DNA from: Candidatus Saccharibacteria bacterium HGW-Saccharibacteria-1
GTDB lineage: Bacteria > Patescibacteriota > Saccharimonadia > Saccharimonadales > Saccharimonadaceae
Direction: 5' to 3'
DNA: 64,000 nt
Assembly (NCBI GenBank): GCA_002839415.1
Contig: PGXZ01000006.1
Location: forward strand, 1-64,000
Below are positions 1-64,000 of the stretch, piece after piece. The notes under the pieces were generated by a model. The model searched no databases. It was not told the origin of the DNA and saw only the letters and a program-made list of their open reading frames with translations. The first letter of the stretch is position 1. Every line of letters begins with the position of its first letter. A program made the position numbers and the translations under genes.

Positions 1-148
1 TGGTATGCCTCGGGGCATGGTTAATTCTCCTTATTTAGATTTATTATACTGCCTTTTTTGGAATAGACAGTGTGTCTAGTATAAGGGGAGCCTGACAGTG
101 TGAAGTGGTCGTAAATAGAACCACTCGAAATTAGAAAAGGAGGTGGTT

Positions 149-463
149 ATGACCATCAACGAAGTATCAGCTGAAATAGCAAAGTTAAACGATCAGTTTC
201 GTAAAGTCGAGACGTTCTCGATTACTCAAGGAGTATTCAGTCTTAGAGATATGCTTGGATTAGTTCAGGCAGTTCGAGATTATACGGATTTTACAGAAGA
301 TAATGATCCGTATGGTGAACATGATTTTGGTAGTTTGGATTGGGATGGTGAAAAGGTTTTCTGGAAGATAGATTATTATGATTCAGCTTTACAGAAATGG
401 CATGACCCGCTCGATCCGGCATGTGAGCGAGTTTTGACCGTACTACTAGCTAGTGAGTACTAG
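149..463 (+). CDS. DUF3768-like protein
   Basis: ORF with strong SD (aaggaggtggttATG); the track starts at GTG 143 but ATG 149 fits the SD better. Motifs 'NDPYGEHDFG', 'FWKIDYYD' and 'RVLTVLLASEY' match my recollection of DUF3768. Confidence 0.75.
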   Translation: MTINEVSAEIAKLNDQFRKVETFSITQGVFSLRDMLGLVQAVRDYTDFTEDNDPYGEHDFGSLDWDGEKVFWKIDYYDSALQKWHDPLDPACERVLTVLLASEY

Positions 464-511
464 TCAATTTATGTCCTGAGCAGGACGGTAAAAGGCTCAA
501 GCGAAAATTCA

Positions 512-1291
512 TCATACTTCTTCCCATATTTTACCAACCACACCCTCTTTTTTAATCTTGTCCGTAACTGCCAACCGAATAATAACCTCATTTTCCTCAT
601 CGTCTTCAAACAATAAACGCAACCTTCGCTTAGCATACAGTAAATCAGCAGTGGTTGAAAAAGCCAGCAAACCAATCGAATCCAAAGCGTCCGCTTGTTT
701 ATCTTTCAAATACTCCAAGTATTCACCAAGTCTTTTCCTGAATTGATAACGTGGTAACGATTTGTCGAATAGTTCCATAATATAAGCGGTCTTATTATCG
801 TCAGTCTCTTTTTCGAAATACAGATGCGGCTTTAGCTCATTTAATAATAAAATATATGGCGAATTAAAATCAGAGTAATCAGCCTCAGTCAAATAAGTAT
901 AGCTCAATCCTTCACCAGTCCTAGCTTTATCATCCAAAGCCAAACAACAATCTGCAATTAACAAACATCGACGAATATATAAGCTAGTCCGTCCGGGTTC
1001 CTTGTATCGTTTTCGGAGCTCGCACGTTGAATAATTTCCAGTTGTCTTTAAATAACGTATACCAGCAAGCCCGATATAATAAATCGCTGGTTGTGTTTTA
1101 GCTATAAAATCATCAGCATCATATATCCATTCTACGTACTCTTTATCCCTCAGATCTTTAAGCCAAGAAATAATACGCCTTTTGTCCTTATGCCGTAATA
1201 GTGTTTGAATTTGTTTTCTATCTAAGAATCTATATCTATACAAAAGGCGTATTATTTCTCGTTGCTTGTTTGTAATTTTAGGTATTGTCAT
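512..1291 (-). CDS. replication-relaxation-like / winged-helix mobile-element protein
   Basis: N-terminal 'ITNKQREIIRLLYRYRFLDRKQIQTLLRHKDKRRIISWLKDLRDKEYVEW' resembles the winged-helix domain of the replication-relaxation family; next to a recombinase. Confidence 0.6.
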   Translation of the reverse strand: MTIPKITNKQREIIRLLYRYRFLDRKQIQTLLRHKDKRRIISWLKDLRDKEYVEWIYDADDFIAKTQPAIYYIGLAGIRYLKTTGNYSTCELRKRYKEPGRTSLYIRRCLLIADCCLALDDKARTGEGLSYTYLTEADYSDFNSPYILLLNELKPHLYFEKETDDNKTAYIMELFDKSLPRYQFRKRLGEYLEYLKDKQADALDSIGLLAFSTTADLLYAKRRLRLLFEDDEENEVIIRLAVTDKIKKEGVVGKIWEEV

Positions 1292-1536
1292 ATATTTAGT
1301 ATGTGCGTAGTTTTTGAAGTTTAGTAAGTTTAATTTAGTTTAGTTTAGTTTGAATATTAATATTGTGCCTACCCCACCTACTCCGTTTATGTAATAGGTA
1401 AAGGATACCATAAATTTATTATAACACCTTAAGATTTACATGAAAACGTCATCGCCCATGGGGACAATTTTTAGAGCAAACATAATTAGATAATTATCTA
1501 CTATTTTAACCTTAAAAATATAAGATTACCTCTTGA

Positions 1537-1560
1537 AACTATACATGTGTGTATAGTATA
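1537..1560 (+). promoter_or_regulatory. palindromic operator-like site and -10 box upstream of the recombinase operon
   Basis: 'ctatacatgtgtgtatagtataat': inverted CTATAC/GTATAG abutting TATAAT, followed by further 'tata(c)atag' and 'agtatag' repeats. Confidence 0.4.
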
Positions 1561-1596
1561 ATATACATAGAAGTATAGATAACAGGGGTAAAATAT

Positions 1597-1761
1597 ATGG
1601 CACGAACAAAAGGCTCAAAGAATAAGAACTCAGCAGAAATACCAATGTATACTGCCCTGCCTACTGAAGAAAAGCTTTTCGTTCTCGCCAATCTAATTAT
1701 TGATCGTATCATTGAAGACCAGAAAACTGGTGGTAAATTATTAAATCAGTTAGTGGAGTAA
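1597..1761 (+). CDS. small 54-aa protein upstream of the serine recombinase
   Basis: ATG 1597 to TAA 1761: MARTKGSKNKNSAEIPMYTALPTEEKLFVLANLIIDRIIEDQKTGGKLLNQLVE; 4 nt before the recombinase start, so likely co-transcribed. Absent from the ORF track (short). Confidence 0.6.
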   Translation: MARTKGSKNKNSAEIPMYTALPTEEKLFVLANLIIDRIIEDQKTGGKLLNQLVE

Positions 1762-1765
1762 AACA

Positions 1766-3481
1766 ATGCAAAATTATGAAGTGCCCGAAAATGCCGTAGC
1801 CGCTATCCGCGTTTCATCCGTGCGCCAAGGCACAGACGGAGATTCGCCCGAAGCCCAAAAGGAACAAATTGCTAGCTTTGCAAAGTTGCATAATATCAAT
1901 CTCAAGGAAACATTTATATTTCTCGAATCTGCCTCTAAAATTAATCAACCAATGCAAGAAGCTATTAACTACTGCAAAGATCCTAAAAACGATATTCAGC
2001 TATTCATTATTAAATCAATCGACCGCTTCACGAGGGGTGGCGCCACACCGTACGACCAACTAAAAATGCAGCTCGAAAAGTATGGTGTCAAGCTAGTTGA
2101 TATTTATGGCGTAATCAGTCAGCAAAAAGTAAATACGCTTGAACACCTTGGGGTAAAGTATCGTTGGAGCGAATATTCACCAAGTCAAAAGATGGAATTC
2201 CTAGAAGCTGAACGCGCTAAGGACGAATTACGCGACATTATGAGTCGCATGATTGGAGCCGAAGTCCGATATACCCGCATGGGCTATTGGATGCGAGGCG
2301 CCCCATTTGGGTATGCTAGTCATCGTGTCGAAACAAGCAATGGCAAACGCCTCGTTCTCGAACGCTTCCCAGAAGAAGCCTATTTTATCGAAAAAATGTT
2401 CGAACTACGAGTTCAAGGTAATTTGAGCGACCAGCAAATAATCGATGAGATAAATCGGTTAGGTTACGTTTCACGCAAATATAACCGACGTGCCGATACC
2501 GACAAAACTCAAATAACTGCTCGTATGGGAAATAACAAACTTAGCTTAAAGCGATTCTGGCTCTATATCGCTAATCCCATCTATGCTGGTGTCATACACG
2601 AAAAATGGACCGAAGATCAACCCGTTAAGGCGCAATTTGAAGGTTTAATATCCTTCGACACCTTTAATGCCGCCAACCGTGGCAAACTAACGCTCAGCGA
2701 ACAGGATGGCATGATAACAATTACTAAACGTGACGTTCCTGAATTTCAACTTCGCAAAGGATCGCACAATGCCGAATATCCATATCGCAAAGTCGTAACC
2801 TGCCCTATTTGCAAACGTCCGTTTTTTGGCAGCGCAGCTAAAGGGCGTTACCGATACTACCCAGGTTATCACTGCAACAAACGCGGTCACCATTTCCGCG
2901 TGCCTAAAGCAAAACTCGAAGATGCCGTCGAAAACCTCGTCAATCACGTTACCTTTTCAGATGATCATATCGAAGACATTATGCAGGCTCTCGAAACCGT
3001 TTGGCAGATGCGCCATAAAGACGACGGCAAAGACGAAGCTGTGATAGAAACACGCCTGACAACACTGAGAGCTCAAGCTTTAGCTACGGTCGATAAAATA
3101 AAGCTCTTAAGTAGCCAAACAGCAATTAAATACATGGAGGAGGACCTAATGAAAATCGAAGAACAAATGGAAGACCTAATAAGCGAAAAAGAACGCAAAA
3201 ACGCCGAGCAACCAATCAGTTTTGATGTAGTTAAGAAATACGCCAAATACTTTCTCCAACACATCGATCAACTACTACTACAACAGATTGATCCAGTCAA
3301 AAAAGCCGACTTTTTCGGAGTACTTTTCGACCAAACGCCAACCTACGACGAAATTGCTTCTGTAACCAGTGATGGACCTAATAATTTCTGGGATTTAACA
3401 GGGATAAACGAGCTATTTAAGATCAAAAAAGACCGACCAATAATTGACCAGTCCTTATTGGTGCGGGTACGGAGACTCTAA
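1766..3481 (+). CDS. large serine recombinase (site-specific integrase)
   Basis: N-terminal 'AAIRVSSVRQGTDGDSPEAQKEQIASFA' resolvase catalytic motif, 'SIDRFTRGG', recombinase domain, zinc-ribbon 'CPICKRPFFG...YHCNKRGHHFRV', coiled coil. 3' end overlaps a tRNA. Confidence 0.93.
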   Translation: MQNYEVPENAVAAIRVSSVRQGTDGDSPEAQKEQIASFAKLHNINLKETFIFLESASKINQPMQEAINYCKDPKNDIQLFIIKSIDRFTRGGATPYDQLKMQLEKYGVKLVDIYGVISQQKVNTLEHLGVKYRWSEYSPSQKMEFLEAERAKDELRDIMSRMIGAEVRYTRMGYWMRGAPFGYASHRVETSNGKRLVLERFPEEAYFIEKMFELRVQGNLSDQQIIDEINRLGYVSRKYNRRADTDKTQITARMGNNKLSLKRFWLYIANPIYAGVIHEKWTEDQPVKAQFEGLISFDTFNAANRGKLTLSEQDGMITITKRDVPEFQLRKGSHNAEYPYRKVVTCPICKRPFFGSAAKGRYRYYPGYHCNKRGHHFRVPKAKLEDAVENLVNHVTFSDDHIEDIMQALETVWQMRHKDDGKDEAVIETRLTTLRAQALATVDKIKLLSSQTAIKYMEEDLMKIEEQMEDLISEKERKNAEQPISFDVVKKYAKYFLQHIDQLLLQQIDPVKKADFFGVLFDQTPTYDEIASVTSDGPNNFWDLTGINELFKIKKDRPIIDQSLLVRVRRL

Positions 3482-3534
3482 CTCCGGACCTCTTCCTTGG
3501 CAAGGAAGCGCTCTAACAACTGAGCTACACCCGC
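3459..3534 (-). tRNA. tRNA-Gly (GCC)
   Basis: Reverse strand GCGGGTGTAGCTCAGTTGTTAGAGCGCTTCCTTGCCAAGGAAGAGGTCCGGAGTTAGAGTCTCCGTACCCGCACCA; cloverleaf pairs, anticodon GCC, encoded CCA. Confidence 0.93.
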
Positions 3535-3577
3535 ATGCATCACTAATAATTATATCCAAGTATTATAAAATAATCAA

Positions 3578-4270
3578 TCAAATAACTGCGCAAAAACAAT
3601 TTTTTACAGAAATATTACCAAGCATACGATCATTGCCCTTATATTGAAACACATACTCACCCCTGCGCCAGTCGTCTTCATGTAAGTTACTTGCCGAACC
3701 AATATGGTAAAGTAGATCAAAACCTAGCGCTTTGACAAGTGTTAATTCACTATCTAGCAAGTGTTTTGTTACAAGCAAACCATTTCGTTCAAGTTTACTC
3801 CGCGCCTCGACAATTAGCGCAATCCTTGGGCTAATATTTATAAAATCCCTATCGCTAAGTTTATCGAACCTTAAGTTGGTAATTTCATCGGCCAATAGAC
3901 CAATCACATCCATCGTCGCCCTAATCTCGTTAGTACAATCAGTATCATCCAGGCTAAGAGGCAATCGCGAAGCAATTATACAGCCTAAACTACCATCCTC
4001 AAAAGGCAAATTCATTACATCGATATTTGCAATATCGTCATCTTCTGGCGAAATATTTGAAATAATCAACTTGTTCGGAAAATCGACATTCTCGAGCACC
4101 TTAAAGCCGCTTCTTGTTGGACCGCCAACCTCAAGGGCCGGTCCTTTTGTGTTGGCCAAGTAATCATTAAGGGTCGCAAATATTTCACTGTCATGCGATT
4201 CAACTGCTAATCGGCTAATGTATTCACTACTTGGAACGTATGGATATTTATCATATTCTCTACAGCCCAT
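3578..4270 (-). CDS. SAM-dependent methyltransferase-like protein
   Basis: 'GPALEVGGPTRSGFKVLENVDFPNKLIISNISPEDDDIANIDVMNLPFEDGSLGCIIASRLP' resembles class I methyltransferase motifs I-IV. Confidence 0.5.
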   Translation of the reverse strand: MGCREYDKYPYVPSSEYISRLAVESHDSEIFATLNDYLANTKGPALEVGGPTRSGFKVLENVDFPNKLIISNISPEDDDIANIDVMNLPFEDGSLGCIIASRLPLSLDDTDCTNEIRATMDVIGLLADEITNLRFDKLSDRDFINISPRIALIVEARSKLERNGLLVTKHLLDSELTLVKALGFDLLYHIGSASNLHEDDWRRGEYVFQYKGNDRMLGNISVKNCFCAVI

Positions 4271-4506
4271 TACAATGTCTCTTTCTAATAAAAAACGCCC
4301 AACTTTAAAAGTTAGACCGCAAACTAATTATGTGATTTATTTCGTAAATATGTCGAAGCGTAAAACTTGGACTACACTTGTAATTATATTGAAAAATTGT
4401 ATAAAATACAAGATGTGGTATTATAGAGCAGCTCCCAGTTATCAACCTTTAACCTCTCCCATTAAGTAGTCACTTCGCTCCCTGCATCCGCTTGTTTTAC
4501 ATAACA

Positions 4507-4535
4507 GCTCCTCCCAGGCATCGGCTTTCAGCCTC
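4507..4535 (-). pseudogene. tRNA-Phe 3'-end relic
   Basis: Reverse strand 'GAGGCTGAAAGCCGATGCCTGGGAGGAGC' matches tRNA-Phe 'GAGGCCTGAAGAGCC...TCTGGGAGGAGC' with most of the T-arm missing. Confidence 0.45.
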
Positions 4536-4643
4536 CTTCGTTCATTCACAAAAGAAAATACCTTCGGTGCTTTGCTTTGTTTCAATCACTACGCCGAACT
4601 GGCAACTTCGTGACTATCCAGTTCGAGCCAGCGGAGGTGTTAC

Positions 4644-4681
4644 CAAAAAAATTACCCCATCAAACGATGAGGTAATTTTTT
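4644..4681 (-). terminator. intrinsic terminator of tRNA-Phe
   Basis: Palindrome 'aaaaaaattaccccatcaaacgatgaggtaattttttt' directly downstream of tRNA-Phe. Confidence 0.75.
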
Positions 4682-4757
4682 TGGTGGCTCCTCCCAGACT
4701 CGAACTGGGGACACAAGGCTCTTCAGGCCTCTGCTCTACCAACTGAGCTAAAGAGCC
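4682..4757 (-). tRNA. tRNA-Phe (GAA)
   Basis: Reverse strand GGCTCTTTAGCTCAGTTGGTAGAGCAGAGGCCTGAAGAGCCTTGTGTCCCCAGTTCGAGTCTGGGAGGAGCCACCA; anticodon GAA. Confidence 0.95.
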
Positions 4758-4847
4758 ATAACTCTAGCAAATATAACGTTAGTACTAACATATTTTACTA
4801 GAGTTTTATTGTATTAGCAACCCCGGCAAAAGCACCCAAGCCAAATA

Positions 4848-6551
4848 TTACGGATTGAAAATTGTAGTCATGGTCGCTGAAGGGGATGTTACGGTTGCAG
4901 AGGGAGAATTAACGGTTGGCGATGCTCCATTTACCGTTGCTACAGGAGTTGTTAAAACTACACTCGGCGACGACACCGAAGCTGCTGGAGATTTACAAGT
5001 CGGCGACAAACAGTTATTCACAGCTCCATCAGGTTTAAATTTTATAATAAAGGCATCATCGTTACCGACGCCGTAGCTATCCGTGTTTCCGAGCGACACA
5101 AAACCACCATCACCTGTTTGAATAACGTTATGACTTGCGTTAACCCTATCGGAACCAGAAATTCCCCATGTTTTATTCCACAACAAAACACCATTTGAAT
5201 TATACCTTAAGATAAACATGTCATGAGAGCCAACAGCATAACTATCCGTGTAGCCCGTTACCACATATCCTCCATCACTAGTCTGAATAACCGACCTGCC
5301 CTCTTCGGCCGACGAACCACCCCATGTATTACTCCAAACCAAGCCCCCATTCGAGTCAAATTTTGCAATATACGAATCTAATGATCCCGCGCCATAACTT
5401 CTTGTGTATCCAGTCAGAATACAGCCACCATCATTCGACCAAGTTAGCCCATATCCAACGTCGTCAGATGCCCCACCCCAGGTTTTATTCCAGACAAAAT
5501 TCCCGCTTGAATCAAATTTTACCAATAGGGCGTCTTCACCTCCGTTGCCGAAGCTCTTAGTAAGTCCAGATACCAAATACCCACCGTCGCTTGTTTGATA
5601 AAGATCGCGACCATACTCAATATCAGCGCCGCCCCAAACCTTAACCCAAGACAGATTTCCATCACTGTCATATTTTGACAAAAACAAGTCTGATATTCCT
5701 GCATCAAAATTATTGGTATAGCCAGTTACGGCAACTCCGCCATCAGACGTTGCAGTTATACTCCGACTATAGTCTCCGTTTACTCCACCCCAAGTTTTGC
5801 TCCAGACAATATTTCCGTTTTCATCAAATTTTACCAAGAAAACATCACTGCTTCCAGCACCATAGCTACTTGTTTGGCCAGTTACTATATAACGACCATC
5901 GCTAGTCTGCACGACATCCCTTGCAACATCACTACCTGTACCACCCCAGGTCTTATTCCAAGCTAGATCGCCCGCTGCATTATATTTAGAAATATACATG
6001 TCAATGCCTCCAGCACCAAAGCTTGTTGTCGAGCCGGTAGTCACAAAGCCACCATCTTGCGTTTGAAAAATACTATATGCGTCCTCCACCCCAGAACCGC
6101 CCCAAGTTTTTGCAAAACTTCCAAAAGTACTAACAACCACCTGGCCGGTTGAGTTAGTATTTCTATACAAGATTCCTCCTCCGCTTATATCAAAGCTGTA
6201 GCTCAAATATGGCGGAATTGAACGATAAAGAGGCGCATTACCAGGGCTAGTTTTTAAACAATAACTCGTTGACACTTCGCCATATTCGTTTTTTGGACAG
6301 TTGTTACTGTCATATCCTGCTGGGTATTTTCCATTTTCGGCATAATATAACTTAACCTGATCAGACCCATTCTTTAAATCGCTAGCTACAGAAGCTTCTC
6401 TAGCCTTACCAGTTATGCCGACGTATGAAACTACTGTTATTGCCGCAAGTATACCTACAATAACCATAACAACAAGCAATTCTACAATAGTGAAGCCGTT
6501 AACATCGTTGGTTGAGATTTCTTTATTTTTTTGATTTAGACGCTTTTTCAC
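4848..6551 (-). CDS. prepilin-type protein with C-terminal seven-repeat beta-propeller-like domain
   Basis: 'GFTIVELLVVMVIVGILAAITVVSYVG' class III prepilin signal/TM; seven ~52-aa repeats 'KTWGG...QTSDGGYxVTGxTxSxGAGSxDxxLxKFDSxGNxVWN'; Ser/Thr/Pro-rich tail. Confidence 0.88.
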   Translation of the reverse strand: MKKRLNQKNKEISTNDVNGFTIVELLVVMVIVGILAAITVVSYVGITGKAREASVASDLKNGSDQVKLYYAENGKYPAGYDSNNCPKNEYGEVSTSYCLKTSPGNAPLYRSIPPYLSYSFDISGGGILYRNTNSTGQVVVSTFGSFAKTWGGSGVEDAYSIFQTQDGGFVTTGSTTSFGAGGIDMYISKYNAAGDLAWNKTWGGTGSDVARDVVQTSDGRYIVTGQTSSYGAGSSDVFLVKFDENGNIVWSKTWGGVNGDYSRSITATSDGGVAVTGYTNNFDAGISDLFLSKYDSDGNLSWVKVWGGADIEYGRDLYQTSDGGYLVSGLTKSFGNGGEDALLVKFDSSGNFVWNKTWGGASDDVGYGLTWSNDGGCILTGYTRSYGAGSLDSYIAKFDSNGGLVWSNTWGGSSAEEGRSVIQTSDGGYVVTGYTDSYAVGSHDMFILRYNSNGVLLWNKTWGISGSDRVNASHNVIQTGDGGFVSLGNTDSYGVGNDDAFIIKFKPDGAVNNCLSPTCKSPAASVSSPSVVLTTPVATVNGASPTVNSPSATVTSPSATMTTIFNP

Positions 6552-6612
6552 CAGTTAAATCCCTCTTTTTTGTTTTTAAATAAAGTTTATTTTAGCTAAG
6601 TATACTTTATTT

Positions 6613-7359
6613 TTATTTTTTTACCAAACTGCCGACCGTATCAATCAAATCAGCTGGTAATACAAAGAGAGTCGTCTGACTTTGCTCCATAGCAATCTTT
6701 TCGATAGTTTGCAGCGTACGAATGTTAATACCACCAGTAACTTTACTGAGTATGCCTGCAGCCTCGGATACAGCCTGTGCAGAAGCCTTTTCACCCTCAG
6801 CAGTAATAATGACTGCTCGACGCTCACGCTCGGCCTCGGCCTGCTTAGCCATAGCACGCTTCATATCCTGTGGTAATTCGATATTCTGTAGATTAACATT
6901 TTCTATATCAATTCCCCACTTTTCTGCCTGGACATCAACAATTTGTTTAATCTGAGAACTAATTTCATCACGCTTGCCTAGTAACGAATCAAGCTCGACA
7001 TTTCCAGTTACGTCACGAAGCGCCGCTTGGGCAAACTGACTGCTGGCATAGATAAAATTGCTTACTTCCAAAACTGCCTTCTCGGCATTTACAACCTTGA
7101 AATAAACGACCGCATCGATATTAACAGTAACGTTATCTTTGGTGATCACCTCTTGTTTTGGAATATCGATTGTATTTGTGCGGATATCTATCCTAATCAA
7201 ACGTTGGAATATAGGTATAACAACTTGCAGACCAGGCTGACGCAACCCCGTGAACTTACCCAAAGTTAAAATTACACCTCGTTCATATTGATTGATGACC
7301 TTTAGGCCACTCAAAACAAAAATCAATACTACCACTGCTAAAAAAATTATTATTTCCAT
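6613..7359 (-). CDS. SPFH/band 7 (stomatin/slipin-like) membrane protein
   Basis: 'VINQYERGVILTLGKFTGLRQPGLQVVIPIFQRLIRIDIRTNTIDIPKQEVITKDNVTVNIDAVVYFKV' is typical of slipins. Confidence 0.93.
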   Translation of the reverse strand: MEIIIFLAVVVLIFVLSGLKVINQYERGVILTLGKFTGLRQPGLQVVIPIFQRLIRIDIRTNTIDIPKQEVITKDNVTVNIDAVVYFKVVNAEKAVLEVSNFIYASSQFAQAALRDVTGNVELDSLLGKRDEISSQIKQIVDVQAEKWGIDIENVNLQNIELPQDMKRAMAKQAEAERERRAVIITAEGEKASAQAVSEAAGILSKVTGGINIRTLQTIEKIAMEQSQTTLFVLPADLIDTVGSLVKK

Positions 7360-7414
7360 ACAAAGAACTCCTTATTTTTTACTGATTTAATTATATATCA
7401 AACACTACTAATTA

Positions 7415-8439
7415 TCACTTGCTCAGCGCGTCATTTATCAAAGTTTCAATTAAGTTATTATATGAAACACCTTGTTGCCGCCAAAGTTTTGGATACATGC
7501 TAATATTCGTAAAGCCCGGCATCGTATTGACCTCATTTAGATACAAGACATCATCTGACAAAAAGAAGTCAACTCTCGCCAAACCTTGACAGCCTAATAT
7601 TCTATAGGCCCTAAGCGCAATCATTTTGATCTCTGCCGCCAGGTTGTCTTCTATTTCCGCTGGTATAATAACCTTTGACTGACTGGTTTCGCTATATTTG
7701 GATTCAAAAGTATAAAATTCTGCGTCGGGTGCTACCTCACCCACGCCACTAGCCTTGGCGCTATTTCCACTACCCAACACCCCAATTTCAAGCTCCCTGG
7801 CGTTTATCGCCCGCTCAATTAACACTTTGCTATCAAAATTATGAGCTTCCTCAAGAGCAAAACTAAGCTCGTCATCATTCGTGACCTTACTTACACCTAC
7901 CGAGCTGCCGCATCGTGCCGGTTTGACAAACAAAATGTCGCCTAATTTTTCAGACAATCGACGAAAACTCGGCATAGCCTCTCCCAAGACATGCGCCTCG
8001 AACGGTACAGTTTTGATCTGATTGTATTCCAAAAGTTGTTTAGTAATAATTTTATCAATACAGACCGCCGATGACGCCACGCCGCAACCAACAATCGAAA
8101 TATGCAAAAGCTTTGCCAGACCCTGAACCGAACCATCTTCACCATTTTCACCATGCAATATCGGCAAAATCACATCTGGTCTAATCAAGCTTTTATCGCC
8201 CATATTCATAAAACTATTCGATCCAAGAATTGGCATCAATTGATATAGCCCTGCCGTATCCGCCACTTGCTCGAACGAATCTATCAATAACCATTTGCCA
8301 CGACTTGTAATAAAACATAGCGTAACATCAAATTTAGTATCATCCATGGCGGCATAGACATTGCGCGCCGAGGCAATCGAAACAGTATGCTCTGAGGATT
8401 CACCGCCGAAAGTAACATTACGTTCGTTCGCTGCATCAT
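7415..8439 (-). CDS. ddl: D-alanine--D-alanine ligase (apparent N-terminal frameshift)
   Basis: 'GGESSEHTVSIASARNVYAAM', 'ILHGENGEDGSVQGLAKLLHISIVGCGVASSAVCIDKIITKQLL', 'LYLNEVNTMPGFTNISMYPKLW'. Track start 8476 lies in the promoter; the natural start MQRTNVMLL is in another frame. Confidence 0.9.
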
Positions 8440-8447
8440 TAAATATG

Positions 8448-8453
8448 ATTATA
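8448..8453 (-). promoter_or_regulatory. -10 box of ddl, 8 nt from ATGATG
   Basis: Reverse TATAAT at 8453-8448; ATG 8439/8436. Confidence 0.5.
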
Positions 8454-8458
8454 CGAGT

Positions 8459-8464
8459 TATAAT
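8459..8464 (+). promoter_or_regulatory. -10 box of rarA, 6 nt from ATG
   Basis: TATAAT 8459-8464, agttat, ATG 8471; leaderless configuration. Confidence 0.55.
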
Positions 8465-8470
8465 AGTTAT

Positions 8471-9643
8471 ATGCAACGAGTTCCTCTAGCCGAAAGAATG
8501 CGACCTAAAAACCTAAACGACGTTATTGGCCAAACCCATCTATTGAATGACGGCGAGATTCTGCGTCAAATTGTCAAAAATAAAGAACCCGTCAGCTTGA
8601 TATTATGGGGCCCGCCAGGTTGCGGTAAGACTACCCTTGCGCGAATTATTGCCAGCGAAGTCAATGCTGAATTTATTGAATTATCGGCCGTAACCAGTGG
8701 CAAAAAGGACGTCGAAAAAGTTGTCGAACACGCCAGGCAAAACTGGAATCTAAAACTGCGCACAATCTTATTCGTTGACGAAATTCACCGATTCAACAAA
8801 GCCCAACAAGATGCCTTTTTACCACACGTCGAATCAGGTTTAATTACACTAATTGGCGCTACCACCGAAAACCCCAGTTTTGAAATAATTACTCCATTGC
8901 TTTCCCGAACTAGAGTCCTAGTCCTGGAACCACTCAATAAAGACGATATAAAACGAATTATCAAAGTTGCGTTAAAATCCGAAAAAAATACTAAAAAAGT
9001 TACGCCCAAAGCAATTGATTATATCGCTGAATTATCCGGTGGCGATGCCCGAATTGCTCTTGGCAACCTTGAACTAGCCCTTAGTATGGGCGAAAAAGTA
9101 ACGCCCGAAATCGTCAAAGTCGCCGCCCAAAAACGCATTCCAGGTTACGACAAAAAAGGCGAAATGCACTATAACGTAATTAGCGCCTTTATCAAAAGTA
9201 TGCGCGGCAGCAATGTCGATGCCACGTTATATTACTTGGCCCGCATGATTGATGCTGGCGAAGATGCCAAATTTATAGCCAGGCGTATGGTAATATTCGC
9301 CAGTGAAGACATTGGCCTAGCCGGTAATGGCGCACTTGGTCTGGCGCTAAATGCGTTTCAGGCCGTCGAACGAATCGGCATGCCCGAATCCAGTTACGTT
9401 TTATTTCATGTCGCCACAGCTCTAGCTAAAAGTGAAAAATCACGTCAAACCACTGACGCAATGCAGCGCGCCACCAACCTTGCCAAACAATACCCCGACT
9501 CACCAGTCCCACTCCACCTGCGCAACGCCCCAACCAAACTAATGAAAGACATTGGATACGCCAAGGATTACAAATGGGAAGCCGATTTTAAACACGACAA
9601 AGGCTTCCTGCCTGATGAATTAAAAAACGAAAAAATATTTTAA
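8471..9643 (+). CDS. rarA: replication-associated recombination protein A (RarA/MgsA AAA+ ATPase)
   Basis: '[21 protein letters not shown]', Walker A '[11 protein letters not shown]', '[21 protein letters not shown]', '[10 protein letters not shown]'. Confidence 0.95.
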
Positions 9644-9668
9644 ACTCGAACACTGTATAATAAACAAA

Positions 9669-10826
9669 ATGAAATTAAATCGCCGCCTAATACCTATATA
9701 TGTCGGATTCTTTGCACAAGGATTAGTTTTTTGGTATGCTATCGAAAAATTATTTATGATGTCAATCGGCTTTAATACTTTTTTAATTGGCGTAATGATT
9801 GCAATTTATTCAACAATTACTTTGCTGACCGAAATACCGTCAGGGATATTGGCCGACAGGTGGAGTCGGCGTGGCGTTTTAATATTATCAAGTTTAGCTC
9901 TTGCCGCCAGTTCACTAATCGGCGCACTCAGCAACGATGTCGCAATCTATCTAATATCTAGCTCGTTTTGGGGATTATACTTATCACTAAGTTCTGGTGT
10001 AACCGAATCAATAGTCTATGATTTATTGATAGAAACCGGGGAAACTAAGAAAAACTATGAAAAATACATCGCTAGAGTAAATATCTCCAGCAGCTTGGCT
10101 TTGATAATCGGTGGCTTGACTGGTAGTATTATTGGACAATACCTTGGCCTAGACAAAGCGTATTTACTGTCAATACCTGCGTCGTTAATTTCAATATTAT
10201 TTTTTGCTATATTCAAGGAACCCAAAGAACATTTAAAAAGCCAGGAAGCGTCTTTATTGAAACACACAAAAGAGACTTTTGCTATTATTGCATCAAACAT
10301 AAACTTGATTCAATTATCTTTGATGTTGATATTATCAGGAATGATACTTTCTATTTTTATGGAAGCCAGCCAGCTTTGGTTAATCGCCATAGTAGCACCG
10401 ATTGTTTTTTACGGACCGCTAAACGCCGCCGTCTGCTCATCCTATGGTCTCAGTGGAGTCTTGTCAAATTACGTAAAGTCCAAAAAACGATTAGTTATCG
10501 CCCTAGCCATATCACTAATTGTGTTAATCGTACTAATATTTACACGTAACGTATTTTATATTATTTTTGCTATCACAGTAATCTCAATAATAATTCAATC
10601 AATTGATATAGTTATTTTGCACAAAATCAACAATTACCTGCCTTCAAAAACCAGGGCAGGGTCTATATCTGTGATGTCCGCAGCCAAAAGGCTAACGATA
10701 ATCCCAATCTCGTTATTATTTGGATCGTTAGCCTCGGCATTTGGTATTTTTAGCTCTACTTGGTTTATCGTAATAATAATGATTGTAATTATTATTACGA
10801 TTTTATTCGTTCAGGATAAATCCTAG
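9669..10826 (+). CDS. MFS transporter
   Basis: ~12 TM segments; 'EIPSGILADRWSRRGVLILSSL' MFS motif A. Confidence 0.85.
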   Translation: MKLNRRLIPIYVGFFAQGLVFWYAIEKLFMMSIGFNTFLIGVMIAIYSTITLLTEIPSGILADRWSRRGVLILSSLALAASSLIGALSNDVAIYLISSSFWGLYLSLSSGVTESIVYDLLIETGETKKNYEKYIARVNISSSLALIIGGLTGSIIGQYLGLDKAYLLSIPASLISILFFAIFKEPKEHLKSQEASLLKHTKETFAIIASNINLIQLSLMLILSGMILSIFMEASQLWLIAIVAPIVFYGPLNAAVCSSYGLSGVLSNYVKSKKRLVIALAISLIVLIVLIFTRNVFYIIFAITVISIIIQSIDIVILHKINNYLPSKTRAGSISVMSAAKRLTIIPISLLFGSLASAFGIFSSTWFIVIIMIVIIITILFVQDKS

Positions 10827-10843
10827 AATAAAGTAATTTTCAA

Positions 10844-12667
10844 TTATTTCTTAGCAGCGCGTTTTCGTTCATTCTGATCAAGATATCGCTTGCGAAGTCG
10901 TAAGCTCTTTGGCGTTACCTCTAGCAGCTCATCATCTTCGATGAAATCGATACACTGTTCCAAACTAAGGTCAGTGAACGGTGTCAATTGAACCGTGCCA
11001 TCACTTGATGAACTTCGCATGTTGGTCAGATGCTTTGCCTTGCAGACATTCATTTCCAAATCATCATTCCGTTGATACAGACCAACGATCATACCAGCAT
11101 AAACTTGCGTACCAGGTCCAACAAACAATTCGCCACGCGATTCACCCATTTCAAGGGCATAAGGCGTCGTAACGCCAGCGTCAGTCGCAACCAACGCACC
11201 ATTGCGAATCTTGTTTAACTTTCCACCAAGTGGTTGATAGCCATGTGGCAAGGTATTCATAATTACAGTACCTTTTGTAGCTGTCAAAAGTAAGTTGCGT
11301 AGACCAATCAATGCTCTAGTTGGCAATATATAAGTAACGCGTGTTGCACCGCTACTAGTCTGTTCTTGCTTGACCATTGCAGCTCGACGGTTACCCAGTT
11401 CTTGACTGACAGTACCTAAGAATTCTGGTGAAATTTCGACTAACAATTCTTCAACCGGTTCCATAGTTTTACCATCTTGTTCGATAGTGACAACCTGTGG
11501 ACGGCCAACCTCAAATTCAAAACCTTCACGGCGTAATGTTTCGATTAAAACTGAAAGGTGTAATTCGCCACGGCCAGAAACATTAAATCCAATACCGTCT
11601 TCTTTGACGCGCAAGCTAACATTAGTTTCAAGTTCGCGTTTCAATCGGTCGCCAATTTGGCGTGAAGTGTTAAACTTACTTTCCTTGCCCTTCATTGGGC
11701 TAGTATTTGGACCAAGATATATACTAATCGTTGGTGCTTCGACATCAATCGTTGGTAACGCTTCTGGGTTTTCCCTGTCGGCAATAGTTTCGCCAATATG
11801 AGCATCGGCCACACCCGTTAATGCTACGATATCACCAGCAATCGCACCGTCAACTTCTTCGCGGTTAAGGCCACGATAACCAAAGACCTTGTCGATTCGT
11901 GAGCTAATCTGCTCGCCATCTCGTTTAATTAAAACAATTGGCATGCCTTTTTTAACTTCACCACGAGTTATGCGACCAATTGCATACTTACCAAGGAACG
12001 AATCGTACTGCAAAGACGTAACTAGTAATTGCAATGATCCATTTACATCAACCGTTGGCGCTGGAATATCATTGATAATTGCATCGAAGATTGGGTTAAG
12101 ATCAGCATGTTCGCTGATATTATCAGGAAGTTCTGTCCAAGCCTTGCCGTCACGACCAATTGCATAATAAACTGGATAATGTAATTGACTGTCGTCGACT
12201 GCAAGTTCCAAAAATAAATCTGAAATCTCGTCAATAACTTCATCAATTCGCCTAGCTGGCTTGTCAATTTTGTTAATAACAACAACTGGCTTTAGGCCAA
12301 GTTCAAGTGCTTTTGACAAAACAAATTTAGTTTGAGGCATTGGGCCTTCTTGGGCGTCAACTACCAATAGTACACCGTCAGCCATATTTAGAGTTCGTTC
12401 CACTTCGCCGCTAAAATCAGCGTGTCCCGGTGTGTCAATAATATTAATTTTGTAGTCGCCATAATAAACAGAGGTTTGCTTGGCTGTAATAGTAATTCCG
12501 CGTTCGTGCTCTTGATCACCGCTATCCATAATCAGCGATTGTTCCATTTCAGCCTGATTAGAACGGAAAGTATTGCTTTGTTTTAGAAGTCCATCAACTA
12601 TTGTAGTTTTGCCGTGGTCGACATGGGCAATAATAGCGACATTTCGTATGTTTTTTGAGTCTTTCAT
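10844..12667 (-). CDS. typA: translational GTPase TypA/BipA
   Basis: '[27 protein letters not shown]', '[46 protein letters not shown]'. Confidence 0.97.
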
Positions 12668-12775
12668 TAAAATATACCCGACCTTAATGCGGGTTCCTTG
12701 CTTGATGATTGATTATAGCAGAAAAGAGGCTAAAATGCAAGGTACCAGCTTGACTGAAATTATTTGCAAAAAATA

Positions 12776-12809
12776 AAATAAACCGCCATCCACATTGGGC
12801 GACGGTTTA
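12776..12809 (-). terminator. probable terminator downstream of the 12833..13606 gene
   Basis: Reverse 'AAACCGTCGCCCAATGTGGATGGCGGTTTATTTTATTTT' hairpin followed by T-rich run. Confidence 0.55.
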
Positions 12810-12832
12810 CGAACCTTTTGTTTTTTTGATCG

Positions 12833-13606
12833 CTAAGAGTCAACTACCGACCCGAGCTTTCCGATTTCAGAACGCAAGAAGTCCAAAGTTGGGATAAATT
12901 CAGGCTCACCAAACAATTTAACTCTTTTTTCAAGAGTATCGATTAAAGACCTTATGTCATCAAAAACGCCCTCCTTGGGAGACTCCATCAACATAAGCCG
13001 CCGACGAGCTAGTTCAGCCTCTTGGCTTAGTTTTTTAATCTTTTTACTGCTTAATCCTAAAGAGCACTCAAAAGCAGTTACTAAATCGTCAACTAAATAA
13101 AGATGGCGACTAACCGTGGACACATAGTATCTCAGCCATCCAATCTCGACACTAGGTAAAAATCCCTTGTCTGCACTAGCTAAAACATAACTAATTTCTG
13201 AATTAACACCACTAATCAGCTTATAGGGCGTATGCAACTTTCCGCGGTAACTATACAGTACATGGTATTTTCGCGTTTTTATTCGGTCATGTTCTTTGAT
13301 AAAGTAGTCAAGCTTATTACCTTTTTTCAGTGGTATAATTAGCAAACAATCACCTACCGACGACAACCTTGTTCCAAAGCCAACACCTTTAACTACTAGA
13401 TAATTATTAACTAACACAAGTTCGTTATAATTAAAACCAATTGCATAGCGTCGACCTTCGTGTGAATCATAATAATCATATAGAATATCTTGTACCTGGG
13501 AGTCTTGAAGTAATGGAAATACCGGGTTACGGCTTTTAAAATAGTTATAAACTCGATCAATTACATCACTAGCAGCAAAATCATCATTATTCGTTTTAGG
13601 GCACAT
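12833..13606 (-). CDS. hypothetical protein (257 aa)
   Basis: Long ORF; no family recognised. Confidence 0.65.
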   Translation of the reverse strand: MCPKTNNDDFAASDVIDRVYNYFKSRNPVFPLLQDSQVQDILYDYYDSHEGRRYAIGFNYNELVLVNNYLVVKGVGFGTRLSSVGDCLLIIPLKKGNKLDYFIKEHDRIKTRKYHVLYSYRGKLHTPYKLISGVNSEISYVLASADKGFLPSVEIGWLRYYVSTVSRHLYLVDDLVTAFECSLGLSSKKIKKLSQEAELARRRLMLMESPKEGVFDDIRSLIDTLEKRVKLFGEPEFIPTLDFLRSEIGKLGSVVDS

Positions 13607-13789
13607 AATATTACCTCTTCTCTCTGTAAAAATACAAAACCCAAAGGTTCATAAACTAGACTTTAACACATAATGTTATATTAGCGAAGCATTAACTATT
13701 TTAGCGAGTTGAACATAAACCGAAGACTCGCAAACATCAGTGCCTCAACCGCGACTGGTCAAAGATTCGAACTGCCATCATTACTGAGT

Positions 13790-13827
13790 CATGAAAAAAT
13801 CTGACCAAATGGTCGGATGTTTTCATG
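13790..13827 (-). terminator. long hairpin/terminator after tRNA-Val relic
   Basis: 'catgaaaaaatctgaccaaatggtcggatgttttcatg': ~17-bp nearly perfect stem, AAAT loop. Confidence 0.55.
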
Positions 13828-13847
13828 GTGGGCGCTGAGGGGGCTCG
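13826..13847 (-). pseudogene. duplicated tRNA-Val 3' end
   Basis: 'tggtgggcgctgagggggctcg' versus tRNA-Val 'tggtgggcgctgaggggctcg' (one G inserted). Confidence 0.65.
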
Positions 13848-13980
13848 GTCACGTTTCGCGACCCCGCGAGTCAGTCAGATAAACATAGTTTATCTGTGAC
13901 GTCGCCTTGCGAACCGCAGACTTGCAGTTCCACCCCCCAACCCCAGGTTGTCGGGATTTCGAGTACCTAAAGTGTGCACA

Positions 13981-14018
13981 AATTAAAAGTCCAACCATTG
14001 AAGGTTGGAATTTTAATT
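13981..14018 (-). terminator. tRNA-Val terminator
   Basis: 'aattaaaagtccaaccattgaaggttggaattttaatt': 16-bp stem with one mismatch. Confidence 0.7.
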
Positions 14019-14095
14019 TGGTGGGCGCTGAGGGGCTCGAACCCCCGACCCCCTCGGTGTAAACGAGGTGCTCTAGCCAACTGAGCTAAGCGCCC
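14019..14095 (-). tRNA. tRNA-Val (UAC)
   Basis: Reverse strand GGGCGCTTAGCTCAGTTGGCTAGAGCACCTCGTTTACACCGAGGGGGTCGGGGGTTCGAGCCCCTCAGCGCCCACCA; anticodon TAC. Confidence 0.95.
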
Positions 14096-14187
14096 ATAAC
14101 TTAGATATAATAACTCAAATCCCAATATAATGTCAAGCAGACAAAAGTCAATTCAACGTTTTAAAATATCAGATTTTTAGATTGCAA

Positions 14188-14220
14188 TAAAATAGAGCCT
14201 ATTTAAAAAATAAGCTCTAT
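14188..14220 (-). terminator. probable terminator downstream of the 14240..15346 gene
   Basis: 'atagagcctatttaaaaaataagctctat' inverted repeat. Confidence 0.55.
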
Positions 14221-14239
14221 AGTTCATTAGAAATTGTTT

Positions 14240-15346
14240 TTATGATTTTAATAAAAAACCGTAAATGCTATCCAAATATTCTTGAGCTTTTTCATAACCC
14301 CAGGCATGGATATAAAAATAACCCTTCGTTACGGATTCATCTTTAAATAAAGAAAAAATATTTTCATGCAACACATCGAGACCGCTCCAATCAATATTTA
14401 TCACTCGCTTTCGCCAGCCAATCTTTATTATTCCAAATTCGGTCTCAAAATTAAACCACGGTGCACAGATCTCGCATGTGCAATATTCATTTACGATACT
14501 CGTGAAACCGACTACTTTAAAGCCAGCCGCGTTAAATATCGCCTCAAACCTTTTCTGCATCTCGTCTTCTAAGTTCGCGTCATTGCAGGCTGAATGATAA
14601 TATGAACTTTTCATGAATTTAGTCTCATCACCAAACTGTATAACGTAGCTATCATTAAGGCCATCTTCGTCACAAATCCAACCACTTGCATTTTTCACTA
14701 TTTCAAGTTCCCATTCTCGAGTTCCATTAGGGAACTTTTGACTAAGGTCGATGTATCTGTCATTCCTAATAGCTACGCCAGAATACATATCATAGATTGC
14801 ATCATCTCTTTGACTATACACGGTCTTGACATCTAACAAAGTCTTGCCAATAAATTCATTTAAAGGCACAACAATAACTTCACTTCTAATAACTGTGTCT
14901 CGACAATTATCAATAGTCCAAACCTCACCACAAGATGCACACTTTAATTTAGAAGTCGGCATATTACCACCATCATACGAAAAGGTATGAACTTGATTTT
15001 TAAAATTACCATCACTAATATAGTTCCAAAACTCAGCATTACTGAGAACACTAGGAATATTTAAGAAAAAATCTTCCGAAATTCTACCTTTTATTCTGGC
15101 ACAGTTGCCACAAGAATCAAGATAATATGCACCAAGAACATAAAAATCATTCAGTGGCTCACCCCTCTGATAGCCAGCAATATATCTTTCACTTATTAGG
15201 CGATTCAAGCCATCCAATGCCTTAACAGCTTCCGATATACCTTTTTTGCTGTCATACCAAGGCCTCTCAGCCTCTTCGACAATAAACTTTGAATCTTTTG
15301 ATGTTCCAATTACCATTTTTATTCCTCTTGACGAGACTATTATCAT
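14240..15346 (-). CDS. hypothetical protein with zinc-ribbon-like cysteine pairs (368 aa)
   Basis: CxxC pairs 'CGNC', 'CASC' and 'CEIC'; no family recognised. Start uncertain (possibly MVIGTSKDSK). Confidence 0.6.
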   Translation of the reverse strand: MIIVSSRGIKMVIGTSKDSKFIVEEAERPWYDSKKGISEAVKALDGLNRLISERYIAGYQRGEPLNDFYVLGAYYLDSCGNCARIKGRISEDFFLNIPSVLSNAEFWNYISDGNFKNQVHTFSYDGGNMPTSKLKCASCGEVWTIDNCRDTVIRSEVIVVPLNEFIGKTLLDVKTVYSQRDDAIYDMYSGVAIRNDRYIDLSQKFPNGTREWELEIVKNASGWICDEDGLNDSYVIQFGDETKFMKSSYYHSACNDANLEDEMQKRFEAIFNAAGFKVVGFTSIVNEYCTCEICAPWFNFETEFGIIKIGWRKRVINIDWSGLDVLHENIFSLFKDESVTKGYFYIHAWGYEKAQEYLDSIYGFLLKS

Positions 15347-15573
15347 TACGATCCACCCCTTTATTTTTATTTATCATAAATGGCATATAGCCAATCATAA
15401 ACAATTTAAACGAACTTATAAAATATAATTTTAAAAGATATCTTATACAATATGAATACTAACATAAAATATTTTTATATACAATTTTATTTTATAACAA
15501 GCTTTTGCGATTACTCGAATTTTTATAATAAAAGCGTACCTATCATCTTGTTGATGATATAATGTATTTGTGA

Positions 15574-15660
15574 GCGCGCGTGCTGTAATTGGTAGCCAGG
15601 CTAGCTTGAGGTGCTAGTGTCCTTTGGGACGTGGAAGTTCAAGTCTTCTCGCGCGCACCA
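15574..15660 (+). tRNA. tRNA-Leu (GAG)
   Basis: GCGCGCGTGCTGTAATTGGTAGCCAGGCTAGCTTGAGGTGCTAGTGTCCTTTGGGACGTGGAAGTTCAAGTCTTCTCGCGCGCACCA; long variable arm, anticodon GAG, encoded CCA. Confidence 0.93.
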
Positions 15661-15664
15661 TATA

Positions 15665-15691
15665 AAAAAGACGATAATCTCGTCTTTTTTA
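15665..15691. terminator. bidirectional terminator
   Basis: 'aaaaaagacgataatctcgtctttttt' between tRNA-Leu and the convergent SBP gene. Confidence 0.8.
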
Positions 15692-15710
15692 TATTTTATA
15701 ACATTTGCAC

Positions 15711-17507
15711 TTACGGCGTTTTGTAAACACCCTTAGTACCAACCGACCAATCCAAAATATCTGCATAGCGGTTAATTGGCGACACAAACACTACCGACCT
15801 ATTGAAAGCTTTAACATTATAGCTACTGGCATACTGTGTCGTTGACTGATACAAACCAATCGCAGGTACATCCGCTGCCCACTGTTTAGTGAACGTTACG
15901 TATTTGGCATTTCTAAGTACCGGTTCGGCCCGCGCCCTAGCTGAGACTAATGCCGCGTCACTAATTACACTTGAATAATTAGAAAAATTGTAACCTTGTG
16001 GTGTAGCTTGTGATGAATGCCAATAAGCATAAACATCTGGGTCAGCGCCTATATTTAAACGGTACAACAAAACATCAAAACTACGCGGCTGCAAAACTGA
16101 CTGTACTGCGTTTTGCGTTGAATCCGTTAAGTCAATTACCTGAGTGTCAACCGAAATGCCTAGAGCACGCCAATTACCGACTAGCAGTTCTAATACGCGC
16201 TCGAGCTCACTATCCTTGATAGTGACAACGGATAATTTAAGCGGCTTGCCATCTTTTTCGCGAACATTTTTGCCGTTCAGTTTCCAACCTTTGTCGTCCA
16301 AAATTTTTGCTGCCGCATTTTTATCATAAAGCGGCACTTTTGGTAAATCGCCAGTTATTTGACCATTCGTAAATGGCAAATCGAGTTTTACAGAGGCAGA
16401 CGGCAACCTACTTAGTATCTGATTGGTGTCAGTTGATTGCTGAAGCGCACGCCGCAACTCAATATCCTTAAGTGTCTCGCTTTCTGTATTTAGCATCGCG
16501 TACACGCCGCTTTGAATTGATTCTGACGAAATATTATATTTTTTTGAATCAACATGCTCGACATCAACCGACGACAGATCGGCGGCGGCATTTACCTCGT
16601 TTAATGACAAGGCACGAACAATAGATTCGCTATCAGCGTAAACGTGTAATTGGAACCTAGCTAACTTCGCTTGGCCTGCATAATAATCATCGTTTCTGGC
16701 AAAGTAAATTATTTTACGACCCGATGCTGTATCTAAATCCTGCGAAAAACGTAGCTTAAAAGGACCGCTGCCAATTGGATTTTGACTAAAACTGTTTTCA
16801 CGAACGCTACTTGGCGAAACTTTACCTAGTATATGCTCGGGCAATACTGGAAACGTCAAAGCGTGTTCAAAGGGTGCAAAAGTAGATTTCAGATCAAATT
16901 CTAACGTAGTATCGTTAATTACTTTTGCCGTAACATTGCCCCATCCATCAATAGTCGCCCGCGTATTTTGGTTTTTAATTAAATTGACCGTAAAAACAAC
17001 GTCTTTGGCGGTTAATTTATAACCGTCATGCCATTTTGCGTCAGGGCGAATAGTAATGGTATAGATAGTTTTATTTGGATTAGTTTTAACATTCCTCACC
17101 AAATCATAACCTAAATGACCAGTACTGTCATACCTTAATAAGCTTGAAAACATTAAATTGCTCGCCGACTGCTCAGCACTAGTATCTGCAAAAATCGGAT
17201 TAAGCGTTTTAACCGGACCAACAACCGCCTCGGCATAAGTACCGTCAGTTCGAGGTGCATCAGTGCGATAACTTTGTTGATACCACATCAATTGAAGGCC
17301 AGTTACAGCAATAAGTAGACCGATAGCAATAATCCAAAGCACAACGTGAGCCTGAACTTCTCTGACGTTAGCCCATCTTTTGATAATAAACTTGTGGGCA
17401 TGTTTGACCGTTACATTTTCGACTTTTTTCATTCGCTTGGTTAAAGCTTTGCGATTGAAACTAATTTTTGGTAAACGACGCCATTTATCACGGTTATCGT
17501 CTGACAT
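15711..17507 (-). CDS. ABC transporter substrate-binding protein (SBP_bac_5, oligopeptide-type), membrane-anchored
   Basis: N-terminal TM; 'DTSAEQSASNLMFSSLLRYDSTGHLGYDLV', 'PDAKWHDGYKLTAKDVVFTVNLI', 'NPIGSGPFKL'. Confidence 0.9.
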   Translation of the reverse strand: MSDDNRDKWRRLPKISFNRKALTKRMKKVENVTVKHAHKFIIKRWANVREVQAHVVLWIIAIGLLIAVTGLQLMWYQQSYRTDAPRTDGTYAEAVVGPVKTLNPIFADTSAEQSASNLMFSSLLRYDSTGHLGYDLVRNVKTNPNKTIYTITIRPDAKWHDGYKLTAKDVVFTVNLIKNQNTRATIDGWGNVTAKVINDTTLEFDLKSTFAPFEHALTFPVLPEHILGKVSPSSVRENSFSQNPIGSGPFKLRFSQDLDTASGRKIIYFARNDDYYAGQAKLARFQLHVYADSESIVRALSLNEVNAAADLSSVDVEHVDSKKYNISSESIQSGVYAMLNTESETLKDIELRRALQQSTDTNQILSRLPSASVKLDLPFTNGQITGDLPKVPLYDKNAAAKILDDKGWKLNGKNVREKDGKPLKLSVVTIKDSELERVLELLVGNWRALGISVDTQVIDLTDSTQNAVQSVLQPRSFDVLLYRLNIGADPDVYAYWHSSQATPQGYNFSNYSSVISDAALVSARARAEPVLRNAKYVTFTKQWAADVPAIGLYQSTTQYASSYNVKAFNRSVVFVSPINRYADILDWSVGTKGVYKTP

Positions 17508-17517
17508 AAGTTGTTAC

Positions 17518-17751
17518 CTATTTAAATGCGGGCAAAATCAGCCCTGTTAATATTGAAAGTACAAAAATCACAGCTAGAAAGACGGTTGCATCAAATAAAC
17601 TTTTATCAATCCCTCGGCGAGTAGTATATAGTTCACCCGAGCTACCAAATCCAGCCCCAAGCGATGCGCCACGCTGCTGTAGTAATATTGTCAATATCAT
17701 TAAAATAGCCGATACGATTGTTATGATTTGTAAAATTCCGTTAATATTCAT
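17518..17751 (-). CDS. secG: preprotein translocase subunit SecG
   Basis: 77 aa, two TMs, 'LLQQRGASLGAGFGSSGELYTTRRGIDKSLF'. Confidence 0.9.
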   Translation of the reverse strand: MNINGILQIITIVSAILMILTILLQQRGASLGAGFGSSGELYTTRRGIDKSLFDATVFLAVIFVLSILTGLILPAFK

Positions 17752-17772
17752 ATTTATTCCTTAATCTAACTA

Positions 17773-18147
17773 TTATTTATCTGACTTTAACGCCACTGCC
17801 GCACTTACTATATAATTCACTAAACTTAGTATAATTCCTGTTAGAATTGAATTCAAGAAAGTCATTGAAATTCCAGGCGTAATTGCAAGCGAAATATACA
17901 CCAGTAGCCCATTTACTATTAACATAAACAAACCAAGCGTTACTAAAATAGCCGGCATTGACAATATAACAATAAATGGCTTTAATATGCTATTCACAAT
18001 TGAAAAAATCAATCCAGCAGACAAGAATCCAATAATCCCAACCGTAACGTCAATTTCTTTACCTGTTCCAAACAATCTAACCGCAATCCACAAACCAAGT
18101 GAATTCATCAGCCAACGGACTATAAAAACAGAAAATTGCTTTTTCAT
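17773..18147 (-). CDS. phage holin family/DUF (4-TM) membrane protein
   Basis: 'FIVRWLMNSLGLWIAVRL', 'FSIVNSILKPFIVILSMPAILVTLGLFMLIVNGLLVY' pattern. Confidence 0.8.
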   Translation of the reverse strand: MKKQFSVFIVRWLMNSLGLWIAVRLFGTGKEIDVTVGIIGFLSAGLIFSIVNSILKPFIVILSMPAILVTLGLFMLIVNGLLVYISLAITPGISMTFLNSILTGIILSLVNYIVSAAVALKSDK

Positions 18148-18165
18148 ATATCTAAACTAATTATA

Positions 18166-19368
18166 TCATAGCTCGGTTGACAGTGCGGCACTTAGGTTGG
18201 TGTGTCCGCTATCGGTGACTAGGACATCATCTTCGATTCTGACACCGATGCCTTCTTCTGGGATATAAATTCCCGGCTCGACCGTCAATACCATACCCGG
18301 CAATAATTCGTTTAGCCGGCCGAGTGAATCATGAATATCAACGCCTAAACCATGACTAATTGCATGAGGAAAGTACTTTCTAAAATCACTATTCGAGTTT
18401 AATAAATTGATTTTATTCAAAGCATATTTCATTATTTCATCAGACTGACGCTGATATTCCAAGATTGGCAACCCAGGATGGATAATGTCCATAATTCGTT
18501 GACGAGCTTCGTTCACGACACCGTGAACCTCTATTTGCCTTGTGGTAGGCTGTGAAATCTTGTAAGTGCGAGAAATATCAGAAGCATAACCACCTAACCT
18601 AGCACAGATATCAAGTAATAATAGATCGCGCTTTTTAAATTTAGCGTCATTATCATTATAGTGAAGAGTGCAAGCATTTAGACCGCTAGCCACAATCGGA
18701 TCACAGGCATGACCCACTGAACCATTTTTACGAAAATAATATGAAAATTCAGCCTCAACCTCATATTCATACGAAAGAGATGGTAACTTTACTTTAACAT
18801 CTTCAAAAGCTCCAACTGTCAGTTTTATAGCTTTTTTTATGGCAGTAACTTCTTCGATATGTTTAATCGCTCGTAGTTTAGATAGCTCTAATCGACAATC
18901 TTGAACTTCGCTAAAAAGACGCTCAAGGTTTTTGCGTAAGTTCTTCTGAGACGGGTTCAGACAAAAATCAAGGTATTTTGCATCAGGTTGGTTACCAAGC
19001 GTATAAACAAACCCATGGTTTCGTGACAAATTTTTAAGCAAATCCATCGCCTCATTATTTGAAATAATATTATCAATACCACTAGTTTTTATAGCAACAT
19101 CATCCGATAAGCTACCGTCGAAAATTTGATGCGATTGACTGATTACTGGCCTAACTAACCAACTTTTATTTTTAGAGCCGTCAATAATTAACCACCAATC
19201 AGGTTCATTTATTCCCGTTAAATACCAAAAATTAGCCTCTTGAGTAAATTTTGCAGCCAAATCATTACTTGATTGCATTGCACTATATGCAGACAGCACA
19301 ATCACACCACCCTTGGTGGAGGTAATAATATTTTGACGATTTAATAAATGAAAACTACTGCTTATCAC
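18166..19368 (-). CDS. pepP: Xaa-Pro aminopeptidase (M24 family)
   Basis: 'FWYLTGINEPDW', 'HACDPIVASGLNACTLHY', 'DLLLLDICARLGGYASDISRTY', 'HAISHGLGVDIHD', 'GMVLTVEPGIYIPEEGIGVRIEDDVLVT'. Confidence 0.93.
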   Translation of the reverse strand: MISSSFHLLNRQNIITSTKGGVIVLSAYSAMQSSNDLAAKFTQEANFWYLTGINEPDWWLIIDGSKNKSWLVRPVISQSHQIFDGSLSDDVAIKTSGIDNIISNNEAMDLLKNLSRNHGFVYTLGNQPDAKYLDFCLNPSQKNLRKNLERLFSEVQDCRLELSKLRAIKHIEEVTAIKKAIKLTVGAFEDVKVKLPSLSYEYEVEAEFSYYFRKNGSVGHACDPIVASGLNACTLHYNDNDAKFKKRDLLLLDICARLGGYASDISRTYKISQPTTRQIEVHGVVNEARQRIMDIIHPGLPILEYQRQSDEIMKYALNKINLLNSNSDFRKYFPHAISHGLGVDIHDSLGRLNELLPGMVLTVEPGIYIPEEGIGVRIEDDVLVTDSGHTNLSAALSTEL

Positions 19369-19401
19369 ACATTAAATTGTATCACTAAATTAACTAATAG
19401 A

Positions 19402-20649
19402 TTACTCTTGGATCGGAGCTGTAACGCGAAAGCCGGAACGACTATCGGTTTGAGTGTCGTCATAATCGAGTCCGAGTGCAAATATTCCAGTACCCGAACC
19501 CCATTGATAATCACCGCCTCGACCAATACTATGCTTAGCCGTCTCGCCCGAGCTACAATATACATCGCCAATGCCATTAGCTCCAGTCCAACTATCAGCA
19601 CCGACAATGCCAGTGCTAATTGGCATTATCGGCACCTCTGGCTTATCAATATTTACATTCAAATTTACGTATTCACTAAACACGTAGCCGCCAACGTCCA
19701 TACACGGTTGCCCACCCGTAACGGTTCCGCTGGTTGTCTCGAATACATTACCAGCTAAATCCCAAATTACTTCACCGTTCGAAAGGTTAAGTGTACGCCG
19801 CTGCGAATCACCCAGCATATAATCAGTACCCCCCAAAATGTCGATAACTGTCGTGATACTTGTGTCGCCAGAAAAATTGTTTGTATTATTATATCCATCA
19901 TTAACATTCGTGACCTGTTGACGACCAACAGGTGAATTATCATTATGGCCACTAAAGACATATCCAATGCCAACAATGCCGCTACTCCAGTTGGTGCCAA
20001 TATTTAATACGTTTTGAGATATAGTCATCCATTCAGCCTCGGAAATAAGATGGCAGTCAGTACAACCAACCACACTAGGCGAATAAGACAACGCTTGTGA
20101 CTGAGATACATTCACCCATGGCGTACCAGAAGCCCGCGATACCGGCACATTTCCGCCAGCATTCTTTGCCTCATACTTCATAACACAAAAATCACTAGTC
20201 TTGTAAGTCGAGCTGCCAGGTACCACAATAAAACCGCTTGGACACAATGTTCTTGTTGCGCACGTACCAGATTTTGCACCCTTTGACTTAAGGTATACAT
20301 CAATAAAATAATGAATAGTATCATCGCGAGAACTAGTCGCGTCTATACAAAAACTTTTGCCATCAGTCGAGCCACCGCCGCTTAAAGTGACTTCGCTACT
20401 TGACCTTACGGTGTTTGGTATTGCTTCTGGATAACTATTATTAAAAGTTCGGGCATTATCCATAGCGCTAGCAGCCGTGCTTAAATCACTTTTTAGTTGA
20501 GCCTCGACTGATTTAGCCTCCCAATTACTATACGCGACAAAAGTGATTCCAGATAATATCATTATAATTACAATCACGACAATAACCTCAACCAAGGTAA
20601 AACCTTTTTTTGACGCGCCATCTAGTTTCGTAATTATATTTTTACGCAT
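19402..20649 (-). CDS. prepilin-type protein with C-terminal FGE/sulfatase-modifying (C-type-lectin-fold)-like domain
   Basis: Start at MRKNIITK (20649) removes overlap with uvrC. 'KGFTLVEVIVVIVIIMIL'; 'FCVMKYEAKNAGG', 'EAEWMTI', 'WDLAGNVFE', 'GRGGDY', 'SRSGFRV' fit the FGE-sulfatase fold. Confidence 0.8.
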   Translation of the reverse strand: MRKNIITKLDGASKKGFTLVEVIVVIVIIMILSGITFVAYSNWEAKSVEAQLKSDLSTAASAMDNARTFNNSYPEAIPNTVRSSSEVTLSGGGSTDGKSFCIDATSSRDDTIHYFIDVYLKSKGAKSGTCATRTLCPSGFIVVPGSSTYKTSDFCVMKYEAKNAGGNVPVSRASGTPWVNVSQSQALSYSPSVVGCTDCHLISEAEWMTISQNVLNIGTNWSSGIVGIGYVFSGHNDNSPVGRQQVTNVNDGYNNTNNFSGDTSITTVIDILGGTDYMLGDSQRRTLNLSNGEVIWDLAGNVFETTSGTVTGGQPCMDVGGYVFSEYVNLNVNIDKPEVPIMPISTGIVGADSWTGANGIGDVYCSSGETAKHSIGRGGDYQWGSGTGIFALGLDYDDTQTDSRSGFRVTAPIQE

Positions 20650-20662
20650 ATGCTTATGGTTA

Positions 20663-22132
20663 TTATAGCCCTTGCATGTAATTAAAAACAAGCTTTGCTT
20701 TGGCTTTTCCGACCACCTTAGCTATTTCTGTTTCCGAAACAGATTTTAACCCACGAACGCTCCCAAATTTTTTTATTAAATTTGACCGAGTTTTAGGTCC
20801 GATTCCTGGTATTTCATCTAACGCACTAGAGGTTTGCTTGGCGCGCTTTAGTACCGTATGATAGCTAACTGCAAATCGATGCGATTCATCACGAATGCGT
20901 TGTAGCAGTTTTATGATATGGGATGAATTTGGCAGATTGATTGTTATAAAATCTTGACTCGTTTCAATATTACCGTTCAATTCTTTTAATTTGACTTCGT
21001 TAATTCCAAGAGTTTGATGCTTTACTATTATTTGTTCATCGCGTTTTGCTAAACCTATAAAAGGAATCTTTTGTTTGCTCAGCGCGTCTCTAGCCTTCAA
21101 AGCTGCGTCAAGTTGGCCTTTACCGCCATCAATCAATATTAAATTTGGCTGCCCCCAACTTTTTAAATTATTTTCACTCAACCGTCTAGTAATAGTCTCA
21201 TTCATATTAAAAAAGTCGTCATTATGTTCGATCTTTGTTTTAAATTTTCGATATTCACCCCTATCACTAGCACCATTTCTAAAAACCACCATACTTGCAA
21301 CCACATTAGTGCCGCCCATGTGCGAAATATCATAACCTTCAATCCTGACTGGAATCGCCGATAGATTTAATAGATCAGTCAAATCCCTAAGTGCTAAATC
21401 TTTGCTTATGTCCAAAAACTCTTTGTCGCCAAACATAATTCGCTGTTGCAGTTCGCCTAAGTTACGAATCTTGTTACGAAGCATTGCGGCTTTTTCAAAA
21501 TCGTACACGCTAGCCGCATTCTTCATTTCAATTTCAAGCTCTTTTGTGATGCTCTTACGATTGCCTTTTATATAACTAAATAACTTGCGTAAATTTGCCT
21601 TATACTCATTACTTGTCATATTGATAGGATTTAAGCCCAGGTGTGAATCCAAATCCGGTTTAGACTTTTCCTTTGGTGTTTTCAGATAATACGGAAAAAC
21701 TTTTCGCAAATGCCTCAATGCCTTTTTAACTGCAAATCCGTTATAATATGGGCCAAAATATTCCGCACCATCATCAATTGGATTACGGGTAAAACTGACA
21801 AACGGCCATTCATTTTTCATATCAATTCGCACAAAAATCAAAGATTTATCGTCGCGTAATAATATATTAAAGCGCGGCATGTAACGCTTTATCATTTCAG
21901 CCTCTAAAAACAAGGCGTCAATTTCACTTTCAGTTTCAATCCAGTCGGTGTCATCAATCTCAGCCACAAGGGCCTTGGTCTTAATATCCATATCGCGTTG
22001 ATTTTGAAAATATTGTTTTACGCGATTTTTTAAAACTGCAGCTTTACCAACGTAAATAATCTCACCGGCTTTATCTTTGTGAAAATAAACACCAGGACTT
22101 CGTGGTAGATTTTTTAATTTATCGCTTTGCAT
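20663..22132 (-). CDS. uvrC: excinuclease ABC subunit C
   Basis: GIY-YIG 'LPRSPGVYFHKDKAGEIIYVGKAAVLKNRVKQYF'; UVR motif; 'GYDISHMGGTNVVASMVVF'; C-terminal HhH 'LDEIPGIGPKTRSNLIKKFGSVRGL'. Confidence 0.97.
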   Translation of the reverse strand: MQSDKLKNLPRSPGVYFHKDKAGEIIYVGKAAVLKNRVKQYFQNQRDMDIKTKALVAEIDDTDWIETESEIDALFLEAEMIKRYMPRFNILLRDDKSLIFVRIDMKNEWPFVSFTRNPIDDGAEYFGPYYNGFAVKKALRHLRKVFPYYLKTPKEKSKPDLDSHLGLNPINMTSNEYKANLRKLFSYIKGNRKSITKELEIEMKNAASVYDFEKAAMLRNKIRNLGELQQRIMFGDKEFLDISKDLALRDLTDLLNLSAIPVRIEGYDISHMGGTNVVASMVVFRNGASDRGEYRKFKTKIEHNDDFFNMNETITRRLSENNLKSWGQPNLILIDGGKGQLDAALKARDALSKQKIPFIGLAKRDEQIIVKHQTLGINEVKLKELNGNIETSQDFITINLPNSSHIIKLLQRIRDESHRFAVSYHTVLKRAKQTSSALDEIPGIGPKTRSNLIKKFGSVRGLKSVSETEIAKVVGKAKAKLVFNYMQGL

Positions 22133-22259
22133 TTAAATCTATTATATAGTATAATGCATCTAACTATGATTCGAAATTAACAGAATCCTCTGCTTTACTA
22201 ATGTGATCCACGAAATCATCACCGCTGGTCTAAACAATTTATAAAAAACAAGGAGACCT

Positions 22260-24026
22260 ATGTCAAAAGAGCATTCATCAAAACGCGTGGTCAAATTCCT
22301 ATTCGGACTTTGGCGTGTATCACCTGTATTATGCCTAATAATGGCACTTTCGCAGGTTGTATTTACCATCCTAAGCACCGTGATTGCGCCAGTATTTGTT
22401 TCACAATTACTAACAAATATCGCAAACGGTACAGCTAGCCTAAATAATAGTATCGGCCTACTAATCGGCTATGCAACAATGTTGATTTTAGGAAATGTAA
22501 TCGCCTTTAGGATTACTATCGCTATGGCGTTTGTGGCCGAGACAAAAATGCAATCAACTATTGCGAATCGAGTTTTTACACATTTAAATAACAAAAGTCT
22601 CGGTTTTCATGCAAATAAAATGAGTGGTGGCATCGTTTCGGACAACAACAAACTTAGTGGCTCGATTGAACGATTTTGGGATACAATGATTTTTACAGCC
22701 GTGCCAATCATAACCACCCTAGTAGCTGTTTGTATTACACTTAGCTTTATGTTTTGGCAATATGCAGCAGTACTGACAGTGTTGTCTATAATTATTATGG
22801 CTATAATCGTTAAATCACAAACTAATACTGCAAAAATCAGTCGACAAGTAGCAGAAAAATCTAGCGCTATGACCGCTTTTTTTGCCGATTCAATTAGCAA
22901 TATTGCAACAGTTAAAGCTTTTGCTAAAAGTAAAAATGAGCTAAATAAATACCAGTCACTTATAGAGGATTGGCGCAAGAGTAACATGATAGAAATGAAA
23001 AAAGTCCTAATCATTACTGGCTCGTTTAGTCTTATGATGACAACCATGAATGTTAGCGCCTTTATTGCGGCAGTGTTGGCAGTTGAATACCACGTTCTAA
23101 ATATTGGTGCAATATATCTAATTATCAGCTATACAATGAGCGTCGTAACCGTATTGTGGTCAGTATCTAATGCTACCAGAAACTACATACGTATCATTGG
23201 TGACGCTGGCCCAATGATTAGTATTTTGGACGAAGAAATCGAATTAACCGACCCGGTCAACCCAAAACCACTTAACCTTGATAGGTGTGAAATTAAGTTC
23301 GATAACGTTTGCTTTACCCACAAAGACAATAATGATGCTTTGTTTAATAAATTCTCACTTACTATCAAGCCGGGCGAACAAGTTGGCTTAGTTGGTCGAT
23401 CTGGATCAGGAAAAACAAGCTTGACGCGATTATTACTAAGATTTAGCGATTTGGAATGTGGAAAAATTTTAATTGACGGTCAAGATATTGCCGAGGTCAC
23501 TCAGGATGATCTACACTCTGCTATCGGCTATGTCTCGCAAGAACCAATGCTATTTCATCGTAGTTTGCGCGATAATATCACATATAGCCGACCAGATGCG
23601 ACTGACGATGAGATTAAAGAAGCAGCCAAAAAAGCAAATGCGCTTGATTTCATAAATTCGCTACCAAAAGGCTTTGAAACAACCGTTGGTGAACGCGGAG
23701 TAAAACTTAGTGGCGGACAACGTCAACGCGTCGCAATCGCAAGGGCAATATTAAAAGACGCACCAATATTAGTGTTAGACGAAGCCACATCGGCCCTTGA
23801 CAGTGAAAACGAAATGCTAATTCAGGACGCTCTTGGCAAGCTTATGAAAGGCCGTACCAGTATTGTCATTGCTCACCGATTATCAACAATTGCCAAACTC
23901 GACCGCATCGTCGTAATGGATGATGGTAAAATCGTCGAACAAGGTACTCACAAAGAATTGCTTGATAAAAATGGCCCATACGCAAAATTATGGACACATC
24001 AATCCGGTGGTTTTATTGAAGAATAA
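22260..24026 (+). CDS. ABC transporter ATP-binding/permease protein
   Basis: TM domain plus 'GLVGRSGSGKTSL', 'LSGGQRQRVAIARAILKDAPILVLDEATSALD'. Confidence 0.95.
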   Translation: MSKEHSSKRVVKFLFGLWRVSPVLCLIMALSQVVFTILSTVIAPVFVSQLLTNIANGTASLNNSIGLLIGYATMLILGNVIAFRITIAMAFVAETKMQSTIANRVFTHLNNKSLGFHANKMSGGIVSDNNKLSGSIERFWDTMIFTAVPIITTLVAVCITLSFMFWQYAAVLTVLSIIIMAIIVKSQTNTAKISRQVAEKSSAMTAFFADSISNIATVKAFAKSKNELNKYQSLIEDWRKSNMIEMKKVLIITGSFSLMMTTMNVSAFIAAVLAVEYHVLNIGAIYLIISYTMSVVTVLWSVSNATRNYIRIIGDAGPMISILDEEIELTDPVNPKPLNLDRCEIKFDNVCFTHKDNNDALFNKFSLTIKPGEQVGLVGRSGSGKTSLTRLLLRFSDLECGKILIDGQDIAEVTQDDLHSAIGYVSQEPMLFHRSLRDNITYSRPDATDDEIKEAAKKANALDFINSLPKGFETTVGERGVKLSGGQRQRVAIARAILKDAPILVLDEATSALDSENEMLIQDALGKLMKGRTSIVIAHRLSTIAKLDRIVVMDDGKIVEQGTHKELLDKNGPYAKLWTHQSGGFIEE

Positions 24027-24066
24027 TAAGTAAGTAGTACTACAATTTAATTTAAAAGGAGTATTA

Positions 24067-25815
24067 GTGGAAACTAACAAGAACACGCTCAGATTATATT
24101 GGCAGCAAATTAAAAAATATAAGATCAGTTTTTTTATCGCGCTATTTACGATCCCCTTTTCAGTCTTATTTATCAATACACTTTTACCATACTTTCTTAG
24201 CTTATCTATTGGCGGCTTGACTGATAAATACCAACCAGCTATTTGGAATAATTTATGGATTGCAATCGCCATAGGTGCGATTGGTGCAATTTTAAATTAT
24301 ATCGGTTTTCAAGCGCTAACAATTCACGAGGCTAAAAACAGAGCTAGTTTAAGTGATGATACTTTTAGTGAACTGTTAAATAAAGATGTCGGCTTTTTTG
24401 TAAATGAAAAAGTTGGCGCTCTAACTAGTCGATTTATTGATTTTTGCAGAAGCGAAGTTACGCTGCAAGATTTACTAATAATGAAAACGCTTGGTTTCAT
24501 ATTATCAATAGCTATCGGATTGATAATTGTCGCAATGCAGTCATGGATATTAGCCGTCGTGATGACACTATTAATGGCTTGTATGATAATCGAGGTTAAG
24601 TGGAGTATTAAAAAACGAGCCGGACCCAGACATAAGCGCAAAGCACTTAACGGTGAAATAAATGGCCTAATCGCTGACGCCTTTACTAATAATCTAATAG
24701 TAAAGACTTTTGCCAATGAAAATCGTGAAATTAAAATTTTATCAAAAAAGAATAAAGACTTTAAAGAATTGTTCATAAAAGATATTGGCTTTCTTGCCAC
24801 CGAAGGTTCTATTAGAAACACACTAATGGTCGTAATTCAGATTATATCAATAATAATCTGTGCGTATATGGTTTTTAATGGAAAAATGGAAATAGCCATG
24901 GCAATATTTGTATTAACCTACCTGCAAAGAGTTGCCGCACAAATATTCGAGCTTGGCAGTATGTTAAACGGCTACGACCAAGCACTCCTTGAAGCGGCAC
25001 CAATGAGCGAAATGTTAATAAAAGAAAATTTAATTACAGACAAAGAAGATGCGATCAACTTAAAGAAAATCAATCCAAAAATTGACTTAAAAGATATCGA
25101 ATACAAGTATAGCGATTCAAGCGCAAATGTTATTAAAAAAATAAATCTGTCAATCACCGCTGGTGAAAAAATCGGTATCGTTGGACATTCTGGCGCAGGT
25201 AAAACAACTATAACCCATCTATTACTACGCTTTGCTGATGTAACAGGTGGTCAAATACTAATCGACGGTCATGATATTCGTAATATCACCCAAAAGAGCT
25301 TGCGAAAACTAATCGCCTACGTCCCTCAAGAACCAATGCTATTTCATCGTAGCTTGCGCGAAAATATTTCTTACGGAAACTTAAAAGCAAACGACGAACA
25401 GATTTGGACAGCAATTAAACAAGCTAATGCCTATGAATTTATCAAAGATTTACCTAATGGAATTGAAACGACCGTTGGTGAACGTGGTGTTAAATTAAGC
25501 GGCGGACAGCGTCAGCGAATTGCAATTGCCCGGGCAATATTAAAAGATGCACCCATATTAGTTCTCGACGAAGCCACCTCAGCCCTTGATAGTGAAAGCG
25601 AAAAGCTAATTCAAGATTCATTGAACAAACTAATGAAAGGCCGCACTAGTATCGTTATTGCACATCGTTTATCAACAATTGCCAAGCTTGATCGAATTAT
25701 AGTTATTAGTGGCGGCAAAATAGTCGAAAATGGCGCGCATAACGAGCTATTAAAAACAAACGGCATCTATGCAAAACTCTGGAATCGTCAGTCGGGCGGA
25801 TTTATTGAAGAATAA
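24067..25815 (+). CDS. ABC transporter ATP-binding/permease protein (paralogue)
   Basis: GTG start; same architecture and near-identical NBD; likely heterodimer partner. Confidence 0.94.
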   Translation: METNKNTLRLYWQQIKKYKISFFIALFTIPFSVLFINTLLPYFLSLSIGGLTDKYQPAIWNNLWIAIAIGAIGAILNYIGFQALTIHEAKNRASLSDDTFSELLNKDVGFFVNEKVGALTSRFIDFCRSEVTLQDLLIMKTLGFILSIAIGLIIVAMQSWILAVVMTLLMACMIIEVKWSIKKRAGPRHKRKALNGEINGLIADAFTNNLIVKTFANENREIKILSKKNKDFKELFIKDIGFLATEGSIRNTLMVVIQIISIIICAYMVFNGKMEIAMAIFVLTYLQRVAAQIFELGSMLNGYDQALLEAAPMSEMLIKENLITDKEDAINLKKINPKIDLKDIEYKYSDSSANVIKKINLSITAGEKIGIVGHSGAGKTTITHLLLRFADVTGGQILIDGHDIRNITQKSLRKLIAYVPQEPMLFHRSLRENISYGNLKANDEQIWTAIKQANAYEFIKDLPNGIETTVGERGVKLSGGQRQRIAIARAILKDAPILVLDEATSALDSESEKLIQDSLNKLMKGRTSIVIAHRLSTIAKLDRIIVISGGKIVENGAHNELLKTNGIYAKLWNRQSGGFIEE

Positions 25816-25856
25816 ACCTTCATTCTTACATGCACAAATATTCGCTAGCTAATAAC

Positions 25857-25957
25857 TTATTATTTATATTTCTGAAACATCTGCAGCCAGCGTCATACAA
25901 GGCGCCGGGGCCCTTGAATGACCCAGCGCGAAGCCGTTTTAGGGATATAAAATAATG
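25857..25957. repeat. palindromic structured repeat, copy A (intergenic)
   Basis: Outer stem TATATTTCTGAAAC/GTTTTAGGGATATA; inner stem GTCATaCAAGG-cgccggggc-CCTTGaATGAC; shares AACATCTG, AAGGCGCCGGGGCCCTT and GAAGCCGTT with copy B. Confidence 0.75.
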
Positions 25958-25988
25958 AGATAATTAGACTCGACTCAAAATTAAAATT

Positions 25989-26657
25989 CTATTTACTTGC
26001 TTCGGATTCTGTAGCACCTTCAGTAGCTACTTCAACATCTTCAACCGCAGCATCTTCATCACCACCAGCCGAATCATTTGCCGCCTGAAGAGCACTTGGT
26101 TCGTAAACACTAGCAATCGCTAGCTCCATATCTTGATCAACATCAGCGAATTCGACACCCTTAGGTAATTTAATATCGGCTACCGTTAATTTATCATCGT
26201 CAGTCGCCAAGTTAATAATTGAAAGTTCGATTGATTCTGGCAAGTCGGCTGGCTTTGCCTTAACCTCAATTTGCTCGATAGCTTGTAAAACAACCAATCC
26301 GGCTTTTTCGGCAATGCTATCACCCTCACCTATCAATACGATAGGAACCTCGGCGGTAATAACGTCACTCTGTTTAATAGTATGAAACGCCAAGTGCCGT
26401 ATCGAATGTTTAATTGGATCGACATCAATAGTTTTGATGATCGCTAGCTTCTTTTTACCACCGATCACAATATTGATTGGCGTGTGTTTGCCGGCTGCTT
26501 TTGCGAGCTTAGTAGTTTCAACGATTGGTGACTGTGTCATAATTGGGACCGATTGCCCACCGTACACAATACTCGGTATGAGATTCTCTTTCCTCAGTTG
26601 GGCAACTTTTTTGCCATCAACGTCTCGTTCTTGCAATTCCAATAAAAGATCGTTCAT
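25989..26657 (-). CDS. rplY: 50S ribosomal protein L25 (Ctc family)
   Basis: 'LLELQERDVDGKKVAQLRKENLIPSIVYGG', 'IKTIDVDPIKHSIRHLAFHTI', acidic C-terminal tail. Confidence 0.92.
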   Translation of the reverse strand: MNDLLLELQERDVDGKKVAQLRKENLIPSIVYGGQSVPIMTQSPIVETTKLAKAAGKHTPINIVIGGKKKLAIIKTIDVDPIKHSIRHLAFHTIKQSDVITAEVPIVLIGEGDSIAEKAGLVVLQAIEQIEVKAKPADLPESIELSIINLATDDDKLTVADIKLPKGVEFADVDQDMELAIASVYEPSALQAANDSAGGDEDAAVEDVEVATEGATESEASK

Positions 26658-26752
26658 ATTTATCCCCCAGTCATTTAATAATAACTTACTACTATTATAC
26701 CACTTGGCGCTCGAGGTACGAACTCATAGTGCTTATGTGATAGAATATAATA

Positions 26753-27466
26753 ATGATACCTGGATTTGATTTTATTACTTTTGCCCAAACTGCTGGACCA
26801 ATTGCAGCCCTACTAATTGTTGCCGCGATTATTTTTGCCGAAAGCGGCTTGCTTATTGGCTTCTTTTTACCTGGCGACAGTTTATTATTTACACTAGGCT
26901 TTCTAATTCAAGGTACGAGCAATTTTAAATTAGACCTCAATATCTACCTTGCCGTAACCGTACTATTTATCGCAGCCGTTATTGGCGATAACGTTGGTTA
27001 TACTTTTGGTAAAAAAATTGGCCCGAGGCTATTCAAAAAACCAGACTCGTTATTATTTAAACAAGAAAACGTCAAGCGCGCTCAAACATTCTATGATCAA
27101 TACGGCGGTAAAACAATCATATTGGCTCGATTTATCCCAATTGTACGAACTTTTGTGCCGCTAATCGCTGGTATTGCAAAAATGGAACACAAAATATTTT
27201 TTATGTATAATATGATTGGTGGATTTTTATGGACAGTTGGCATCGTTTCACTGGGTTATTTCCTGGGCGCAGCTCTTGGTAAAATGGGGGTCGATGTCGA
27301 CACTATCCTTTTGCCGATTATCGCAGTAATATTGATTGTTTCTATTGCGCCCGCACTTTATCACTTATTAAAAGACAAAAATCAGAGGCAAGCTATTTGG
27401 TCCGCAACAAAACTTGAGTTCCAAAAAATTACTAAAAAAATAAATAGGCGAATCACAAATCAATGA
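26753..27466 (+). CDS. DedA/SNARE-associated (VTT domain) membrane protein
   Basis: 'FAESGLLIGFFLPGDSLLFTLGFL', 'GDNVGYTFGKKIGPRLF', 'ARFIPIVRTFVPLIAGIAKM'. Confidence 0.93.
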   Translation: MIPGFDFITFAQTAGPIAALLIVAAIIFAESGLLIGFFLPGDSLLFTLGFLIQGTSNFKLDLNIYLAVTVLFIAAVIGDNVGYTFGKKIGPRLFKKPDSLLFKQENVKRAQTFYDQYGGKTIILARFIPIVRTFVPLIAGIAKMEHKIFFMYNMIGGFLWTVGIVSLGYFLGAALGKMGVDVDTILLPIIAVILIVSIAPALYHLLKDKNQRQAIWSATKLEFQKITKKINRRITNQ

Positions 27467-28155
27467 CACTCGAAATCATTAAACGATCAAAACCCAAAAT
27501 ACCCTGGTCGACAAAAGCTTGCATAATATTTTCAATCTTTTGTTTACTAATTGGTTCTGCGATATTTATAGTTGCATATATCAGCATGTCCAAGAATATA
27601 TTGCTCGATCAATACAATCAACCTCTATTAAGCTGGTTAGTAGAGCATCGAAAAACTCAAATAACATACGCATTATCTATAGTTACGACTTTTGCGGGTT
27701 CGTTTTACCTCAGTAGCCTAGTCGGTGCAATTGCTATTATTTGGGCTTTGATTAAACGTGAAATATGGCGACCCGCTTTGCTAGTTGGTGCGATTAGTAT
27801 TTGTCCAATAATTTCATCTGTTACGAAAACTATCGTTCAAAATACACGGCCAGACCAACTAAATATGATCCAGCCATTTGAATTGGATTACTCATTCCCT
27901 TCTGGACATACACTCGGAATCATTGTATTGCTATTAGTTCTTGGATATTTAATAATTTCTCGCCACACGAGCGATTTCAGAATAACCGTATGGCTCATTA
28001 TAACCGTAGCTTTAACAGCGCTCATAGCATTTAGCCGTCTATACCTTGGCTATCATTGGCTAACGGACGTCGTCGCCTCGATTGGCCTTGGCTTTATTAT
28101 CTTGTCACTAGCTATTGTCGCCGATAGATTCTTTATACATATATTTAAAAACTAA
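27463..28155 (+). CDS. PAP2 family phosphatase
   Basis: 'KTIVQNTRPDQ', 'SFPSGHTLG', 'SRLYLGYHWLTDVVASIGLG' motifs. Confidence 0.93.
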   Translation: MTLEIIKRSKPKIPWSTKACIIFSIFCLLIGSAIFIVAYISMSKNILLDQYNQPLLSWLVEHRKTQITYALSIVTTFAGSFYLSSLVGAIAIIWALIKREIWRPALLVGAISICPIISSVTKTIVQNTRPDQLNMIQPFELDYSFPSGHTLGIIVLLLVLGYLIISRHTSDFRITVWLIITVALTALIAFSRLYLGYHWLTDVVASIGLGFIILSLAIVADRFFIHIFKN

Positions 28156-28172
28156 AGCATAGTTTTTAAATA
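28142..28172. terminator. bidirectional palindrome spanning the stops of PAP2 and uvrA
   Basis: TATTTAAAAACTA-aagca-TAGTTTTTAAATA, perfect 13-bp stem; both stop codons lie inside. Confidence 0.65.
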
Positions 28173-30965
28173 TCGACCAGTAAATGAACTTTCAACCTTA
28201 GCAATATCTTCTGGCGTTCCCTTGGCAATTACCATACCGCCACCATATCCACCCTCAGGCCCCATGTCAATAACATAGTCAGCTGTTTTTATAACATCCA
28301 AATTATGTTCGATTATCACCATACTATTGCCACCTTCAACAAGTTTTTGTAAGATTGCCAGTAGTCTTTTGACGTCAGCACTATGCAGTCCAGTTGTAGG
28401 CTCGTCTAAGATATAAAGAGTCTTACCGGTTGCACGGCGCGAAAGTTCACTGGCAAGCTTTATACGCTGCGCCTCGCCGCCACTGAAAGTCGTAGCTGGC
28501 TGACCGAGTCTAATATATCCAAGGCCGACCTCAACCAACGTATCTAATTTTCTAGAAATCGCTGGCACGTTTTCGAAAAACTTCGCAGCCTGCTCAACTG
28601 TCATATCCAACACATCGCTGATTGTCGAGCCTTTGTATTTAATCTCTAGCGCCTCGCGATTATATCGCTTGCCTTTACAAATATCACAAGTTACATAAAC
28701 GTCAGGCAAAAAGTGCATTTCAATTTTAATAACACCATCGCCTGAACAATTTTCGCAGCGACCGCCTTTTACGTTAAAGCTAAATCGTCCGGATTTATAA
28801 CCGCGAATATTTGACTCGGGTGTTGAGGCAAACAAATCTCGTATCTGAGTGAATACGCCCGTGTAAGTCGCCGGATTAGAGCGAGGCGTACGACCAATAG
28901 CTGATTGGTCGATAACAATTACTTTATCAAGTAAATTTATTCCCTCGATATTTTCATGAGAACCAGGCACAACATGAGAGCGATGCAACCGTGCAGATAA
29001 TTCTTTGGCCAAGATATCATTAACAAGAGTTGACTTACCACTACCACTAACACCACTGACTACCGTCATTACACCCAAGGGAAATTCAACATCAATATTT
29101 TTCAAGTTATTTTCTTTGGCGCCACGAATAATCAATTTGCGATCTTTTTGAACCGGTCGACGTTTTTTAGGAACGGCAATTTTTTCAACACCACTTAAAT
29201 ATCGGCCCGTAATGCTATCCTTGTTTTTTGCAACTTCATCTGGTGTACCCGAGGCTACTACGTTTCCACCTGCAATGCCTGCTCCAGGACCGATATCAAG
29301 CAAATAATCAGCCTGTCGAATTGTATCTTCGTCGTGTTCAACCACAATTACTGTATTGCCCAAATCACGAAGATGTTTTAATGTACCAATCAATCTGTCG
29401 TTGTCGCGTTGATGAAGTCCGATCGAAGGCTCGTCCAATACATACAAAACACCTTGCAGGCCCGAACCAATCTGTGTCGCCAAGCGGATACGTTGAGCTT
29501 CACCGCCAGATAAAGTATTAGCTGCGCGTGACAACTCTAAATAATTAAGGCCAACATTACTCATAAAACCAAGTCGATCAATAATCTCTTTCATAATTTG
29601 CTGTGCAATAAACTGTTCTCTGTCGTCAAGCTTGAGACTGTTTTTAAACAAATCCAGCGCGTCATCAACCCCAAGATTACACATATCCATAATGTTCAGG
29701 CCATGCACGGTAATTGCCAAAACCACCGGCTTTAGACGCTCACCCTTACAGGTGTAACATTTACGTTCGCGCATAAATCGCTCGATGTCTTTGCGCATAA
29801 ATTCACTGTCAGTTTCCTTGTGGCGACGTTCAAGGTTTGGGATCACCCCCTCGTAAGTCGAGTCGTACGTTCGACCACTGCCCAGTTCAACTGTATATTT
29901 CTGCGCACCAGTACCATACAACACCTTGTCCAAATCTTCTTTTGACAAATCTTGAACAGGTACGGTTAAACTAAAATTGTGCGCCCGAGCAACCTCAGCC
30001 AACTTTTTCATATACCAAGCATCGCTATTGACGCGGTTGTACGGCCTAATTGCACCCTCAGAAATCGTCAAATTAGGATTAAACACTAAATCGGGGTCGA
30101 CTTCCAGACGGTTACCTAGGCCAGTACATACAGGACAGGCACCTTGCGGAGCATTGAAGCTAAACAGACGAGGTTCAAGTTCGGGTATATCTTCATTCGG
30201 GTGATCTAGACATGCATATCGCTGGCTATATGCGGTTACAATATCAGTTTCCGAATCCAACACTTCAATAATGCCACCAGCAATCTCAAGCGCTTGCTCG
30301 ACCGACTGTGTTACACGACCCAGCATCTCAGACGACAGCGCAATTCGATCGACTACGATTTCGATGTCATGTTTGTATTTTTTATCAAGTTCAGGAAATT
30401 CATCTAGCGCATAAACAACACTATCTACTCTAGCCCTGGCAAAACCTAATCGGCTATATTGCTCGGAGATATGAGCAAACTCACCTTTTTTAGATTTTAC
30501 AATTGGCGCAAGTATCATCAGTTTCGAGCCTGCGGGCAATTTCATAATTTCATCAATAATAGTTTCAGACGTTCGACGCGCAACAGCTTTATTACAAACT
30601 GGACAGTGTGGCACACCAATTCTGGCAAATAATAAACGTAAATAATCATAGATTTCTGTAACCGTTGCCACTGTACTTCGTGGATTGCGGCTAGTTGATT
30701 TTTGATCAATACTAATCGCCGGGCTAAGGCCCTCAATATAATCAACATCGGGCTTTTCCATCAAACCCAAGAATTGACGAGCATAACTAGATAAACTTTC
30801 GACGTAACGTCGCTGCCCCTCAGCGTAAATAGTATCAAAGGCAAGTGATGATTTACCCGAGCCGGACAACCCTGTAATAACCACTAGTTTATCTCGTGGT
30901 ATCTCGACACTAATGTCTTTTAGGTTGTGCTCGCGCGCGCCAACAACTTTAATTACCTCTGTCAT
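28152..30965 (-). CDS. uvrA: excinuclease ABC subunit A
   Basis: '[60 protein letters not shown]'; two ABC modules and Zn fingers. Confidence 0.98.
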
Positions 30966-31025
30966 AACCCGATTATTATACGCTATTTTGATGAAATATT
31001 CAAGTGTACCGATAACACGATTAGG

Positions 31026-31372
31026 TTAAGCTCCGTATATGCAAGTATCAACAATATTTAACACACCAGGAAGAACTAAAACTAATATAAAGTATAAAAA
31101 TGCAAGGACTATAGCTAGTCCGATAACAAACATTTGCGTCTTTTTACTAATGATTCCTTTTTTATCATTTTTTTGTAAATATATAAACTCATAAGAATAA
31201 AGGTGCCTATAAAAATCACTATAAAAAAATAAAAAGGCCAGTCAAAAGCTACAAAACCACTCATACAACCAGTTGGACGGTTAATTATCGGATCGCTTGG
31301 AATCATTATCGCTGAATTTAATATATTAAGATTGGTCACACTATTATCATAAATTACACCACCTATATACAC
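31026..31372 (-). CDS. small membrane protein, possibly frameshifted
   Basis: Track ORF 31115..31372; another frame continues '...[55 protein letters not shown]' to 31026. Confidence 0.4.
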
Positions 31373-31383
31373 AAGATAAATTA

Positions 31384-32805
31384 CTATTCTAGCTCAGCCG
31401 GCACAATACTTTCCACCCACAATTGCAACTCCTTCAATACAAACAACTTGTTTTCGTCTGTAATAGTTGCTGATAGTTTTTGAAGTGATTTTACAAATTC
31501 CGGCAAGCTAGCTGCAATTTTATCAGCGCGCCACTTTTCCCACGCGGCCACCTCATCCTCGGCTAAGCTTTTAGGGAAGTTACGAGCCTTGTAGTGCAAC
31601 AATAGCGAATCTAATCGCTCATCGGTAAAGTTAGGGTGAAAATCAGCTAATTCCCGCTCACTAGCATTACGAACCGATTCGACGCGAATTTTGTCACCAC
31701 TTGGCAAAAAACCGTCATATAATTGAGCCTCAGAATCTGGTGATTTTTTAAATTCTTCACGGTTTTCAAATAGCGACCTAATATTTTCAGCAAAAACAGG
31801 GTTTTGCAGTAGTATATTTTTATGTTTTATAATCGTTGCCTCGTCTAGGCTAATTTTAGACCAGCCATTACTTTGCGACAAAACACCCAGAGGCGCCACA
31901 GCTGGTGCGCGATTGTATTGTAGCTCCTTGACTGGCAATTTAACAAAACCATCTGCCTGGCGCTCTTCCCAGGTTGCATAAAATTTCTTGGCCAAATCTT
32001 TTGGATTTAATTTAATAAAGTCAGTCGGGTTATAACGCAAATCATAAACGACCACATTGCCGTTTTTGCCAGATGTCAGCGGAAAAGAAACCGTTGCCTT
32101 GTTATAAACCGAATCATATCGGCCACTTACATATACAAATGGTTGCTTAAATTCAAGGTTTACTAATTTCTTAACCTCATTTTTATCGCGCATTTTTAAT
32201 AGATACTCATATAGCTGTGGCTGCTTTTCACGAATCAATTGCGTCACAGCAATCAAGGCTTCGACGTCACTCAGGGCATCGTGCGCCTTGAAGTGGTCGA
32301 TCCTGTTCAATTTACTAATTAGCTCTAAACGATTAGTCGCAACACCCTTTTCGTCAACTGGCCATTCAATACCCTCAGGTCGCAGCGCCCGCGTCATACG
32401 AATCACATCTAACAAATCCCAGCGAGAACAGCCATCTTTCCAACTCCACTCATATGGATCATAGAAATTTCGCCAAAATAGGTGGCGCACAAACTCGTCA
32501 TCAAATCGAATACTATTAAAACCAACCGCAATCGTATCAGGCGTAAAAACCTCATTGGATAAAATTTTAGCAAATTCTGCTTCGGTATACCCATCCGCCA
32601 AAGTCTGCTGCGGCGTAATTCCAGTAACCATCAAGGCTTCGGGGCTTGGCAGCACGTCGTCATTCAACCTGACTAAGATATTATAAGGTTCGCCAATTTG
32701 TTTTAAGTTCATATCAGTTCGGATGCCTGCAAATTGCATAATTCGCGATTCACGCGCATTCAGCCCACTGGTTTCTAGGTCGTAAAAAAAGAAAGTTTTT
32801 GACAT
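31384..32805 (-). CDS. sbcB: exodeoxyribonuclease I
   Basis: 'TFFFYDLETSGLNARESRIMQFAGIRTDMNL', 'GFNSIRFDDEFVRHLFWRNFYDPYEW', 'KAHDALSDVEALI'. Confidence 0.95.
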   Translation of the reverse strand: MSKTFFFYDLETSGLNARESRIMQFAGIRTDMNLKQIGEPYNILVRLNDDVLPSPEALMVTGITPQQTLADGYTEAEFAKILSNEVFTPDTIAVGFNSIRFDDEFVRHLFWRNFYDPYEWSWKDGCSRWDLLDVIRMTRALRPEGIEWPVDEKGVATNRLELISKLNRIDHFKAHDALSDVEALIAVTQLIREKQPQLYEYLLKMRDKNEVKKLVNLEFKQPFVYVSGRYDSVYNKATVSFPLTSGKNGNVVVYDLRYNPTDFIKLNPKDLAKKFYATWEERQADGFVKLPVKELQYNRAPAVAPLGVLSQSNGWSKISLDEATIIKHKNILLQNPVFAENIRSLFENREEFKKSPDSEAQLYDGFLPSGDKIRVESVRNASERELADFHPNFTDERLDSLLLHYKARNFPKSLAEDEVAAWEKWRADKIAASLPEFVKSLQKLSATITDENKLFVLKELQLWVESIVPAELE

Positions 32806-32850
32806 TGAGTCTATTATATCCCGATTCGAGATTTATAACAAAATAGTATC

Positions 32851-33429
32851 CTATTCCTGAATAACCCAACCAAAATAAGTCGTCTTATCCGGCTGAATCT
32901 CAATATAACCATCTGGTTTAAATTGCTCATCAGAAAAAATCGCCTCAAATGTATATAAAATCTTTTCAGATCTAAGTCCGGGGTAGCTAATCGAATCTCC
33001 GTAATACCGACCCGTTTTTACATAAGTCAAAATAATATCACCAACGACACCCAACTCTTCCCTAATCCCCCGAAGCATAGCTTGCTCGGGTATTTCGTCT
33101 GGACGCATTTTTTCAAATACAGCTCGACTTTTAGAATCTCTACGTCTTTCACGGCCATCACTAAAAACTTGCCTTTCTTCGGCTAGTCGATATAGCTTTC
33201 CACTGTTTTGATCATTATAATAAATTGACGAACGAACAACTTCGGTCTTTTTTAACAATTTACCACTTTCACTAATAACCAATATCGCTTCATTATCATG
33301 AAGTTCACTCAGCAAATGATCAGCAGTTTTAGCACAGCCCTTACCCCAACAAGTAACATCAATATTATAACTTTCAAGTAACTCTTTTAGACAATAAACA
33401 TCTTTGGATTCTAGTTTTTTCATTGTCAA
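32851..33429 (-). CDS. NUDIX-like protein
   Basis: 'RPDEIPEQAMLRGIREELGVVGD' is Nudix-box-like. Confidence 0.6.
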   Translation of the reverse strand: MTMKKLESKDVYCLKELLESYNIDVTCWGKGCAKTADHLLSELHDNEAILVISESGKLLKKTEVVRSSIYYNDQNSGKLYRLAEERQVFSDGRERRRDSKSRAVFEKMRPDEIPEQAMLRGIREELGVVGDIILTYVKTGRYYGDSISYPGLRSEKILYTFEAIFSDEQFKPDGYIEIQPDKTTYFGWVIQE

Positions 33430-33447
33430 AATAGTTTACTCGCTTAT

Positions 33448-34746
<1,299 letters not shown>

Positions 34747-34759
34747 TTAATTATAACAT

Positions 34760-34787
34760 AATCGCCCCTGAATTGACAGAGGCGATT
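34760..34787 (-). terminator. terminator-like hairpin after LysM-CHAP gene
   Basis: AATCGCC...GGCGATT inverted repeat. Confidence 0.45.
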
Positions 34788-34807
34788 ATTTATTTCTTTA
34801 TTTTATC

Positions 34808-35995
34808 CTAATGAATGTATAGATATTGTCCAGCATTGCCAGCAGAAACGATTCGGCCTGATACGATATTATAGCCACCACCAGATACATAAGCGTTCAT
34901 TTCGCTAATACTTACATCACCGTTAGCCAAGATTGACTCAACGATTGCTACGTGGCCATAACCGCCACCGTTTTGCATAACCGCACCAACTGACGGAGTA
35001 TTATTAACTACCAAGCCATCTTTTTGAGCATTGTAAGCCCACGAACTGGCGTTACCCCAGTTGCCACCAACAGGCAATCCCAATGCAATACGTCGATTAT
35101 AAGCATATAATGTACAGTTACCGTGAGCGTAAGGACCATCAGGTGTGCCGACAGCAATCCTCCAGGTGTTGCCGCCAAAACCAGCTCCACTTCCAGCATA
35201 ATAACTGATTGCAGTTGTTGTTACTGCGGGCGCAGGCGCAACATAACCTGGTCGCTCATTCTCTGGCAAGTTGCCACTTGGCAAAATAATACTCGTGTTT
35301 GGCACTAATCCACTAACATCAAGGTCGTTATACAAGGTTAATCGAGTCTTATCGACGCCATATTTCGTGGCAATCGAATCAATAGTGTCAGAAGGCTTAA
35401 CGTCATAAATGATGCCGTCTACTGGTAAAATCTTGAGAACCTTGCCGTCTTCGATAGCGTCAGACGTAAGATTATTAGCCCACTTAATAGTCTGGGCAGA
35501 CACACCATATTTCGTAGCTAATGCTTCGACAGTATCACCAGCCTTTGCAGTGTAGCTTGTTACTGTACGATTAGTCGTATTGGTTTCAATAATCTGAGGT
35601 TTTGTTGTAGTCGTATTAGTTGATTGAGCAAAATCACTCTTGGTCTGAGCTGACACGGCCAGATTAGCAACTGATGTTGCAATTGGCAGATTAGATGATT
35701 GTGCGACGCCAGCAGCAACACCGGTTGCAACGACATCATCAACGGAAGTTTGATCAGTTTTTACCGTACTATCTGCACTAACAGTATTAGCCACAGTAGT
35801 AGTGTTCTTGGGTTCGTGATAACCAATTGAAACCATCATAACCACAACAGCAAATGCGCTTATATATATAGCGACGACTGACGGTTTAATTTTAGATGTT
35901 GACTTACGCCGGCCTTGGGCTGACGCTTGTGCTAGCTGGTTAACAGCAGCAGTTGATCCTTGAGCTAGGCTCGTTTTGATCTGATTACGAATAAT
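34808..35995 (-). CDS. LysM- and CHAP-domain cell-wall protein (likely ATT start)
   Basis: Two LysM motifs ('SYTAKAGDTVEALATKYGVSAQTIKWANNL', 'YDVKPSDTIDSIATKYGVDKTRLTLYNDL'); CHAP 'GNCTLYAYNRRIALGLPVGGNWGNASSWA...GHVAIVE'. In-frame N-terminal extension includes the TM helix and an SD-preceded ATT. Confidence 0.85.
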   Translation of the reverse strand: MIRNQIKTSLAQGSTAAVNQLAQASAQGRRKSTSKIKPSVVAIYISAFAVVVMMVSIGYHEPKNTTTVANTVSADSTVKTDQTSVDDVVATGVAAGVAQSSNLPIATSVANLAVSAQTKSDFAQSTNTTTTKPQIIETNTTNRTVTSYTAKAGDTVEALATKYGVSAQTIKWANNLTSDAIEDGKVLKILPVDGIIYDVKPSDTIDSIATKYGVDKTRLTLYNDLDVSGLVPNTSIILPSGNLPENERPGYVAPAPAVTTTAISYYAGSGAGFGGNTWRIAVGTPDGPYAHGNCTLYAYNRRIALGLPVGGNWGNASSWAYNAQKDGLVVNNTPSVGAVMQNGGGYGHVAIVESILANGDVSISEMNAYVSGGGYNIVSGRIVSAGNAGQYLYIH

Positions 35996-36220
35996 CGTTC
36001 TCCTGCCGCTTGTATTACTACAAGGGCGCTACCTTACTCTGTCTTACTTCTATTACTAGAAAGGGGCGTATTTCGACCGTTGTATTAGTTAATATTAGTT
36101 CAAAAATCTTTTTTATTTGCCCGTGCGACATTTATTGGTAGGCTCATTTATACTTCGTACTCCCCACTCGCAGGTGCAGGCTGCTAAACCTCACTAGTAG
36201 ACGAAACTACAAATGTGCTG
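35996..36220 (-). promoter_or_regulatory. long structured 5' leader of the LysM-CHAP gene
   Basis: ~225 nt between promoter and SD; hairpins UUCUA-GUAA-UAGAA (36048-36061) and CUUGUA-GUAA-UACAAG (36009-36024). Confidence 0.45.
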
Positions 36221-36226
36221 TAAACC

Positions 36227-36255
36227 AGTATACTAGCTATTGCAAATATTGTCAA
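36227..36255 (-). promoter_or_regulatory. sigma70-type promoter
   Basis: TTGACA-17 nt-TATACT on the reverse strand. Confidence 0.75.
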
Positions 36256-36256
36256 T

Positions 36257-37396
36257 TTATTGTATAGCGCACTTTACCTTACAGTGGCTTATAATATTAG
36301 CCTCGTGCTCGGCGTAAGTCTTTGCAAAATAAGTAATATCGTCGTCGCCACTAAGGAAATAAACATAGTCACCCGCTGATGGCTGAGCGACCGCAGTCAG
36401 AGCCGTAAGCCCTGGGACGGAAATTGGACCAGGCGTTAAACCTTTATTTTTACGTGTATTATAAGTTGAATCCAGATTTACATCACGTGCCACGCCAGTT
36501 TTATCAGCAATATACTGATAGGTTACATCAGACCCCAGTACCATGTCAGTTTTCAGGCGTGTAAAAAATATCTGCGCCACTTGCTTTTGGTCGCTGACCG
36601 AATTCACCTCTTTTTGAATGATAGATGCCAATGTAATACCCTGGTAAAGTGTCAAATTATGAGCTGCATAGGATTCGACTAATTTATTTTCCTTAACCTT
36701 TGAATAAAATTCATCAAAAACACGCGTCAAAATGCCATGAACGGTAGTACCAGTTCCAAATTCATAGGTTTCGCCATAGATATAACCCTCCAAATCAGCC
36801 GTAGCGGGCTTACCAGCAAAAAGCGGGCTATCATATTTATCAGCAAGCGCGGCTTTGATTTCATCAGTTGAATAACCAGCCTTTTTTAGAACCGTCGTTA
36901 CATCAGTTTTTTTTGATTCATCCTTGCTTGTGTTATCAACCAGGGTTGCGCCAGGATAAAATGTAATACTAAATTCATCGACAGCGCCATTCACTATATG
37001 CTCAATAATCTGAGGTGTCGTTTCTGCGGGCGATAAACGATAAGTTCCAGCTTGCAAATTAGCACTTTTTTGGTTAATTCTGGCGTAAATTTCAAAAGCA
37101 AACGAGCTTCTGATTAACGATTTGTCCTGAAGAAGCTGGCCAATCTGGCTTGGCGTGCTATTAGCTTCGATTTTAACTAGCTTTAATTCACTGATATCAT
37201 TGCCTGCCGGTTTAAGTTGAGCGTTATACCAAAGAAAAGCTGAACCAGCCACAACCAGCGTCAAAAATACAAAAACGCCAATAATAACCAGTGCAATTTT
37301 TGATTTTGATCGTTTTTTAGGAATATCAAGGCCGCTTGGCTGATTATTTATTGGTTGAGGTAATATTTCGTTTACAGGTTGAATTGGCTCAAGCAT
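36257..37396 (-). CDS. mltG: endolytic murein transglycosylase MltG/YceG-like
   Basis: 'IGQLLQDKSLIRSSFAFEIYARINQKSANLQAGTYRLSP', 'ASIIQKEVNSVSDQKQVAQIFFTRLKTDMVLGSDVTYQY'. Confidence 0.93.
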   Translation of the reverse strand: MLEPIQPVNEILPQPINNQPSGLDIPKKRSKSKIALVIIGVFVFLTLVVAGSAFLWYNAQLKPAGNDISELKLVKIEANSTPSQIGQLLQDKSLIRSSFAFEIYARINQKSANLQAGTYRLSPAETTPQIIEHIVNGAVDEFSITFYPGATLVDNTSKDESKKTDVTTVLKKAGYSTDEIKAALADKYDSPLFAGKPATADLEGYIYGETYEFGTGTTVHGILTRVFDEFYSKVKENKLVESYAAHNLTLYQGITLASIIQKEVNSVSDQKQVAQIFFTRLKTDMVLGSDVTYQYIADKTGVARDVNLDSTYNTRKNKGLTPGPISVPGLTALTAVAQPSAGDYVYFLSGDDDITYFAKTYAEHEANIISHCKVKCAIQ

Positions 37397-37799
37397 AATT
37401 CATCTCTAGATAATCTTTTAATATTAAAGCCGCCGCTTGCGCATCGATGTCAGCTTTGGAATATGGCTTGCCGTAGCCCTTAAGCTGCTGTTCGGCAATT
37501 ACACTCGTCAATGATTCGTCCTGATAAACAATATTATTAGAAATATCCGAAAGCTTTGCAACAAAATCTTCAACAAATTCTGTCTGAGCGGTTGGTTCAC
37601 CTGATTGATTTCTTGGGTAGCCCACAACCAACACATCTGCCCGTTGTCTAATATAGATTTCGGCTATTGATTCGACCTCGCTACCATCAACCTCGACAGT
37701 ATCAAACGGCACAGCAATCTTTATCATATTATCACCAACAGCAACACCTATGCGTTTTTCACCTACATCCAAACAGACCAGTGAAATAGCTTTAGCCAT
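37389..37799 (-). CDS. ruvX: Holliday junction resolvase RuvX/YqgF
   Basis: 'SLVCLDVGEKRIGVAVGD', 'VVGYPRNQSGEPTAQTEFVEDF', 'YQDESLTSVIAEQQL', 'DAQAAALILKDYL'. Confidence 0.92.
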   Translation of the reverse strand: MAKAISLVCLDVGEKRIGVAVGDNMIKIAVPFDTVEVDGSEVESIAEIYIRQRADVLVVGYPRNQSGEPTAQTEFVEDFVAKLSDISNNIVYQDESLTSVIAEQQLKGYGKPYSKADIDAQAAALILKDYLEMNYA

Positions 37800-39483
37800 T
37801 TTGGAGCTTGAACTCGACATCAATCTTGTTTATATCATTCGGAACAGTTCTTACCCAGAAGTAAGAGAACTTAACATCAACGCTGCTTACGCCAGTTATA
37901 CTACTGAGCTGGGCTTGAATGTCGCCAAATCGCTGGCCTTTTACTTGCTCTTTTATAGCAGAATCATCAATATTTGGACCAATCTGACCGGTTGTCGCGA
38001 TATTTATGGTCGAGGACGTATCATTATTTACGTATCCGGATAAGGCAACTTTGTCGACTCCATCATTGTAAATTCTTTGAGTTTTCGAACTTGCCATCTG
38101 TTTAGTTAATGCATTTTTCAAAAATTCCTGTAGTTCAGATTTAGCAATTGCCGTAATCGAATAAGTAACTTTTGAAGTTAGTTTGGCTTTGGCGGTTGCT
38201 TCTGAGCCAATAGCTGGCGTCGACACTGCAGTCGCACGATCAACCGTAAAGCTATCACTAATTACCGCTTCGCCATTAGTAAATTGTTTAGTCAATTGCT
38301 GCTTAACGTCGTCTGTCGATATGTCAGCCAAAGCTTGCGCAGCTGTCTGGACGTCTTCGGCAGTTACAATTGTCGTTATTTTTGAAGTTCCACCAGTCAT
38401 AGCAGTTCCAAGGGCGTCAACTTTTGAATCAGATGGGATAGAGCCGATTGAATATGCCAGGCTTGTATTATTATACTTGTCGCCACTTGCCAAAGCTTGA
38501 ACTTGGACAGTCGCCTTACCTGATGAATTACCACTAAGTGTACAGCCACTTGATGAGCCACTAAATCCAGGCACCGATATAGCTGATGAACTTGCATATA
38601 CAAGACCGCCATCGGTTTTAAATTCTGTACCAGCTGGCAAGGTAAAGCCCTCTGAATAATCACAGTTTCTGACGGTTATACTTCCAACTGCTTTTGTACC
38701 AACATCTTTTTGTCCAGTTGCCGTAAAATCAACGCTAACATCTTTTTTGATTTGTTTAGTTACGGTTTGAATAACATTTTTTGATACATCAGTCGCAGCC
38801 GTTCCACCTAATTTAACAGACATGCTAACAGGCGCCGGAGTAGTTTTAGCCGTTATAATAATCCTGGCAGCAGGCGCATAAGCGATCGCCCAAACCAAGA
38901 AAACGATAAATAAAATCCCTAGTACAATACCAACAAATAACCGTTTACGAAATCGTGAAAAATTAGGTATCTTAACGTTATCTTTTGACTTTTTTGGTGG
39001 TTTAACTTTACTTGGCTTATCAAGGTCGGATGGCAATACTAAAGGTTTTGGCTCGTCGTCTTCGATGTCAATATCATCAATGTCAGCCTCGACATCCTTG
39101 GCCTTTGCCTTTGCTTTTGCAGAATCAGTTGCATTAGCTAAGTCACCTACCGGTAACTGAGCGCCGTCAATAATGTCTTCACCGTCATCAACCTCGAGTG
39201 CTGCAATTTCAGCGATTTCTGGCTTGCTTTGTAAATTTTTAGCAACAGGAATCAATGCACTAGCTGATAATGCTATCAAGGCTTTGTTATTCGTAACAAT
39301 TACTAAACGCTTATTATTATTTTCAGCCGTCCGCGCAAGCAATCTCAAATTAACAGCACTTTGTAACGCACCAATTCGCTTGGGCGGAACAAGTGCGACG
39401 ATCTTCTCTTTACTTGACTTAATTTTGCCAATTATTGCGGTAATATCGTCTTCTACGTCAATGTATATAACATCTTTATTCAT
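37792..39483 (-). CDS. membrane protein with baseplate J-like extracellular region
   Basis: N-terminal soluble domain, single TM 'LFVGIVLGILFIVFLVWAIAYA', then 'KAVGSITVRNCDYSEGFTLPAGTEFKTDGGLVYASSSAISVPGFSG' resembling baseplate J/gp47 motifs. Confidence 0.6.
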   Translation of the reverse strand: MNKDVIYIDVEDDITAIIGKIKSSKEKIVALVPPKRIGALQSAVNLRLLARTAENNNKRLVIVTNNKALIALSASALIPVAKNLQSKPEIAEIAALEVDDGEDIIDGAQLPVGDLANATDSAKAKAKAKDVEADIDDIDIEDDEPKPLVLPSDLDKPSKVKPPKKSKDNVKIPNFSRFRKRLFVGIVLGILFIVFLVWAIAYAPAARIIITAKTTPAPVSMSVKLGGTAATDVSKNVIQTVTKQIKKDVSVDFTATGQKDVGTKAVGSITVRNCDYSEGFTLPAGTEFKTDGGLVYASSSAISVPGFSGSSSGCTLSGNSSGKATVQVQALASGDKYNNTSLAYSIGSIPSDSKVDALGTAMTGGTSKITTIVTAEDVQTAAQALADISTDDVKQQLTKQFTNGEAVISDSFTVDRATAVSTPAIGSEATAKAKLTSKVTYSITAIAKSELQEFLKNALTKQMASSKTQRIYNDGVDKVALSGYVNNDTSSTINIATTGQIGPNIDDSAIKEQVKGQRFGDIQAQLSSITGVSSVDVKFSYFWVRTVPNDINKIDVEFKLQNG

Positions 39484-39485
39484 AA

Positions 39486-40751
39486 CTATATTCTAAGTAT
39501 CCGATTTAGCTTATCCTTAATTGTATCGGTGTCGCTACTACCTATCATTGTATCATATCCAACTCTTAACAGTCCCATGGCGGTTATGAACGTATGGTCA
39601 TTTACCAAGCCAGTTGAATCGGAAATCCCAACGACTTCGGATGGATGAATATGGTGTACGGTTGGCTTTTTTGTGAACGGTAAATCTTCGTGCCAATCTT
39701 GTTTTTGCAGGGCATCAACAAGCTTTTTCAAACTAGAACCACCGCCACAAAGTAGAATTCGATTAGGCAAATGATCAGCTGAATCAAATTCGCTTAGCGC
39801 CAACTCCACCCCTGAAATCCAGACCTCGAGAGTTTTATCGATTGCCGCATTAACGTCCTTGACAACACTTGGTTTGATTTGAGTGCTTTCGATGTTAACC
39901 TTTAGCTTTTCAGCATCCTCATAAGACAAGTCAAGTTCACTTGCAATCGTTCGCGTAAAGCTGCGACCGCCGATACCAAACATTTTAGTACCTTCGACGC
40001 CACCGTCATTAACTACGGCAATATCAGTTGTACCACCACCAACGTCAGCTAAAATAGCTGTAAAGCTACTACTAGCGTCCGTTCCCAGTACGCTGCGACT
40101 AACTGCAAAAGGCTCGGCTGCAACTGCCAATAATTCTAAAGATAACTCTTCGGCGACACGCTCAAGCGCCCCAATATGCACCATTGGCGCAAACGCTGTA
40201 TAAATCTGGACCGCAACATCATGACCCTGAAAGCCAATTGGATTACTAACTTTGTAACCATCAATATGAATAGCCACTAGTGCACTATTGACTAATTTAA
40301 TCTCAACATCAACATTGCCAGTTTCAAGTGCAATTTGCTTTTGCGCTTTAGTCTGAGCTCTTTCTTGAACTTTTTCAATAATAAATTCCATCTCGGCTGC
40401 ATCGAGTGGTTTGTCTGGTCGTGGACGACGATAACGAATAGTATTTGTAACACCTTTGACTAATTCGCCAGCAATACCAATTACAACTCGTTTTGCTTGC
40501 AGACCGGCTTGATCCTCGGCCTCAGACAGCGCATCTTCACAGTTACGAACTACGCCTGAAATATCAGCAATCGCACCAGAGTACATATCACTAACCTGTT
40601 GACGAGCTCTGCCCATGCCGACAATTTCTAACTGGTCGCCATCAAGTTTTGCAATTAATGCTTTTACAAATTCTGTACCAATATCCAGCGCAACAATATA
40701 ATCATTGGCTGAATGCTCTTTCCGAGATTTTCTTAGTTTATCGAATACCAT
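39486..40751 (-). CDS. ftsA: FtsA/PilM-like actin-fold ATPase
   Basis: 'YIVALDIGTEFVKALIA', 'RVVIGIAGELVKG', 'AILADVGGGTTDIAVVNDGG', 'RILLCGGGSSLKKL'. Confidence 0.85.
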   Translation of the reverse strand: MVFDKLRKSRKEHSANDYIVALDIGTEFVKALIAKLDGDQLEIVGMGRARQQVSDMYSGAIADISGVVRNCEDALSEAEDQAGLQAKRVVIGIAGELVKGVTNTIRYRRPRPDKPLDAAEMEFIIEKVQERAQTKAQKQIALETGNVDVEIKLVNSALVAIHIDGYKVSNPIGFQGHDVAVQIYTAFAPMVHIGALERVAEELSLELLAVAAEPFAVSRSVLGTDASSSFTAILADVGGGTTDIAVVNDGGVEGTKMFGIGGRSFTRTIASELDLSYEDAEKLKVNIESTQIKPSVVKDVNAAIDKTLEVWISGVELALSEFDSADHLPNRILLCGGGSSLKKLVDALQKQDWHEDLPFTKKPTVHHIHPSEVVGISDSTGLVNDHTFITAMGLLRVGYDTMIGSSDTDTIKDKLNRILRI

Positions 40752-40797
40752 ATATGCATACCATTATATACTAACAATGCTTATGCTAACAGAAAAA

Positions 40798-42021
40798 TTA
40801 TCTTGAAACTCGAAAACCAGTATTAGCGGCCGCTAAATTATTATTTAGATTTAATCCAAACACACCCGCACCCTTATCAATGCTATTCACATAAGAGCCA
40901 CCTCTACGATAAGATCGATCTGTTGTTTCTGCATAATTTGACCAAAGCCTACCTATGCCCTGCGTCGCGCTCCAGTTGCTTGCATTCGTAACTCCGGTCG
41001 AAGCTGGCATCGAAGTACTGGCAAATCCGTTCATAATCAAACCCGAATCGTTCCAATGTTTCCAGGTATAAACAGTATCACTTACTAAACCTGGCTGTTT
41101 ATTTGCAAGAGACCTCGCGTCAATCCATTCCCATACATTACCAGCAAAATCCCAAATAACTTCGCCATTGTCTAGTGTTAATGTGCGACGCTGAGAATTA
41201 CCTACCATACCATCACTCAAACTAACATCACCAGATGAGTTACCAGTTCCAATATAACCCAAATTATCATCCAAACTAGCCGACAAAATAGTTGATGGAT
41301 TATTATCGCTATGGCCGCTAAATACATAGCCATCTCCAACCGCTAAGCCACTCCAGTTGCTTGGTATTTTGAGTACATTTTGAGCTATCGTCATCCATTC
41401 AGGCTCGCTTATCAGATGACAGCCAGTACAATTAGCGACTTTAGCTGCATTAACTTTTGCCACAGATTGATCTATACTAACCCAAGGCGGGTCATTCGCA
41501 TTACTAATAGGCACGCCACCACCAGCGTTTTTTGCTTCATATTTCATAACACAAAAATCAAACGTTCCATAAGTTCGACTACCAGGAACCGAGATAAAGC
41601 CAGACGGACAAGTTGGCACCGGACTAGAGTCATTATCTACCATATAACTTATATCGTCTTTCGTCTTTTTTAACAAATAGGCGGACGTACTAGCGCTACT
41701 ATAGCTATAACTTTCGCCGGCATTAAGGCAATATTTAACATCAACAGCATCGGCTGAATCACGAGGACAGTTATTTGCGTCTAAATGATCCGGATACGCA
41801 CCATGCTCTACCTGATATAAATCAAACAAAGTTTTTGCCCCATCAAGATTAGAAATCAATCCTGCTTCGGTAGCCTTTTTCGTTACGCCAACATAAGAAA
41901 CAATAACAATTGAAGCCAGTATGCCGATAACAACAATTACAACTAGTAGCTCTATGATAGTAAAACCCGAACGAAGACCTTTGTTTGCGTATAGATGATT
42001 GTTTTGCTGTTGACTTAAAAT
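40798..42021 (-). CDS. prepilin-type protein with C-terminal FGE/C-type-lectin-like domain (likely ATT start)
   Basis: Track ORF starts at TTG 41859; in-frame extension gives 'LRSGFTIIELLVVIVVIGILASIVIVSYVGVTKKATEAGLISNLDG'. C-terminal domain closely parallels the 19402 gene. Confidence 0.8.
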   Translation of the reverse strand: MLSQQQNNHLYANKGLRSGFTIIELLVVIVVIGILASIVIVSYVGVTKKATEAGLISNLDGAKTLFDLYQVEHGAYPDHLDANNCPRDSADAVDVKYCLNAGESYSYSSASTSAYLLKKTKDDISYMVDNDSSPVPTCPSGFISVPGSRTYGTFDFCVMKYEAKNAGGGVPISNANDPPWVSIDQSVAKVNAAKVANCTGCHLISEPEWMTIAQNVLKIPSNWSGLAVGDGYVFSGHSDNNPSTILSASLDDNLGYIGTGNSSGDVSLSDGMVGNSQRRTLTLDNGEVIWDFAGNVWEWIDARSLANKQPGLVSDTVYTWKHWNDSGLIMNGFASTSMPASTGVTNASNWSATQGIGRLWSNYAETTDRSYRRGGSYVNSIDKGAGVFGLNLNNNLAAANTGFRVSR

Positions 42022-42089
42022 AAGAACCTCAATTCATATAAGCTATTGCTTATTATTTTAATACAAGTATTATAAGATTTAGTAAAAAA

Positions 42090-43976
42090 TTAAGCCAAGA
42101 TTGCTTTTATGCGTCGAACGCCGGCCGAGCTTGATTCTTCTTTGGTAATTTTGAATTTTTTGCCACCAGTTGACAATTCACTGGTTCGATCAACATGTGG
42201 GCCACCACAGATTTCTAGGCTAAATGGATTTTCTTCACCCTCGGCTTGCATTCGGTAAACTTTTACAAATTCACCATATTTATCGCCAAATTCGCCGTAT
42301 GCACCCATGGCGCGAGCCTCGGCAATTGGATATTCATTAAAACTAACCACTAAATCTTTGGCAATCTGTTCATTGACGATATCTTCGATTTGTTTCAACT
42401 TATCAGCTGGGACTTTTTCGGGATATGAAAAGTCAAATCGCAGACGCTCTTCGTTGATATTACAGCCTTTTTGCGCAGTCGATTCACCTAAGACAATTCG
42501 CATAGCTTGGCCCAACAAGTGTGCTGAGGTGTGATAACGCGTAGTAGCTTCGGTCTGCCCATCAAGTCCACCTTTGAAAACGCCCTGGCTAGCAGTTTTG
42601 CTACGTTGTTTTTGCTCATTCATTTTCTCATCAAATTCTTGGCGCCAATCACTAGAAAGTTTAATTTCTTGTCTGAAAGCTTCTTCGGTCGATAATTCAA
42701 CCGGGAAGCCAAAGGTATCATAAAGCGTAAACAGTTCGTTACCAGTAAGACCGTTCGCTTTCATTTTTTCAAGTTCACGCAAGCCTTTCCTAAGTGTCTG
42801 TCGAAAAACTTTCTCCTCTTTAACCAGAACTGCGATGACATCGGCTCGTTTTTCTTTGACTTCAGGGTAATCTTCAGTATAAATATCTGCAATTACCGGC
42901 ACAATTTCCTCTAAAAAGTTTTGTTCAATACCTAAATCAAACGCAAAACGAATTGCTCGACGGAGCAGCCGTCGCATAACGTAGCCTTGCTCTTTGTTAC
43001 TTGGCGCAACGCCATCAACCGCGAGGAAAGTAGCCGCACGCAAATGGTCAGCAATAACGCGCATACTTTCGGTGTGTGATTCATATTTTTTACCGCTAAT
43101 TGTTTGTAACTTTTCAATGATTGGTAATAAAATACTAATCTTGAATACATCAGGACTATCAATCGATGCTGCTGCGATTCGCTCTAAACCGCCACCGAAA
43201 TCAACATTCTTTTTAGCCAGTGGCTCGAAACTGCCGTCGTCCAAGCGTCGATATTGCATAAAGACCTGGTTGCCGATTTCCATAAATTGACCACTATCGC
43301 TAGCTGGATGTGCCAGTCCGTACCCATCAGCGTGATTTTGCGGGCCAAAATCGTAGAATACTTCACTATCTGGACCACATGGATCACCAATTGGAGTTTT
43401 ATCCAAACCGCCGCCACGGCTCCACCAGTTTTCACCATCATCATAAAAGAAAATGCGTTCGCCCGGCTTGATGCCGCGCTTATCTCCATCCGCTTGACTA
43501 CCAACTTCAACAATTTGCGCTTCAATACCTTTTTCTTCAAACACTTTTTGCCAAATATTAGCTGCTTCGTCGTCGCGTGGAATACCATGCTTTTCGTCAC
43601 CAATAAAGGCCGTTACATAAATTTTATTTGGATCCAGGCCAACAATATCAGTCAAAAACTCAAAAAACCAACGAATTTGTTGTTCTTTGAAATAATCACC
43701 CATACTCCAGTTACCAAGCATTTCAAAAAACGTCGTGTGTCGATTATCACCCACATCCTCAATATCCTGCGAACGCAAACAAGTTTGACTATTAGCTAAC
43801 CTATCACCATTAGGATGCTGCGCGCCAAGCAGAAAAGGCAGAAGTGGCTGCATACCACTGCCAGTAAATAGAGTCGTAGGGTCATCCTGAGGAACCAACT
43901 TCGCCCGAGGAATAATTTCATGTCCTCGTTCTTTAAAAAATTTCAAATATTCGTTGCGGATTTGTTGAGCATTCAT
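42090..43976 (-). CDS. alaS: alanyl-tRNA synthetase, C-terminally truncated form
   Basis: 'IRNEYLKFFKERGHEIIPRAKLVPQDDPTTLFTGSGMQPLLPFLLG', editing-domain 'HTSAHLL' and 'CGGPHV'; stops after the editing domain. Confidence 0.96.
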   Translation of the reverse strand: MNAQQIRNEYLKFFKERGHEIIPRAKLVPQDDPTTLFTGSGMQPLLPFLLGAQHPNGDRLANSQTCLRSQDIEDVGDNRHTTFFEMLGNWSMGDYFKEQQIRWFFEFLTDIVGLDPNKIYVTAFIGDEKHGIPRDDEAANIWQKVFEEKGIEAQIVEVGSQADGDKRGIKPGERIFFYDDGENWWSRGGGLDKTPIGDPCGPDSEVFYDFGPQNHADGYGLAHPASDSGQFMEIGNQVFMQYRRLDDGSFEPLAKKNVDFGGGLERIAAASIDSPDVFKISILLPIIEKLQTISGKKYESHTESMRVIADHLRAATFLAVDGVAPSNKEQGYVMRRLLRRAIRFAFDLGIEQNFLEEIVPVIADIYTEDYPEVKEKRADVIAVLVKEEKVFRQTLRKGLRELEKMKANGLTGNELFTLYDTFGFPVELSTEEAFRQEIKLSSDWRQEFDEKMNEQKQRSKTASQGVFKGGLDGQTEATTRYHTSAHLLGQAMRIVLGESTAQKGCNINEERLRFDFSYPEKVPADKLKQIEDIVNEQIAKDLVVSFNEYPIAEARAMGAYGEFGDKYGEFVKVYRMQAEGEENPFSLEICGGPHVDRTSELSTGGKKFKITKEESSSAGVRRIKAILA

Positions 43977-44095
43977 AATTTATTATTATAACTTATATTA
44001 ACTATTACTTGTAGCTTTCTGCGCTAGCACATGATTTCTATTATGAATTACAGCTTATTGATTTATATTTTTAATTACAAACAAAATTAAACAGG

Positions 44096-44250
44096 AGCGT
44101 AACTAAAGACCACCCCAAGCAATAAATCGTAAGCGAAGTATCAAGAAATGATCGATAACCCTAGAACGCCGGAGGCGAGACGAGGCGCCGAAACTTTGGA
44201 TAACCTGGTGTGAAGCCTCTCTATGGTATGTGGGCGGCTTGGTCGTTAGG
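44096..44250. ncRNA. candidate structured non-coding RNA upstream of alaS
   Basis: GC-rich island in AT-rich intergenic; closing stem CTAAaGAC..CAAGC (44103-44120) with GCTTG-GTCgTTAG (44237-44249); internal CGCC-gga-GGCG and GAGGC..GCCTC. Confidence 0.4.
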
Positions 44251-44344
44251 TAAAATCAGTTTAAGCCAAATTAAGAGCTGTTTTGAGGATGTTTTTATAG
44301 ATTGTTATGCTTGGCTTAAAAATACAACCGGTGAATTATCAAAA

Positions 44345-45529
44345 TTAAACAATAATTCCACCGCCCAAACAAACATCGCCATCATAAACTACAACTGATT
44401 GTCCGGTGGCAATTGCACGCTCGGGATTGATCAAATCTAGCATAATCAAGTCATTGTCATAAGATAATTTAGCCTCCGTCAGTGGCGCGCGATGACGAAC
44501 GCGAATCTGATAATTACCTTTATCTGGTTTATCATTTATCCAATGAATATTAGCAAGTTTGATTGACTTCTTCCACAAAGTATCATCATTCAGATCAGTT
44601 GTTACATATACTTCGTTTTTATCCATATCTTTACTGGCAACATAATACGGCAAACCACCACCAACATCCAAGCCATGCCGTTGACCAAGTGTATAAAAAA
44701 TCGCCCCATCATGTCGCCCCAAAACTTTGCCAGAGTTTTTATCAATAATTTCACCTGGTTTTGGGTCAATATACATACCCAAGAATTCACGAATCCCAAT
44801 TTGGCCGACAAAACAGATCCCTTGTGAATCCTTTTTAGCTGCCGTCGACAAACCACGCGCTAGCGCCATCTCTCGCACTACCGGTTTTGTAAATTCACCA
44901 ATCGGAAATAGCGTCCTACCAAGTGCCTCGCCCGTAACTCGATAAAGAAAATAAGTCTGGTCTTTATTCTTATCAACCGCCTGTAACAAAATACCAGCCT
45001 CGCCAGCCGATGATTTAATGGCGGCGTTCTCGGAACATCTGGAATCCGAGTTTGATAAGGCGCCGGGGCCCTTATCAAACCCGGCATGAAGCCGTTCTGA
45101 GATTGCCGCTATTGAATTATCGGATTCAGCCAAGCGCTTAACCCTAGCGTAATGCCCAGTCGCAATCATATCCGCCCCATCCTCAATCGCCGCCTCTAAA
45201 AAGAGTTTAAACTTGACCTCCTGATTACACATAACATCAGGATTTGGCGTGCGACCATTCCTATATTCATCAATCATATAATCAACAACTTTTTGCTTAT
45301 ACTGAGTTTCAAAATCAAAAACCTTAAAATCAATTCCTAATTTTACCGCCACGCGTTTAGCATCTGCCAAATCATCCGCCCACGGGCATTTCACACCAGG
45401 CAAATCACGTGACCAGTTTTTCATATAAACCCCAGTCACGTCGTAACCTTGTTCTACTAGCAGCGCCGCCGTCAAAGACGAATCAACACCACCACTCATA
45501 CCAACATAAACTTTTGTTTTTTGATTCAT
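44345..45529 (-). CDS. mnmA: tRNA-specific 2-thiouridylase MnmA with in-frame repeat insertion
   Basis: 'KVYVGMSGGVDSSLTAALLVEQGYDVTGVYMKNW', 'NPDVMCNQEVKFKLFLEAA', 'DKNKDQTYFLYRV', 'GICFVGQIGIREFL'. Extra ~40 aa between 'HYARVKRL' and 'LLQAVDKNKDQ'. Confidence 0.96.
   Translation of the reverse strand: MNQKTKVYVGMSGGVDSSLTAALLVEQGYDVTGVYMKNWSRDLPGVKCPWADDLADAKRVAVKLGIDFKVFDFETQYKQKVVDYMIDEYRNGRTPNPDVMCNQEVKFKLFLEAAIEDGADMIATGHYARVKRLAESDNSIAAISERLHAGFDKGPGALSNSDSRCSENAAIKSSAGEAGILLQAVDKNKDQTYFLYRVTGEALGRTLFPIGEFTKPVVREMALARGLSTAAKKDSQGICFVGQIGIREFLGMYIDPKPGEIIDKNSGKVLGRHDGAIFYTLGQRHGLDVGGGLPYYVASKDMDKNEVYVTTDLNDDTLWKKSIKLANIHWINDKPDKGNYQIRVRHRAPLTEAKLSYDNDLIMLDLINPERAIATGQSVVVYDGDVCLGGGIIV
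45014..45116. repeat. palindromic structured repeat, copy B (inside mnmA)
   Basis: Outer stem TTTAATGGCGGCGTTCTCGGAAC/GTTCTGAGATTGCCGCTATTGAA; inner perfect stem GTTTGATAAGG-cgccggggc-CCTTATCAAAC. Confidence 0.8.
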
Positions 45530-46134
45530 TAGACTGCTCCTGATGCGTAAAAAATACCAACTTTTATAATTTCGCTAACCGCCAAAAACCATCCAGTCGG
45601 ACTCATCCACCACATAAATGACCAGTCCTTGTCAGTCCTTAATGGGTGATTCAAGATTTTAACCGTACCAGCTTGTTTTTCAAATTCCAGACTCGCCCGG
45701 CGCTGATGATAACCAGACGTAACTAAAATTACACTTTTTATATCATTTGCGGTAAAAATATTTTTAGAGTTTTTGGCGTTCTGACTCGTAGTTTCCGAAT
45801 CTTCATCAGTCATAATAGACGAAGCTGGAACACCAGCTGCTAATGCCGCCCGCTTCATAACCAGGGCGTTACTTGGGCCAGTCTTATCTTCGGCAGCACC
45901 TGAAAAAATCAAAATATCTGACCAGCCATTTTCATACATTGCAATCGCTTCATTAGTTCGAGCGGTCGTATCGCCACCACTAACAGCCACAATCGCATCA
46001 ACTTTTTGGCAATTTAACTCAGAGCTTGGGTTTTTACCACAGTTTCCCATATCATCAGCTTGCAAGAAAAAACTAATACCTGTAATAGTTACAGCTGCTA
46101 AAATGAATCCAAAAATCACAAAATGCTTAATCAT
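45529..46134 (-). CDS. YdcF-family (DUF218) protein
   Basis: 'VDAIVAVSGGDTTARTNEAIAMYENGWSDILIFSGA', 'ILVTSGYHQRRASLEF'. Confidence 0.88.
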   Translation of the reverse strand: MIKHFVIFGFILAAVTITGISFFLQADDMGNCGKNPSSELNCQKVDAIVAVSGGDTTARTNEAIAMYENGWSDILIFSGAAEDKTGPSNALVMKRAALAAGVPASSIMTDEDSETTSQNAKNSKNIFTANDIKSVILVTSGYHQRRASLEFEKQAGTVKILNHPLRTDKDWSFMWWMSPTGWFLAVSEIIKVGIFYASGAV

Positions 46135-47285
46135 CTTGCCAACCTTTGATATTCTTTGTTAATTTCCTCAATCATAATTTCGCCAGCCATTTTGATATTT
46201 TCATCAGTTGATAAATGCCCAAGCGTAATTCTAACACTGCCATCAGCCAACTCGTCAGTCAACCCAATCGCCGTCAAAACGTGCGAGCGAGTGCCTTTAT
46301 TAGCCGCGCAAGCACTACCTGTCGCAATCAAAACACCGCGACTTTCCAGAATAAACACTAGTCGCTCACCATCAATTCCAGGAAAAGCTATATGCAAATG
46401 TCCTGACAGGCGATGTTTTTGATTACCCGACACGGTAGCATTAGGAAAAGCCCGAAGTAACGCTTGCTGCAATTGATTGCGTAATTTTGCCAATCTATCA
46501 GTTTCGTATCTTCGATGTTCCTGCACAAGCTCTAGGGCCTTAGCAAAACCAACCGTACCTGCCACATTCTCGGTACCGCTACGCAGGCCGCGCTCTTGTC
46601 CGCCGCCTACAATCTGCGGCGACAATCGAACATAGCTAGCGGCCCATAACAGCCCAACTTGCTTAGGACCATAAATCTTGCCAGCATTTAGCGTCAGCAT
46701 ATCAACACCCAACCTGGCCACGTTTACATCCAATTGGCCAACACCCTGCGAAGCATCAGAATGTAAATAAATTGGCGTTTTATCGCCACGCATCAATCTG
46801 GCCTCGCGCTCTTTCTTAACTTCCGCGGCAATTTCGCGTAGAGGTTGAATCGTACCAAGCTCGTTATTAGCAAGCGCCAAACTAATCAAAACCGTATCGG
46901 GTCTAATCACAGCCTGAACCTTTTCAACTGAGATATTACCCTTTTCGTCTGATTCAATAATTGTTTTGTCTAAATTTTGAACACATGCAAGAACTGAGTG
47001 ATGTTCAATATTCGAGGTAATTACATGTCCAGCAATACCACTAAACGCTAAATTTATCGACTCGGTTGCACCAGCTGTCATAATAATTTCACCAGGTTTT
47101 GCACCAATCGAACAAGCGATTGAATGTTTAGCCTCATCATAAATACGCCTAATCGCCACCGCAGGAGCATAAGGGCTTGATGGATTATAAAATTCATCAC
47201 TAAAAAAAGGCTGCATAACAGACAGAACACGACGATCCATAGGTGTCGCTGCTGCATGATCCAGATAAATTAGTTCGCTATTCAC
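46131..47285 (-). CDS. cysteine desulfurase (NifS/IscS family)
   Basis: 'LIYLDHAAATPMDRRVLSVM', 'HSDASQGVGQLDVNVARLGVDMLTLNAGKIYGPKQVGLLW', 'GSACAANKGTRSHVL'. GTG start. Confidence 0.95.
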   Translation of the reverse strand: MNSELIYLDHAAATPMDRRVLSVMQPFFSDEFYNPSSPYAPAVAIRRIYDEAKHSIACSIGAKPGEIIMTAGATESINLAFSGIAGHVITSNIEHHSVLACVQNLDKTIIESDEKGNISVEKVQAVIRPDTVLISLALANNELGTIQPLREIAAEVKKEREARLMRGDKTPIYLHSDASQGVGQLDVNVARLGVDMLTLNAGKIYGPKQVGLLWAASYVRLSPQIVGGGQERGLRSGTENVAGTVGFAKALELVQEHRRYETDRLAKLRNQLQQALLRAFPNATVSGNQKHRLSGHLHIAFPGIDGERLVFILESRGVLIATGSACAANKGTRSHVLTAIGLTDELADGSVRITLGHLSTDENIKMAGEIMIEEINKEYQRLAR

Positions 47286-47301
47286 TAATCTATTATATCA
47301 G

Positions 47302-47739
47302 TTAGTTTAGCGGTTCGCCGGTTCGGTGATCGCGTTTATAAATTTCACGCATCACATTCTCATAGTACATCTGAATCGACATTGATAAATTCTTTAGTTC
47401 TTGTCCTTTTATGTAAACATACGGCTTGCCGTCTTGGACCTTTAATATACCGTTATCATGAATTTCATAGCGCGTAGTCATGTTCTGCCTTTTCTTGTCA
47501 ACGCCAATCCACTCTTCGTACCAGATCCAGTTTTTAGCATCTTCATTAAAGAATTCCCGACGTTCACCAGGCTTGACTGGGCCAAATAATTTTGCGCCGA
47601 TTTCACTTTCCAGCTGAATCAACTCTCGCTCGGTTAACTCCTTGAAGGGGCGTTTTTTTGGCTTTTTAGTTGGATCAGACGATATATCACTTCCTACTAG
47701 TAACTTGACTGCTTTTGAAAATACAGCTGCCATAATCAA
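47302..47739 (-). CDS. conserved hypothetical protein
   Basis: 145-aa ORF in operon-like arrangement with the next ORF. Confidence 0.65.
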   Translation of the reverse strand: MIMAAVFSKAVKLLVGSDISSDPTKKPKKRPFKELTERELIQLESEIGAKLFGPVKPGERREFFNEDAKNWIWYEEWIGVDKKRQNMTTRYEIHDNGILKVQDGKPYVYIKGQELKNLSMSIQMYYENVMREIYKRDHRTGEPLN

Positions 47740-47741
47740 TC

Positions 47742-48179
47742 CTACGCGGCTCGCTTAGCCTTTTTTAACTTACCTTTAATCTTTTCTTCGATGTGCGGAG
47801 GTCTACCAATCGTTTCAAGTAAAAATACTCTTCTGGTGTCATAGATTGACAAGCTATGGTTTTTAACAGCATCATATTCAGCTAAATCAGTTTCATCCAT
47901 CGTTTCAAGAAGTCCAGCAGACATCTCAATCAAATTTGGATTAGGGTCAAGTCGAGACAGTGCAACGTCAACATCATTTCTTTTTTCTTGGATATCTTTT
48001 GCTCGTTCAAAGGTCAAAGCGCCTTCACTTGCTCGTTGCAAATCAATTTCGACGCACTCACCATTATGCAAAGATCTGTTTTTAATAGTCTCATTTGACG
48101 AACTATCGCTAATATTATCTTCGGAGTTAGGATTATGAGGAGTGTTTGGAAATTGATAAACGTTATTTTGTTCTGACAT
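47742..48179 (-). CDS. hypothetical protein
   Basis: 145-aa ORF 2 nt upstream of the previous CDS; lysine-rich C-terminus. Confidence 0.65.
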   Translation of the reverse strand: MSEQNNVYQFPNTPHNPNSEDNISDSSSNETIKNRSLHNGECVEIDLQRASEGALTFERAKDIQEKRNDVDVALSRLDPNPNLIEMSAGLLETMDETDLAEYDAVKNHSLSIYDTRRVFLLETIGRPPHIEEKIKGKLKKAKRAA

Positions 48180-48230
48180 ATGTCACTGCCTTTAATTAAA
48201 GTTGGTACTATTTTATTAAAATGTCTATTT

Positions 48231-48983
48231 TTAAAGGTTAAATAATATAGTTGCATTATTCGTAGTCGCGCCTGCTATTTCATTAAATGAAGTTTTTCGT
48301 ATTACCGCTTGATTTTCGGCAATGTTTCTAACATACGCTGGCTCATTTACTTTACCACGAAAGGGCACCGGTGTCAAGTATGGCGCATCCGTTTCAAGCA
48401 AAGTTTTATCAAGCGGAATCGAACTAAACATATTTTTTTGCATTTCATCTTTCGTGAAGGTACTAAAACCACTTACCCCAATATATAGCCCCCGATTCAA
48501 AGCCTGAGTTGCATTAAATGGAGTATCCGTAAAACTATGAACAACTCCGCGGATTCCATGAAAATTATCAAATATTGGCCAAAAATCATCAAATGCTTCG
48601 CGAACATGAAAAATTATCGGCAAATTATGCTTCAAAGCTATTTCAATCTGGATCTGCAAAACCTCAACCTGAACGTCGCGAGGACTAAAATCATAATGAT
48701 AATCGAGCCCAATTTCACCAATAGCTACCAATTTTTTATTTTGATTATCAATCAAGCCTTCAATTTGGCCACAACCTTCCTTTGACTCGTGCGGATGAAC
48801 ACCGACCGAACAATAGACATTGTCATGGTTTGCCGAAAAACTAAGCACCCGATTCGAATCGGACTGACTAGTACCAATACAAATAATCTTGCCTACTTCG
48901 TTTTCATTGGCGCTTTTAATTGCTTGGTTGACATCAAGTGGATAATTATCATCGTGGATATGACAATGTGTGTCAATCAACAT
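48231..48983 (-). CDS. tatD: TatD family DNase
   Basis: 'LIDTHCHIHDDNYPLDVNQAIKSA', 'VAIGEIGLDYHYDFSPRDVQ', 'LPIIFHVREAFDDF', 'LLETDAPYLTPVPFRGKVNEP'. Confidence 0.95.
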   Translation of the reverse strand: MLIDTHCHIHDDNYPLDVNQAIKSANENEVGKIICIGTSQSDSNRVLSFSANHDNVYCSVGVHPHESKEGCGQIEGLIDNQNKKLVAIGEIGLDYHYDFSPRDVQVEVLQIQIEIALKHNLPIIFHVREAFDDFWPIFDNFHGIRGVVHSFTDTPFNATQALNRGLYIGVSGFSTFTKDEMQKNMFSSIPLDKTLLETDAPYLTPVPFRGKVNEPAYVRNIAENQAVIRKTSFNEIAGATTNNATILFNL

Positions 48984-48986
48984 CAG

Positions 48987-50471
48987 CTAGGCCTTTTTAA
49001 CGCGAGGGTCAGTCGTATGTATGTAAACCCGAGGAAAGAAAACGCCGTCGATTGGAATAACTACACCAGTCTCAAAAATATGATGAATTTTAGCGGCTGT
49101 ATCTGGCAAAAATGGCACTAACAAATCGCCAATTTGCAATAATGCACCAACGGCATACGCCAGAACTTCGTTTAAGTGCGATTCAGCTTCGGTATCGGTC
49201 TTGATGTTTTTTGCAATTTCCCATGGTTTTATATGTTCAATATATTGATTAAGGCTACGAACCATTAGCCAAACCTCGTCGATTGCCTTGTCAAATTCCA
49301 GGTTATCCATTGATTCGTGATAAGTACCCATATCGTGCTCTCCCTGAGGGATATGCCCGATTACGCCCGCCTGATACCTGGTAATCATGCTAGCTACTCG
49401 CTGAACAACATTACCAAGATCATTTACTAGTTCAGTGTTATAAGCGTTTTCGAATTTATCCCAGGTAAAATCACCATCATCCAATGTCGGGATGTGGCGC
49501 GAAAAGAAATAGCGAAAGGCATCAACACCATATTCGTCAATAACTTGAATTGGATCAACAACGTTGCCGATCGATTTACTCATCTTAACACCGCCAACAT
49601 TTACGTGACCATGAACTAGCAACTTCTTAGGCAGTTCCAACCCAAGACCCAGTAACATTGCTGGCCACAAACCAGCGTGAAAACGCAAAATATCTTTGCC
49701 AACAACTTGAATATCGGCTGGCCAATAAACACGCCAACCCTGACGATCTGGAAAACCCAAAACAGTCAGGTAATTCGCTAGCGCATCAAGCCAAACATAC
49801 ATGACTTGCTCTGAATCGCCAGGTACAGGAACACCCCAACTAAGGTTCTTTTTGGGACGTGAAATACTGACATCCTGCAAACCATCTTTGATTAGTTCAA
49901 GGAACTCTTTTTTACGAAATTCTGGTACAATTTGCATTTGGCCGCTATTTATCGCCTCTTTGACACGATCAGTAAGTGCGCTTGCCTTGAAATAATAGTT
50001 ATCTTCGCTAATAGTTTGGTAAGGTGCTTTATGATCCGGACAAACACCGCCATTATTAGTCGCTTCTTTGGCTGTAATAAAGGCTTCGCAACCGGCACAA
50101 TACAAACCTTCGTAAGTGCCCTTGTAAATATATGGCAACAAGGTTTGCCAAATGAACTGAACTGCGCCAATATGATGAGGGTCAGTCGTACGAATAAAAT
50201 CAGTGTAGCTTGCACCCATTTTTTGCATCAACAATTCGAAATTAGTGTACATTTGGTTAGTGTAAGTTTGCGGGTCAAGGCCAGCTTCAGCGGCTTTAGC
50301 GGCTATTTTATTGCCATGCTCGTCTGTTCCAACCTGAAAACGAACCTCGCGATCATTTTGTTTTTGATAACGTGTCCAAATATCCGCTAGCAGATAATCT
50401 AGGGCATTTCCAATATGCGGCGTGCCGTTAACGTAAGGAATTGCGGTGGTAATGTATAATTTTTTTTCCAT
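48987..50471 (-). CDS. metG: methionyl-tRNA synthetase
   Basis: 'KLYITTAIPYVNGTPHIGNALDYLLADIWTRY', KMSKS 'GGVKMSKSIGN'. Start at MEKKLYITT (50471) preferred. Confidence 0.96.
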   Translation of the reverse strand: MEKKLYITTAIPYVNGTPHIGNALDYLLADIWTRYQKQNDREVRFQVGTDEHGNKIAAKAAEAGLDPQTYTNQMYTNFELLMQKMGASYTDFIRTTDPHHIGAVQFIWQTLLPYIYKGTYEGLYCAGCEAFITAKEATNNGGVCPDHKAPYQTISEDNYYFKASALTDRVKEAINSGQMQIVPEFRKKEFLELIKDGLQDVSISRPKKNLSWGVPVPGDSEQVMYVWLDALANYLTVLGFPDRQGWRVYWPADIQVVGKDILRFHAGLWPAMLLGLGLELPKKLLVHGHVNVGGVKMSKSIGNVVDPIQVIDEYGVDAFRYFFSRHIPTLDDGDFTWDKFENAYNTELVNDLGNVVQRVASMITRYQAGVIGHIPQGEHDMGTYHESMDNLEFDKAIDEVWLMVRSLNQYIEHIKPWEIAKNIKTDTEAESHLNEVLAYAVGALLQIGDLLVPFLPDTAAKIHHIFETGVVIPIDGVFFPRVYIHTTDPRVKKA

Positions 50472-50494
50472 AACTTTACTAATATTGTAACAGA

Positions 50495-51295
50495 TTAGAG
50501 GGTTGTGTGCAGTGACCACTTTTTAACAATTCGAGTTAGGCGCACCCAATCATCTAAACTCAAAGCTTCAGCACGAACATCTGGGCTAATATCGGCACTA
50601 GCTAAAATAGACTCAACTTCAGTTTTTTCGATATTCAAACCACCAGCTAGACTACTGCGCTGTTTTTTACGTTTTGATGAGAAACCAGCTTTAACCACAC
50701 GGAAATAATCGGCTTCGTTTACGTCAGTCAAGAATGGCGCTTGGCGCGTTTTCATAATTACAACTTGGCTATCAACTTTTGGTGGCGGCGTAAAAAGCGC
50801 TGCCGGAACGACATCACCTAAACTTACCTCGGCGAACAGTTGGGCGCTGATTGCCAAAATACTCATATCACCTTGTTTTGCCGCTAAACGCTCGGCCACT
50901 TCTTTTTGGACTAATAAAACTACGACCGACGGCTTGTTTTTGGCGGTCATCAGTAATTGAACGATTTTGCTAGTTATGTAATACGGCACATTAGCGACCA
51001 CTTTATAGCCACTAGGCAACGTCGATAAATTGAATTTCAAGATGTCTTCGTTAATTACAGTTAAACTCTTACCAGGAAACTGAGCCGGTAATTTTCGCGC
51101 TAATTCACTGTCAAATTCAACCGCCACAACACTATTACTTCTGCGCAACAATTCACTAGTTAAAGTACCCAGTCCTGGGCCGATTTCAAGCACATTGTCA
51201 TCAGATAACAGCTCAGCGCAATCTGCAATATGCGCTAGAACTTCGCGATCACGAAGCCAGTGTTGACCCAAGGATTTGTTATTTTTCAAGGGCAT
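50495..51295 (-). CDS. rsmA: 16S rRNA dimethyladenosine transferase
   Basis: 'KSLGQHWLRDREVLAHIADCAELLSDDNVLEIGPGLGTLTSELL', 'VVANVPYYITSKIVQLL'. Confidence 0.95.
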   Translation of the reverse strand: MPLKNNKSLGQHWLRDREVLAHIADCAELLSDDNVLEIGPGLGTLTSELLRRSNSVVAVEFDSELARKLPAQFPGKSLTVINEDILKFNLSTLPSGYKVVANVPYYITSKIVQLLMTAKNKPSVVVLLVQKEVAERLAAKQGDMSILAISAQLFAEVSLGDVVPAALFTPPPKVDSQVVIMKTRQAPFLTDVNEADYFRVVKAGFSSKRKKQRSSLAGGLNIEKTEVESILASADISPDVRAEALSLDDWVRLTRIVKKWSLHTTL

Positions 51296-51300
51296 ATTAT

Positions 51301-52593
51301 TTAATGACTCGCTAAAATATTTCTAGCCGACTTAATACGCTCAGACTCACGACAAACACTACAACGCTCGAATCTATTCTGAAAAATTCGCACAGATTCT
51401 TCCAATGAACCAGATGCTTTTATAGCATCCCTTACGCCAGAATAGCTACCATTCAATTCGTACATTAAATAATCTAGTTGTGTATAAATATTATAAGGAT
51501 TTGGACGGGATAACAATGCAGATTTACGACTTCCTGTCCACTGTACCAACCCATCGCCGCTAGTGTTAAAACCATGCTCCTGCATAATATTACCCATAAT
51601 TCCTGCTGTTTGATTACGGCTAAAGCCATTCGATATTAGAAAGTTCCAAGTTATCGTTTCATTCTCACCAGGCGTAGTGTATTGACCTTTTACGCCTACT
51701 ATTTCAATTTGTTTTTCTGGTTGTTTAGTAACAAGGCTAGAGATTTCCGTTCTCGACACCTCTTTTCCATCCTGAATGACAACCTCATACGTAGCATTTC
51801 GCGAACCCTTTACGCCAACTGTTCGTATTTCACTGTAATCCATATCTCTGTCAGCATCTTCAATTTTTTGCACTTCAAAGCCTATCTCTTCGGCAATGGT
51901 AATTGTTTGCTTACCCTCGCGCCAAACCCTTAACGCTAAGCCGTTAGTAATTGCAGTATTATTAGGTAGAGACAACCTATCATCTTTACTCAAAATAATT
52001 TTCTTTTCCGCTAGCATATCACCAACAGTCTTTGCCTGTGTGCGAACAGTCGACGTCGTACCATATAGCGTAAACGTAAATGGAGTCGCTCGATCAATAG
52101 TTAGCTCTAGTCCAGCTCCCTCGGCAATAATATTATCAGTCCGTTCAATCGTAGTCTTGTCTTCGTCATACAATTTAACACCAGCACTCTCAGCAATCTG
52201 AGCGGCAGTTTGATAAGGAGTGACAACCTTTGCCCTAGTATTGCCATCAACGATAATCACTGGCCTAGAACGATATATATTAACTTGATAATCCGATGCG
52301 ACCATTTTTTCGGTTGCGGCCGGCTCGACAGTATCCTTGCTGTCCAGCTTGATTCCCGCCTCTTTTAAAGCATCGCCAATAGTTTCGGACTGACTGAGAA
52401 TTACCTTTTCAACGCCACGGTCATGAATTGTAACAAGTTTTCCAGATTGGGCTTGTTTACCATCACCAGCATGAGTAATATCTGACATGGTAATAATTGC
52501 AGTTGTAGTTAAAAGTAAGGCGACAACAAGAAAAGCACCAACAGGTGTGGTAATTCGATGTATCAGATTATTCATTGGTATTTTTACGCCCAA
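51301..52593 (-). CDS. DUF348/G5 domain protein with phage-tail lysozyme-like domain (Rpf-like cell-wall hydrolase)
   Basis: Repeated DUF348-like segments, G5-like 'IGFEVQKIEDADRDMDYSEIRTVGVKGSRNATYEVVIQDGKEVSR', C-terminal 'FSRNQTAGIMGNIMQEHGFNTSGDGLVQWTGSRKSALL'. Confidence 0.88.
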   Translation of the reverse strand: MGVKIPMNNLIHRITTPVGAFLVVALLLTTTAIITMSDITHAGDGKQAQSGKLVTIHDRGVEKVILSQSETIGDALKEAGIKLDSKDTVEPAATEKMVASDYQVNIYRSRPVIIVDGNTRAKVVTPYQTAAQIAESAGVKLYDEDKTTIERTDNIIAEGAGLELTIDRATPFTFTLYGTTSTVRTQAKTVGDMLAEKKIILSKDDRLSLPNNTAITNGLALRVWREGKQTITIAEEIGFEVQKIEDADRDMDYSEIRTVGVKGSRNATYEVVIQDGKEVSRTEISSLVTKQPEKQIEIVGVKGQYTTPGENETITWNFLISNGFSRNQTAGIMGNIMQEHGFNTSGDGLVQWTGSRKSALLSRPNPYNIYTQLDYLMYELNGSYSGVRDAIKASGSLEESVRIFQNRFERCSVCRESERIKSARNILASH

Positions 52594-52641
52594 GATAGGT
52601 GTAATTATAGCAGATAATTACCCAAAAAGCTAACTTAAGGG

Positions 52642-54747
52642 CTAGATCTTCTCTAAGCGAGCGTATTCAGCGTTTAACTTTTTGGTAGTCCCATTATCGA
52701 AATTTATTGTCAAAGCCATGCCGTCAATCTCGATAATTTCACCCGTGCCAAAAGCTGCCGAACGGATGTTTTCGCCAATTGCAAATGGCTCGTCACTAAA
52801 GAATTCTTGTTCATGAATCGTCTGTGGCTCATTTGGAGAGGTAATTGCAATCTGATCACCCATATCCGTAACAAACCGCGAGATTGGATTATAACTTCGT
52901 TGCCCAAACTGCATGCGACTTTCGGCATAAGACAAATGTAGTTCTTCACGCGCCCTAGTCATACCAACATACATCAAACGACGTTCTTCCTCGAGTTCGG
53001 CCGAGCCGGCTTCATAAACCCTAGCATGAGGCAAAATACCTTCCTCAACACCGATAATAAATACTACTGGAAATTCCAGACCCTTTGCAGCATGTAAAGT
53101 CATAAAAGTTACACTTTGACCATCACTACTATTATCAGCACTCGACATCAAGGCAACTTCCTCTAAAAACTCGTCAAGCGACATAAAGTTTTGAGCATCA
53201 GATAATAGCGAACCAATATTTTCTAGTCTATCCTCGGCTTGCGGCGTACCATCGTTAATAAAATCTTTGTAAGACGTCAAATCTAACAATTTTTTAATCA
53301 ATTCGGCCGGCGTGGAAGTGTCAATCATGAGCTGAACTTCGCGCAATTTTTCACCCAATGTCTGAAGTGCACATTTCGCCCTGGCGGTAATAGTACTGGT
53401 CTGGTCAACGTGATTTAAAGCCGATAAAATGTCCATATCACTTTCAGATTGCCAAATTAAAAATTTCTCAAGGCTCATAGCACCGATTCCACGAGTCGGA
53501 ACGTTGACAATACGACTAAAACTCATCCTGTCCTGAGGTTGGTAGATTAACCTCAGATATGCGATCATATCTTTGATTTCCTTACGGTCATAGAACCTAA
53601 CACCACCAATAATCTTATACGGTACATGTAGTCGCATAAACGCTCGCTCAAGGTTATAGCTTTGGGCATTAGTGCGATACAAAACTGCAAAATCACCAAA
53701 CTGCCTAGCACCCAATTGAACATGTGACGCAATTCGCTCGGCCACCATGTGCGCCTCTTCGGTCTCGTCATACAATGAATGTACCTGGACTGGCGAGCCC
53801 GGACCCTCGACTGTCCATAGTTTTTTGTCAGTCCGTTGAATATTTTTTGTGATGACATTATTGGCCGCATCCAAGATATTACCCGTGCTTCGATAGTTCT
53901 GCTCAAGCTTGATAACCTTCGTACCCTTAAAGTCACGCTCAAAATTTAAAATATTAGTAAAATCTGCCCCACGCCAACTGTAAATCGACTGCCAGTCATC
54001 ACCAACAACACAGATATTATGCTGATCATTAACCAATAATTTTATAATATGATACTGCGCCGCATTGGTGTCCTGATACTCGTCAATCAAAATATGCTTA
54101 AAGTTTTTCTGCCATTTTGTACGGACTTCAGACTTTTCGCGGAATAAACGCACAGTTTCTAACAATAAATCGTCAAAATCAAGTGCTTTGGCTACTTTTC
54201 GCAACTTCTCGTATTTTTTATAGATCTTTGCAATATTTTTTTGATAAGGCAACTGCGCCAAAGATTCGTAATTATCTGGACCTACCATCTCATTTTTTGA
54301 ACTTGAAATAATACCGCTAACAGCTTTGGCCTTGATTTCAGTCTCGCTAATCGAAAGCTGCTTCATAGCTTGTTTAATCAACCCCTGCCTATCGTCCTCA
54401 TCATAAATTACGAAATTCTTAGGTATTCCGATAGATTCACCTTCGATCCGCAGCATTCGCACGCAAATACCATGAAAAGTACCCATCCAAGGCATAAAAC
54501 CTCGATTAGTACTGTCCTGACCCAGCAATGCACCTAATCTTTCGCGCATCTCACGCGCGGCCTTGTTTGTAAATGTTACAGCCAGAATCTCATTTGGATA
54601 GATTGCTTCGCGAGCAATCAAATAAGCAATTCGATGAGTTAAAGTTTTTGTTTTACCACTACCCGCCCCGGCCAAAATAAGCACCGGCCCAGACACTGTC
54701 TGAACGGCCTCACCTTGCGCCGAGTTTAAACCCTCTAATAAATCCAT
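52642..54747 (-). CDS. pcrA: UvrD/PcrA-type superfamily 1 helicase
   Basis: 'LNSAQGEAVQTVSGPVLILAGAGSGKTKTLTHRIAYLI', 'DEYQDTNAAQYHIIKLL', 'GDDWQSIYSWRGADFTNIL'. Confidence 0.96.
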   Translation of the reverse strand: MDLLEGLNSAQGEAVQTVSGPVLILAGAGSGKTKTLTHRIAYLIAREAIYPNEILAVTFTNKAAREMRERLGALLGQDSTNRGFMPWMGTFHGICVRMLRIEGESIGIPKNFVIYDEDDRQGLIKQAMKQLSISETEIKAKAVSGIISSSKNEMVGPDNYESLAQLPYQKNIAKIYKKYEKLRKVAKALDFDDLLLETVRLFREKSEVRTKWQKNFKHILIDEYQDTNAAQYHIIKLLVNDQHNICVVGDDWQSIYSWRGADFTNILNFERDFKGTKVIKLEQNYRSTGNILDAANNVITKNIQRTDKKLWTVEGPGSPVQVHSLYDETEEAHMVAERIASHVQLGARQFGDFAVLYRTNAQSYNLERAFMRLHVPYKIIGGVRFYDRKEIKDMIAYLRLIYQPQDRMSFSRIVNVPTRGIGAMSLEKFLIWQSESDMDILSALNHVDQTSTITARAKCALQTLGEKLREVQLMIDTSTPAELIKKLLDLTSYKDFINDGTPQAEDRLENIGSLLSDAQNFMSLDEFLEEVALMSSADNSSDGQSVTFMTLHAAKGLEFPVVFIIGVEEGILPHARVYEAGSAELEEERRLMYVGMTRAREELHLSYAESRMQFGQRSYNPISRFVTDMGDQIAITSPNEPQTIHEQEFFSDEPFAIGENIRSAAFGTGEIIEIDGMALTINFDNGTTKKLNAEYARLEKI

Positions 54748-54772
54748 TAATATCTATTATAGACTAAAAAGT

Positions 54773-56422
54773 TTATAAAAGGGGCAATACAAAGAAGTAA
54801 ATCGCTGCTCCAACGCCCGAGCCAACAACCAACAGTAGTAATATCCAAACAACCCATAACCAGCTAGCGACTTTTTTAGCTGGTTTGACAATAGCCTTGT
54901 GATAAGAATCGGTATCATAAATCGAGCCAGAGTTTTGGTCGCCAGTGTTTGGCCTTTCTTGGTATTGCTGAGATATTGAAGTCGGACCGTCAGTCGCAGG
55001 ATTAACCCTATTTGCGACAGTATTTACGGCCGATGTCTGAATTGGAGGCTGCGAAGCTATTGGCGGCTGTTGCGCGACCTGAACAGGCGCCTGCACTGGA
55101 GTAGAGATTGGAACAAACGCAGGCTCTGGTGCGGGGTCAGGATCAGACACTGCATTGCCCGATTCAATTGACAACAAATCGCCCTGCAATTCGGCCGGAA
55201 GCGGCGCGTCCATGTCATTTTGGCCTGAATTATTGTCATTCTGACCATCACCTGTTGTTTTTTCAATAACAACCTCAACATCGGTCGCTTTCGGCACTGT
55301 ATCTTCAACAACACCAGACAACGCCGTATTCAAAGACTCGGCCATAAATGCGTTAAGTGGCCGCTTTTCAACCTTTGCACCCGTCAAGAATGGCGATTCT
55401 TGAACTTCGGGCATTTGATTCAAGGTTTTGTCTATATCGTCATTGATTCTATTGATATCGTCGTCTTCATCTTCATCCTCGGGATTAAATACTACAATAT
55501 TAGGCGCTGCCGTCTTATTAAGTTCTGCCGTATTATTGAATTCGATAGGGTCAGGCCAACTATCCTTAGTAGGTTCTTCAATCACCGGCTTTGGCTCAAG
55601 TACTGGTTTTGGCTCTATATTTTGAGAAACGGTGATTTGAGACACAGGCTCAGATAAATCTAAATCAGAACCAAGCCTAGAAACGCGATCCGGTGCAGAT
55701 AAAACAGTTCGCATATCCGTTGAAGGCGGTACGACATCCATAAAACGTCCACCGCTTCGCCTACTTACAAGCGGAGATATAGAGTGGCTAGGTTTTACGG
55801 GAATTGGAATTGTTGGCAAGGGTTTAGTTACCGGGCTAACAATCGGTGTAATTTCTGGCGCTACTGGCGCTACTGGCGCTACTGGCGCTACTGGCGCTAC
55901 TGGCGCTACTGGCGCTACTGGCGCTAAAACAGTTTGAATGGTCGGCTTCAGAGGTGCAATAATGACAGCTTCTTTCGGAACAGCTGGCGCTGGAATAGGC
56001 GGTAAAATGGGTGCAGATTGAATAAAAACCGGCGGTTCAACTAGTTCAGGCGCTTCAATTGGCACTTGGTTAGGCACTGGTAGCTGAGTTTGAGGTTCGA
56101 CATATTCTGTCGATAACAAAGAAAGCTCCGCAATTTCAGGCTTAGCAACAAAAGCCGGCTCGGCGCTGACGATCGGTTCAGCCTCTGCAATAATCTGCTG
56201 TAATTGCTCGGCTTGTACTGGCTTGTCAATAGGGGTGACAGCTTTGACTGATGAGACCGGAGACGAATTTAAGCTACTAGCAAAATGACTATTGATAGGC
56301 GTCTTTGATAGACTTGGCTTTACGTCGTTCGTAACGGGATTTATATTGCCAATAGTATTAGACCCACTTGCAATCAATGAATTTACAGCCCTATCAAGTT
56401 CTTCGAAATCAATATCTTTCAC
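54773..56422 (-). CDS. Pro/Val/Glu-rich protein with C-terminal TM anchor
   Basis: Low-complexity repeats, APV array, C-terminal 'VASWLWVVWILLLLVVGSGVGAAIYFFVLPLL'. Confidence 0.7.
   Translation of the reverse strand: MKDIDFEELDRAVNSLIASGSNTIGNINPVTNDVKPSLSKTPINSHFASSLNSSPVSSVKAVTPIDKPVQAEQLQQIIAEAEPIVSAEPAFVAKPEIAELSLLSTEYVEPQTQLPVPNQVPIEAPELVEPPVFIQSAPILPPIPAPAVPKEAVIIAPLKPTIQTVLAPVAPVAPVAPVAPVAPVAPVAPEITPIVSPVTKPLPTIPIPVKPSHSISPLVSRRSGGRFMDVVPPSTDMRTVLSAPDRVSRLGSDLDLSEPVSQITVSQNIEPKPVLEPKPVIEEPTKDSWPDPIEFNNTAELNKTAAPNIVVFNPEDEDEDDDINRINDDIDKTLNQMPEVQESPFLTGAKVEKRPLNAFMAESLNTALSGVVEDTVPKATDVEVVIEKTTGDGQNDNNSGQNDMDAPLPAELQGDLLSIESGNAVSDPDPAPEPAFVPISTPVQAPVQVAQQPPIASQPPIQTSAVNTVANRVNPATDGPTSISQQYQERPNTGDQNSGSIYDTDSYHKAIVKPAKKVASWLWVVWILLLLVVGSGVGAAIYFFVLPLL
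55857..55925. repeat. 9-bp tandem repeat (CTACTGGCG)n encoding (APV)n
   Basis: About seven exact tandem copies of 'ggcgctact'. Confidence 0.95.
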
Positions 56423-56439
56423 TTACCCACCCCTAATCT

Positions 56440-57219
56440 TTATTCGACTACCGCCGAGCCTCTATGTGCTTTCTTTATTATTTCATTAAACGAATGAGCG
56501 TTCAAGCTTGCGCCTCCGATCAACAATCCGTCAACACCAGGTAAAGCTAAATAATCTGCCGCACTGTCGGGAGTAACACTACCGCCATATATGACCTGAA
56601 TGGATTCAGAAGCTTTTTTGCCGTACAAATGCTCAATTTGATTTCGAATCGCGCTGACCGCTGCGCTAACATATGTTGGAAGCGCATTTTGACCAGTCCC
56701 AACCGCCCAAACAGGCTCGTAAGCAACAACTACCCGACTCAGTTCTTCACTGGTAATATTTGCGAACCCACCAATTAACTGATCGTGTAAGATATCATAA
56801 GTCTCACCATTAGAGCGCTCCCAGGCAGTCTCGCCAATACACAAAACTGGTCGAATATGATTGCGAACGGCTGCCTCGACTTTACTCCGAATATCTTTGT
56901 CAGATTCACCAAATATATGGCGTCGCTCGGAATGACCAACTAAACCATACTGCACAATTCCGCGCAATTGAGTCGCCGATACCTCACCAGTATAAGAGCC
57001 TTGATCTCGCCAATAAAAATTCTGTGCCGCTAGCTTAAATTGTCGTAAATTAACTTGCAAGCTAAGCGATTGAAGTGTCAAGGTTGTAGGTGACAAAACC
57101 ACTTCGACATCGCGATGAGTTTTGACTATTTTTGATAGTTGATGTAGATACAAGCTAGACTCTTGTACGTTCAGATTCATTTTCCAGTTGCCAATAATTA
57201 TTTTTTTATTGTTTACCAT
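56440..57219 (-). CDS. tpiA: triosephosphate isomerase
   Basis: 'IIIGNWKMNL', 'GLVGHSERRHIFGESD', 'VVAYEPVWAVGTGQNA', 'IQVIYGGSVTPDSAADYLALPGVDGLLIGGASLNAHSF'. Confidence 0.98.
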   Translation of the reverse strand: MVNNKKIIIGNWKMNLNVQESSLYLHQLSKIVKTHRDVEVVLSPTTLTLQSLSLQVNLRQFKLAAQNFYWRDQGSYTGEVSATQLRGIVQYGLVGHSERRHIFGESDKDIRSKVEAAVRNHIRPVLCIGETAWERSNGETYDILHDQLIGGFANITSEELSRVVVAYEPVWAVGTGQNALPTYVSAAVSAIRNQIEHLYGKKASESIQVIYGGSVTPDSAADYLALPGVDGLLIGGASLNAHSFNEIIKKAHRGSAVVE

Positions 57220-57309
57220 TGATTAAAATATATCGTTTATGTTTATTGTTTTTAGTTTACTCTAATTAGGCCCAAACGTCTAGTGAGCTAGCGAAAAATG
57301 TTGTAAATA

Positions 57310-58722
57310 TTAGATAGTTTGAACTTTAATTGTGTCAGTCGTACCCATCACGCCAGGGTGCTCGCCACTTACAATAACAACAGTTGTTGGATCTTGGCCA
57401 AAATAACCAATCTCTTTTAATTCTTTGGCTATTTCGTAACCATTATTGCTACTACCTGGTCGCATGTAACTACGATTCGCATAACTGAGCGACAATTGTT
57501 GTGCGGTTCTAATCTCGCTCGAAACGCTTATAATTGGGAGGTTCGGACGGTGCTTAGCGATGTTTGCAGCCGTAGCACCAGACTTTGTCTCGACAATAAT
57601 AGCTGAGACGCCCAATCGCTCTGCAATCTGAACCGCCGCAAGGCTAATTGAATCACGTTTTTTCTCTTTTTGAGGCAAACTCTGACAAACATTTTGAACC
57701 GGCTCGTGATCCTGCGTATAGATAATAACCTTCTTCATTGCCGCAACCGCCTCTGTCGGATAGCTACCGTTAGCTGTCTCATCGGATAGCATTACTGCAT
57801 CGGCACCTTGAACTACAGCATTAGACACGTCGCTAACCTCAGCTCTGGTCGGTTCTGGTGCATCCACCATACTTGCCATCATTTGAGTTGCAACGATGCT
57901 TAGTTTGCCATATTTTCGACATAATTCAATAATTCGACGTTGTACAATCGGCACAATCTCAGCCCCGGCTTCAACCGCCAAATCTCCGCGTGCCACCATA
58001 ACGCCATCACTCGCTTTTACGATAGCCTCGAGGGTCGAGTCAATAACCGCGGCCTTGGTCTCTACCTTGGCAATAATCTGAGCCGCCGAACCGTGCGACA
58101 GCAATAACTGACGTAGATTGTCGATATCTTCAGCACTTTGCACAAAGCTAAGCGCAACGTAATCAATATCACGGCTTGACCCAAATTCAATATCCGCCAA
58201 ATCCTTCGGGGTTAAAATATCACCGCCAAAATCAGTATCAGGAAGGTTAATTCCCTTGCGACTCATCAAAGTACCGGGGTTTTCAACTCGAACTTTGACC
58301 GCCGTATTACTGGTAATTTCAACAACAGTCGTACGAATTTTTCCGTCAAAAATATAAAGTTTTTCACCTACTTTGACCTTTTCAGCCAAGTTATATTGGA
58401 TTGGAATAGTAAAACCATCATGTTCAGCGGAAAAATCTAATATAATTTCATCACCCATCGCAACATTCGTATCTTGATTTAAATTACCAAGACGAATTTT
58501 TGGACCCTGCAAATCCTGCAAAATCGCAACAGGCTTACCAGTTTTAGCGGTAGCGTTTCGAATCCATTCGATCTGCTGATCACGCTCGTCATAGGTTCCA
58601 TGGCTAAAGTTTAAGCGAAAGCCATTTGCGCCCGCAACTGATAACTTTTCGATCATTTCACTGGAGTTAGTTTTTGGCCCCAGCGTTGCCAATATTTTCG
58701 TTCGTTTAAAGATAACACTCAT
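57310..58722 (-). CDS. pyk: pyruvate kinase
   Basis: 'TKILATLGPKTNSSEMIEKL', 'NGFRLNFSHGTYDERDQQI', 'LQDLQGPKIRLG', 'DGVMVARGDLAVEAGAE', 'VMLSDETANGSYPTEAVAAM'. Start MSVIFKRTK at 58722 fits the TATAAT 6 nt upstream. Confidence 0.97.
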   Translation of the reverse strand: MSVIFKRTKILATLGPKTNSSEMIEKLSVAGANGFRLNFSHGTYDERDQQIEWIRNATAKTGKPVAILQDLQGPKIRLGNLNQDTNVAMGDEIILDFSAEHDGFTIPIQYNLAEKVKVGEKLYIFDGKIRTTVVEITSNTAVKVRVENPGTLMSRKGINLPDTDFGGDILTPKDLADIEFGSSRDIDYVALSFVQSAEDIDNLRQLLLSHGSAAQIIAKVETKAAVIDSTLEAIVKASDGVMVARGDLAVEAGAEIVPIVQRRIIELCRKYGKLSIVATQMMASMVDAPEPTRAEVSDVSNAVVQGADAVMLSDETANGSYPTEAVAAMKKVIIYTQDHEPVQNVCQSLPQKEKKRDSISLAAVQIAERLGVSAIIVETKSGATAANIAKHRPNLPIISVSSEIRTAQQLSLSYANRSYMRPGSSNNGYEIAKELKEIGYFGQDPTTVVIVSGEHPGVMGTTDTIKVQTI

Positions 58723-58786
58723 GGAATAATTATAACACATTATATCTAAAAATAATATTATGTAACGTAATTGCATAAAATACAAA

Positions 58787-58822
58787 GAAAAACGCCCATT
58801 TCTACGAGAATGAGCGTTTTTC
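58787..58822. terminator. hairpin terminator
   Basis: 'aaaaacgcccatttctacgagaatgagcgttttt'. Confidence 0.7.
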
Positions 58823-58905
58823 TTTGGTGACCCTCGCTAGACAGTCATGGAACTCTGTAATTAAGGGCTTAGAACGGATTGATGTCGCGTTTGATGACTT
58901 AATAA

Positions 58906-59466
58906 TTGAGGATGATTTATAATATGTCACGATATTCACAATCTGAACGTAGCAATTTATCGTTCGTAACTCTCATCCTATTAGGCGTTATTACTTGGAC
59001 GAATTTATCGTTAATTTTGAATATTATTTACATAACTTTTGCTATTTTTGGATGCCTTATAATATCAAGGTTATGCTGGAGATTTATTACAAAGCAACAT
59101 TGTCCAAAACTCAAAGACATCGACAACATGAGTGGCATAGACTTTGAATATTATGTCGCAAATCTTCTACGGGAGGCTGGATTCCATAATATTTCCCTAA
59201 CAGAAAAATTTGACTTAGGAGTGGACATTATAGCCGAAAAAGACGGCGTTCGTTGGGGTATTCAAGCTAAGCGCAACTCAAATATTGTCAAGGCGAACGC
59301 CGTCCGACAGGTCGTAACTGGGCTAAAACTTTATAATTGCGACAGATCTATGGTAGTTACAAATAGCGTTTACAGCGCGGTGGCCCAAAGGTTAGCTTAT
59401 GGAAACAACTGTTTACTCATTGATCGCACTAAACTAAATAGAATAAGACAGCTAACTAAAAACTAA
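58906..59466 (+). CDS. membrane-anchored Mrr-like restriction endonuclease
   Basis: Two N-terminal TMs; PD-(D/E)xK-type 'MSGIDFEYYVANLLREAGF...TEKFDLGVDIIAEKDGVRWGIQAKR'. Confidence 0.8.
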   Translation: MRMIYNMSRYSQSERSNLSFVTLILLGVITWTNLSLILNIIYITFAIFGCLIISRLCWRFITKQHCPKLKDIDNMSGIDFEYYVANLLREAGFHNISLTEKFDLGVDIIAEKDGVRWGIQAKRNSNIVKANAVRQVVTGLKLYNCDRSMVVTNSVYSAVAQRLAYGNNCLLIDRTKLNRIRQLTKN

Positions 59467-59482
59467 ACGGGAGTGATATACT

Positions 59483-59692
59483 ATGAATATGACCGGATAT
59501 ACACCAACAGATAAAGATATTAATGCGATGGTTCGCGATCTTGAGAAAAATGACCCCAAAAATGCCAACCCTTTATATGCTCGGCAAATGCTAATCAAGA
59601 TGAAATTGATGTACCGCGAAATCGGACGAATCGATGAAGAATTACTCCATGAAGAAATGGAAGAGTTCAAAAAAGAACAAGATAAATCTTAA
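59483..59692 (+). CDS. hypothetical protein (69 aa)
   Basis: Upstream 'acgggagtgat' SD-like; follows the Mrr-like gene on the same strand. Confidence 0.55.
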   Translation: MNMTGYTPTDKDINAMVRDLEKNDPKNANPLYARQMLIKMKLMYREIGRIDEELLHEEMEEFKKEQDKS

Positions 59693-59904
59693 TAACCTAC
59701 GATATCGGTAACGGAAACATTAAGAACTTTTGCTATTTTAATTAGCGTCTTTAATGAAGGTACACTATTGCCACGCTCAACCTTAGCGTAATAATTCGAA
59801 TGAATGTCTGCCATTTCGGCAACCTGAATTTGTGTATACCTAAGATTTTTTCTTATGCTTAAAAGATTTACAGGAATTTTATTTGAGAATTCAATATCAG
59901 TCAC
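59689..59904 (-). CDS. XRE-family HTH transcriptional regulator
   Basis: 'LLSIRKNLRYTQIQVAEMADIHSNYYAKVERGNSVPSLKTLIKIAKVLNVSV'. Confidence 0.92.
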   Translation of the reverse strand: MTDIEFSNKIPVNLLSIRKNLRYTQIQVAEMADIHSNYYAKVERGNSVPSLKTLIKIAKVLNVSVTDIVGY

Positions 59905-59931
59905 AGAATAATAATAACAGAAATTATTATT

Positions 59932-61350
59932 TTATCGGAGCTTAAACACAACTTTACCTTTATGTACAGTTATATCAAACAGCTCATTTAATATAATTCG
60001 CTTGCCTGGTTTTAATTCATTTTCGTATAAACTACAAATAGTATTCGAGCTTTCACTATTTGAGTTAACTTGCGATTCAATCTTCTCAAGATTATAGAGA
60101 CGTGTCTGTAGGTTTGTCATTTCATCATTTATTTCTTTAATTTTTTGCTCAAACTTTTGATCGCTAATAAATCCAGTAAGTTTATCGTCATATAAATTAT
60201 CTTTCATTTGTTCAGATCTACGGATTCTTTGATTTACTAGTTTTATTAACCTTACTCTATGCTGACCTACATAAGGCTCTTTACTTATTTGCAATTTTTT
60301 CTTTAACTCATTTAAAATAATCGATTCTTTGTCATTTTTGTCAATTGCTTCTATTTGATAAAAAACTTCCTCATCTAATCGATCTTGCCTTATCGAACCA
60401 TGCCCTTTGCACTCATCAATTTTGCGCTGACAATTGCCGTAAAAACGACCCTTCTGCAATTGCCAAGTTATAGTCTTGTTACATGAACTGCATTTTAATA
60501 ATCCTCTATATAATTGGTCGTGTTTACGATAAATAGGCCTAGCAACTCCACTGAGCTTATTTTGAACCGCTTCAAACAACTCATTTGCAAGTAATGGTTC
60601 ATGTGCACCTGGATAATCTTTTCCGCTAAAATGGATAGTACCTATATAAAATTTATTTCGCAGCATTTTATATGTAGCCCTTTTCGTAAGAGCACGACCC
60701 TTACGGCTACATAAACCTATCGAGACAATTTCTCTACACACCGAGTCAATGGTCTGTCCAGGCTCTAGATAAAAATTAAAGGCACGTTCGACTAAAAAAG
60801 CTCGTTCTTGATCAATAACATGAATTCTTTTACCGTCTTCAATGGCCGTCTTATAACCATGCGTTGGACCTGACGGCATCCAACCTTGCGATAATTTCTC
60901 TGACCAGCCCTTCATCGCTTCTTCTCTCAAATTATCCGTATGCTTTTTAGCTATTGCTAAATAAATATTCCACATCATCTTTTCATCAGACCTAGCGTAT
61001 TTATGAATTATCAAGCCCTCCTTAATCATATGTAACCTTCGCATCTCATTAGCATCAAGCCAGTCGTCCATTATGATGGCATCTTTAAAATTACGAGTTA
61101 ACCGGTCGGTCTTTTCAACTACAACATTAGATATATCATGTTTATTTATGTAAGCTACCATTTTTTTAAATTCGATGCGCTTATCGTTCTTGCTTGCGGT
61201 CTCAGAAATCCGAAACTCAGATACGACATTTAATTTTGCATCTCTACAATATGATCTAATCAGCTTTAACTGTGCATCCAGTGAATAACCTTCGTCTTCT
61301 TGGGCCTTGCTTGAAACTCGAGCTAATACCACCGCTTTTGAATGAGTCAT
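59932..61350 (-). CDS. serine recombinase (site-specific integrase)
   Basis: 'AVVLARVSSKAQEDEGYSLDAQLKLIRSYC', 'VVEKTDRLTRNFKDAI', recombinase domain, Zn-ribbon 'CSSCNKTITW...CQRKIDEC'. Confidence 0.93.
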   Translation of the reverse strand: MTHSKAVVLARVSSKAQEDEGYSLDAQLKLIRSYCRDAKLNVVSEFRISETASKNDKRIEFKKMVAYINKHDISNVVVEKTDRLTRNFKDAIIMDDWLDANEMRRLHMIKEGLIIHKYARSDEKMMWNIYLAIAKKHTDNLREEAMKGWSEKLSQGWMPSGPTHGYKTAIEDGKRIHVIDQERAFLVERAFNFYLEPGQTIDSVCREIVSIGLCSRKGRALTKRATYKMLRNKFYIGTIHFSGKDYPGAHEPLLANELFEAVQNKLSGVARPIYRKHDQLYRGLLKCSSCNKTITWQLQKGRFYGNCQRKIDECKGHGSIRQDRLDEEVFYQIEAIDKNDKESIILNELKKKLQISKEPYVGQHRVRLIKLVNQRIRRSEQMKDNLYDDKLTGFISDQKFEQKIKEINDEMTNLQTRLYNLEKIESQVNSNSESSNTICSLYENELKPGKRIILNELFDITVHKGKVVFKLR

Positions 61351-61500
61351 TTGATACTTCCTCCTATTTATAATTTATATAAGCCTATTATCCCCAAAAA
61401 GTACCTATCTGCTAATCTCAACCAAATAATCTTTTGCAAGTTGTGGATAACTCAGTTATTATATAAATTAAAATAATATTGATTATTTTAATGATAGGCA

Positions 61501-64000
61501 ATGCAAGATATGGCAATACAGTCAGTTACATCATTTCTTATCTTCATCTTTGGTGATAGTCCTATTAAAATCGTTATCAATAGCATAATACTTACGATTA
61601 TCTTTTATGTCTTGTGGAGATTTATTATTCAACCTTTCATTAATACAATATTCAACATAATCGCAACTTTTCATCACAATAAACTATCTGAATTACAAAT
61701 AATACCGCCCAAGCAAAATGACATAGACCCGTTAAATACTCAAAACTTTTTTGCAGTTTTACAACAACTGATGCCAAAGCACGGTAACGTATCACTCGAG
61801 ATTTTTAACAGTAAAAAATCCGGTATTATTTACAGGATAATTGCACCAAACTATCTAATACCTAGCATACAAAAACACCTAGCTTCATATATACCAGGTT
61901 TGAAATTTAACAACTCGGACATACCATCAACGCCAAAAAGTGACATGAAAATCTATCGCATCAAGCAATCTAGACATTTTGCATATCCATTAAAATCATA
62001 CAGTGATAATGAAAAAATCGATCCCGCTGCTTTTATCGCTGGTTCGATGACCCGACTTAACGACAATGAAGAAGTTACACTTCAAGTTATTACACAGCCA
62101 TACTTATCGAGAAAAGCGTGTCGAATCCATAATAAATTAATCAGGAAAGGCGAAGTTAAGCTTGAGGGTAGGTTTTTATCCTTTTTATTAGCTATCAGTT
62201 TTATATTAATCCCAGCACTACTGATAGGTTCAATGATAAATAGTTGGCAGATCGGATTCACAATTGCATTCATTCTTACTATATCGTTAATATTTGCAAA
62301 AGAAAAAGAAAATAATTTAACGAAATTTGAAGAACAAATTTACAGCGAGATAGCATCTAAACTTGGACAGCCATTACTTCAAACAGATATTAGATTCGGT
62401 GTTATATCATCAAATCGTTCAAATAAAATCACTAACGAATTTATTTCATCACTCGAAACCCTTAACACTGCCGGATTCCAACGTCTCAGATTAGTCCGTA
62501 ACCCATTTGATAAATTCCAAATAAAATACATAAACTATTTATTTAATAATCGCTCACCATCAATACTTACATTCCATAAATCAATATTAAATACTAGTGA
62601 ACTTGCAACAATATTTCATTTTCCAAATGGGACCATTAGAACCGAAGGTGTAATTCGCTCACATAGCAAAACCCTACCTGCGCCGAATAGCTTATTATCC
62701 AACCCTGAACTTGACGTTGTAGTTGGGTTAAATAAACATCACAATAAAGATACGCTCATTGGTTTAACAAAATCAGAGCGTGAACGACACATGTTTATAG
62801 TCGGAGGTACAGGCAGCGGCAAGACAACTATGCTGAAATATCAAATAATTCAAGATATCCAAAATGGCAAGAACGTCGCGGTTATAGACCCCCATGGCGA
62901 CCTAGCCGAAGAGATACTTAGCTATATACCAAAAGAGCGTACAGAAGACGTTATATACCTTAATCCAGATGATCTTGATAATCCAATTGGTGTTAATTTA
63001 CTTGAACTACCAGATAATCTAAAAGGTAATGATTTATTAAGAGAAAAAGATAGAATCACCGAATCCGTAATATCCGTTATGCGCAAGATTTTCTCCGAAG
63101 ACGATAGTGGCGGCCATCGAATTGAATATATCTTGCGAAATACAATTCAAACAGCGCTCACACTAGAAAAGCCGACTTTATTTACAATCTTTCGATTATT
63201 GAATGACGGCAAATTTGCGAAAGAAGCTATAAAGAATCTTGAAGATGAAGATCTAAAAACATTCTGGAAAAATGAGCTGGGCAAAGCTGGTAGTATGCAA
63301 AAAGTTAAAATGGCGGCTGGTATAACCTCAAAAATCGGTCGTTTCCTGTTTTCAGCTAGTGCCAGGTCGATACTTGAACAAGAAAAATCGACGATTGATT
63401 TCGACAAAATACTTGATAATAAAATATTAATTTGCAATTTTTCAAAAGGTCGCCTCGGTGAAGATACATCCATGCTATTCGGCGTAACTATTCTTGCCAA
63501 ATTACAGCTTGCGGCACTCAAGCGCTCTGAAAAGAAGCAGTCAGATCGCAAACCATTTTATATTTACGTAGATGAGTTTCAAAATTTCGCCACATTATCA
63601 TTCACTCAAATGCTCAGTGAGGCAAGAAAATATAAAGTATATCTGACCATGGCTGAACAAAGCACCCAACAACAAGATGACCAAAAACTTGTCGATATCA
63701 TATTGGCAAATGTTGGTACTGTAATAGTTTTCAGAACCGGAAGCCCAAAAGACGAAGAACTATTACTACCCTTTTTTGAACCATACATTGAAAAAGGTGA
63801 AATTACAAACCTTTCAGCTTATAAATTTTATTGTAGAATCTCTGGTGTAGATACTCAAGAACCAATGTCCGGTGAGACTATAGTTGTTGACGATGGGTTT
63901 AGTGATATTGAATATATCAAAAAACGATCGCGAAAGAACTACGCAATTAAACAGAAACTCGCATTAGAGTTAACTAAAATTAATGACAAGAATAAAAATG
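61501..64000 (+). CDS. VirD4/TraG-like (HerA-FtsK superfamily) ATPase, truncated by window end
   Basis: ORF open from ATG 61501 to the window end (missing from track). Hydrophobic N-terminus, Walker A 'FIVGGTGSGKTTMLKYQIIQDIQNGKNVAVIDPHGDLAEEIL', Walker B 'FYIYVDEFQNFATLSFTQMLSEARKYKVYLTMAEQSTQQ'. Confidence 0.88.
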   Translation, partial: MQDMAIQSVTSFLIFIFGDSPIKIVINSIILTIIFYVLWRFIIQPFINTIFNIIATFHHNKLSELQIIPPKQNDIDPLNTQNFFAVLQQLMPKHGNVSLEIFNSKKSGIIYRIIAPNYLIPSIQKHLASYIPGLKFNNSDIPSTPKSDMKIYRIKQSRHFAYPLKSYSDNEKIDPAAFIAGSMTRLNDNEEVTLQVITQPYLSRKACRIHNKLIRKGEVKLEGRFLSFLLAISFILIPALLIGSMINSWQIGFTIAFILTISLIFAKEKENNLTKFEEQIYSEIASKLGQPLLQTDIRFGVISSNRSNKITNEFISSLETLNTAGFQRLRLVRNPFDKFQIKYINYLFNNRSPSILTFHKSILNTSELATIFHFPNGTIRTEGVIRSHSKTLPAPNSLLSNPELDVVVGLNKHHNKDTLIGLTKSERERHMFIVGGTGSGKTTMLKYQIIQDIQNGKNVAVIDPHGDLAEEILSYIPKERTEDVIYLNPDDLDNPIGVNLLELPDNLKGNDLLREKDRITESVISVMRKIFSEDDSGGHRIEYILRNTIQTALTLEKPTLFTIFRLLNDGKFAKEAIKNLEDEDLKTFWKNELGKAGSMQKVKMAAGITSKIGRFLFSASARSILEQEKSTIDFDKILDNKILICNFSKGRLGEDTSMLFGVTILAKLQLAALKRSEKKQSDRKPFYIYVDEFQNFATLSFTQMLSEARKYKVYLTMAEQSTQQQDDQKLVDIILANVGTVIVFRTGSPKDEELLLPFFEPYIEKGEITNLSAYKFYCRISGVDTQEPMSGETIVVDDGFSDIEYIKKRSRKNYAIKQKLALELTKINDKNKN

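Follow-up and report, generated by a model that had tools for sequence, protein, structure and literature searches.

The mnmA gene in the stretch of 64,000 nucleotides analysed here, which we call the window, contains a long inverted repeat within an intact reading frame, which raises the question of what this sequence is and how it came to lie there. To our knowledge, in-frame palindromic elements have for 25 years been known mainly from Rickettsia, with no mechanism described for them. A sequence-only reading of the window had described a mobile element of about 103 bp at 45014-45116, inside mnmA. An element is indeed present, but its extent is slightly longer, with boundaries at 45007-45123 set by a covariance model (R1). 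The features of the locus are:

44345-45529, - strand: mnmA (tRNA 2-thiouridine synthase), 394 aa, frame intact with the element inside
45007-45123, + strand: palindromic element, mnmA copy; model R1, 121.8 bits; DNA fold z = -5.3
45007-45033, + strand: left arm of the mnmA copy, locus-specific, pairing with 45097-45123
45034-45096, + strand: conserved core of the mnmA copy, AACATCTG...AAGGCGCCGGGGCCCTT...GAAGCCGTT, from alignments of 5 and 83 copies and pair counts
45097-45123, + strand: right arm of the mnmA copy, locus-specific, on the same basis as the left arm

The mnmA copy is an imperfect palindrome of 117 nt whose element-sense strand (+) is antisense to the gene; none of 200 shuffled sequences folded equally well. 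The reading frame is open through the whole copy, and the predicted insert, SDNSIAAISERLHAGFDKGPGALSNSDSRCSENAAIKSSA, agrees with the extra MnmA loop quoted in the earlier reading. NCBIfam NF001138 matches the mnmA product at 412.5 bits, with the insert splitting the match, and matches to MnmA proteins in the PDB are interrupted at residues 133/181 of the window protein. With the insert, a loop of few residues in most relatives and in solved structures is about 45 residues longer (6 residues at the loop in solved structures, against 47 in the window protein). The sequence-only reading had put the E. coli loop at about 10 residues. Distant orthologues lack the insert, and alignment of orthologues revealed an empty site in most relatives, with the form GHYARV(E/K)(D/N)G(V/A/T)LxQAVDTNKDQTY.

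The same architecture had been noted between genes, at 25857-25957. This proved to be a second copy with the same core, again of somewhat greater extent:

25827-25848, + strand: 5' flank of the second copy, partly common to other intergenic copies of the host genome (TTACAT...CGCTAG), from alignment with flanks
25849-25967, + strand: second copy, intergenic, flanked by genes for an ABC transporter (+) and an L25-like ribosomal protein (-); model R1, 106.4 bits
25876-25938, + strand: core of the second copy, from exact motif matches

The sequence AAGGCGCCGGGGCCCTT occurs twice in 64 kb, where 0.06 occurrences are expected; the two window copies match beyond what chance would give. The host genome, a Saccharibacteria-type MAG of 1.10 Mb that is 98.9% complete, holds six copies in all, on contigs C16 (two), C6, C29, C26 and C13, and more were found in relatives. 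The 45 nt or so preceding three intergenic copies in genome G000 (L017, L018 and L020) are similar, TAAGAGTCGTTTGGTATTACATAATTACGCTAG; this similarity could represent a promoter for an element-strand RNA or a part of the mobile unit. The window also contains a lysM-TM7 RNA and, at 1166-1259 in the N-terminal region of an ORF (512-1291, - strand), a perfect inverted repeat of 20 bp around a 54-nt spacer, which lacks the core of the mnmA-copy family.

Comparison of five copies yielded a consensus hairpin of 49 pairs (length 117-119 nt in the window copies), and for 22 of these pairs one or more of the five copies showed changes at both positions. Across 83 copies the covariation score was 0.489, compared with 0.188 in shuffles, none of 500 shuffles reaching the real value, and at most 0.126 for slid structures. 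The conserved core is about 60 nt long (AACATCTGCAGCC..stem-loop..GGCGCGAAGCCGTT). In the 83 copies from relatives it takes the form AACATCTGCAGCCCGAG-stem-loop-CCCGGCGCGAAGCCGTT; it includes an internal loop that is asymmetric and conserved, and an inner stem that varies freely in sequence while pairing is kept. The core is flanked by arms of about 25 bp (median 22 Watson-Crick pairs), which are locus-specific and mostly unrelated between copies, and which remain complementary through double substitutions. The sequence-only reading was thus correct that both stems stay paired, as the covariation indicates, but the outer stems of the two window copies, which it had compared, share no recognisable homology; only the core is common to them.

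Model R1 matched 29 of 295 genomes of the order. With model R2, matches were obtained in 45 of 393 order genomes spanning 16 genera, and 44 of the 45 belong to one family, the sole exception (G107) giving a weak match; the number of matches per genome reached 11-12. In the rest of the phylum there were weak matches only in G595 and G656, and the four hairpins of G595, with the same flanking motif, represent a remote relative within the phylum. An exact motif scan of 380 genomes matched only G000, G124 and G595, with no matches for reversed-pattern controls. A core-pattern scan of 84,980 species genomes returned 47 stretches, mostly from Saccharibacteria or MAGs and none from Rickettsia; those in Arthrobacter, Chloroflexi and Bryobacteraceae show little arm pairing (5-8 pairs) and resemble chance matches. 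There were no matches in IMG/VR that would indicate viral carriage. Nothing on such elements in Saccharibacteria was found in the open-access literature, and as far as that literature was searched the family is undescribed in this lineage.

Among 99 copies examined, 38 lie in frame within ORFs of at least 200 aa, representing about 15 housekeeping protein families. Identified by eye from their sequences, these are MnmA, TopA, LeuRS, Dus, an RlmD/TrmA-type methyltransferase, DnaX, RNase HII, TlyA, CysRS, a TRM11-like protein, a UvrD-type helicase, MurC, SucC, TsaD and an ABC-F protein. The copies in ORFs are read in at least five translation frames and occur in both orientations. In alignments with insert-free orthologues from genome G147, made for 11 protein families, the filled proteins have an extra stretch whose position coincides with the hairpin. 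Essential genes appear to host the element without disruption of their frames. All nine copies of genus g10 are in ORFs, and those of genus g2 are mostly intergenic. A terminator or promoter role was considered and set aside, as the intergenic copies in G147 show no clear neighbour preference. At two loci (L036 and L087) the RNase HII is, by eye, apparently fused to a YraN-like C-terminal domain, with the element in the linker. Inverted side-by-side pairs of copies were seen at L058:1426-1661, L064:1539-1758, L270:1564-1774 and L272:1536-1745, and in G245 both copies of such a pair are predicted to be translated within one long MnmA loop.

A hairpin inside essential genes might instead be taken out as a splicing element before translation or skipped as a bypass element during it. 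Neither bypass nor splicing would need copies to be in frame and free of stops, as the ORF copies are, although the ORF criterion itself favours such copies. The insert-bearing mnmA genes listed likewise have no internal stops, except that of G671, with one TAG, and we consider removal of the insert extremely improbable.

Near-identical cores dispersed at unrelated sites, together with presence and absence between relatives, support mobility, and these comparisons suggest that the sequence is probably a non-autonomous mobile palindromic element working like a Rickettsia palindromic element (RPE). Neither a transposition event nor a target-site duplication was observed; the species-level genomes are too diverged for exact junctions, no filled and empty sites being close enough at the DNA level. 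A non-mobile origin would start from a loop that expanded long ago in a few proteins, the coding DNA of which template switching then made palindromic. Template switching does make and maintain hairpins (PMC8794818, PMC8604942), and the mnmA inserts of genus g1 look orthologous. Such an origin is nevertheless very improbable, given the same core of about 60 nt in some 15 unrelated genes as well as between genes, and its identity between the Dus and TlyA genes of G124. The inherited appearance of the g1 mnmA copies does suggest that some sites reflect descent and not repeated movement.

The strand on which the element acts was investigated through G.U and A.C pairs, counted in the arms only (the conserved internal loop adds a fixed A.C mismatch to counts over all pairs). 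On the element strand G.U exceeded A.C by 143:55, or about 2.6:1, irrespective of the direction of the host gene: the ratios were 34:12 in sense ORF copies, 28:12 in antisense ORF copies and 81:31 in intergenic copies. The bias ends near the arm ends. It was also present in copies found without reference to the arms (27:6 and 62:23, the second set overlapping the first survey), and the complete genome alone gave 13:9, which is not significant. On the gene-sense strand of ORF copies there was no excess (45:37). Selection on host mRNA structure, from which a gene-strand excess is expected, was rejected on this count. A bias on the element strand whatever the gene direction points to a folded element strand rather than host mRNA, and the simplest reading is that the active form would be a folded single strand of fixed polarity, either DNA or RNA. 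Strand-specific deamination, rather than selection, could also generate the bias.

The strong covariation, for which the sequence-only reading had proposed a check, and the one-strand G.U excess are also what a functional structured RNA would show, that is a regulatory element, RNase III site or terminator selected in transcripts, with the ORF copies incidental. Some copies sit just 3' of stop codons, and the intergenic majority could have another role. This explanation is unlikely in view of the balanced gene-sense counts in ORF copies, the presence of both orientations in genes, the wholly different arms of different copies and the absence of any match to the curated covariance models of Rfam. 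The intergenic copies of G147, moreover, lie between convergent, divergent and tandem genes with no clear preference.

The mobile hairpin must also account for arms that are perfect yet locus-specific. When four orthologous mnmA inserts from a single genus were compared, 16 of the 30 arm pairs had changed on both sides and were still paired in some sequence, compared with 0-5 in slid controls. The Dus and TlyA copies of G124, with cores 100% identical, have arms only 44% identical. No match above chance length was found for an arm source elsewhere in the complete genome G147. Core orientation also changes: the LeuRS genes of G180 and G035, whose proteins are 94% identical, carry the core in opposite orientations at one site, as do the mnmA genes of G391 and G245. 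Template switching between inverted repeats is reported to homogenise the arms and invert the spacer (PMC8604942). We infer that replication template switching between the arms after insertion would homogenise them and sometimes invert the core, which would explain both the perfect, locus-specific arms and the orientation flips. At mnmA the arms are non-native, and their derivation by inverted duplication of the target was unsupported; the LeuRS arms include native codons, and inverted target duplication is possible there.

The MnmA loop, which has few residues in most genomes of the family, is a hot spot that receives inserts of more than one kind. Of 25 distinct mnmA inserts, 21 fold with z below -2, and empty loops do not; many of the long hairpin-type loops lack the core of the window element's family. 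A second, unrelated palindrome family of about 75-200 nt was found in genus g394, with one member in mnmA. Its members are in frame in mnmA, mutM, topA (twice in one protein), a pcrA/uvrD-type gene, ychF and uvrA, at the following loci:

L334, L335, L337, L338, L340, L341, L343 and L344, genomes G664 and G682: second palindrome family of genus g394

In G113 the mnmA loop (L145) contains a GGTGGAA repeat opposed by a CCAAATT-type repeat, an insert of a different, partly palindromic kind.

The proposed mobile form would be a folded single strand of fixed polarity (single-stranded DNA or the element's own RNA) moved by some factor, and ORF copies would survive where entry falls in tolerant loops. 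A Y1_Tnp search and a scan of flanks revealed no transposase tracking the element. The element could be of REPIN type, moved by a REP-associated tyrosine transposase (RAYT, Y1_Tnp): it is palindromic and non-autonomous, 21 of the family's 121 genomes have Y1_Tnp genes, and by our own reading they seem commoner in genomes with mnmA hairpin inserts. This is quite improbable, as G000, G113, G035 and G124, all with copies, gave no Y1_Tnp match, and the hairpins neighbouring 26 Y1_Tnp loci never had the element core, several loci having short REP doublets of their own. Seven loci of the same Patescibacteria family (L310, L311, L315, L322, L324, L326 and L332) encode RAYT-like Y1 transposases with REP-type palindromes adjoining. 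More broadly, and tentatively, Saccharibacteria may host several unrelated families of palindromic parasites that have converged on the same loops, where essential genes tolerate them. These would move in the form of a strand-polar hairpin without a dedicated transposase, replication template switching writing new locus-specific arms around a travelling core; we regard this as possible rather than probable.

RPEs are long stem-loops of about 105-150 bp, present in many copies and several families per lineage, both in intergenic DNA and in frame within unrelated housekeeping ORFs; their mobilising enzyme is not given in the reviews consulted (PMC2229807, PMC10969869). The Saccharibacteria element resembles them in size (117-119 nt and 49 pairs, within the range of palindromes of about 100-150 bp with a long stem-loop), in its multiplicity and in its in-frame insertion in conserved ORFs with empty orthologues. 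The likeness to RPEs proposed in the sequence-only reading holds for the way of working, in-frame palindromes of about 100 bp in housekeeping genes, but not for kinship: no common sequence was found, as judged with an exact core pattern over 84,980 species genomes. The Saccharibacteria element also differs in its conserved core and locus-specific arms, its use of at least five frames and both orientations in ORFs, and its G.U-biased element strand. By these comparisons Saccharibacteria carry a genuine family of in-frame palindromic elements that behaves like RPEs.

The MITEs ERIC, Correia/NEMIS and YPAL (PMC2229807) are likewise small, palindromic, intergenic and sometimes fused to ORFs in frame, but the Saccharibacteria element is conserved at its centre and not its ends; copies share no terminal inverted repeat, and many near-identical cores bear differing arms. 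It spreads through the genome as non-autonomous palindromes, as REPINs do (PMC3116915), but is longer, has an asymmetric conserved internal loop and is not beside the RAYT genes examined. Nematomorpha mitochondrial genes also keep inverted repeats in functional coding sequence (PMC6649704); both arms there encode conserved native residues, whereas the Saccharibacteria hairpin is mostly added sequence with a shared core. An integron attC site was rejected, having conserved ends (R''/R') and a variable centre, the reverse of the element.

The Saccharibacteria elements form a system that is independent of the one in Rickettsia and much larger. It spans dozens of genomes and some 15 protein families as hosts, offers empty sites as well as inverted copies, and comprises two or more unrelated families. 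Comparison can test how the element moves, given its travelling core, unique arms and strand bias, and the elements point to a route by which minimal symbiont genomes gain protein loops.

Of the 18 copies on the G147 chromosome (tiles L218-L262), 16 fall in the interval 82-342 kb, in mixed orientations; GC skew, with its minimum near 0 and its maximum near 440 kb, places them in a single replichore. Two G147 copies, at L061:1511-1628 and 6485-6601, are directly upstream of rnpB and tmRNA; Rickettsia RPEs have been reported within the rnpB and tmRNA genes themselves (PMC2229807).
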